Assembly: GCA_021777845.1 (NCBI GenBank)
Contig: JAJYDB010000018.1
Span: 1 to 33,124 of the forward strand
Reading direction: 5' to 3'
Source: Planctomycetota bacterium
Lineage (GTDB): Bacteria; Planctomycetota; Planctomycetia; Isosphaerales; Isosphaeraceae
Length of the DNA stretch: 33,124 bases
This document shows positions 1 to 33,124 of the stretch, piece after piece; the stretch's first letter is position 1, and each line of letters begins with the position of its first letter. The position numbers and the translations under genes are program-made. The notes beneath the pieces are model-generated. The model did no database searches, was not told the origin of the DNA, and worked only from the letters and a program-made list of their open reading frames with translations.

Positions 1-1
1 G

Positions 2-859
2 GGCGAACGCGTTGAAATTCAGAGCGATCCGAATCTGACGTTGAATCAAATCACGGTCCGACGCGGCGTGGAAGGCACAACGCCCGCGACCGGCTCGGTC
101 GGCGACGTTCTGCAGTTGATCGGCAACAGCCGGACCGGCGCTGAAATCGACCAGAGCGGCATCGCCCTCGCGCCGATTGGAGTTTCTCAATTCTGTCAGA
201 CCTGGCAACACCCGGTCCAGGTCGGCGGTTCTTTGCAGGCGTCGCGTGCCTTCCAGACGTCCTCGGGCGTGCGCACGCCGTTCGACCAAACCAAGATGGA
301 CGCGCTCCAAAACCTCATGGACGACATGGAGTCGACCTCGTATTACGGCCTCGGCGACGATCCCGCGGTCGCGCTTCGTCCGAAGCAAAAGGGGCTGCGC
401 ACCCTGATTCAGACCAACAAGACCACCGCGCCGGTCAACGCCGGAATGTACCGCGCCACCGACTTTATTCGCGATACGCTCCAGGCCTGTCGACAAAACG
501 GCGGCGACCCCGACGTGTTGTTGCTGTCGTCGAATTTCATGACCGGTCTGGCGACCTGGGGTCAAGCGGTTCAACGAATCGACGCCGGCGTGAACATCTT
601 TGGCACACCGATCAACGTCTTCGAAGCTCCGTTCCTCGGCGGCGTCTCGATCATCGAAGCTCCTCTACTCAAACCCTACTCGGCGGCCTGTCTCACCTCG
701 AGCGAAGTCCGACTCAGAATGAAGCGCAACGAATTCTGGAATCCGCGCGGCACCCGCGGCGACGCTTTCGAAGGCGACTGGATCGCCGAGGGCGCCATCG
801 AGCTCGAAAACGAAATGCATCACGCCTGGGTCGAGGGAATCACCGCATTTTCGGCGTGA
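2..859 (+). CDS. Phage major capsid protein, DUF5309/SU10-like (5' end cut)
   Basis: The frame is open from the first bases of the window, so the gene starts upstream. A TTG at 41 only looks like a start because the window cuts there. About 285 residues are visible. The first visible part is a beta-rich stretch with an R-R-G-V-E-G-T motif, which resembles the insertion loop of DUF5309-type capsid proteins. Next come a segment rich in short helices (YYGLGDDPAV) and a repeated region containing LLLSSNFMTGL. The C-terminus (GDWIAEGAIELENEMHHAW) is like the last strand-and-helix region of HK97-fold capsids of this family. It would form the icosahedral shell. It is the first gene of a long same-strand series of structural genes, as expected for a head-to-tail module. 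The family assignment is from sequence memory, not a search. Confidence 0.72.
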   Translation, partial: GERVEIQSDPNLTLNQITVRRGVEGTTPATGSVGDVLQLIGNSRTGAEIDQSGIALAPIGVSQFCQTWQHPVQVGGSLQASRAFQTSSGVRTPFDQTKMDALQNLMDDMESTSYYGLGDDPAVALRPKQKGLRTLIQTNKTTAPVNAGMYRATDFIRDTLQACRQNGGDPDVLLLSSNFMTGLATWGQAVQRIDAGVNIFGTPINVFEAPFLGGVSIIEAPLLKPYSAACLTSSEVRLRMKRNEFWNPRGTRGDAFEGDWIAEGAIELENEMHHAWVEGITAFSA

Positions 860-892
860 CGATTCGCGCGTCGTGACGGAGGCTCCTCCAAG

Positions 893-931
893 TCGCGGGC
901 CGGACCGCGCCCGTTCGCTCCCGGTCCGCGA
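893..931 (+). other. Strong RNA hairpin between capsid and next gene
   Basis: TCGCGGGCCGG (893-903) pairs with CCGGTCCGCGA (921-931): 11 pairs in RNA including one G-U, with a 17-nt loop. It starts 34 nt after the capsid stop in a 114-nt gap. There is no clean U tract, only a mildly T-rich stretch (ctcactcttta) further on. It may be a partial terminator or RNA-stability element that lets capsid be made in excess of the downstream genes; this is inference. Confidence 0.45.
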
Positions 932-973
932 CATCCTCACTCTTTATCCGTTGTCTAGACTCCTGGATTCACC

Positions 974-1687
974 ATGACCGGATTGCTTCCCAACTCGCTG
1001 ACCGGATTGCCCCCCGACATGTACGCGACCGACGAGGACGTCGCGCTGCGCGCTTCCACCGACTTCGTTTTGCTCTGTCCCGCCGATCAAAAGCTCGCGT
1101 ACGGTACCGACGGCGTCTTCTATCCGAGCGACTTGTGGACCTTGACCTCCGCCTCTGTAAACTTTCTCGCGAACGGCCTCTCTCCAAACCAAATTGCGAG
1201 GCTCTCGAAGCCGGCGACCGCGTTCCAGTCTCCAGGCGAACTGCTCGCGGTCGCGACGGTTGCCGCGGGCGGAATCACACTTCGACGCAAGGGTCAAACG
1301 GCCGGGACGGGGCAACCGCCCAGCCCGTCGACCGGCTTGGCCGGCGTTGAATTCACCGTGGCCACGCTCGCGCCTCAAATCGCCCGCGCAAGCTACGACC
1401 TCAATCGTCGATACGGCATCGACGACCTCGTCGCCGGTCGGACTTCGAATGATCTCTACGACCCCCAGGAAGTCCGCGACGTCACCGTCCTCACCGTCCT
1501 CCACATGCAGTACCTCGCGGCGGGCCGCGGAGAAACCATCAACGACTCCTTCGCGGCCAAGGCGCGCGTGATCAAGGACGAGCTTGACGACCTGCTCGCT
1601 CGCGTCGTGATTCACTGGAAACCCGCGTCCGACCCTTCGATGATCTCCCCGTCGACGACGAAGTTCAGCACGAGGATCACTCGCTAA
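974..1687 (+). CDS. Probable phage head-tail adaptor protein
   Basis: This 237-aa protein follows the capsid gene, where phages usually encode connector or head-completion proteins. Two parts can be seen. Residues about 15-105 are beta-rich, with a ladder of hydrophobic strands (DFVLLCPADQKLAYGTDGVF, then WTLTSASVNF) that could be an SH3/OB-like barrel. Residues about 120-225 are helical (IARASYDLNRRYGIDDL, then VTVLTVLHMQYLAAG). The acidic helix KDELDDLL and the sequence ARVVIHW lie near the end. No catalytic motif is visible. The ATG at 974 is the first in-frame start and has no strong Shine-Dalgarno. The stop TAA directly abuts the ATG of the next gene, implying translational coupling. The role is inferred from position and fold impression. 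Confidence 0.6.
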   Translation: MTGLLPNSLTGLPPDMYATDEDVALRASTDFVLLCPADQKLAYGTDGVFYPSDLWTLTSASVNFLANGLSPNQIARLSKPATAFQSPGELLAVATVAAGGITLRRKGQTAGTGQPPSPSTGLAGVEFTVATLAPQIARASYDLNRRYGIDDLVAGRTSNDLYDPQEVRDVTVLTVLHMQYLAAGRGETINDSFAAKARVIKDELDDLLARVVIHWKPASDPSMISPSTTKFSTRITR

Positions 1688-2269
1688 ATGTCTGTTATCT
1701 ATAATATTTACTCGAACAACAACTCGGGCGGCGCGGTGAATTACGCCGCTCCGATCGCGTCGACCGCCGCGCTCTCGTTTACGACGTCGACGCTGCCGCC
1801 GGGCAGCGACACGACGTTCGCGGTCCGCGCTCAAGACACCGCGACCGGGCTCGAGGAAGCGAACACGATCGTCGTACGGCGGGTCATTCTGGACGCAAAC
1901 GGCAACGACGTCTCCGCGCAACCGAACGCGCCGCACGCTCTCCAGGCCGCTCCGACCGCCGGCGGCGGGTGCTCGGTCTCCTGGGCTTACCAAAGCCAGG
2001 GACAGGGAGCGCCTCCGAACGGCTTCTTCGTCTACTCCACCGCGGGCTCCACTCCGAATTACGCAGCGCCCGCGGCGACCGTCCCCTACTCTACAACCGC
2101 CGCCGGCTTCCAGTGCGAGTTAAACGGCCTGGTCGACGGCCAAATCTACGCCGTCGCGGTCCGCGCGTTTAACGCGGTCGCAACCGAAACCAACACCGTC
2201 GCTGTTTCAGTTACGGGTGATCTGACCCCTCCCGCGAACGTGGATCTGTTTTCCGTCGCAACCTTCTAA
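1688..2269 (+). CDS. Fibronectin type III-like phage structural protein
   Basis: This 193-aa protein starts immediately after the previous stop. It contains two beta-sandwich-like repeats. The first covers about residues 1-70, ending AVRAQDTATGLEEANT. The second covers about 80-180, with PNAPHALQAAPTAGGGCSVS, a Trp-Ala-Tyr strand, then GLVDGQIYAVAVRAFNA. The Y-x-V-x-V-R-A pattern and the Pro-rich entry and exit (LTPPANVDL) are typical FN3 signatures. In phages such domains decorate capsids or tails and bind surface sugars weakly. There is no signal peptide, so it is a particle component rather than a secreted host protein. Low-GC spots such as ATCTATAATATTTA at the start are unusual here and probably keep the coupled start site unstructured. 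A second FN3-like protein is encoded at 9177. Confidence 0.7.
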   Translation: MSVIYNIYSNNNSGGAVNYAAPIASTAALSFTTSTLPPGSDTTFAVRAQDTATGLEEANTIVVRRVILDANGNDVSAQPNAPHALQAAPTAGGGCSVSWAYQSQGQGAPPNGFFVYSTAGSTPNYAAPAATVPYSTTAAGFQCELNGLVDGQIYAVAVRAFNAVATETNTVAVSVTGDLTPPANVDLFSVATF

Positions 2270-2294
2270 ATTCCGATAATTAGAGATTAATACG

Positions 2295-4562
2295 ATGCCG
2301 TTGGCGATTGGTGGATCGAATTCAACCTCACTCTCTACTCACGGAGCGATCTGGGTCGACATTCGCGACTACGGAGCGAAGGCCGATGGCGGAGCGACCG
2401 ACAACTCCGGTCCGATTCAGGCGGCGGTCGACGCTCTGATCACGATTCTGAAGGCCTCTCCCCCTTCAGGCGGCCTCACGAACAGTCCTCGCGGCGTCGT
2501 CTACATTCCGAACTCCACGCTGCCCTACGTGGTTCAAAAAACGATTTGGGTGGACTATCCCGGCATTGAGATTCGCGGCGACGGCTGGGGATCGCAAATC
2601 TCGATGAATGCTTCGCTGGCGCACAACGTCCTTCAGTTCGGCGCGCGCAGGACCGAGACCACGACCGTGAACGGTCAACCGGCGTCGCTGCAAATCGACT
2701 CCGCGCATCGGCCCGATGCGTACAACGTCCTCGACTCCTCCGCCGCCGCGGCCCCAGGTCGACGCTGGGGGCTGCGCACGAACGCAAACAGCTTCGTCCA
2801 ATTTCAAGCGAGCCCGCTCTGCGCCGGCGTACAGTCCTCGCTCGGTCAGTACGCGTGGGACTACTGGACCTCGATCAACGCGCTCACAATGGAGTTTTGC
2901 ATCGAGCCGCCTGCCGGACAGCAGTTTCCCGCGAACACACCGCTGTTCGCGCTCGGTATCACCGGCTATCAACCCTCGCCGCTGATCGTCTCGACCGGAT
3001 CGTCGCCGAACACCCTCACCGTCGGGTTCAAAACGTCCGATATCCCGGCGAGCTACAACGCCGGCGAACGCAACTTCACCTTTTCGCTTGCCGGAGCCTC
3101 CGCTCCCTATCGAGTCGCGATCCAAATCGACCTCGTGAACGCCGTCTGTTCGGCTTACGTCAACGGCGTTCAGGTGGCGCTCGTTTCGACGACGAACCTC
3201 TCCGCCGCCTCGACGATTCCCTTCAATCCCAACGCGGGCTTGACCTTCCAGCAAAACGATTACTTCCCTTTCATGATCGGCGCCGACAACGTTCACGGCC
3301 CGCTTCAAACCGCTTCCTCGGCGATCGATCTCAGCGTGTACGGACTGCGTCTCTCGAACACGCTGCGCTATCAAAACAACGGCGCGGGCAAGCCTCAGAC
3401 CCGCACAAATTCTCCGACCTCTCCCATCAACGACGCCTTCGCCTACTTCACCAACGACACGTTTACGATCGCCTTTTTGACGATGCTCGACGACCCCGCC
3501 GGTTTGGGACGCGTGGTCTCGGTACAACACGGTCAGGCAACCGGCTCCTCCCCGGTCGGCTCGGGCATCTTTCTGCACACCGCGAACGCCGGCGGAATGT
3601 CGGGCAACGCCGTCCGCGACGTCTGGGTGAGCGCCGCGAACGGCTTCGGGCAAGCGATTTCGCTCGGCGGCGTGCTCGAAACGACGCTCGACAACGTGAA
3701 GGCGACAGACGGCTTTCACGGCGTCGGCTCTCTGAATATGTACGCAAACTATAACATTCATGTCCATCAATGTTGGCTGAACGGCCGCGACGCGTCCTAT
3801 TACGGCGCCCTTCAAATCGTCCGCGCCGACGATCTCTACTGCGAACTTTCGGGAAAGTCGACGGTGCGGCTCTTCGGCAGCTCTAGTCATTGGAGCAACG
3901 TCTTCATCGCCTACGCTGCGCCGAACGCCGAGTGCCACTTCAAGTTTCACGGCAGCGACTACGGCGGCAATCACAAAGTCGACACCCTGATCGCGGATTT
4001 CGAGGGCCAGACGCTGTCTCTCGCGGGTTTCTACTGCGAGACGCACGGCCAAACGCCGGCGACTTCGCTCACGCTCCGTGACATTTTCCTCGGCACCATC
4101 GGCGCAAACGCGTCGATCGTGATGTTGAAGGATCTCGGCACGCTCGGCGGCGAGTTCAATCGCGGCTGGCTCGCGGCGGAGAATCTGCAGGCGTTCACGA
4201 ACACGTATCTCGCCGCCGTCGACGTCGACGGTCCGCTCTGGTACGGACGAGTGGACGGCCTGCCGCTGAACGGCCCTTCATTTCTCCACCGGCAGAAATG
4301 GGGCAGTCAAGCGAACGTCGTCGTCCGCGACCAAAAGTACGTCGCGCCGCCCCGGCAATACTCCTGGTATCCCGGCGCTCACTTGCTCGAGGCGAGGTCG
4401 CCCGTCGACGGGCAGTTCGCCGAGTGGCGCTGCATGACCGCGGGCGCGTACGGCACGAACAGCCCCCCGGCTTGGGCAGGCGCGAACGTGATTCAGCTCA
4501 GTCCCAACGGACTTGCGGGCTACATTACCAACCACGGTTACGTCACCGTCAATATTCCATAA
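2295..4562 (+). CDS. Right-handed beta-helix (pectate-lyase-3-like) tailspike/adhesin
   Basis: This 755-aa protein opens with the hallmark of phage tailspikes and pectate-lyase superfamily 3 proteins (VDIRDYGAKADGGATDNSG, about residues 21-39). A conserved strand (GVVYIPNSTLPYVV) and a first helical turn (IEIRGDGWGSQI) follow. A concanavalin/LamG-like insert of roughly residues 165-360 (WTSINALTMEFCIEPPAG, then TSDIPASYNAGERNFTF) interrupts the helix. After it, further coils resume (VRDVWVSAANGFGQAISLGG, then LYCELSGKSTVRLFG). The role is probably binding or depolymerising a surface polysaccharide. No active-site acids can be named by eye. There is no signal peptide. A weak GAGA precedes the ATG. 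Its place between head and tail tube genes is unusual for a receptor-binding protein. Confidence 0.75.
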   Translation: MPLAIGGSNSTSLSTHGAIWVDIRDYGAKADGGATDNSGPIQAAVDALITILKASPPSGGLTNSPRGVVYIPNSTLPYVVQKTIWVDYPGIEIRGDGWGSQISMNASLAHNVLQFGARRTETTTVNGQPASLQIDSAHRPDAYNVLDSSAAAAPGRRWGLRTNANSFVQFQASPLCAGVQSSLGQYAWDYWTSINALTMEFCIEPPAGQQFPANTPLFALGITGYQPSPLIVSTGSSPNTLTVGFKTSDIPASYNAGERNFTFSLAGASAPYRVAIQIDLVNAVCSAYVNGVQVALVSTTNLSAASTIPFNPNAGLTFQQNDYFPFMIGADNVHGPLQTASSAIDLSVYGLRLSNTLRYQNNGAGKPQTRTNSPTSPINDAFAYFTNDTFTIAFLTMLDDPAGLGRVVSVQHGQATGSSPVGSGIFLHTANAGGMSGNAVRDVWVSAANGFGQAISLGGVLETTLDNVKATDGFHGVGSLNMYANYNIHVHQCWLNGRDASYYGALQIVRADDLYCELSGKSTVRLFGSSSHWSNVFIAYAAPNAECHFKFHGSDYGGNHKVDTLIADFEGQTLSLAGFYCETHGQTPATSLTLRDIFLGTIGANASIVMLKDLGTLGGEFNRGWLAAENLQAFTNTYLAAVDVDGPLWYGRVDGLPLNGPSFLHRQKWGSQANVVVRDQKYVAPPRQYSWYPGAHLLEARSPVDGQFAEWRCMTAGAYGTNSPPAWAGANVIQLSPNGLAGYITNHGYVTVNIP

Positions 4563-4576
4563 CAAAGGGGTCGTCG

Positions 4577-4984
4577 ATGCCCGGTTTCTTCACTGATTAC
4601 TCCAATAATAAAGTCCTCGACCAGTTCTTCGGCGCGGTCGCTTTTACTCCACCCGGAACGCTCTACGTCGGACTTTCGCAATCGACCTCGAACAAGGCGG
4701 GGTCGATCGTCGAACCGACGGGCGGCGGCTATGCCAGGATTGCGGTCGCGAACAGCTTGACGACCTTTCCCGCGGCCGCGGCAGGCACGAAGTCAAACGC
4801 CGCAGTGATTGCGTTTCCGTCGCCGTCGGGAGCTTGGGGGACACTCCAAAGCGTGTTTCTCGCCGATGCGGCGGTGGGCGGGAATGTGCTCGCGATGGCC
4901 GACCTGGCAACCTCGAAAACTATCAATGCGGGTGCGCCCTCGCCTACGATTGCGGCCGGCGCTTTGTTCTTCTCCCACACCTGA
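4577..4984 (+). CDS. Phage tail fibre-type small protein
   Basis: This 135-aa protein starts at the ATG at 4577, which has a strong AAGGGG six bases upstream. The frame is open further upstream, but that stretch overlaps the beta-helix gene and is Arg-rich shadow sequence. The motif TPPGTLYVGLSQSTSNKAGS followed by EPTGGGYARIAVAN is characteristic of a small family annotated as phage tail fibre or tail-associated protein. The C-terminal half alternates hydrophobic strands (NVLAMADLATSKTINAGAPS). It is likely a compact beta-sandwich in a fibre or decoration protein. It lies 14 bases after the beta-helix gene and 7 before the next, so the three are probably translated from one message. The family resemblance is good; the biochemical role is unknown. 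Confidence 0.7.
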   Translation: MPGFFTDYSNNKVLDQFFGAVAFTPPGTLYVGLSQSTSNKAGSIVEPTGGGYARIAVANSLTTFPAAAAGTKSNAAVIAFPSPSGAWGTLQSVFLADAAVGGNVLAMADLATSKTINAGAPSPTIAAGALFFSHT

Positions 4985-4991
4985 GGTTCGA

Positions 4992-5711
4992 ATGGCGTTG
5001 CGGATTCGATTTCAGTATGAAAGCGGTTTGTCGCTCGGTTATTCGATCGAACGGCTGGCGGACGGTTTGTTCTACGATTTTTCGACTTCGAGTTTCGCGT
5101 CGACCCCCGCGACCCTCGTCGCAAGCCTGCCCGAGGGCGTCGGCGCGTTTCAAGGCAGCTACCGCACGGCGCTGACCTCGACGCCGCCCGCGCAATTCAG
5201 CAACGGCGATTTCGGGGTCACGATCCACAATATGGCCGCGTCGAATCTCGTCGTCGGCGAACTCGCCGTCGCGATGTACAACGGCGACGACGCCACCGTC
5301 TTTCCGAGTTCGTCGGGCATCGACCCCTGGATGGCAACCGTCCCCGGTACGTATCCGGCGGGCTCGGCGGGTGCGATTCTCGGCGGGAACCTGGACGTAC
5401 CGGTCTCGTCACGGTCGACCTTCGCGGGCGGAGTGGTCGCAGGCGTGACGGCCCCCGTCACAGTCGGCGTCAACGCCGACAAAAACGGCTACAGCCTCGC
5501 CGCCGGGGGTCTCGACTCGATCGCCGTCGAAACCGGCGTGAACGCTCGGCAAGCGCTCTCGCCCATCCTCGCCGCCTCCGCGGGCGTCCTTCTCGGCGCG
5601 GGAACAGGCTCGATCACGATCAAGGGCGGCAACGTGACGACGACGCGCGTCACCGCAACGACCGACGACTCCGGGAATCGTCTCGCCGTCACGTTGAACT
5701 TGCCCTCCTAA
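4992..5711 (+). CDS. Phage structural protein, beta-rich, unknown role
   Basis: This 239-aa protein starts at ATG 4992, seven bases after the previous stop. A longer reading of the frame from 4809 overlaps the fibre gene and was rejected. The N-terminal half (about 1-135) is beta-rich with many aromatic residues (IRFQYESGLSLGYSIERLAD, then GLFYDFSTSSF). The C-terminal half carries GGLDSIAVETGVNARQALSP, then GAGTGSITIKGGNVTTTRVT. I recall this pattern from the ends of phage proteins in planctomycete and other genomes, where it may mediate assembly. No enzyme motif, signal peptide or membrane segment is visible. Given its neighbours it is probably a particle surface or neck component. No gene name is justified. 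Confidence 0.65.
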   Translation: MALRIRFQYESGLSLGYSIERLADGLFYDFSTSSFASTPATLVASLPEGVGAFQGSYRTALTSTPPAQFSNGDFGVTIHNMAASNLVVGELAVAMYNGDDATVFPSSSGIDPWMATVPGTYPAGSAGAILGGNLDVPVSSRSTFAGGVVAGVTAPVTVGVNADKNGYSLAAGGLDSIAVETGVNARQALSPILAASAGVLLGAGTGSITIKGGNVTTTRVTATTDDSGNRLAVTLNLPS

Positions 5712-5733
5712 GCAATAATTGTGGAGTATCTCT

Positions 5734-6270
5734 ATGAGTTCGCTGCCGTACAACGCGCCGACGTTTTTCTCGACATCCTACTTTGCGCCGGTCGGGTCGC
5801 CGCCGGTCGCGACGTTTGACCCTTCGACGGGCTATCGCGACAGCGACGCCTTTGACGCGATCGTCTCCGCTCTCGAAGCTACCGGTGAATTCGCGGCCGT
5901 CACACTCGCCGACAACTTCGCCCGCTGCGGCGCCGGCGCGCCCTCGCCGCTTGCTTCGGTCAACCCCGTCGGTTGGGAGGAATTCGACGAAACCGACCCC
6001 ACGACCCTGGTCCGACGCGTCGACTTCGTCGTCGCTCTGCAAGTCCGCGAGGACGACTTCTCGGCCGCCTTCAAGGAGATCGACCGCCTCGCGTCCATCG
6101 TCCAAGACGCCCTCGACGGTTCGAACCTCGGCGGCGGTTGCCTGCCGGGATTGACGTTGGTCCGCCGCGGCCGGTTTGATCGCGAGGCGCGACACCCCGA
6201 AATGCGGCTGCAACTCGCGGGCGAGTTTTCTTACCTCGTGGCCAACCAGTCGAACCACAACGTTTCCTGA
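5734..6270 (+). CDS. Probable tail completion/terminator protein
   Basis: This 178-aa protein was assigned ATG 5734 because GGAG (5723-5726) lies seven bases upstream. A TTG at 5719 would place the ribosome site inside the gene. The core alternates helix and strand: SDAFDAIVSALEATGEF, then the strand VDFVVALQVREDDF, then FKEIDRLASIVQDALDGS, ending with another strand pair (LQLAGEFSYLVA). A helix, an F/A-V-x-L strand, then a paired helix is the usual layout of tail terminator or neck proteins. These sit immediately before the tail tube gene, as here. No direct sequence family is recognised, so the call rests on fold impression and synteny. Alternatives are a head-closure or minor tail protein. 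Confidence 0.5.
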   Translation: MSSLPYNAPTFFSTSYFAPVGSPPVATFDPSTGYRDSDAFDAIVSALEATGEFAAVTLADNFARCGAGAPSPLASVNPVGWEEFDETDPTTLVRRVDFVVALQVREDDFSAAFKEIDRLASIVQDALDGSNLGGGCLPGLTLVRRGRFDREARHPEMRLQLAGEFSYLVANQSNHNVS

Positions 6271-6295
6271 CAATACAACTAAAGAGTAATTATCG

Positions 6296-6733
6296 ATGCC
6301 TGCCACGAAAAGACTCATGAATTGGACCGGCGTGACCTTCACGCCGACCGGAGGAACCGCCGTGTCGATCACCGGCGTGACTTCGATTTCGTTCGAATCG
6401 GGCGGCAGTCTCGCCAAGTTTTCCGGCGACGGCGACCGCTTTAGTACGACCGTCGTCAACGACTTCAACGATCCCTCGGTCGTTGTTCAGGCCGCCGATC
6501 TCGCGTCGATTCGCGCCAACCCCGTCGGTACCGCGGGCACCTTCACCGCGACGCACAACGACGCAAAAAACGGACTCGGCTCCGGGGCGATGACCTACAC
6601 GCTGACGAACGCCGTCGTCGCAAACAACCCGATTCACGGCGGGCATCGTCAATTCGGCCTCGGCACCTTGACGCTGGCCGCGTACTCGTCCGACGGCGTC
6701 ACCAACCCGCTTTCGATCGCCATCGCACCCTAA
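6296..6733 (+). CDS. Probable major tail tube protein
   Basis: This 145-aa all-beta protein is preceded by AAAGAG nine bases upstream of ATG 6296. The strand pattern (TGVTFTPTGGTAVSITGVTS, then ISFESGG, then FSTTVVNDFNDPSVVVQAAD) ends with GTLTLAAYSSDG. This resembles the tail tube fold, including the x-I-T-x-V-x-S entry and the long loop before the D-x-N-D-P strand. Length and position (after a terminator-like gene, before small helical genes) fit a siphophage-type tail module. It would polymerise around a tape measure to form the tail tube. The fold is inferred by eye; a structure search would decide between tube protein and a decoration protein. Confidence 0.55.
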   Translation: MPATKRLMNWTGVTFTPTGGTAVSITGVTSISFESGGSLAKFSGDGDRFSTTVVNDFNDPSVVVQAADLASIRANPVGTAGTFTATHNDAKNGLGSGAMTYTLTNAVVANNPIHGGHRQFGLGTLTLAAYSSDGVTNPLSIAIAP

Positions 6734-6748
6734 ACCGAGAGCTTTGCC

Positions 6749-7027
6749 ATGCGCGTCGACTCGACGAATCCAACCGCCGTACGAACCCCCGCCGCGTATG
6801 CGGGAGCCGGAGACGCCTGCGCGCGGGCCGCTCGACTCCAAGCCGAGTTTGGACCTCTCCTCCGCGTTGGGCGGATTTTCATTCGCAATCAAGGCAGTGA
6901 GCATTTTATCACGGGAAATCCCCACGACACGCTGTTCGAACCCGTCGGATCGCCGAACGCGGGTCAACCGCGCTACGAATGGCGAGATCGCGGCGATGGA
7001 GTCCTGCATGGATACCCCTTGCTCTGA
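6749..7027 (+). CDS. Small phage protein after the tail tube, possible frameshift partner
   Basis: This 92-aa protein was chosen because its frame has the GC-rich third positions of its neighbours and a GAGA eight bases before ATG 6749. The overlapping frame from 6744 is also open but gives an Arg/Pro-rich stretch unlike a protein. The N-terminus has an Ala-rich helix (AGAGDACARAARLQAEFGPL). The rest is beta-rich (GRIFIRNQGSEHFITGNPHD, then RYEWRDRGDGVLHGYPLL). The family is unknown. Its last 20 bases overlap the next gene in another frame. A CCC-T site (7016-7019) just before its stop would permit a +1 shift into that gene. It sits where many tailed phages encode frameshifted tail-assembly chaperones. 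Confidence 0.6.
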   Translation: MRVDSTNPTAVRTPAAYAGAGDACARAARLQAEFGPLLRVGRIFIRNQGSEHFITGNPHDTLFEPVGSPNAGQPRYEWRDRGDGVLHGYPLL

Positions 7028-7571
7028 ACGCTCGCCGCGCGGATCGACGCGCAAGGTCGCGACGCCTGAAGGGATACCGGTAACGCTCTCCGACGGGCGA
7101 CGCCGCTACCTCGCCGAACCGACGTTCCGAGCGCAAGCGCCGACCCTGACGACCCCCGACGTAGACTTCGCTCTCGACGCGATCTTCGACGATTTGGTCG
7201 TCCGGCGCTCCGCTTCGTTGCGCGACGTTTGGTCCGCCGCGCGCACCCTCCTGCTCGCGAATTACGACCTGGACGACGACCAGGTCGCCGAGCTGCTTCG
7301 GATCGAAGAGGGGGGCGAGCAGTCGGCCCGCATGCTCGCGGGAAGTGTTGTCGAGGCTTTGTTGGGTTCCGATGCGCACGCGAATTCCTACACCGCCTGG
7401 GTCCGCGCCAGTTTGCTCGCAAACGGCTTGGGAGAGACTGAAATCCCCGCACGCGACCTTCCCAGCGTGCTCGCGGTGTTGGTAGCCACGCAGAGAACAA
7501 TTCCGTTGACCGAGTTCGCGGATGCGTGTCGTTGTGCGCAGGAATCCTCACAATTGGAGACTCTCTTATGA
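7008..7571 (+). CDS. Tail-assembly-chaperone-position protein A
   Basis: This 187-aa protein was assigned the ATG at 7008, with GGAG six bases upstream (6998-7001). An ATG at 6996 is an alternative. After a polar start, residues about 22-45 read IPVTLSDGRRRYLAEPTF. A mostly alpha-helical region follows (ALDAIFDDLVVRRSASLRD, then ARTLLLANYDLDDDQVAELL). This last stretch resembles a part of the next protein (LLTRAHEVDSDMASTLLDI), suggesting tandem paralogues. The position after the tail tube gene and before the tape-measure slot is that of tail assembly chaperones, which are small and helical. Function is inferred from position. It overlaps the preceding gene by 20 bases and the following gene by ATGA. 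Confidence 0.6.
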   Translation: MDTPCSERSPRGSTRKVATPEGIPVTLSDGRRRYLAEPTFRAQAPTLTTPDVDFALDAIFDDLVVRRSASLRDVWSAARTLLLANYDLDDDQVAELLRIEEGGEQSARMLAGSVVEALLGSDAHANSYTAWVRASLLANGLGETEIPARDLPSVLAVLVATQRTIPLTEFADACRCAQESSQLETLL

Positions 7572-7990
7572 GCGACTCGGTCGAAGCCGCAACCCCAGAA
7601 ACCACTTGTCGGGCCGGCGTTGACGCCGTTCCCATTCTGCTCGCAGACAACAACTTCTGGGGTTTGGCGGTTCCTGGAGTCTGGCTCCGGCCTCATTTCG
7701 TCGACGGAGTCGACGACGACGGGCGTGCGATCTCGCGTGTGGAAATCGTCCGCGAACACGAGTCGCTCCAATTAACGGCAGACGTTCTTCGATCGTTGGA
7801 GGATCCGGCGGCGTGTTTCGAGGCGGTTAAAAAGCTGGCGGTCGAACTCTTGACGCGGGCACATGAAGTTGACTCCGACATGGCGTCGACTCTCCTCGAC
7901 ATCCCCGAGCAACGACTCTCCGACTGGACCGCCGAGGTGCTCGCAGTCGCCGTCGCTGAACGATCAGTCCAAACCGAGACGCATTCATGA
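7568..7990 (+). CDS. Tail-assembly-chaperone-position protein B
   Basis: This 140-aa acidic protein starts at ATG 7568, overlapping the previous stop (ATGA), with GGAG (7556-7559) eight bases upstream. Residues about 20-42 (VPILLADNNFWGLAVPGVWL) correspond to the L-x-D-x-x-x-x-x-L-A-x-P segment of the preceding protein. The helical C-terminal half (CFEAVKKLAVELLTRAHEVD, then STLLDIPEQRLSDWTAEVLA) follows the same plan. Proteins of this kind, short, helical and doubled between tube and tape measure genes, are commonly assembly chaperones that keep the tape measure soluble. No catalytic motif, signal or membrane segment is present. The role is inferred. It ends in another ATGA overlap. Confidence 0.6.
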   Translation: MSDSVEAATPETTCRAGVDAVPILLADNNFWGLAVPGVWLRPHFVDGVDDDGRAISRVEIVREHESLQLTADVLRSLEDPAACFEAVKKLAVELLTRAHEVDSDMASTLLDIPEQRLSDWTAEVLAVAVAERSVQTETHS

Positions 7991-8799
7991 AAAGCGGTTC
8001 AAGACCAAAGCACACGGATGGACGCGACCTTTCCGGAGTGAATCGCGAGTCCTCGCGACGCGATTCAACGCGGCCGGAGACGATCGTCGCCGAGGCCGTC
8101 CGACACTTTTTTGAGCATCGTCGCACGTCCGAGGCAGTCGATAACTCCAGCCGCCCTCGATTCGATGCCGGCAGTCGCGTCGAGACGGTTCCACCGCCGG
8201 GACGACTTTTTGGAGAGTCGAGTGCGGTACGTCCACCGGATTCGGACGACTCTTCTCATTCGGTACACGCTCACGGCGCAGCAGGCTCGTCGCGCATCCC
8301 GACCGAGCCGCATCCGAGAGTGCACGTGTTCCACGAGCACGCACATGGAACCAGCCGCGTGCAGTCGCACATTCCTTCCGCTGCCTCGCGGCCGTCTCGA
8401 CACGAGAGCCGAACCTCGCTGGAGGCTCCCGCTCGAATGGCGTCCTACGCACCGTCAAGGCACACGAAACACGAGGCCGCGGCAGAGCACGGAGCGCGAC
8501 TTCGAAGTGTCGAGCGCGCGTCCTCGGAGGCCGCGACCTCGCACCTCGACGGACTGCTCGCGCGTCTGTCTCGGGGCGGGCGCGAAGGTTCGCCGGAGGG
8601 GGGAAAGCAGGCGTCGGAGAGTCGCGCAGGCCGCGGACAATCCGAGTTCGTCGAAGGCGGAAATAAAAACTCCACTCCAGGTCAAACGTGCGATTCCTCT
8701 CGAACGAATGAGTTGCTCCAACAATTAGTCGACCTTGTGCGCAAGAGCCCGAAGGGGTTCCTACCCACCGGCGCGCAGTATGGAGCAGGCGTAAAATAA
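7987..8799 (+). CDS. Low-complexity S/R/H/E-rich protein in the tape-measure slot
   Basis: This 270-aa protein starts at ATG 7987 within an ATGA overlap and ends in a TAATG overlap with the next gene, so it is locked into the operon. Its composition is extreme: rich in Ser, Arg, His, Glu, Ala and Pro, with no evident globular core over residues 1-235. Only short helical stretches are seen (RPETIVAEAVRHFFEHRR near 30-47, then SHLDGLLARLSRGG near 180-195). The C-terminus (TNELLQQLVDLVRKSPKGFL) is an ordered helix. It lies between the chaperone-position genes and distal tail genes, where a tape measure of 600 or more residues is usual. It could be a very short or disordered tape measure substitute, or an unrelated linker. 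The antisense frame is open too but is Arg-rich and lacks a ribosome site. Confidence 0.55.
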   Translation: MKSGSRPKHTDGRDLSGVNRESSRRDSTRPETIVAEAVRHFFEHRRTSEAVDNSSRPRFDAGSRVETVPPPGRLFGESSAVRPPDSDDSSHSVHAHGAAGSSRIPTEPHPRVHVFHEHAHGTSRVQSHIPSAASRPSRHESRTSLEAPARMASYAPSRHTKHEAAAEHGARLRSVERASSEAATSHLDGLLARLSRGGREGSPEGGKQASESRAGRGQSEFVEGGNKNSTPGQTCDSSRTNELLQQLVDLVRKSPKGFLPTGAQYGAGVK

Positions 8800-9170
8800 T
8801 GATACCCACTTACAACGGACTTCCGATTTTTGGTTATTCGGTCAGCATGACAACGGTCGACGTACCTCGCGAAAAGCAGATCAATTCGTATTTCGGGCTG
8901 AGCGGATTGGAGATTCTGGACGGCGGCTCGCGCGGTCGGTGGACCTACGCGCGGGGTTTGCTCTCAGGGGATACTCCCGCGTTGTTGGCGATGTCGGAAA
9001 TGCAGTTTCGCTCGTTTAACGACGGCATTGCGCGTGTGCTCGTCGATACTCTGGGTTCGATCTGGCAAGAGGTGCGCCTTGATGCGTTTCAGCCGATCGG
9101 ACGCGTAAGTCAGTCGCCGTCGGGAGTGTGCTTTCGAGCCTATAACGCCCGATTCTTTCATCTCGAGTGA
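8799..9170 (+). CDS. Small distal-tail-type protein
   Basis: This 123-aa protein has its ATG in a TAATG overlap with the preceding stop, so translation is probably coupled. The N-terminus (YNGLPIFGYSVSMTTVDVPR) is followed by GRWTYARGLLSGDTPALLAM. The second half is beta-rich (ARVLVDTLGSIWQEVRLDAF, then CFRAYNARFFHLE). The layout of short strands framing a loop, followed by an aromatic end, suggests a small beta-barrel such as a distal tail or minor tail protein. No known family is recognised. The gene is followed after six bases by an FN3-like protein gene, which fits tip or hub components. Confidence 0.55.
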   Translation: MIPTYNGLPIFGYSVSMTTVDVPREKQINSYFGLSGLEILDGGSRGRWTYARGLLSGDTPALLAMSEMQFRSFNDGIARVLVDTLGSIWQEVRLDAFQPIGRVSQSPSGVCFRAYNARFFHLE

Positions 9171-9176
9171 GCGCCG

Positions 9177-9893
9177 ATGTCATTTTCGCAGTCAACGATC
9201 AACACTGTTGCGGTTGTCCCCGCGGATGCCGAGCTCGACGTCTCTTGGACCTCGACGGCGCCCGCGGGGTCGGTCTATCAAGTTTACGTCGACCGTCGAT
9301 TGAATTGGGCCGGCCGTGCGCAGCGCTGCCGCGTTCCGATTCCCGCCGCGGCGGAGGGACGCAATGTTTGGGTCGAAGTCGGGACCGTCGCTTCGAACGA
9401 AGCAACTATCGATTTTTCCGCGCAGCTCAACAGTCCGGGCCAAAGCGGCGACTTCGCTCAATTGAGCTGGCTGGGCGGTACGTATCTCGACTCGCTGGGA
9501 AAGAACGACGTCGCGGGGTTCCAAATCTTCAGCTCGCCGGCGGCGGGGCAGCCGGTCTCTTGGGTCGCGCCGATCGACACGGTGTCGGCTTATCCGGGCG
9601 GTTGGATCAGCGACGGTTTCGGCTTGGGCGGCTTCGGACAAGGGGGATTCGGCCGCGCCGCCACGACTTACGAGTGGACCAGCGGCCCGCTGGCCTCGGG
9701 AGTCTGGCAATTCGCCGTCGCACCCTTTGACCACGCGGGCAACCTGCAGACAACCGCGGCCGCGATCGGAGTCGCGATCAACCGTGCGCCGCGTCCTCCG
9801 GCGGCGACCGCCCAAGGGGATCGGCTCACTTACAGTTACTCGGGACCCTCGTCGCGCCAAGTGACCCTCAACTGGTCGGCGAGCCCTTCTTGA
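9177..9893 (+). CDS. FN3-like tail protein with a glycine-rich loop
   Basis: This 238-aa protein starts at ATG 9177, six bases after the previous stop. Residues about 10-80 form a beta-sandwich (LDVSWTSTAPAGSVYQVYVD, a typical FN3 strand pair). Residues about 90-200 hold a second, containing AGFQIFSSPAAGQPVSW and WQFAVAPFDHAGNLQTTAAA. A glycine-rich stretch at 147-160 (GFGLGGFGQGGFGR) interrupts it. The C-terminus (LTYSYSGPSSRQVTLNWS) looks like the start of a third unit. I recall this glycine loop from planctomycete phage-like proteins. FN3 domains in tail proteins serve as spacers or weak carbohydrate binders. No enzyme motif is seen. It parallels the FN3-like gene at 1688 but the two are not close copies. 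Confidence 0.65.
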   Translation: MSFSQSTINTVAVVPADAELDVSWTSTAPAGSVYQVYVDRRLNWAGRAQRCRVPIPAAAEGRNVWVEVGTVASNEATIDFSAQLNSPGQSGDFAQLSWLGGTYLDSLGKNDVAGFQIFSSPAAGQPVSWVAPIDTVSAYPGGWISDGFGLGGFGQGGFGRAATTYEWTSGPLASGVWQFAVAPFDHAGNLQTTAAAIGVAINRAPRPPAATAQGDRLTYSYSGPSSRQVTLNWSASPS

Positions 9894-9911
9894 TCTTCTT
9901 GAGGCAACTCA

Positions 9912-10628
9912 ATGGCAACGACTTACACGCAAAATCTTCAGCTCCAAATGCCCGGCACCGCCGACCGAAACTGGGACGTCGCACTCAATGCGAACTCCAC
10001 TCTCGTCGACACCCTGAGTGCGCTCGGCGGCCTTGCCGTCGCGATGAACGAGGTTCCCAGTGCTTCACTAAACGTGCGCGTCGCGTCGGGACAATACGTC
10101 AACGGCGAGGGCGTTGTCGCATCGTACGCCGGGCAGGCGCCGTTCGCTCTCGCTCCCTCGTCGACGAGCTGTCTCTGGCTGACCGACACCGGTACGCTCA
10201 CGACCGGCGCGGCCTTTCCCGCAACGTCGCACGTGCGACTCGCCTCCGTCGTCACCGGCGCAACGACGATCTCCCAGGTCACCGACCAACGCGTGCAGTG
10301 CCGCAGCGCCGGCACCGGGCTCGGCTTCGTCCTCAAATCGGGCGACACGATGAACGGCACGCTCTCAATCGCAAATTCCTCCACCGCCGCGGTTGCCTTT
10401 CAGTTCAACCCGAACACGCCCGCGATCGGCTTCTTCGGTGCGACGGCCACTGGTCAGGCCGCGAAAGTCACCCTGACCGACAGCACCACCGGCACCGCGG
10501 GCAGCGTTTTGAGCGACGTCGGCACCAGTTTCAATCAGACGGTCCTCGACGCGAACTTCGCCACGATCGCCTCCAAGATCAACGCATTGATCAGCGTCTT
10601 ACAATCGTATGGTCTTATGTCTAATTAA
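9912..10628 (+). CDS. Tail fibre-like protein
   Basis: This 238-aa protein has GAGG seven bases before ATG 9912. The N-terminus, TYTQNLQLQMPGTADRNWDV followed by ALNANSTLVD, is a motif common to tail fibre or short-tail-fibre proteins of tailed phages. The middle is beta-rich (VRVASGQYVNGEGVVASYAG) and contains LKSGDTMNGTLSI, the recurrent K-x-G-D-T-M-x-G-x-L repeat of phage tail fibres. A C-terminal helix (NFATIASKINALISVLQSYG) could trimerise. It would make up a slender fibre at the tail tip. The gene ends in TAATG shared with the hub gene. The fibre assignment is good from these motifs; the receptor is unknown. Confidence 0.72.
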   Translation: MATTYTQNLQLQMPGTADRNWDVALNANSTLVDTLSALGGLAVAMNEVPSASLNVRVASGQYVNGEGVVASYAGQAPFALAPSSTSCLWLTDTGTLTTGAAFPATSHVRLASVVTGATTISQVTDQRVQCRSAGTGLGFVLKSGDTMNGTLSIANSSTAAVAFQFNPNTPAIGFFGATATGQAAKVTLTDSTTGTAGSVLSDVGTSFNQTVLDANFATIASKINALISVLQSYGLMSN

Positions 10629-12760
10629 TGGATACGCTCATGGCCGCATTCGCTTCAATCGATGTTACCTCGCCCTCGCTTGGGCGGCTTCCGACGCAGG
10701 TGGGCGTTTACAGGCTTGTGGGCGACGTGCCGGGCGACTATCAATATCTCCCGAACGTCCGCGTGCTCAAAATCACGCAAAACGAGGGCGCCGACCCCGG
10801 CCACGCGCGATTTCGATACGTGTTCGACGAATTCAACCCGCCGGGCGTTCCGAATTCGTTCCAGCAAGCGCTCTCGGTGAACGTCAATCTGCCCGGCGTC
10901 GTTCAAAACGACGACCGGCTGACCGTCTTCGCGTTCAACCCCGACGGTTCCCGCACCGCCCTTTTCGACGGATTCGCGCTTGTACCCGAACTGAACCTCT
11001 CGCCTTCGGAGGAAATGGTCGCTTTCACCGCGGTTGGAGTCGCCGTGCGCTGTTGGGATACTCCAATCGGCGGCGCGCTGATGCGCAACGCGGATACTCC
11101 AACGAAGGTCGTCGACCTCGCGACCGACGTCCCCACCTACTTCAATCCCGCGGGGCTCCCGAACGCCACACCCGCCGGAGCCGACGCGTCCGACACGTAC
11201 GGAAACACGTATCCGACTTTTCTCGACCCGCTCGTCATGCGCGACCCCGACGTCCGACGACCTTGGACGCTCTCGATGGCCGCGCGCTACCTCTGCTTCC
11301 GTCACAACGCTCCACAAACTTTCGTGCAGAATCCCGACGGCCCCCTGCTCGACCAACTCCTCGACAGCCGGTCGCCCAACCTGGGTGTTTGCTTCGTCCA
11401 GAACGACTCCACAACCTACGACAGCCAACCGATCCTGGTCCCCGACTTCCCCGCGACCGGCATGCCCTGGCCCGTCGCGCTCGATCGTTTGCTCGAACCC
11501 AACGGGTTCGCCATGGTCTTCCGACTCGAAACCGACGTCGACGGGAATCCGTATACCTACCTGGATCTCTTTCGGCGTCAGGACGGATCGCCTCAGTCCT
11601 ATAAAGATTTGTACTTGCAGTTGTCCGGCCAGTCGCTCGACCCGGCTCAAACAAACCTCTTGAGCGCCCAGCTCGCCCGCGACTCGACCGCGGTCGCGAA
11701 TTCGTTTGTCGTCGACTCGCGTTTGGAGCGTTTCGAGGCTTCGTTCGTGCTCGCGCCCGGGTTTCCGATTGCGCTCGGCGACGGTGCGAGCGCCTCCTCT
11801 CTCGCCGCGTTTGACCGCAACAGCCCAGACTTCGTGCAATCCGATCACGACCAATATCGTCTCTACATTTGCGACGAAACCGGCGAAGGCCACTGGGATT
11901 TCAGTCAAGGCAAGTTCGTCGCGACGGCAACTCCACTCGATGCGGTCCTCGGCAAACCCGCAGCCAACGGCACCCCCGCGTACGTAAAACGCCGACGCCC
12001 GCCGATCGGAAGGCTGTTCACACTCGACGCGAACAACGTCCCGCTGAAAGCCTCGCTGTCGATCTCCACGGATTACGCCGGCAAGCAACCCGGCGTCTGG
12101 GACGGCACAGGCACGTGGCAGGAAGTCTTGGGCGGGTTTGAGCTGCTTTCCGACCGCCTCGGAATCTGGATCAATGCGGCCAACCCCAACAGTTGGGTGA
12201 TCGGGGCCTCAAACTCGTCAAACGCACCCTATCCCGCCGGAACGGTCCGCGGCGTCGAAGACCAGGCGAACACCTTCGCCGCTCATTTCGCGCTTCGATT
12301 GACCTGTGTGATCGAAGGCGACTACGGCCTCGACGCCCTGGCGCAACAACGCCCTTCAAGCACCTCCGCGTTCACGATTACGAGGCGAATCAACGCACGC
12401 GACCGTTACTTCAGCGATACCATCGCCCCAAACAGCGAATTCAACAACGCGAGCGAGCCGATCGTTACCCGCAACGACGCCCAAGACGCACTCGCCGAGG
12501 CCGAAGCCTATCGGCTGGCGCGCGAAGCGGGCGAAGTGGCCGGCAGCGCGGTCGTGCCGCGACTCACGCTCGCCTATCGGATCGGCGACCGCATCCAGTC
12601 GATTCAAGGACGCGGCCTTTCGCTCCGGACCAACGCCGGCGCGCCCTCGGAGGAAGGCGAAGTCTTTCCCGCCGTCGTCGGATTGACTTGGGGTTTTGAG
12701 CATCAACAACATACGACGCTGTTATTGTCCGATCAACGCGCACTTTTGGGACGATCATGA
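10628..12760 (+). CDS. Large tail hub/baseplate-like protein
   Basis: This 710-aa protein is the second largest of the cluster and starts in a TAATG overlap (an ATG at 10640 is a possible alternative). Residues about 30-110 (LPNVRVLKITQNEGADPGHA, then RFRYVFDEF, then NDDRLTVFAFNPDG) resemble the first beta-barrel of tail hub proteins of the T4 gp27 kind. The sequence continues with VAFTAVGVAVRCWDTPIGG. A middle part of about 200-360 has RRPWTLSMAARYLCF and FRLETDVDGNPYTYLDLFRR, the latter typical of hub domain transitions. The last third is helix and strand mixed, with EAEAYRLAREAGEVAGSAVV followed by LTLAYRIGDRIQSIQGRGL. This last element matches the closing domain of hub proteins. Signal and membrane segments are absent. 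The hub role is inferred. Confidence 0.62.
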   Translation: MDTLMAAFASIDVTSPSLGRLPTQVGVYRLVGDVPGDYQYLPNVRVLKITQNEGADPGHARFRYVFDEFNPPGVPNSFQQALSVNVNLPGVVQNDDRLTVFAFNPDGSRTALFDGFALVPELNLSPSEEMVAFTAVGVAVRCWDTPIGGALMRNADTPTKVVDLATDVPTYFNPAGLPNATPAGADASDTYGNTYPTFLDPLVMRDPDVRRPWTLSMAARYLCFRHNAPQTFVQNPDGPLLDQLLDSRSPNLGVCFVQNDSTTYDSQPILVPDFPATGMPWPVALDRLLEPNGFAMVFRLETDVDGNPYTYLDLFRRQDGSPQSYKDLYLQLSGQSLDPAQTNLLSAQLARDSTAVANSFVVDSRLERFEASFVLAPGFPIALGDGASASSLAAFDRNSPDFVQSDHDQYRLYICDETGEGHWDFSQGKFVATATPLDAVLGKPAANGTPAYVKRRRPPIGRLFTLDANNVPLKASLSISTDYAGKQPGVWDGTGTWQEVLGGFELLSDRLGIWINAANPNSWVIGASNSSNAPYPAGTVRGVEDQANTFAAHFALRLTCVIEGDYGLDALAQQRPSSTSAFTITRRINARDRYFSDTIAPNSEFNNASEPIVTRNDAQDALAEAEAYRLAREAGEVAGSAVVPRLTLAYRIGDRIQSIQGRGLSLRTNAGAPSEEGEVFPAVVGLTWGFEHQQHTTLLLSDQRALLGRS

Positions 12761-13083
12761 CTCTCGACGCCGAACGGTTCCGAACCCGGTCCAACGCCGT
12801 CGCCGACGACCTCACAAGACCGTTGCCGCCGCCCGGCGCGTCCTCGCTTTGCGTTGTCGCCGCGACCACGACCTTGAATGCGTATCCAACCAAGCCGTTC
12901 TCCTTTTATGCGTGCGTCGCGAACACTGTGCTCGGAGAGGAAGTCGAAGGGGGCCCCGCCGTGACAACCCCCGCGACAAGCTTATTTTTCGCGCTTAATA
13001 TCGGCAGCGCAATCCCGCCGGTCGGCACTTCCATTATCGCAAGCTATGTGGGCAACCGATGGGTCTTTCGCTATGACGGATGA
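12757..13083 (+). CDS. Single-domain protein, copy of the next protein's N-terminal domain
   Basis: This 108-aa protein starts in an ATGA overlap with the hub gene. After a charged N-terminus (TLDAERFRTRSNAVADDLTR), a beta-rich domain includes SFYACVANTVLGEEVEGGPA and ends IIASYVGNRWVFRYDG. The next protein has the matching elements G-P-E-T-E-G-G and CRYVGNRWV in the same order and spacing, so the two domains are paralogous. A five-stranded barrel such as an OB fold is possible. OB folds occur in hub-associated proteins, and position after the hub gene would suit that. The precise role is unknown. It overlaps the next gene by 11 bases in another frame. Confidence 0.6.
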   Translation: MTLDAERFRTRSNAVADDLTRPLPPPGASSLCVVAATTTLNAYPTKPFSFYACVANTVLGEEVEGGPAVTTPATSLFFALNIGSAIPPVGTSIIASYVGNRWVFRYDG

Positions 13084-13828
13084 ACTCTACTCGCAACTCC
13101 GACGACGCACGCTCGACGCGCAACGGCACTTCGATCTCGTCGCGGACCGTCGAGAACTCGTCTCAAGTCCGATCATGATCGGTCAAGTTTTCTCGCAAAC
13201 ACTTATCCCGTCGGGAACCAACGTCTATTACGCGGTCCATCCGGTCGCGATTCTCGGCCCGGAGACCGAGGGCGGAGCGGCGACGTGCACCGTCGACTCA
13301 GCCGCAACCTTTATGGTGTGCGTGGTGGGGTCGAGAGCCCCCTCGATGGGCGATTATCTCGTCTGTCGATACGTCGGCAACCGCTGGGTTTCCGAAACCA
13401 CAAGCGCGCGACAGGACGTGGGGATCGGCGGTTGCGGATGCCAGGGAACTCCACTGACGCTCACGATGAGCGTCAACGAGCCAACATCCAACAACGGCAT
13501 CTTTCAAGATTCCGCGCTCTCGTGGCAGGACACCCCCGTCGGTTTCGCCGCGCTCGGCCTCGCGACGAAGGCTTATTTGAGTTGGCCGCAGGGGTACGTC
13601 GATCAAGTCACCGGCGATACGTTTTACTATCATTTAATCTGTGTCGGCAATTACTACACTCTCAACCGGGTTTATCAAATCTCGGTCTATGGCTCGCCGT
13701 TTCAGGATCAGGTTCGGTATCAGTGGCGAATCGACGACCCGGGAAACAGTTGCGATCCCTTCTTGATGGCGAACGGCCAAGTCTACAGCGGAGGGAACGC
13801 GACGTGCATCGTAACGTTGAGCGGATGA
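13073..13828 (+). CDS. Two-domain tail protein, Cys-containing
   Basis: This 251-aa protein was assigned ATG 13073; an upstream in-frame start at 13046 overlaps the previous gene more and has no support. Domain 1 (about residues 25-110) is the paralogue of the whole preceding protein and ends CRYVGNRWVSETTS. A linker with GIGGCGCQGT follows at about 122-131. Domain 2 (about 132-251) is beta-rich, with aromatic strands (TFYYHLICVGNYYTLNRVYQ) and a closing DPGNSCDPFLMANGQVYSGG, then NATCIVTLSG. The paired cysteines in the linker and end could form disulfides or bind metal. I recall the C-terminal motif from planctomycete phage-like proteins. The role is probably distal tail or spike; no enzyme motif is seen. 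Confidence 0.6.
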   Translation: MTDELYSQLRRRTLDAQRHFDLVADRRELVSSPIMIGQVFSQTLIPSGTNVYYAVHPVAILGPETEGGAATCTVDSAATFMVCVVGSRAPSMGDYLVCRYVGNRWVSETTSARQDVGIGGCGCQGTPLTLTMSVNEPTSNNGIFQDSALSWQDTPVGFAALGLATKAYLSWPQGYVDQVTGDTFYYHLICVGNYYTLNRVYQISVYGSPFQDQVRYQWRIDDPGNSCDPFLMANGQVYSGGNATCIVTLSG

Positions 13829-14163
13829 AGTGCGCGACGTGTCCGGTCGAGGGTCGCGTTTGCCTTGGCGAATCCGTGCCGCGAATGTGCGAGCTGTCGC
13901 GAACAAGAACCGACTATCGACGCCTTCTCGTGCGCATCGAAATCCCCGCGCGTGCGGAACCTTCGACGCCTCTCGACCTCGACGCCGCGCTCGCGCGCGT
14001 CCGTGCCTGCGCCCAACGCGGTCCGACGCTCGCCTCGAGCCTGCAACCGAGTTGCGGATGCGGCGAACTCAACGCCTGCGGCGCGGGTCGCGGCCGACCC
14101 GCCGGACAAGTGACGCTGCGGGATTGCCTTGAGTGCATCTACCAAAACGAGGCAGAGGAATAG
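13825..14163 (+). CDS. Cys-rich small protein, last gene of the phage cluster
   Basis: This 112-aa protein starts in an ATGA overlap. A longer frame from 13285 lies inside the preceding gene and was rejected. It has eleven cysteines, in pairs or near-pairs: MKCATC at the start, then VCLGESVPRMCEL, then SCGCGELNAC, and DCLECIYQNEAEE at the end. Zinc binding is likely, and it could be a zinc-ribbon-like or metal-stabilised particle protein. The N-terminal CxxC with a following C-L-G-E and M-C-E-L is a pattern I recall from small proteins next to tail genes in planctomycete genomes. No DNA-binding helix is evident. The gene ends seven bases before the convergent Trm112-like gene, so it marks the right border of the phage module. 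Confidence 0.55.
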   Translation: MKCATCPVEGRVCLGESVPRMCELSRTRTDYRRLLVRIEIPARAEPSTPLDLDAALARVRACAQRGPTLASSLQPSCGCGELNACGAGRGRPAGQVTLRDCLECIYQNEAEE

Positions 14164-14170
14164 AACCGAT

Positions 14171-14383
14171 TCACTTCGCGTCGCCGGACTTGACGCACTC
14201 AAGGTCGTTGATCGAGGAACAGCCCGGGGGCAAATCGGCGTCCTCGATCAGCATGTCGGGAATGCCGTCGCGCACCGCAAACCGCGGCCCGCATCGCGTG
14301 CAAACAAGGAATTCCCCCTCGCGACGCAGGGGAGCCTTGCCCAGCGGGCAAACCAGAATCGACAGCAAATCTTCCTTGATCAT
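14171..14383 (-). CDS. Trm112 family protein (YcaR-like)
   Basis: This 70-aa protein was assigned the ATG at 14383 because GGGAG (14390-14394) lies six bases upstream. A longer frame to 14494 adds an Arg-rich tail that no family member has. The sequence follows the Trm112/YcaR pattern: IKEDLLSILVCPLGKAPLRR, then FLVCTRCGPRFAVRDGIPDM, then LIEDA. Eukaryotic Trm112 activates several methyltransferases; the bacterial role is not well defined. Three of the four usual zinc cysteines are seen (C12, C28, C31), while the second position of the first pair is Gly in CPLG, so zinc binding is uncertain. This is common in bacterial members. It converges on the phage cluster and diverges from the next gene. 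Confidence 0.85.
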   Translation of the reverse strand: MIKEDLLSILVCPLGKAPLRREGEFLVCTRCGPRFAVRDGIPDMLIEDADLPPGCSSINDLECVKSGDAK

Positions 14384-14510
14384 TCTCGGCTCCCGAACGC
14401 GCGGTCTTATCGAATCCGGACGCCTCGGCTCGTCTGCCCGAAACAAGCTTCCTCCGGTAGAATAGATTTGACGTTCGCATCGACTCGATGACAAGAGGGA
14501 TCTCGCCGCG

Positions 14511-14939
14511 ATGAATTTTCGCGAACACCTGACGACTATCGCCGCACGCGACTCACGATATGCGATCGAAGGCTACCTCTTCGTTTTCGACGCTCTCGAA
14601 TTCACGCGCGGCCTGCGCAACGAACGCGGCAGCGATGCCTTTCGCATAGAGTCGACGACCCTCCTCCGCGACGAGGTTGCAGAGCACGTCACGGGTCGCG
14701 AGTTGTGCCTGGGCGTTTGTCGACTGTCGCGGGCTCAATTCGGTCTGCTCGCGTGGAGTATCCTGACCGAGTGGGGAATTCGAACCACCGCCGACCTCGG
14801 CGAAATCGTCTTCAACCTGATCGCAGCGGGTGACCTTGAGACAACTCCGACCGACTCGCGCGCGGACTTTGATCGGCTTTTCGACCTCGAAGAAACACTG
14901 CGGGCAGAGATGGAGTTCGATTTGGACAAACCGGACTGA
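14511..14939 (+). CDS. Minf_1886 family protein
   Basis: This 142-aa protein matches an uncharacterised family named after Methylacidiphilum infernorum Minf_1886, found in Planctomycetota and Verrucomicrobia. The recognisable order is YAIEGYLFVFDALEFT (about 19-34), then HVTGRELCLGV (about 59-69), then QFGLLAWSILTEWGIRTTAD. This is followed by LGEIVFNLIAAG and DSRADFDRLFDLEETL. The core is helical with a conserved W-G-I and an acidic end, without membrane segments. No reaction is known for the family. A 127-base divergent region separates it from the Trm112-like gene. AGAGGG (14494-14499) is the only candidate ribosome site and is rather far from the ATG. This gene is one of the better taxonomic clues. 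Confidence 0.85.
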   Translation: MNFREHLTTIAARDSRYAIEGYLFVFDALEFTRGLRNERGSDAFRIESTTLLRDEVAEHVTGRELCLGVCRLSRAQFGLLAWSILTEWGIRTTADLGEIVFNLIAAGDLETTPTDSRADFDRLFDLEETLRAEMEFDLDKPD

Positions 14940-14999
14940 TCATCGAACGTACCTCGGCGCGCACCGAACTCGTCGTGAATCCTTGGAGTGGAGTAGAGT

Positions 15000-15143
15000 A
15001 TGGCTTCGAACCGACGTCGATTAATCTTCCTGTTCACTTTGGGCTTGTTCGCGGCCTGGGTTGCGACACTGGGTCTATTGGCTGCGACGACGGGCCGGCC
15101 GCCCGGCTCGAATCCGACATCCCCGGCTCGAGTCTCCCCGTAA
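15000..15143 (+). CDS. 47-aa single-span membrane peptide
   Basis: The frame ATG 15000 to TAA 15143 encodes a 47-residue peptide. It has a positively charged start (MASNRRRL), one hydrophobic span (IFLFTLGLFAAWVATLGLLA, residues 9-28) and a short Pro/Ser-rich tail (RPPGSNPTSPARVSP). GGAG (14990-14993) lies six bases before the ATG, a good Shine-Dalgarno. The 3 Arg before the span favour an N-in orientation. Codon use matches its neighbours. Position 60 bases after the Minf_1886 gene suggests joint transcription, ending at the terminator hairpin at 15282. Function is unknown. The span could alternatively act as a signal peptide. Confidence 0.55.
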   Translation: MASNRRRLIFLFTLGLFAAWVATLGLLAATTGRPPGSNPTSPARVSP

Positions 15144-15281
15144 TCGCGCGTGCGTTTCCGCCTTACAGTGCGGGCGCCGTCGCGCGCGGCGCACTTTCGA
15201 AACGCGGCTAGGGACAAGTCGGGGCTCATCCCTAACCGCGCGAGGGCGATCCTCGCAACCGAGGACGCTCCTTCCTCACCG

Positions 15282-15321
15282 GATCGGCCCCGCGGCGCAA
15301 TGGGCCCGATCACGGCTTTTT
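15282..15321 (+). terminator. Intrinsic terminator at the end of the Minf_1886 unit
   Basis: GATCGGCCCC (15282-15291) pairs with GGGCCCGATC (15302-15311) in nine of ten positions, with a ten-base loop. The tract TTTTT (15317-15321) follows on the + strand. It would end + strand transcripts. It lies just beyond the stop of the convergent - strand gene, where the hairpin also forms but no U tract follows. Confidence 0.6.
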
Positions 15322-15667
15322 ATCGACACGCCACCGTGTAGTAGCAGGGGTAGGTCACGGTCGTGCAATCGTAGTATCCGGCCGAGTACGAGGCGATGAA
15401 ACCCTGAACCTGAAGCTTCGCCACTGCGATCGCGGCCTCCATTTCGCCTTCCTTGGTCCTTGGAAACGTCGTCTCTTCGACCCAGGCGCTCTTGAAGGCG
15501 TTCCACTTCTTGACGTGGTACTTACTGTCATCGACGAACGAACACGACGTGTAGCAAGCGGTGTAGTAATAGCACGCCGTCGTACCGTGACACGCCGACG
15601 CCTGCCGCGTTCCGAAACCGAACAGCCCCGCAAGCGTCATCCCGGCGAGCAGCACAACCTTTTTCAT
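15320..15667 (-). CDS. Secreted small Cys/Tyr-rich protein
   Basis: This 115-aa protein has GAGGAG (15677-15682) nine bases before its ATG. A signal peptide is clear: MKKVVLLAGMTLAGLFGFGT, with cleavage probable near ASA at residue 25. The mature part opens with CHGTTACYYYTACYTSCSF and closes with YYDCTTVTYPCYYTVAC. Between them is a charged helix-like segment (TKEGEMEAAIAVAKLQVQGF). Seven cysteines are present after the signal, so disulfides outside the cytoplasm are likely. Planctomycetes have Cys-rich wall proteins called YTV proteins, and the C-terminal YYTVAC is reminiscent, but this protein is far shorter, so that link is speculative. No enzyme motif is seen. It is surrounded by long gaps, thus probably a single-gene unit. 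Confidence 0.7.
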   Translation of the reverse strand: MKKVVLLAGMTLAGLFGFGTRQASACHGTTACYYYTACYTSCSFVDDSKYHVKKWNAFKSAWVEETTFPRTKEGEMEAAIAVAKLQVQGFIASYSAGYYDCTTVTYPCYYTVACR

Positions 15668-16109
15668 CTTCGAATTCTCCTCAGAAGTTCAAGTCTCTCA
15701 GTCGTTGAAAGCCCTCTTCACATTCGCTCCGAATGCGGGCGGATTCGAGACGTCCGTGCGCCGAGAGCCTGAGATGCGTCGTCGCCCCGCGGTCTCGTCG
15801 AATCTAAACATCTCCTCTCCTCCGCCATATCCTTAAGACGCAACACCTCGCGGGCACACCGACAACTTTTCTGTTTTTTTTCGATTTTCGACTCGGGATG
15901 TCCTGCAAGAATGATAGCCTCGCAAAATCGAATAATAGGCAAGAACGAGCCGAGTCGGTGATTTGCGCAAACGGACCGAAATACCCTTGTTGGGTTGTAG
16001 CGTTTCAAGGGCCTGCCCGCGCCGGCTTCGATGAAATCAACCAACGCACCGCCGCCCACAACGCACAACGGGGATTGAAATTGGCCGCGCTTGCGGTCAG
16101 TTTGGATCG
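15668..16109. other. 442-bp gap without a convincing gene
   Basis: Short frames exist on both strands but are Arg-rich and lack ribosome sites. The most notable element is a T-rich stretch at 15868-15893 (ctgttttttttcgattttcg), followed by AT-richer sequence to about 15950. This looks like a promoter-proximal region for the secreted Cys-rich gene (- strand) or the lipoate ligase-like gene (+ strand). No clear -35/-10 pair could be fixed. Confidence 0.4.
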
Positions 16110-16826
16110 ATGCGAGCGCTCGACTACACGCTGGACGACATCCACCACGACCTCGCGCTCGACGAGGCGCTGCTGATCGCGGCCGAGGAGCGCGGCGTGG
16201 GGCCGTTGCTGCGTTTTTGGGAGCGACCGGCGCTCGCGGTCGTCCTTGGCGCCTCGAGGAAGGAGGCCGAAGACGTCCACCTCGAGACCTGCCGCGCCGA
16301 CGGGGTGACGATCGCTCGTCGCGGCAGCGGCGGCGGCACCGTGTTGCTCGGTCCGGGCGCGCTGAACGTCGCTTGGGTGCTCGCGGTGAAGTCTCACCCT
16401 GATCTTGGTACGGTCACCGGCGCGCAGGCGTACGTTTTGGGACGCTGCGCCGAGGCGATCTCAGGGCTTGGGGCCTCGGTGGAGGTACGCGGCTCGGGCG
16501 ACCTCACCGTGCGCGACCGCAAGTGCGCCGGCAGCGCCCAACGTCGTCTTCGCGACCACGTTCTCGTACACGCGTCGATACTTTATGACTTCGATTTGTC
16601 CTTAATCGCCGAGTATCTGCGCGAGCCGTCGCGCCGGCCCGACTACCGCGGCGACCGTGCTCACGAAGCATTCGTGACGAATTTGAAACTTCCGCGCGCT
16701 CGAATCGCCACCGTGCTGCGCGACGCCTTCAAGGCCGCCGACTCGACCTTCGACATACCGCAAGATCTTGTGACTGAACTGGTTGCGGCGAAATACGCCG
16801 ACCCCGAATGGATCAGCCGATTTTGA
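16110..16826 (+). CDS. Lipoate-protein ligase A-like (short form)
   Basis: This 238-aa protein has the biotin/lipoyl ligase catalytic fold. Landmarks are HDLALDEALL (13-22), FWERPALAVVLG (36-47), the lipoate-binding loop ARRGSGGGTV (69-78), GPGALN (81-86), then GSGDLTVRDRKCAGSAQRRL (128-147) with Lys138 at the position of the ligase lysine, and HASILYDFDLSLI. The protein attaches lipoyl or octanoyl groups to a lysine of E2 lipoyl domains in the cytoplasm. It is about 100 residues shorter than E. coli LplA, lacking the C-terminal accessory domain. It may therefore need a partner, or be an octanoyltransferase of the LipM type. Its neighbours sucA and sucB, and the pdh operon, provide its substrates. 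The start is the first in-frame ATG; the ribosome site is weak. Confidence 0.8.
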   Translation: MRALDYTLDDIHHDLALDEALLIAAEERGVGPLLRFWERPALAVVLGASRKEAEDVHLETCRADGVTIARRGSGGGTVLLGPGALNVAWVLAVKSHPDLGTVTGAQAYVLGRCAEAISGLGASVEVRGSGDLTVRDRKCAGSAQRRLRDHVLVHASILYDFDLSLIAEYLREPSRRPDYRGDRAHEAFVTNLKLPRARIATVLRDAFKAADSTFDIPQDLVTELVAAKYADPEWISRF

Positions 16827-16849
16827 CGTTTCACGGCAGCAGGTCGAGT

Positions 16850-16958
16850 TTAACGTTAATCGGGGATGCCGACCGATGAAATCCCGAGCCCGCGTCGCCT
16901 ATACTTTGTGAAAGCGTCGGCGATTCGGGTTTGGGTCGCCGGGGTTTTTAGGTATCCT
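16850..16958 (+). promoter_or_regulatory. Candidate promoter region of sucA-sucB
   Basis: The 239-base gap before sucA holds a perfect ten-base palindrome TTAACGTTAA (16850-16859), a good -10-like TATACT (16900-16905), and a -35/-10-like pair TTGGGT (16931-16936) and TATCCT (16953-16958) with a 16-base spacer. These are pattern matches by eye. The palindrome could be an operator. No regulator can be named. Confidence 0.3.
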
Positions 16959-17065
16959 GGGAGCATGCGTGCCTACCCCTCGGCGCGTCGTTCGCATTCT
17001 AGAGTTGGACTTTCCGGTATGAAGGGCCCGGCCGCCCGCCGGTCTCGCCTAGGGATTTTCTTCCC

Positions 17066-19882
17066 ATGAACCGCTCGACGGTCGCGAGTCGTTGGAACCT
17101 CGAACTCATCGAGGCAAATCATCAACGGTGGCTTCGAGATCCAGCCTCGGTCGACGAGACCTGGCGGGTCTTCTTCGAAGGCTACGATCTGGGTTTAGAC
17201 GCCTCGCCGGCGTCGAATTCCAGTGAGGGCGGCGACGCGCCGCTGGCGGCGGCGCGCGCTCAAGTCGCGGTCACGCGCTTGATCGACGCCTATCGAGAGA
17301 TGGGCCATATGTTGGCCGACCTCGATCCGCTGGGCATGACGCGGCCGAGCGCAACGCATGAGCTGCTCGAGCTTTCGGAGTTTGGACTCGACGATTCGGA
17401 CCTCGACAAGACGTTCTTTTCGAGGTTGACCGACCCGCCGACGACGACGCTTCGCGAGCTGCTCGCGATCCTCCGCGACACGTACTGCCGGACGATCGGC
17501 GTCGAGTACATGCACATCCGCGACAACCGGATCCGCCACTGGCTCCAGGAACGGATGGAGCCGACGCGAAATCACCCGAATCTCGACCTCAGGCAAAAGC
17601 GTCGGATTCTGTGGAAGCTGAACGCGGCCGAGCTGTTCGAGACGTTTCTCGACGCGCATTACGTTGGTCAAAAGCGGTTCTCGCTCGAAGGGGGCGAGAT
17701 GTTGATCCCGTTGCTGGACGCGATTATTGAGCGCGTCGGCAAGCACGGCGCGCGCGAGATCGTGCTCGGGATGCCGCATCGCGGCCGGTTGAATGTGCTC
17801 GCAAACACGCTTAACAAACCCTACGGCATGATCTTCAGCGAGTTCGAGGGGGGCACGGCCGAAGTCGTCGGCGGCGACGGCGACGTCAAGTATCACCTCG
17901 GCTTCTCGGCTGACCACGTGACCGCCGACAAGCACACGATCCATCTCTCTTTGACGCCGAATCCGAGCCACCTCGAGGCCGTCGACCCCGTCGTCGCGGG
18001 CCGGACCCGCGCCAAGCAGCGCCGCTTCCAAGATCGCGACAAACGGCTCGGCCTGCCGATCCTGATTCACGGCGACGCCGCGTTTTCGGGACAGGGCTTG
18101 GTCGCCGAGACGCTTAATCTTTCGCAATTGCCGGGCTACGGCGTCGGCGGCACGATTCACGTCGTGGTGAACAACCAGATCGGCTTCACGACGTCGCCGC
18201 GCGACGCGCGCTCGACGCGTTACTGCACCGACGTCGCGAAGATGATCGAAGCTCCGATCTTTCACGTGAATGGAGAAGATCCCGAGGCTGTCGTTTACGT
18301 GGGAGAGCTCGCGCTCGACTTCCGCGAAACGTTCGGACGCGATGTCGTCATCGACATGGTTTGCTACCGCAAACACGGCCACAACGAAGGCGACGAGCCG
18401 TCGTTCACGCAGCCTTTGATGTACTCCAAAATCCGCGGTCGCGACGGTATCCGGAAGATTTACAACGATCGGCTGATCGCCTCGGGCGAGCTTTCGGTGG
18501 AGGAATCGGCGACCCTTACCGAAACCTTCAACGAAATGATGGAGGAGAATTACAAGGAAGTTCACGAGCGTAAACAAGCGCCGCCGCCGCAGCCGGGCTT
18601 TAACGGCCTGTGGAAAGGCCTAAGCCCGCGCTACTCGTTCGAGCCGGTCGACACCGGCGTCACGCGCGAAGCGATCGCGCACATCGCCGCGAAAACGAAC
18701 GAGTTTCCCGAAGGATTCCACCTGCATCCGAAGATGGAACGGATTCTCGCGGCGCGCAAGAAAGCGATGCTCGAAGGGCCGGTTGATTGGGCGACCGCCG
18801 AGGCGCTCTCGTTCGGCGGCCTGCTGCTCGAAGGGACGCCGGTGCGCTTGAGCGGACAGGATTGCCGTCGCGGTACCTTCAGCCAGCGACATTCGGTGCT
18901 CGTCTGCGCCGAGACGGGCACGCCGTTCGTCCCGCTGAACAACCTCGCGCCGCATCAGGCCGAGTACACCGTGTACGACAGCATGTTGAGCGAGGCGGCC
19001 GTGCTCGGATTCGAGTACGGGTATTCGCTCGACGCCCCGCGGATGTTGATCCTCTGGGAAGCGCAGTTCGGCGACTTCGCGAACGGCGCGCAGGTCATCA
19101 TTGATCAATTCATCGCGTCGGCCGAATCGAAGTGGGGCCGTTCGAGCGGTCTCGTGATGCTGTTGCCGCACGGTTACGAGGGCCAAGGGCCGGAACACTC
19201 GAGCGCTCGCCTCGAACGTTTCCTCCAGCTTTGTGCCGAGGACAACATTCAGGTCGCGGCGCCGAGCTCGCCGGCGCAGTACTTCCACTTGCTCCGCCGC
19301 CAAGTCCGTCGCGAGTTCCGCAAGCCGCTCGTCGTGATGACGCCGAAGAGCCTGCTCCGACATAAGCTCGCGGTCTCGACGCCCGAAGAGTTGACCGTCG
19401 GCTCGTTCCGCGAAGTGATCGACGACCAAGTCGATCCCGAGGGCGTCCGTCGCGTCGTTCTGTGTGCCGGCAAGGTCTATTACGACTTGATCGCGCAGCG
19501 CGAAAAAGTCGCGAAAACCCGCGACGTCGCGATCGTCCGCGTCGAACAGTTCTACCCCTGGCCGCAGGATGCGCTCGCCGCGGCGCTCGGTCGCTACAAG
19601 TCGGCTCGCGAGTGGGTCTGGGCGCAGGAAGAGTCGCAAAACATGGGTGCCTGGACCTTCATGGCGCCGCGTCTGCATCAGTTGGCGGGCACCCATTTTG
19701 AGTACGTCGGCCGCGACGCCAGCGCCAGCCCGGCGACAGGCTCGCACGCCGTCCACGACCGCGAACAAACCGAGCTGGTCGAGGCCGCCGTCGGCGCGCC
19801 CGAACTGCCCTATTTCGTCAGCGCGCAGCCAAGCCGATCGAGTGCCGGCAAGTCCGCCGCGTTGAAGCAAGGAGTCGTCTAA
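17066..19882 (+). CDS. sucA: 2-oxoglutarate dehydrogenase E1 component
   Basis: This 938-aa protein has the usual length. It decarboxylates 2-oxoglutarate with thiamine diphosphate and passes the succinyl group to the E2 lipoyl arm in the TCA cycle. Landmarks: the N-terminal segment [20 protein letters not shown], which helps dock E2; [19 protein letters not shown] (237-255); [13 protein letters not shown] (272-284); the ThDP/Mg motif GDAAFSGQG (336-344) ending in NNQIGF (369-374); and [16 protein letters not shown] (435-450). The C-terminal transketolase-like domains carry [20 protein letters not shown] and [12 protein letters not shown]. Start choice: ATG 17066 matches the family N-terminus. 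A frame on the opposite strand is a shadow. sucB follows after two bases. Confidence 0.97.
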
Positions 19883-19884
19883 AG

Positions 19885-21093
19885 ATGTCGGCCGTCGCGA
19901 TCAAGGTGCCGGGTGTCGGCGAATCGATCACCGAAGGGATTCTCGCACGCTGGCTTAAGCCTGACGGCTCCGCCGTGAAGCAGGGCGAGCCGCTGTTCGA
20001 GCTCGAAACCGACAAGGCGAGCAACGTCGTCGCCGCGACCGCCGCGGGCGTGCTCAAGATCGCCGTCGCCGAGGGTACGACCGTCCCCATCGGCGCGACG
20101 GTCGGCGCGATCGATCCCGACGCCGTCCCCGCCGTCGCCGTCGCCGTCGCGACGAGTTCGATGCCCGCCGCGAATGGAGAAACTCCACTCGCGCCCTCGG
20201 TGCGCCGCCTCGTCGCCGAAGAACACGTCGACGTCAGCAAGGTTGAAGGCACCGGCCGCGACGGTCGAATCACAAAGGGCGACGTCTTGGCGAGCCTCGC
20301 CGGCGCTACCGCAGCCCCGGCGCCGACGCCCGCACAGCCCGTGACGATCGCAACGCCCGCGACCTCGACAGCCGTCGCGCCCGACGGGCCGCGGCCCCGC
20401 GAAACGCGGCAACGGATGAGCGGAATCCGCAAAAGGATCGCGCAGAGGCTGGTCGAGGCGCAGCAGACCGCCGCGATCCTCACGACCTTCAACGAAGCCG
20501 ACATGTCGCGGATCATGGAGCTTCGCGCCAAATATAAGGATGCGTTCCAAAAGAAGCACGGCGTCGGACTCGGCTTCATGTCGTTCTTCGTGAAGGCCGC
20601 GGTCGAGGCGCTGCGGGCTTTTCCCGCGGTGAACGGCCGCGTCGACGGCGACGACATCGTCCACAACAACGTCTACGACATCGGGGTCGCGGTCAGCACC
20701 GAGCGCGGCCTGATGGTTCCCGTCGTGCGCGACGCCGACAAGCTGGGCTTCGCGGGGGTTGAAAAAGCGATCGTTGATTTCGCGAAGAAGGCCCGCGAAA
20801 ACGCCATCGCCGTCTCCGACCTCCAAGGCGGCACGTTCACGATCACGAACGGCGGCGTCTTCGGCTCGCTGCTCTCGACGCCGATCTTGAACCCGCCCCA
20901 AAGCGGTATCCTGGGCATGCACTCGATCCAAAAGCGACCCGTCGTCGTCGACGACCAAATCGTCGTCCGGCCGATGATGTACCTCGCGCTTTCCTACGAC
21001 CACCGCATCGTCGACGGCAAGGAAGCCGTGAGCTTCCTCGTCAAAATCAAGGAATGCGTTGAGAACCCCGAGCGGATGCTCATCGATATTTGA
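19885..21093 (+). CDS. sucB: Dihydrolipoamide succinyltransferase (E2 of 2-OGDH)
   Basis: This 402-aa protein has the standard E2 layout. The lipoyl domain is at residues 1-78, with lipoylated Lys44 in [11 protein letters not shown]. An Ala/Pro-rich linker follows, then a peripheral-subunit binding domain of about 103-138 ([20 protein letters not shown]). The catalytic domain is residues 170-402, with [32 protein letters not shown] and the active site [13 protein letters not shown] (His373, Asp377). It transfers succinyl from lipoamide to CoA. GGAG (19871-19874) lies ten bases before the ATG. It is two bases after sucA, so one operon. Its partners are the E1 upstream and a lipoamide dehydrogenase, most likely the one at 25330. 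A substrate other than succinyl is unlikely given the adjacent sucA. Confidence 0.96.
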
Positions 21094-21097
21094 ACGC

Positions 21098-21129
21098 GAA
21101 CGAGGCCGCGTCCGAATCGGCCTGCGTTC
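21098..21129. terminator. Hairpin between convergent sucB and glycosyltransferase genes
   Basis: GAACG-AGGCCG (21098-21108) pairs with CGGCCT-CGTTC (21118-21129) through 11 base pairs with a one-base bulge and a nine-base loop. It fills the 34-base space between the two convergent stops. No T tract follows on either strand, so it may be a weak or factor-assisted bidirectional terminator. Confidence 0.4.
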
Positions 21130-23425
21130 AACGCTTCGCGAAGTAACTGCTGCCGCGTCGGTCCGACTCGATCGGTTCGCCGAACGCGCGCAGCGTCTCG
21201 TCGAGCAGCTTCATTTCGACGAGCGCGAGCAGGAACGACAGCGTCGATTCCGCGCCTTGATTCTCGTTGGGACGATCCTGGTGGAGTCCGTCGCGGCAGC
21301 CGCCGGTTTGCCAGTCGTGCACCTCGACGTCGAGGTCGTTCCGGCCTAAAAACCACTGAAAAGCGCTCCGCGCCTCCTTCAGCCAGAACCGGTCGTTCGT
21401 CGCCCGAAACGCCTCGATGCACGCCGACGTCGTCGCTTGCGCGTCGACCGGCTGCTGGTCGAAGAGCGCTCGCTCCCGCCCGCGCACGTAAAACCCGTTC
21501 GACCCAATGGGTCGGAACCAACCCACCTCCGAACGCTGCACCTCCACCAACCAACGGAGGGCGCGCAAACCCACCTCGAACGCCTCCTCGTTGCCGCCCC
21601 AACGTCCCGCGAGAATGAGCGCGTGCGGCAACTTCGCGTTGTCGTAGGCGAGCACGTTCTCGAACCAGGGCCAGTCGTCCGAGCTGTTTTCGTGAAAAGC
21701 CGCGACCAGGTTCCGCGACAGTCGATCGCGGATGTCTTGGATCGCCGCGTCGCCGCCGAGCCGACGGAAATATTCGTGGATTCCAAGCAGCGTGAACGCC
21801 CAGCATCGCGGCGCGATGGACGTCGTCGAAAATTCGAGTGCCTGCTCGAACAACTGAGCCGCCAAAAACTGAAAACTCCGGTGCCGAGAGCGTCCCACGC
21901 ACGTTCCAAGCGCCCAGATCGTCCGACCCTGGCTGTCGTCCGAACCCGCCTCCTCGAGCCATCGACGGTCGAAACTCATGAAGTTACGAAACCGCCCGTT
22001 CGACGCGTTGAAGGCCTGCGCGACGAACGCGATGTAAGTCTCCGCGAGACCCGCCAGGCAGGGTTCCTTCGCCCCCGCCTCTTCGAGCATCACCGTCAAC
22101 AACAACGCACGTGCGTTGTCGTCGACGCAGTAACCCTCGGAAAAACTGGGAATGGAGTAAGTCGCGTGCTGAAACATGCCGGTCGAGTCGGTCATCCGCC
22201 TGAGATGATCGAGATTCACCGCGGGCAACTCCACCGGCTGCTCCCCGAGGGTACGCATCGCCGCGCGGACTCGAGACACTCCAACGCCTTGCTCGCGCGC
22301 GCGTTCGAACGACTTCATGTATTCGCGCGCGACCACCGGCCAAATCATCTCGCGACCAAGCTGATACGCCCGCTGACGAATCGCATACCGCCGCGGCTCG
22401 TCGCGCAGCAAAAAGATCGCCTCGCGCGCGATCGCTCCGGGATCGTTGAACGGGACCAACACGCCCCGGCCGTCGGCGAGCAACTCCTCGGCATGCCAAT
22501 ACGGCGTGGAAATCACCGCTTTTCCGCAACCGAACGAATACGCGAGCGTCCCCGAAGTGATCTGCGCCGGATTTAAGTACGGCGTTATGTACAGGTCCGC
22601 CGCTCCGATGAAGTCGGTCAACTGCGCAAGGTCCACAAACCGATTGTGGAAAATAACGTGATCCTCCACTCCCAAGCGCTGCGCCAAGCGTTCGAGATGG
22701 AGTCGATACGTCTCTCCATGCTCGCGCAACAGATTGAGGTGCGTTTCGCCCAAAATTATGTAGCTGAAATTAGGGAATTCGCGCACGATCTCGGGCAGCG
22801 CCTTCAGAACGTTCTCGAGTCCTTTGTTCGGCGAAAGCAGCCCGAACGTCAGCCCAACGTACTTGCCTTCGAGGCCGAATTGACCTTTGAACGAGTTCGG
22901 ATCCGCAAACGGCATGTCCGGAATACCGTGGTACACCAGATCAATGCGATCCGCCGGCGCGTCGTAAACGTCGCGCAAAAAGTCGCGGCCGTGCTCGGAC
23001 ATCACCACCAAGCGCGACGAGAGTTTGATCACGTCGTCCATCACGCGCCGCTGGTCCGAATTGGGAGTCTTCAAAACCGAGTGGAGCGTCGTCACGATCG
23101 GAATCGCAAGATCCCGCAGAAACGCCAAAATGTGGCTGCCCGCGGGACCTCCGTAGATTCCGAATTCATGTTGCAGGCATACGAGGTCGCAGTTGCTCAA
23201 ATTCAGTGATTCGGCGGTCCTGCCGTACGATTTGAAGTCGCGCTCGTCAAATTCCAGTCGCACCTCGGCCGGATAGTCGTAACCCTCTTTGACGTCGTTC
23301 ACCGCGGCGACGAAACAATCAACCTCGGGGTACTCCCCTGAGATCGCGTTGCGCAGATCCTGCGTAAACGTCGCGATGCCGCACTTTCTCGGCTGGTAAT
23401 CGCCGACAAACGCAATCTGCTTCAT
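21128..23425 (-). CDS. GT4 glycosyltransferase fused to a large helical C-terminal domain
   Basis: This 765-aa protein is assigned ATG 23425 (MKQIAFVGDYQ), with GGA eight bases upstream, rather than TTG 23437. Residues 1-375 form a GT-B glycosyltransferase of family 4: the N-terminal Rossmann motif with FVGDYQPRKCGIATFTQDLR, then LVCLQHEFGIYGGPAGSH. The nucleotide-sugar side holds TFGLLSPNKGLENVLKALPE, and TPYLNPAQITSGTLAYSFGC, then ISTPYWHAEELL. Residues about 410-765 form a helical domain with YCVDDNARALLL, DSQGRTIWALG, DWPWFENVLAYDNAKLPHAL and RPNENQGAES. These fit an alpha/alpha-toroid such as six-hairpin glycosidases. I know this fusion from other bacteria, where it is unstudied. It pairs with the GH130 gene, 104 bases upstream on the same strand. 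Substrate unknown. Confidence 0.85.
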   Translation of the reverse strand: MKQIAFVGDYQPRKCGIATFTQDLRNAISGEYPEVDCFVAAVNDVKEGYDYPAEVRLEFDERDFKSYGRTAESLNLSNCDLVCLQHEFGIYGGPAGSHILAFLRDLAIPIVTTLHSVLKTPNSDQRRVMDDVIKLSSRLVVMSEHGRDFLRDVYDAPADRIDLVYHGIPDMPFADPNSFKGQFGLEGKYVGLTFGLLSPNKGLENVLKALPEIVREFPNFSYIILGETHLNLLREHGETYRLHLERLAQRLGVEDHVIFHNRFVDLAQLTDFIGAADLYITPYLNPAQITSGTLAYSFGCGKAVISTPYWHAEELLADGRGVLVPFNDPGAIAREAIFLLRDEPRRYAIRQRAYQLGREMIWPVVAREYMKSFERAREQGVGVSRVRAAMRTLGEQPVELPAVNLDHLRRMTDSTGMFQHATYSIPSFSEGYCVDDNARALLLTVMLEEAGAKEPCLAGLAETYIAFVAQAFNASNGRFRNFMSFDRRWLEEAGSDDSQGRTIWALGTCVGRSRHRSFQFLAAQLFEQALEFSTTSIAPRCWAFTLLGIHEYFRRLGGDAAIQDIRDRLSRNLVAAFHENSSDDWPWFENVLAYDNAKLPHALILAGRWGGNEEAFEVGLRALRWLVEVQRSEVGWFRPIGSNGFYVRGRERALFDQQPVDAQATTSACIEAFRATNDRFWLKEARSAFQWFLGRNDLDVEVHDWQTGGCRDGLHQDRPNENQGAESTLSFLLALVEMKLLDETLRAFGEPIESDRRGSSYFAKR

Positions 23426-23529
23426 CAAGTTTTCCAACGTCGTGTACCATCCGGAGTGTCGAATCGATTTTTACGAACGCCTCGAACCGGCAAGAGCACA
23501 AACGTACCCGCGCGGCTCGGGAACCTCAT

Positions 23530-24981
23530 TCAACACGGCTGCATCGCCGCAAGCAAACCTTCGAGCTCCACCACCGCGAAACTGCTCGCGTAATCGGACA
23601 TCGCGTATGGAATCACGAGCTTCCCGTGGTGGATCACCGCGCCGCAACTGTAAACGACGTTCGGGACATATCCCTCGCGCTCTTCTTCGTTCGGAGTCAA
23701 GAGCGGATCGACCAACCGCGCGATCACCCGCGTGGGGTCCTCGATATCCAGCAGAAATGCCCCGAGAGAATACTTTCGCATCGGGCCGACGCCGTGACTC
23801 AGCACCAGCCACCCCGCGGAGGTTTCCAGAGGCGAGCCGCAATTCCCCACCTGGACGAATTCCCATGTCATCGTCGGCTTCAGCAGAATCTGCTTCGTGT
23901 ACCAAAAGTGGAGGTTGTCGGAGTACATCACGTAGATATTCTCGTTGTCTTGTCTTGAGAGCATCGCATAATGCCCCTGCACCCGCCTGGGGAAAAGCGC
24001 CATCCCCTTGTTTTGGACCTCCGGCCCGTTCAATGTACTCACCTTGAAGCGCAGAAAGTCGCGGGTTTCCAACAATTGCGGGAGCGTCACCGCGCCGTCG
24101 TAAGCGGTGTACGTCGCGTAATAGCAGATGCGCCCGTCGTTTTCGACGAACTGCACAAAACGAGCGTCCTCGATGCCGTTCCGCTCGGTCGGCGAGTTCG
24201 GAAAGATTACGCGCTCGGAGAGTTGTTGCTCAGGGGCGTAGGCGATCTCGTAATTTGCCTCCGCCAAGGCCATCATCGCACTTCCGACCATGGTGGACTC
24301 CACTTGTCGAGCGCGGTCTTGACGCTGCACGATCCCGAGCGCGTTCTTGAACTCCTCCAGCGTAAACGAATCCTCGAGCAGGCTGAGCACGCGCGTCGCG
24401 AAGTCGTTCACGATCCCCAGTTCGTAGAGCTTCCTTTGGAACAAGTGCTTCTCGTAGAGAGCCAGCGGCACGCCCTCGGCCACGCTCACGAAACGACTCA
24501 CCGGCTCGAGCGAAATCTCGCCTCCCGCGGCGACGATCCCCGACCGAAACGTGATCGACGAAATATGACCCTCGCCAGTCGCACGCAGGCTCATCGCGAA
24601 CCGACGCGCGCCTTCCGGCACGCCCTCCTGATCCGGATGCCAAACCATCGACGGGTTGAACAGCGCCGCCGATTCCAGCGAGTATTCGTGAGTAAAGTAC
24701 GAGCCGATCAGCAACTTTCGTTCGAGAGTCAGCGGCTTGTCGGTCAAAAGCCACCCCTTCGCATCCTCGAATCGCTTCAATAGAAACGCTTCGAGCCGCG
24801 CGTGACGCCCGCGAAACTCCACCAATACCTGCGTCAGCGTCTGGGCGACCTCCTCTTCCGAAATCGACATCACCCGCGCGACAATCCGCGCGACGCGCTG
24901 CTCGTTCGTGGGCAAGAACGGTCGAAACAGCACGCGCGACCGATCAGGCTTCAAAACGATCCCGCTGCGTTTGACGTCCAT
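23530..24981 (-). CDS. GH130-type glycosidase/phosphorylase
   Basis: This 483-aa protein is assigned ATG 24981. A GTG at 24993 sits inside the only ribosome-site-like AAGGGG and is an alternative. GH130 enzymes cleave beta-mannosides, by phosphate or water, in five-bladed propeller folds. An N-terminal extension of about 85 residues (FRPFLPTNEQRVARIVARVM) precedes the catalytic part. That part has GSYFTHEYSLESAALFNPSM, VWHPDQEG, RFAMSLRATGEGHISSITFR, then GIEDARFVQFVENDG, NKGMALFPRRV, NLHFWYTKQ and VGNCGSPLETSAGWLVLSHG. The long N-terminus is typical of the less studied GH130 subgroup annotated only as glycosidase. No signal peptide is seen, so it is cytoplasmic. The gene is immediately upstream of the glycosyltransferase, implying a shared glycan. 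Confidence 0.85.
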   Translation of the reverse strand: MDVKRSGIVLKPDRSRVLFRPFLPTNEQRVARIVARVMSISEEEVAQTLTQVLVEFRGRHARLEAFLLKRFEDAKGWLLTDKPLTLERKLLIGSYFTHEYSLESAALFNPSMVWHPDQEGVPEGARRFAMSLRATGEGHISSITFRSGIVAAGGEISLEPVSRFVSVAEGVPLALYEKHLFQRKLYELGIVNDFATRVLSLLEDSFTLEEFKNALGIVQRQDRARQVESTMVGSAMMALAEANYEIAYAPEQQLSERVIFPNSPTERNGIEDARFVQFVENDGRICYYATYTAYDGAVTLPQLLETRDFLRFKVSTLNGPEVQNKGMALFPRRVQGHYAMLSRQDNENIYVMYSDNLHFWYTKQILLKPTMTWEFVQVGNCGSPLETSAGWLVLSHGVGPMRKYSLGAFLLDIEDPTRVIARLVDPLLTPNEEEREGYVPNVVYSCGAVIHHGKLVIPYAMSDYASSFAVVELEGLLAAMQPC

Positions 24982-25329
24982 GTTGTAGAGCACCCCTTCA
25001 ACCTTCGTTGCGAATCACTTAAAGCTCGAACGACCCGTCGGCACGTCGCTCGCCGCTGCCGGAAGGTCCCAGTGTACGCGGAACACCCCGTGATAACATC
25101 CGTCGGGATGACAAACAATCGATTCTTTGAATTCAAATGTCTACTAGCGATCCATGTTCACGCTCGCCTGAGCCGCTCCTTCCTCGGAGCGGCGACGCAC
25201 GAAGCCTTGCCGCCGCGCATTGTGTTTTCAAGGATTTTTGCGATCATTTAGCGGTCAGGCGGCGAAGTTTGAACCCGGCGGCGACGCGCGCGCCCCGCGC
25301 AGCCCGCGCTCCCTTGGATGTTTATCTCG
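24982..25329. other. 348-bp divergent intergenic region with a hairpin
   Basis: This separates the - strand GH130 gene from the + strand lpd gene, so should hold both promoters. A -10-like TAACAT lies near 25095 (+). A perfect hairpin, GCCGCTCC (25172-25179) with GGAGCGGC (25186-25193) and a six-base loop, is in the probable 5' leader of lpd. No convincing gene is visible; an open frame starting at 25137 is Arg/Ala-rich and overlaps lpd in another frame. Confidence 0.4.
25172..25193 (+). other. Perfect 8-bp stem-loop upstream of lpd
   Basis: GCCGCTCC pairs with GGAGCGGC through a TTCCTC loop, about 140 bases before the lpd start. There is no U tract after it. It may be a leader RNA structure or the terminator-like end of an upstream short RNA; neither can be shown. 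Confidence 0.35.
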
Positions 25330-26745
25330 ATGGACACGACTGCGGCTCGATACGACTTGGTGGTGATCGGTGCGGGACCCGGAGGCTACGTCGCGGCGAT
25401 TCGCGCGGCCCAGCTCGGCAAGAAAGTCGCGTGCGTCGAGAAACGACCCGCGCTCGGCGGTACTTGCCTCAATATCGGCTGTATCCCGAGCAAGGCATTG
25501 CTTGATTCAAGCGAGCTGTACCACCTCGCGCAAACGCGATTCGGTCGACACGGGATCAAGGTCAAGGACCTCGGTCTCGACCTCTCCGCCATGATGTCGA
25601 GGAAGGCCGAGGTTGTCAAAGGACTCACCGACGGCATTCGATTCCTCTTTAAAAAGAACAAAATCGACGCCTTTTATGGGGCCGGACGCGTCGTCTCGCC
25701 GCAGTCGGTCGCCGTCAAAGGCGACGACGGCAAGGAGACGTTGATCGCGGCCGACCACATGCTGCTCGCGACCGGTTCCGTGTCGACGTCGCTCCCTTTC
25801 CTGCCGTTCGACGGCCGCGTCGTCGTCGGATCAACCGAGGCGCTTGCCTTCGACAAGGTGCCCGAACACCTCGTGATCGTCGGCGGCGGCTACATCGGGC
25901 TCGAGCTCGGCTCCGTTTGGAAGCGACTTGGCTCCAAGGTGACCGTCGTCGAATTCCTGCCGCGGATCGTTCCCTTCGCCGATCAAGAAATCGGCACGCT
26001 CTTGCACAAAAGCCTCCTTAAGCAAGGGCTTGAGTTTTACCTCGAAACCAAAGTCACCGGCGCGAAAGTCGCGAAGGACCGCGCCGTGGTGCAGGCGCAA
26101 GACAAGGACGGCAAACCACTTGAGTTCGCGTGCGACCGCGTGCTCGTGTCGGTCGGACGCAGGCCGTACACCGAAGGGCTGGGGCTGGCCGAGGTCGGCG
26201 TCGCGGTCGATCCGAAGACCGGCAAGGTCGGCGTCGACAAGCATTACCGGACCGCCGTGCCGACAATCTCCGCGATCGGCGATCTTATCGACGGCCCCAT
26301 GCTCGCGCATAAAGCCGAAGACGAAGGCGTGGCGTTCGCGGAGCTGCTCGCCGGCAAGGCGGGGCACGTCGATTACAGTACAATCCCGAGCGTCATCTAC
26401 ACTTGGCCCGAAATGGCGTCGGTTGGGATCACCGAAGAGCAGGCGAAGGAGCGGAAACTCGACTATAAAGTCGGCAAATTTCCCTTCCTCGCGAACGGTC
26501 GGGCGAAGGCGATGGACGAAAGCGAGGGAATCGTCAAAATCCTTGCCGACGCCAAAACCGACCGCGTTCTAGGCGTCCATATCATCGGCCCGCGGGCGTC
26601 CGACATGATCGCCGAAGCCGTAACAACGATGGAGTTCGCGGGCTCCGCCGAGGATATCGCCCGGATCTGTCACTCGCATCCCACGCTCTCCGAGGCGCTG
26701 AAGGAAGCCGCGATGGCCGTGGATAAACGAGCGATCCACGCCTAA
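25330..26745 (+). CDS. lpdA: Dihydrolipoamide dehydrogenase (E3), first copy
   Basis: This 471-aa protein was assigned ATG 25330 over 25318, because the sequence after it (MDTTAARYDLVVIGAGPGGY) matches the family N-terminus; neither start has a strong ribosome site. It reoxidises dihydrolipoamide using FAD and NAD+. Domains: FAD-binding VVIGAGPGGY (11-20); redox disulfide Cys46/Cys51 in GGTCLNIGCIPSKALL; NAD-binding VIVGGGYIGLELGSVWKRLG; FAD-binding AIGDLIDGPMLAHKAEDEGV; dimer domain with active-site His450 and Glu455 in HSHPTLSEAL. The C-L-N-I-G-C-I-P-S-K form is the type usually paired with 2-oxoglutarate dehydrogenase, so it likely serves sucAB. It is transcribed alone and divergent from the GH130 gene, and it ends before a strong hairpin. 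Confidence 0.95.
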   Translation: MDTTAARYDLVVIGAGPGGYVAAIRAAQLGKKVACVEKRPALGGTCLNIGCIPSKALLDSSELYHLAQTRFGRHGIKVKDLGLDLSAMMSRKAEVVKGLTDGIRFLFKKNKIDAFYGAGRVVSPQSVAVKGDDGKETLIAADHMLLATGSVSTSLPFLPFDGRVVVGSTEALAFDKVPEHLVIVGGGYIGLELGSVWKRLGSKVTVVEFLPRIVPFADQEIGTLLHKSLLKQGLEFYLETKVTGAKVAKDRAVVQAQDKDGKPLEFACDRVLVSVGRRPYTEGLGLAEVGVAVDPKTGKVGVDKHYRTAVPTISAIGDLIDGPMLAHKAEDEGVAFAELLAGKAGHVDYSTIPSVIYTWPEMASVGITEEQAKERKLDYKVGKFPFLANGRAKAMDESEGIVKILADAKTDRVLGVHIIGPRASDMIAEAVTTMEFAGSAEDIARICHSHPTLSEALKEAAMAVDKRAIHA

Positions 26746-27354
26746 CTCCACTGTAATCCACGAAGCGCGTCGGGCGGCTGCTTCCCGGGAGCCCCCCGCG
26801 CTTCGATTTGGCCCTTCGAGACCGCCGAATCGACGGCGGCGTTCGCGGTCGGCACCAGACCACCGGCCCGCCCAACTCGACCCCCGGCTCAACGTGCGGC
26901 GGATCGTCGCCGTCCTCTGTGCCCCCGGCGAGGTGCCGTTCGGCCCTCGCGCCGCCACTGGCCAGGCTCGTCGGCCGCATCAACGAGCAGCGCGTTCGCC
27001 GGGACCCTTCCCGACGACGGCGCGCGCAAATCTCGACGTAAGTCTAAGCTGGGACTAATCAAAGCCTCGATTGGCTTCGTTTTGTCAAAATGCCGCGCGA
27101 GGGGGAAACAGGGCGTCCGCCGCGACGTCGGTGCGCGCGCAACGCGGGTTGCGCCTGGATGGTTTCAGCCAAGCGGCGGCAAGGTCGAAGCGGCCGGGAG
27201 CCGGCTAAGCGGTCAACGTGACGGAGACCTACGAGCCGGAACCCGGGTCCGCACATGGTCGAATCAACCGAGTGCTCGCGTCGATCCCTGCTGAGAATCG
27301 AGCGGCGGACTCTGTTCGTTCCGTGGAAAAACCCGAGGAGTCGCGGATTTCGGC
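26746..27354. other. 609-bp gap between the two convergent lpd genes
   Basis: No gene is supported: frames on both strands are Arg/Pro/Gly-rich and lack ribosome sites. The left end carries the strong hairpin at 26761-26805 and a smaller perfect one (CCGCCG 26822-26827 with CGGCGG 26834-26839). A short hairpin (AAGCC 27062-27066, GGCTT 27073-27077) is followed by CGTTTTG. The rest looks like non-coding sequence or decayed coding sequence. Confidence 0.45.
26761..26805 (+). terminator. Strong terminator-like hairpin after lpd
   Basis: CGAAGCGCG (26761-26769) pairs perfectly with CGCGCTTCG (26797-26805). An inner stem GGCGGCT (26773-26779) with AGCCCCC (26790-26796) has one mismatch and a ten-base loop. 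The hairpin starts 16 bases after the lpd stop. Only a short ATTTGG follows, so the U tract is weak. Confidence 0.55.
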
Positions 27355-28740
<1,386 letters not shown>

Positions 28741-28861
28741 TGTTTCGCCTTCGATTTCCGTCGTAGCGTCGCTTCGAGTGGAGTAAGACGAGCCCGCGAC
28801 CAAGCGCGGCGGCTCGCGCACGCGGGGCCCGCGCGACGGCCCGGGCCGTGTGGATTTACGC

Positions 28862-30112
28862 TTAGAGGAGCATCGACGCTGGCTCTTCGAGCAGTCCCTT
28901 GAGGGTGCGGAGGAACTCGGCGGCGAGTGCGCCGTCGACAGCGCGGTGGTCCGCGGTGAGGGTCACCGACATCATGGTCGCGGGCACGAGCGCGTCGCCG
29001 ACGACAATGGGGCGGCGCTCGGCCGCGCCGACGGCCAAAATCGCGACCTCGGGCAGGTTCAAAATCGCGTCGAACTGCCGGACGCCGAACATCCCGAGGT
29101 TGCTGATCGTGAACGTCCCGCCCATCATTTGCTCGGGCGTGAGCCGCATTTTCCGAGCGGCGTCGTAGAGCGTCTCGCTTTGCACGCGGATGTCGCGGAG
29201 GCCGAGTTGGTCGGCGTTGCGCAGGACCGGCACGATCAAGCCGCCGTCGAGCGCGACCGCGATGCCGACGTTGACGTCGCCGTGCAGGACGATCGCGTCC
29301 GGCTCGTAACTCGCGTTCACGCCGGGGTGCTTGCGGAGCGCGACCGCAACCGCTTTCGTGACGAAGTCGCCGACCGAAAGCTTGATCTTCTCGGCGGCGA
29401 GCTGCTTGTTGAGCCGCTCGCGGACCGCGACCAACTCATCGACGCGAATATCGACGGTGACGTGGATTTCGGGTGCCGTCGCCTTGGCTTCAAGCATTCG
29501 ACGAGCGATTGTTTTGCGCATCGTCGTGTGCGGGATGCGTTGCCCGGCGCGGGGGGCGGAGACGGCCGCGGCGGCCGCGGGCTTCGACGGCGCCGCAGCC
29601 GCGCCGCGCTGCGCGAACGCCTCGACGTCGGCGCGCACGACGCGCCCGTTCGGCCCGGAGCCGGGCACCTGGGCGATATCGACGCCCGCGTTCGACGCCA
29701 CCTTCCGCGCCAGCGGGCTCGACCGCACGCGACCCGAGGCCGCGACCGCGCTCACCGCCGGAGCGGCGTGCGCGTCTTGACCGTTCGACGCCGGAGCCGC
29801 GCTCGCAGCCGCGGCTGGGGCCGCCTTCGCGGCGCTCTTGCCGAGCGTCGACGCCACCGCCTGCGCGTCCTCGCCTTTTTTCGCGAGCACCAGCACGCGC
29901 TGCCCCAACGCCACCGCTTCCCCCGCGGCGACGTCGAGATGCGCGACCACACCATCGTCGTACGACAACATCGGCATCGTCGCCTTGTCGGTCTCGACGT
30001 CGGCGAGCGTGTCGCCCTCCTTCACGACGTCGCCCACCTTCACCATCCACTGCGCCAGCACCCCGCTCTCCATCGTCGGGCTCAGCTTCGGCATCGTTAC
30101 TTCAATGGGCAC
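28862..30112 (-). CDS. pdhC: Dihydrolipoamide acetyltransferase (E2 of pyruvate dehydrogenase)
   Basis: This 416-aa protein starts at GTG 30112. GGGAG (30120-30124) lies seven bases upstream, and the next ATG is inside the lipoyl domain. One lipoyl domain is at residues 1-80, with lipoylated Lys43 in DVETDKATMPMLS. The Ala-rich linker (about 85-125) leads to an E3/E1-binding domain (128-166, SSPLARKVASNAGVDI). The catalytic domain is 188-416, with TMRKTIARRMLEAKATAPEI and active site TADHRAVDGA (His389, Asp393). It moves acetyl from lipoamide to CoA and forms the core of the complex. It lies between pdhB and lpd in one operon. An identity as a branched-chain E2 is possible but less likely, given the PdhA-type E1 subunits. 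Confidence 0.93.
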   Translation of the reverse strand: MPIEVTMPKLSPTMESGVLAQWMVKVGDVVKEGDTLADVETDKATMPMLSYDDGVVAHLDVAAGEAVALGQRVLVLAKKGEDAQAVASTLGKSAAKAAPAAAASAAPASNGQDAHAAPAVSAVAASGRVRSSPLARKVASNAGVDIAQVPGSGPNGRVVRADVEAFAQRGAAAAPSKPAAAAAVSAPRAGQRIPHTTMRKTIARRMLEAKATAPEIHVTVDIRVDELVAVRERLNKQLAAEKIKLSVGDFVTKAVAVALRKHPGVNASYEPDAIVLHGDVNVGIAVALDGGLIVPVLRNADQLGLRDIRVQSETLYDAARKMRLTPEQMMGGTFTISNLGMFGVRQFDAILNLPEVAILAVGAAERRPIVVGDALVPATMMSVTLTADHRAVDGALAAEFLRTLKGLLEEPASMLL

Positions 30113-30178
30113 GGGAAATCTCCCAGCATATTTTGAATCGGCTTGCTTTTCGCTCGCGACGGCTTGACGATTTCAGCG

Positions 30179-30206
30179 CCCGCGTCTTGGTCGGTCGCGA
30201 CGCGGG
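30179..30206 (-). other. Perfect hairpin between pdhB and pdhC
   Basis: CCCGCGTC (30179-30186) pairs perfectly with GACGCGGG (30199-30206) around a 12-base loop, in the 145-base gap between pdhB and pdhC. No U tract follows. It may stabilise the upstream mRNA end or alter expression of E2 relative to E1; inference. Confidence 0.4.
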
Positions 30207-30257
30207 GTATCGTTGACGCCTTTCGAGATCGCGCGTTGCGTTGAGGCAAATCGCGCC

Positions 30258-31238
30258 TTATCGATAGCAGACGTCCTTGACGGCGGCGACGACGCGGTCG
30301 ACGTTCGGCAGCATCGACGCCTCCATGCGCCGGTTGTAGGGAATCGGCGCGTCCTTCGAGGCGACGCGTCGGATCGGAGCGTCGAGCTCGTCGAAAATCC
30401 GTTGGTTGATGCGGTCGGCGATCCCCGCGCCGAGGCCGCAATACGGCCAATCCTCCTCGACGATCACCGCGCGGTGCGTCTTGAGGATCGACGCGAGCAG
30501 CGTGTCGAGGTCGAGCGGGCGGATCGAGCGTAGGTCGATCACCTCGGCGTCGATCCCCTCGTCGGCGGCGAGCTTCTCCGCGGCGGCGAGCGTCGCCTTC
30601 AGCGAGCGCGAATACGTGATCAGCGTGACGTCGCCGCCGGCGCGCTTGACGTCGGCCTTGCCGATCGGCACGACGTGCTCGCCGTCGGGCACCTCGCCCT
30701 TGTCGCCGTAGAGCACCTCGTGCTCGATGAAAATGACGGGGTCGTCGGAGCGAATGGCGGCCTTGAGCAGGCCCTTCGCGTCGGCGGGAGTCGAGGGCAT
30801 CAACACCGTGAGGCCGGGAATCTGCGCGTACCAGGCTTCGGGGCGATGCGAGTGCGTCGCCGCCAGGCAGCCCGCCATTCCCGAACTGCCGCGAAACACG
30901 ATCGGCACCGCGAACTGCCCGCCCGACATGTAACGCATGTTCGCGGCGTTGTTTACGATCTGGTCGATCGCGACGAGGCTGAAGCTGAACGTCATGAACT
31001 CGATGATCGGACGCAGACCGACCATCGCGGCGCCGATGCCGATCCCCGCGAAGCCTTCCTCGCTGATCGGCGCGTCGATGATCCGACGCTCGCCGAACTG
31101 CTTCAGCATCCCCTGACTGACTTTGTACGCGCCGTCGTACTGCGCGACCTCCTCGCCCATCAGGAAGACGCGGTCGTCGCGCTCCATCTCTTCGGTCATC
31201 GCCTGATTGAGCGCGACTCGATACGTCAATTCGGCCAC
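30258..31238 (-). CDS. pdhB: Pyruvate dehydrogenase E1 beta subunit
   Basis: This 326-aa protein starts at GTG 31238, with GGAG in the end of pdhA six bases upstream; only three bases separate the genes, so translation is coupled. It is of typical E1 beta length. Landmarks: TYRVALNQAMTEEMERDDRV, then FLMGEEVAQYDGAYKVSQG, then RIIDAPISEEGFAGIGIGAA. Next come LRPIIEFMTFSFSLVAIDQI, then GSSGMAGCLAATHSHRPEAW, which holds the active-site histidine region. The C-terminal domain carries VTLITYSRSLKATLAAAEKL, then EVIDLRSIRPLDLDTLLASI and EEDWPYCGLGAGIADRIN. With PdhA it forms the thiamine-dependent E1 of the pyruvate dehydrogenase complex. A branched-chain 2-oxoacid role cannot be fully excluded. 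Confidence 0.94.
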   Translation of the reverse strand: MAELTYRVALNQAMTEEMERDDRVFLMGEEVAQYDGAYKVSQGMLKQFGERRIIDAPISEEGFAGIGIGAAMVGLRPIIEFMTFSFSLVAIDQIVNNAANMRYMSGGQFAVPIVFRGSSGMAGCLAATHSHRPEAWYAQIPGLTVLMPSTPADAKGLLKAAIRSDDPVIFIEHEVLYGDKGEVPDGEHVVPIGKADVKRAGGDVTLITYSRSLKATLAAAEKLAADEGIDAEVIDLRSIRPLDLDTLLASILKTHRAVIVEEDWPYCGLGAGIADRINQRIFDELDAPIRRVASKDAPIPYNRRMEASMLPNVDRVVAAVKDVCYR

Positions 31239-31241
31239 GGG

Positions 31242-32270
31242 TTACTCCTGAGGAACAAACGGGGCGACGGTGATGTCTTCATACAACGCGTCGATTTCAG
31301 GTTCGGGGGCGTTTTCGGCGAACTCGACCGCGTCGTCGATCTCGGCCTTCACCTCGTCCCACATCGAACCGGACTGCGAGAGCCAGTCCACCTGCGCGTC
31401 GCTCAGCCAGCCGCGCTGCTTGAGCACGCGCTCGTAAAGCAGGATCGGGTCGTTGCGGTGGGCGTCCTCGAGCTCTTGCTTCGTCCGATATTTGCCGGGG
31501 TCGCTGATCGAGTGCCCCTTGAAGCGGTACGTGCGGGCCTCGATGAACGTCGGGCCCTGTCCGTCGCGAGCGCGCTCGGCGGCCTCGAGCGTCGCGCGGG
31601 CCATCTGCTCGATGTCGTTGCCGTTGATCGCGACGCCCGGCATGCCGTACGCCGTCGCGCCGCGGACCGTCAAATCGAGCACCGCCGACGACCGCACAAG
31701 CTGCGTCCCCATCGCCACGCCGTTGTTCTCAACAACGTAAATCACCGGCAGTTTCCACATCGAGGCCATGTTGAACGCCTCGTGCATCCCGCCTTGATTC
31801 ATGGCGCCGTCGCCGAAGTAGCAGATCGAGACGCGGTCGTCCTCGCGATATTTGCTCGCGAACGCGAACCCGGCGGCGAGCGGAATGTGCCCGCCCACGA
31901 TCGCGTGCCCGCCGAGAAAGTTCCGCTCGACGTCGAAGAAGTGCATCGAGCCCCCCTTCCCCTTCGAGCAGCCTGCGGCCTTGCCCAAAAGCTCGGCCAT
32001 CGCCGTCCGCGGCGACATCCCGCGCGCCAGCGCGTGACCGTGGTCGCGGTACGCGGTGATCACGTAGTCGTCGTCGCGCAAGATGCCGATCGAGCCGACC
32101 GCGACGGGCTCCTGACCGCTATATTGATGGAAGAACCCGCCGATGCGGCCCTTCTGATACAACATCTCGGCGCGTTCCTCGAAGCGCCGAATCAGCAACA
32201 TTTGCCGCATCCAGCCGATGGCCCGCTCGCGCTCGACCAAGGGCTTCTCCGCGGTTTTCAGTTGCGCCAT
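31242..32270 (-). CDS. pdhA: Pyruvate dehydrogenase E1 alpha subunit
   Basis: This 342-aa protein was assigned ATG 32270 (MAQLKTAEKPLVE), with AGGAG (32280-32284) nine bases upstream. An open frame of 107 further codons is Arg/Pro-rich and not family-like. Landmarks: MLLIRRFEERAEMLYQKGRI (24-43); HQYSGQEPVAVG; TAYRDHGHALARGM; GCSKGKGGSMHFFD; the thiamine diphosphate motif GDGAMNQGGMHEAFNMAS (153-170) ending VVENNGVAMGT; and FKGHSISDPGKYRTKQE. The order of these motifs is that of PDHA of Gram-negative and plastid type. It decarboxylates pyruvate together with PdhB. First gene of the operon; its promoter must lie in the 432-base gap upstream. Confidence 0.95.
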   Translation of the reverse strand: MAQLKTAEKPLVERERAIGWMRQMLLIRRFEERAEMLYQKGRIGGFFHQYSGQEPVAVGSIGILRDDDYVITAYRDHGHALARGMSPRTAMAELLGKAAGCSKGKGGSMHFFDVERNFLGGHAIVGGHIPLAAGFAFASKYREDDRVSICYFGDGAMNQGGMHEAFNMASMWKLPVIYVVENNGVAMGTQLVRSSAVLDLTVRGATAYGMPGVAINGNDIEQMARATLEAAERARDGQGPTFIEARTYRFKGHSISDPGKYRTKQELEDAHRNDPILLYERVLKQRGWLSDAQVDWLSQSGSMWDEVKAEIDDAVEFAENAPEPEIDALYEDITVAPFVPQE

Positions 32271-32702
32271 GGGGTCGCACTCCTGGTCCTGAAAGGGTCT
32301 GGGGCCGGGGTCGGTCGGCTCTCGCGACGAACTGCCCGCCGTCGCGCGGGGTTGAGGTCGGGGTTGCGGCTCAACACGCTGAGGCGAGCCGCCGGCTTGC
32401 GCTTCCTCGCGGTGAGCCGAGTCGGAAACGTCGGGAGAACCTCGCGGAACGCGCCGCGAGCGACGTACCAACCGGAACTCGAACCACGTCCGCAATCGAT
32501 GCCGAATGGCCGCGAGCATCAAGCCGACGCTTCCTCGAAAGTCATGCACCCAACCGCGACGACGCCTGGCCGAGAGGGCGAACGACGCCACGATTGTACC
32601 GATACCCGAGCGTGAACCGCCATACGCCGATCACAAAGCAACAGCGTACTCACGCCCGGCAACGCGCAGGCTCCGGGGCGAGAAAAAGCATCGGGGGGGC
32701 GA
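32271..32702. other. 432-bp gap between acnA and pdhA
   Basis: This holds the likely promoter of the pdh operon, transcribed leftward. The only long frame is an N-terminal extension of pdhA, Arg/Pro-rich and without a ribosome site, so no gene is proposed. On the - strand just after the aconitase stop, ATCG and CGAT flank a C run and GCTTTTT follows, a weak terminator-like arrangement (about 32680-32702). No clear -35/-10 pair was found. Confidence 0.4.
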
Positions 32703-33124
32703 TCAGTGCGCGGCGGCCGCGCCGGGCGCGCTCAACAACTGCCTGAGCACGTACGGCAAGATTCCGCCGTGCTCATAGTAGCGAATCTCCTGAGGCGTGT
32801 CGATCCGTACCAAGACTTCAAACGAGGTCGACGTTCCGTCCGCGCGCTCGGCGGTCACCCGCACCGATCGACCCCCGGCAAAGCCGTCGGCAAGCTTGGC
32901 CTCAACCCCCGCCACCGTGTACAACTCCTCGCCCGTCAGCCCGAGCGACTCGACGCTCTGTCCGCTCGCGAACTGCAACGGCAAAATCCCCATCCCCACC
33001 AAATTCGAACGGTGGATCCGCTCGTAACTCTCCGCGATCACCGCGCGAATTCCCAACAACTTCGGCCCCTTCGCCGCCCAGTCGCGCGACGAACCCGAGC
33101 CGTACTCCTTGCCCGCCAGCACCA
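32703..33124 (-). CDS. acnA: Aconitate hydratase, C-terminal part (cut by window edge)
   Basis: The visible 140 codons are the C-terminal end of an aconitase; the gene continues past the right edge. The swivelling domain 4 is recognised from [20 protein letters not shown], containing the active-site Ser-Arg, then [20 protein letters not shown] and GMGILPLQF. The later part ends [20 protein letters not shown]. This order is that of the AcnA/IRP group of about 890-900 residues rather than AcnB. It isomerises citrate and isocitrate in the TCA cycle with a [4Fe-4S] cluster bound by upstream domains not visible here. It lies upstream of, and in the same direction as, the pdh operon, but the 432-base gap suggests separate transcription. 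Confidence 0.95.

Follow-up and report, generated by a model that had tools for sequence, protein, structure and literature searches.

In siphophages, the G/GT arrangement of tail assembly chaperone genes precedes the tape measure gene. Its product is expected to be long and mainly alpha-helical, usually over 500 aa. In phage TP901-1, shortening the tape measure reduces tail length linearly, with an extrapolated zero at about 127 aa, and infectivity needs the N-terminal 154 and the C-terminal 60 residues of the protein (PMC5099701). The tail of RcGTA of Rhodobacter capsulatus has five tube discs, and its tape measure is described as 113 + 83 + 20 residues (PMC7296036). Searches of open-access literature found no description of a vertically kept phage-derived particle or gene transfer agent in the Isosphaeraceae.

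The window, that is, the whole stretch of DNA analyzed (33,124 nucleotides), is the entire contig C122 of a 4.85 Mb Isosphaeraceae assembly. A phage-type gene cluster spans bases 1 to ~14 kb, and host genes lie beyond; those 3' of the cluster include a lipoyl ligase family gene and 2-oxoglutarate dehydrogenase E1. The contig start falls within the capsid gene, and the upstream part of the cluster was located on contig C179, which carries the start of the major capsid protein (MCP) gene, a scaffold-like gene, the portal and the terminase, followed by host genes. These host genes include a 687-aa ORF (PrkA-like by eye) and phosphofructokinase; phosphofructokinase, an RmlD-like gene and a pyrophosphatase are in the same order in G024, a relative from another genus. 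The following features were assigned in the window:

2..859, + strand: major capsid protein, cut by the contig start (PF17236, E=6.8e-32; gene start on C179)
4577..4984, + strand: fiber-type protein, PF23140 Gp80 (Pfam, E=2.4e-32)
5734..6270, + strand: candidate tail terminator or completion protein (weak PF11367, E=0.0029, below the cut-off; syntenic in relatives)
6296..6733, + strand: predicted tail tube protein (AlphaFold pLDDT 80.5; PDB fold matches to tail tube proteins, best E=1.2e-4)
6749..7027, + strand: small conserved gene lying after the tube protein gene and before the chaperone (relatives have homologues in this position; without Pfam match)
7020..7571, + strand: tail assembly chaperone of the GT type, an in-frame fusion of G and T whose exact start is uncertain (frameshifting G family by profile match, probability 98, E=2.2e-14; relatives carry a frameshift site)
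7568..7990, + strand: tail assembly chaperone, the second of the two and G-like (G family by profile match, probability 96, E=2.7e-9, with controls scoring far lower)
7987..8799, + strand: 270-aa disordered protein in the tape-measure slot (ORF, overlaps, slot homologues, AlphaFold)
8695..8745, + strand: confident C-terminal helix of the 270-aa protein, residues 237-253 (pLDDT 92; T-N-x-L-L-x-Q conserved in the window's clade)
8799..9170, + strand: 123-aa protein in distal-tail position (conserved in relatives; without PDB sequence match; presumed distal-tail role from position)
9177..9893, + strand: 238-aa tail protein candidate (syntenic, conserved; without Pfam or PHROGs match)
9912..10628, + strand: tail-fiber-like protein (phrog_13229, E=0.00088)
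10628..12760, + strand: 710-aa tail tip or hub candidate, the family marker (in 25 of 45 family genomes; presumed role from position)

The AlphaFold model of the 6296-6733 product is predicted to adopt a tube-protein fold, its best Foldseek matches in the PDB being Haloferax tailed virus 1 tail proteins and the tube protein of siphophage R4C. Beside this siphophage-type tube protein stands the strong match of 4577-4984 to PF23140, a podophage fiber protein family. Sequence searches of the PDB with profiles of the tube, 123-aa and hub proteins returned no meaningful match, the 710-aa protein matched nothing among cultured phages, and the G052 homologue of 9177-9893 found no match in a scan of viral sequences.

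The 270-aa ORF at 7987-8799 occupies the tape-measure slot, because a tube fold is predicted upstream and G/GT-type chaperones come directly before it. The gene follows the chaperones and precedes the distal tail gene, the latter identified by position. Profile matches to the G family support the chaperone identity of the upstream genes, as does their organization in relatives. Outside the window's clade, most relatives have CCCAAAA at the end of the chaperone gene, where a -1 shift opens a second frame; a different, T-rich shift site is found in G016 and G046b. The window's clade has G and T joined in a single frame, and the window itself, G024, G018 and G001 additionally carry a second G-like gene. 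Across 7020-7990 the frameshift is thus gone from this clade, as if gene duplication had taken its place.

The preliminary description had singled out a low-complexity 270-aa protein locked between its neighbors by ATGA and TAATG overlaps, in a window holding no protein that resembles a helical tape measure of 600 or more residues. Both observations hold. The ATG overlaps the stop of 7568-7990 (ATGA), the TAA overlaps the ATG of 8799-9170 (TAATG), serine, arginine and histidine make up 14.8%, 11.9% and 6.3% of the protein, and none of the window's proteins resembles such a tape measure. The structure and disorder predictions proposed there were run, and they describe a mostly disordered chain (FoldIndex -0.09; AlphaFold mean pLDDT 49), with 193 of 270 residues below a pLDDT of 50. 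Only 64 residues are in predicted helix, 17 of them in the sole confident helix (residues 237-253), so the protein is neither long nor mainly alpha-helical. Searches of Pfam, PHROGs, PDB chains and cultured phages with this protein returned no match.

By itself, this open frame exceeds chance expectation only weakly, since 2.3% of composition-matched random sequences stay open, and an antisense frame (7985-8809) is likewise open in the window. The codon pattern is weak: codon-position G+C is 67/58/64, atypical for the cluster and near the two neighbors in third position only, and a codon-usage gene caller did not call the gene. Against the weak single-frame statistic stand the antisense stops, the open plus-strand frames of relatives and the conserved C-terminus. 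The antisense ORF was rejected as a gene, as it is interrupted by stops in four of five relatives checked (G052 retains one open antisense frame). The slot holds an open plus-strand frame of 205-405 codons in the clusters of 17 relatives, and in one more, G043, it is cut by the contig end; the log10 product of chances over the 17 clusters is approximately -28, the species not being independent.

The search for homologues in the same slot, which had also been suggested, recovered a low-complexity protein in these 17 Isosphaeraceae clusters, 205-405 aa where complete and rich in Pro, Ser and Arg, with Ala in some. The window-clade relatives have proteins of 373, 372 and 302 aa, and the part they have in common is mainly the C-terminal T-N-x-L-L-x-Q segment. 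Proteins of the other clades (205-405 aa) have a different conserved C-terminal helix and end motif; the motif is roughly RPRxFRGRIDG in genomes of the Paludisphaera type and PPPFRG in G040 (Aquisphaera insulae) and G046b. The C-terminus is thus conserved within clades; the middle is nearly unconserved (25-36% identity, versus 64-81% for the hub). An eighteenth cluster, that of G020 (L041, G020:C1) in the window's clade, has the tube, chaperone and tip genes but no slot gene: on a 7.0-Mb contig, its fused chaperone stops a few bases before the 123-aa gene. This indicates that the slot protein is dispensable in some lineage.

The preliminary description had left three options: a tape measure located elsewhere, a very short tail, or a new type of linker. 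The first is not supported. Contig C179 was read through to host genes, and nothing like a tape measure lies there, just upstream of the window, or in the syntenic clusters. Large genes before the terminator were considered as candidates and rejected, as they match spike or tail proteins. The other two options merge in the reading favored below, in which a short tail length is inferred.

A long tape-measure-like protein is encoded by elements of this family that look mobile: seven were found in genomes, that of the window's own genome included, and eight further ones in IMG/VR. These proteins, 497-723 aa where read, were named tape measures by slot, length and composition:

Window's own genome, second element, contig C85: 599 aa
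G014, contig 114: 693 aa
G016, contig 91: 723 aa
G046, contig 128: 602 aa as called
G051, contig 15: 497-512 aa
G042: 645 aa
G015: 694 aa
Eight distinct IMG/VR contigs: 506-695 aa where full length was read

The C85 protein alone among them has a database match (phrog_1535, E=0.016). The long elements resemble the short clusters in carrying the same family of tube, chaperone, 123-aa and 710-aa tip proteins, with the same slot in most. They differ in the 497-723 aa protein, in an extra gene of ~150-180 aa (weakly like PF05069 or phrog_26) that was not seen in short clusters, in a lack of congruence with the host tree and in the tyrosine integrases near several of them. Every IMG/VR contig with a visible slot is of the long type; L144 and L148 end before the slot and are uninformative on its type. 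The tube proteins of L144 and L148 share 81-85% identity with their counterparts in the short clusters of G024 and G046b, so that both contigs may be copies from a host chromosome and not viral. Fragments of a second, related element are present in the genome of the window (G000) on C85, C218 and C221 (L051, L052, L137); C85 carries the long protein and C221 a second portal, and the three contigs presumably belong to one element.

Comparison of the ends of the short and long proteins provides a further link. The C-terminus of the window's clade scored 15.8 against the long proteins (controls at most 11.4) and the N-terminus of the G016 and G046b short versions scored 18.2 (controls at most 11.3), in both cases over a short segment and far from significant as a database match. 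When the slot proteins of every clade were pooled, the score (9.4) was unremarkable. The end similarity would support the shortening of a true tape measure.

The short clusters are vertically inherited in the Isosphaeraceae. A single-sequence search found the 710-aa hub protein in the 25 genomes noted above; a profile search added a stop-containing match of 41 residues (G056), and beyond the family it gave partial matches only, in one other family of the class. Short-type clusters occur in six of six Paludisphaera genomes (in G014, Paludisphaera soli, the contig holds only the downstream part of the cluster and the slot is not seen there), and in the hub tree short clusters branch much as their hosts do in the rpoB tree. 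Host flanks are kept across genera: an M32 carboxypeptidase homologue adjoins the cluster in G052, G014, G023, G040 and G004, and a beta-lactamase-type gene is common to the flanks in G052, G053 and G014. Head and tail genes kept by vertical descent, as expected of a gene transfer agent, are therefore observed here in the hub/rpoB agreement and common flanks, and the short cluster is probably domesticated. Neither this inheritance nor the total loss of the slot gene in one relative could be seen by the preliminary description, which had the sequence only.

The long-type elements break host congruence: the hub on contig 114 of G014 is 42% identical to that of G052, versus 97% for rpoB. A tyrosine integrase lies within about 10 kb of the long-type elements of G016 and G046 and of a remnant on a plasmid-size contig of G020, and about 10 kb upstream of the long-type element of G014; none (PF00589) lies near short clusters in the 10 genomes with a full listing. 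By the AU test on the hub tree, the short clusters are not a single clade, and the tree requires five or more changes of state. Either the tape measure was shortened repeatedly, or mobile phages acquired tail-tip genes from a resident cluster; the latter is tentatively favored because of the deep agreement with rpoB and the similar PPPFRG endings in two clades.

The cluster of G052 is followed (L063:11802-15843) by two genes, one of sigma-70 type and one of primase/helicase type, and several relatives have homologues in this position. In Paludisphaera and G013, a primase-type gene pair adjoins the cluster and calls for caution before the clusters are labeled gene transfer agents outright.

We consider it reasonably probable that the 270-aa protein is a reduced tape-measure protein in a vertically inherited, domesticated-looking head-and-tail cluster of the Isosphaeraceae, on the strength of the slot, the predicted tube fold, the chaperones, the end similarity and the long proteins in the same slot of mobile relatives. 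The predicted disorder, the conserved C-terminus and the contrast with the long tape measures suggest erosion of the tape measure to a terminal helix on a disordered chain, which would give a short tail of roughly 10-40 nm. In such a particle, the C-terminal helix would dock on the 8799-9170 and 10628-12760 proteins of the tail tip, the unfolded chain would be held by the chaperones and the tube protein (6296-6733) would polymerize around it, so that the chain sets, or tolerates, only a short tube. The tail would measure about 21 nm for 270 aa and about 12-42 nm for 205-405 aa if the TP901-1 relation applies, with zero tail at about 127 aa and an assumed 0.15 nm per further residue (the alpha-helix rise), a slope that was derived on helical tape measures and might not apply to a chain without order.

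The slot gene's loss in G020, the poor conservation of the protein's middle relative to the hub and the weak codon pattern would also fit decay, in which a tape-measure remnant is heading to loss, the cluster builds no functional tail and the frame stays open mainly via translational coupling to its neighbors. This is unlikely, as the 17 open frames are of similar size and retain a conserved C-terminal helix and end motifs, and the capsid, portal, terminase, tube and tip genes are intact across genera. It is even less probable that an unrelated disordered adaptor or assembly factor, for instance a chaperone client or a tail-channel plug that does not set length, replaced the tape measure. Such a factor could well be disordered and fast-changing, with C-terminal motifs that differ between clades, and the profile links to the long tape measures are weak; the exact slot and the above-control end similarity argue against it.

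The last alternative, that the cluster is a normal active prophage from a family of short-tailed siphophages and is not domesticated, is very improbable. The head and tail genes are complete and a primase/helicase-type gene adjoins the cluster in Paludisphaera and G013, as such a prophage would have it, but the short type is present in all six Paludisphaera genomes with common host flanks and host-tree congruence, no tyrosine integrase is nearby in ten genomes, and all IMG/VR contigs with a visible slot are of the long type. A bolder form of the reduced tape-measure reading is put forward tentatively, as possible rather than probable: the cluster would be an Isosphaeraceae gene transfer agent independent of known GTA lineages, its tape measure now a disordered chain with a docking helix, lost in one lineage, and its tail tube built with little or no length ruler.

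If the 270-aa protein is a reduced tape measure, one family of homologous tails would contain, as a series found in nature, a full tape measure, a disordered mini-ruler and no ruler at all, which would allow a direct test of tail-length control. It would also point to a phage-derived particle that the Isosphaeraceae pass on vertically and that may be a gene transfer agent.

Among known systems, the TP901-1 tape measure offers a parallel in that its ends are essential and tail length follows protein length (PMC5099701); it differs in being long and largely helical, with repeats and hydrophobic regions. Rcc01694 (g11) of RcGTA showed no sequence relation to the 270-aa protein in the PDB search, and it is described as a trimer-forming protein, half of it one long helix, whereas the 270-aa protein is predicted to be mostly disordered. 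The two are nevertheless similar in size and both have a C-terminal helix (PMC7296036). The likeness extends to an integrated cluster kept by its host and would extend to the short tail, of five discs in RcGTA (PMC7296036).
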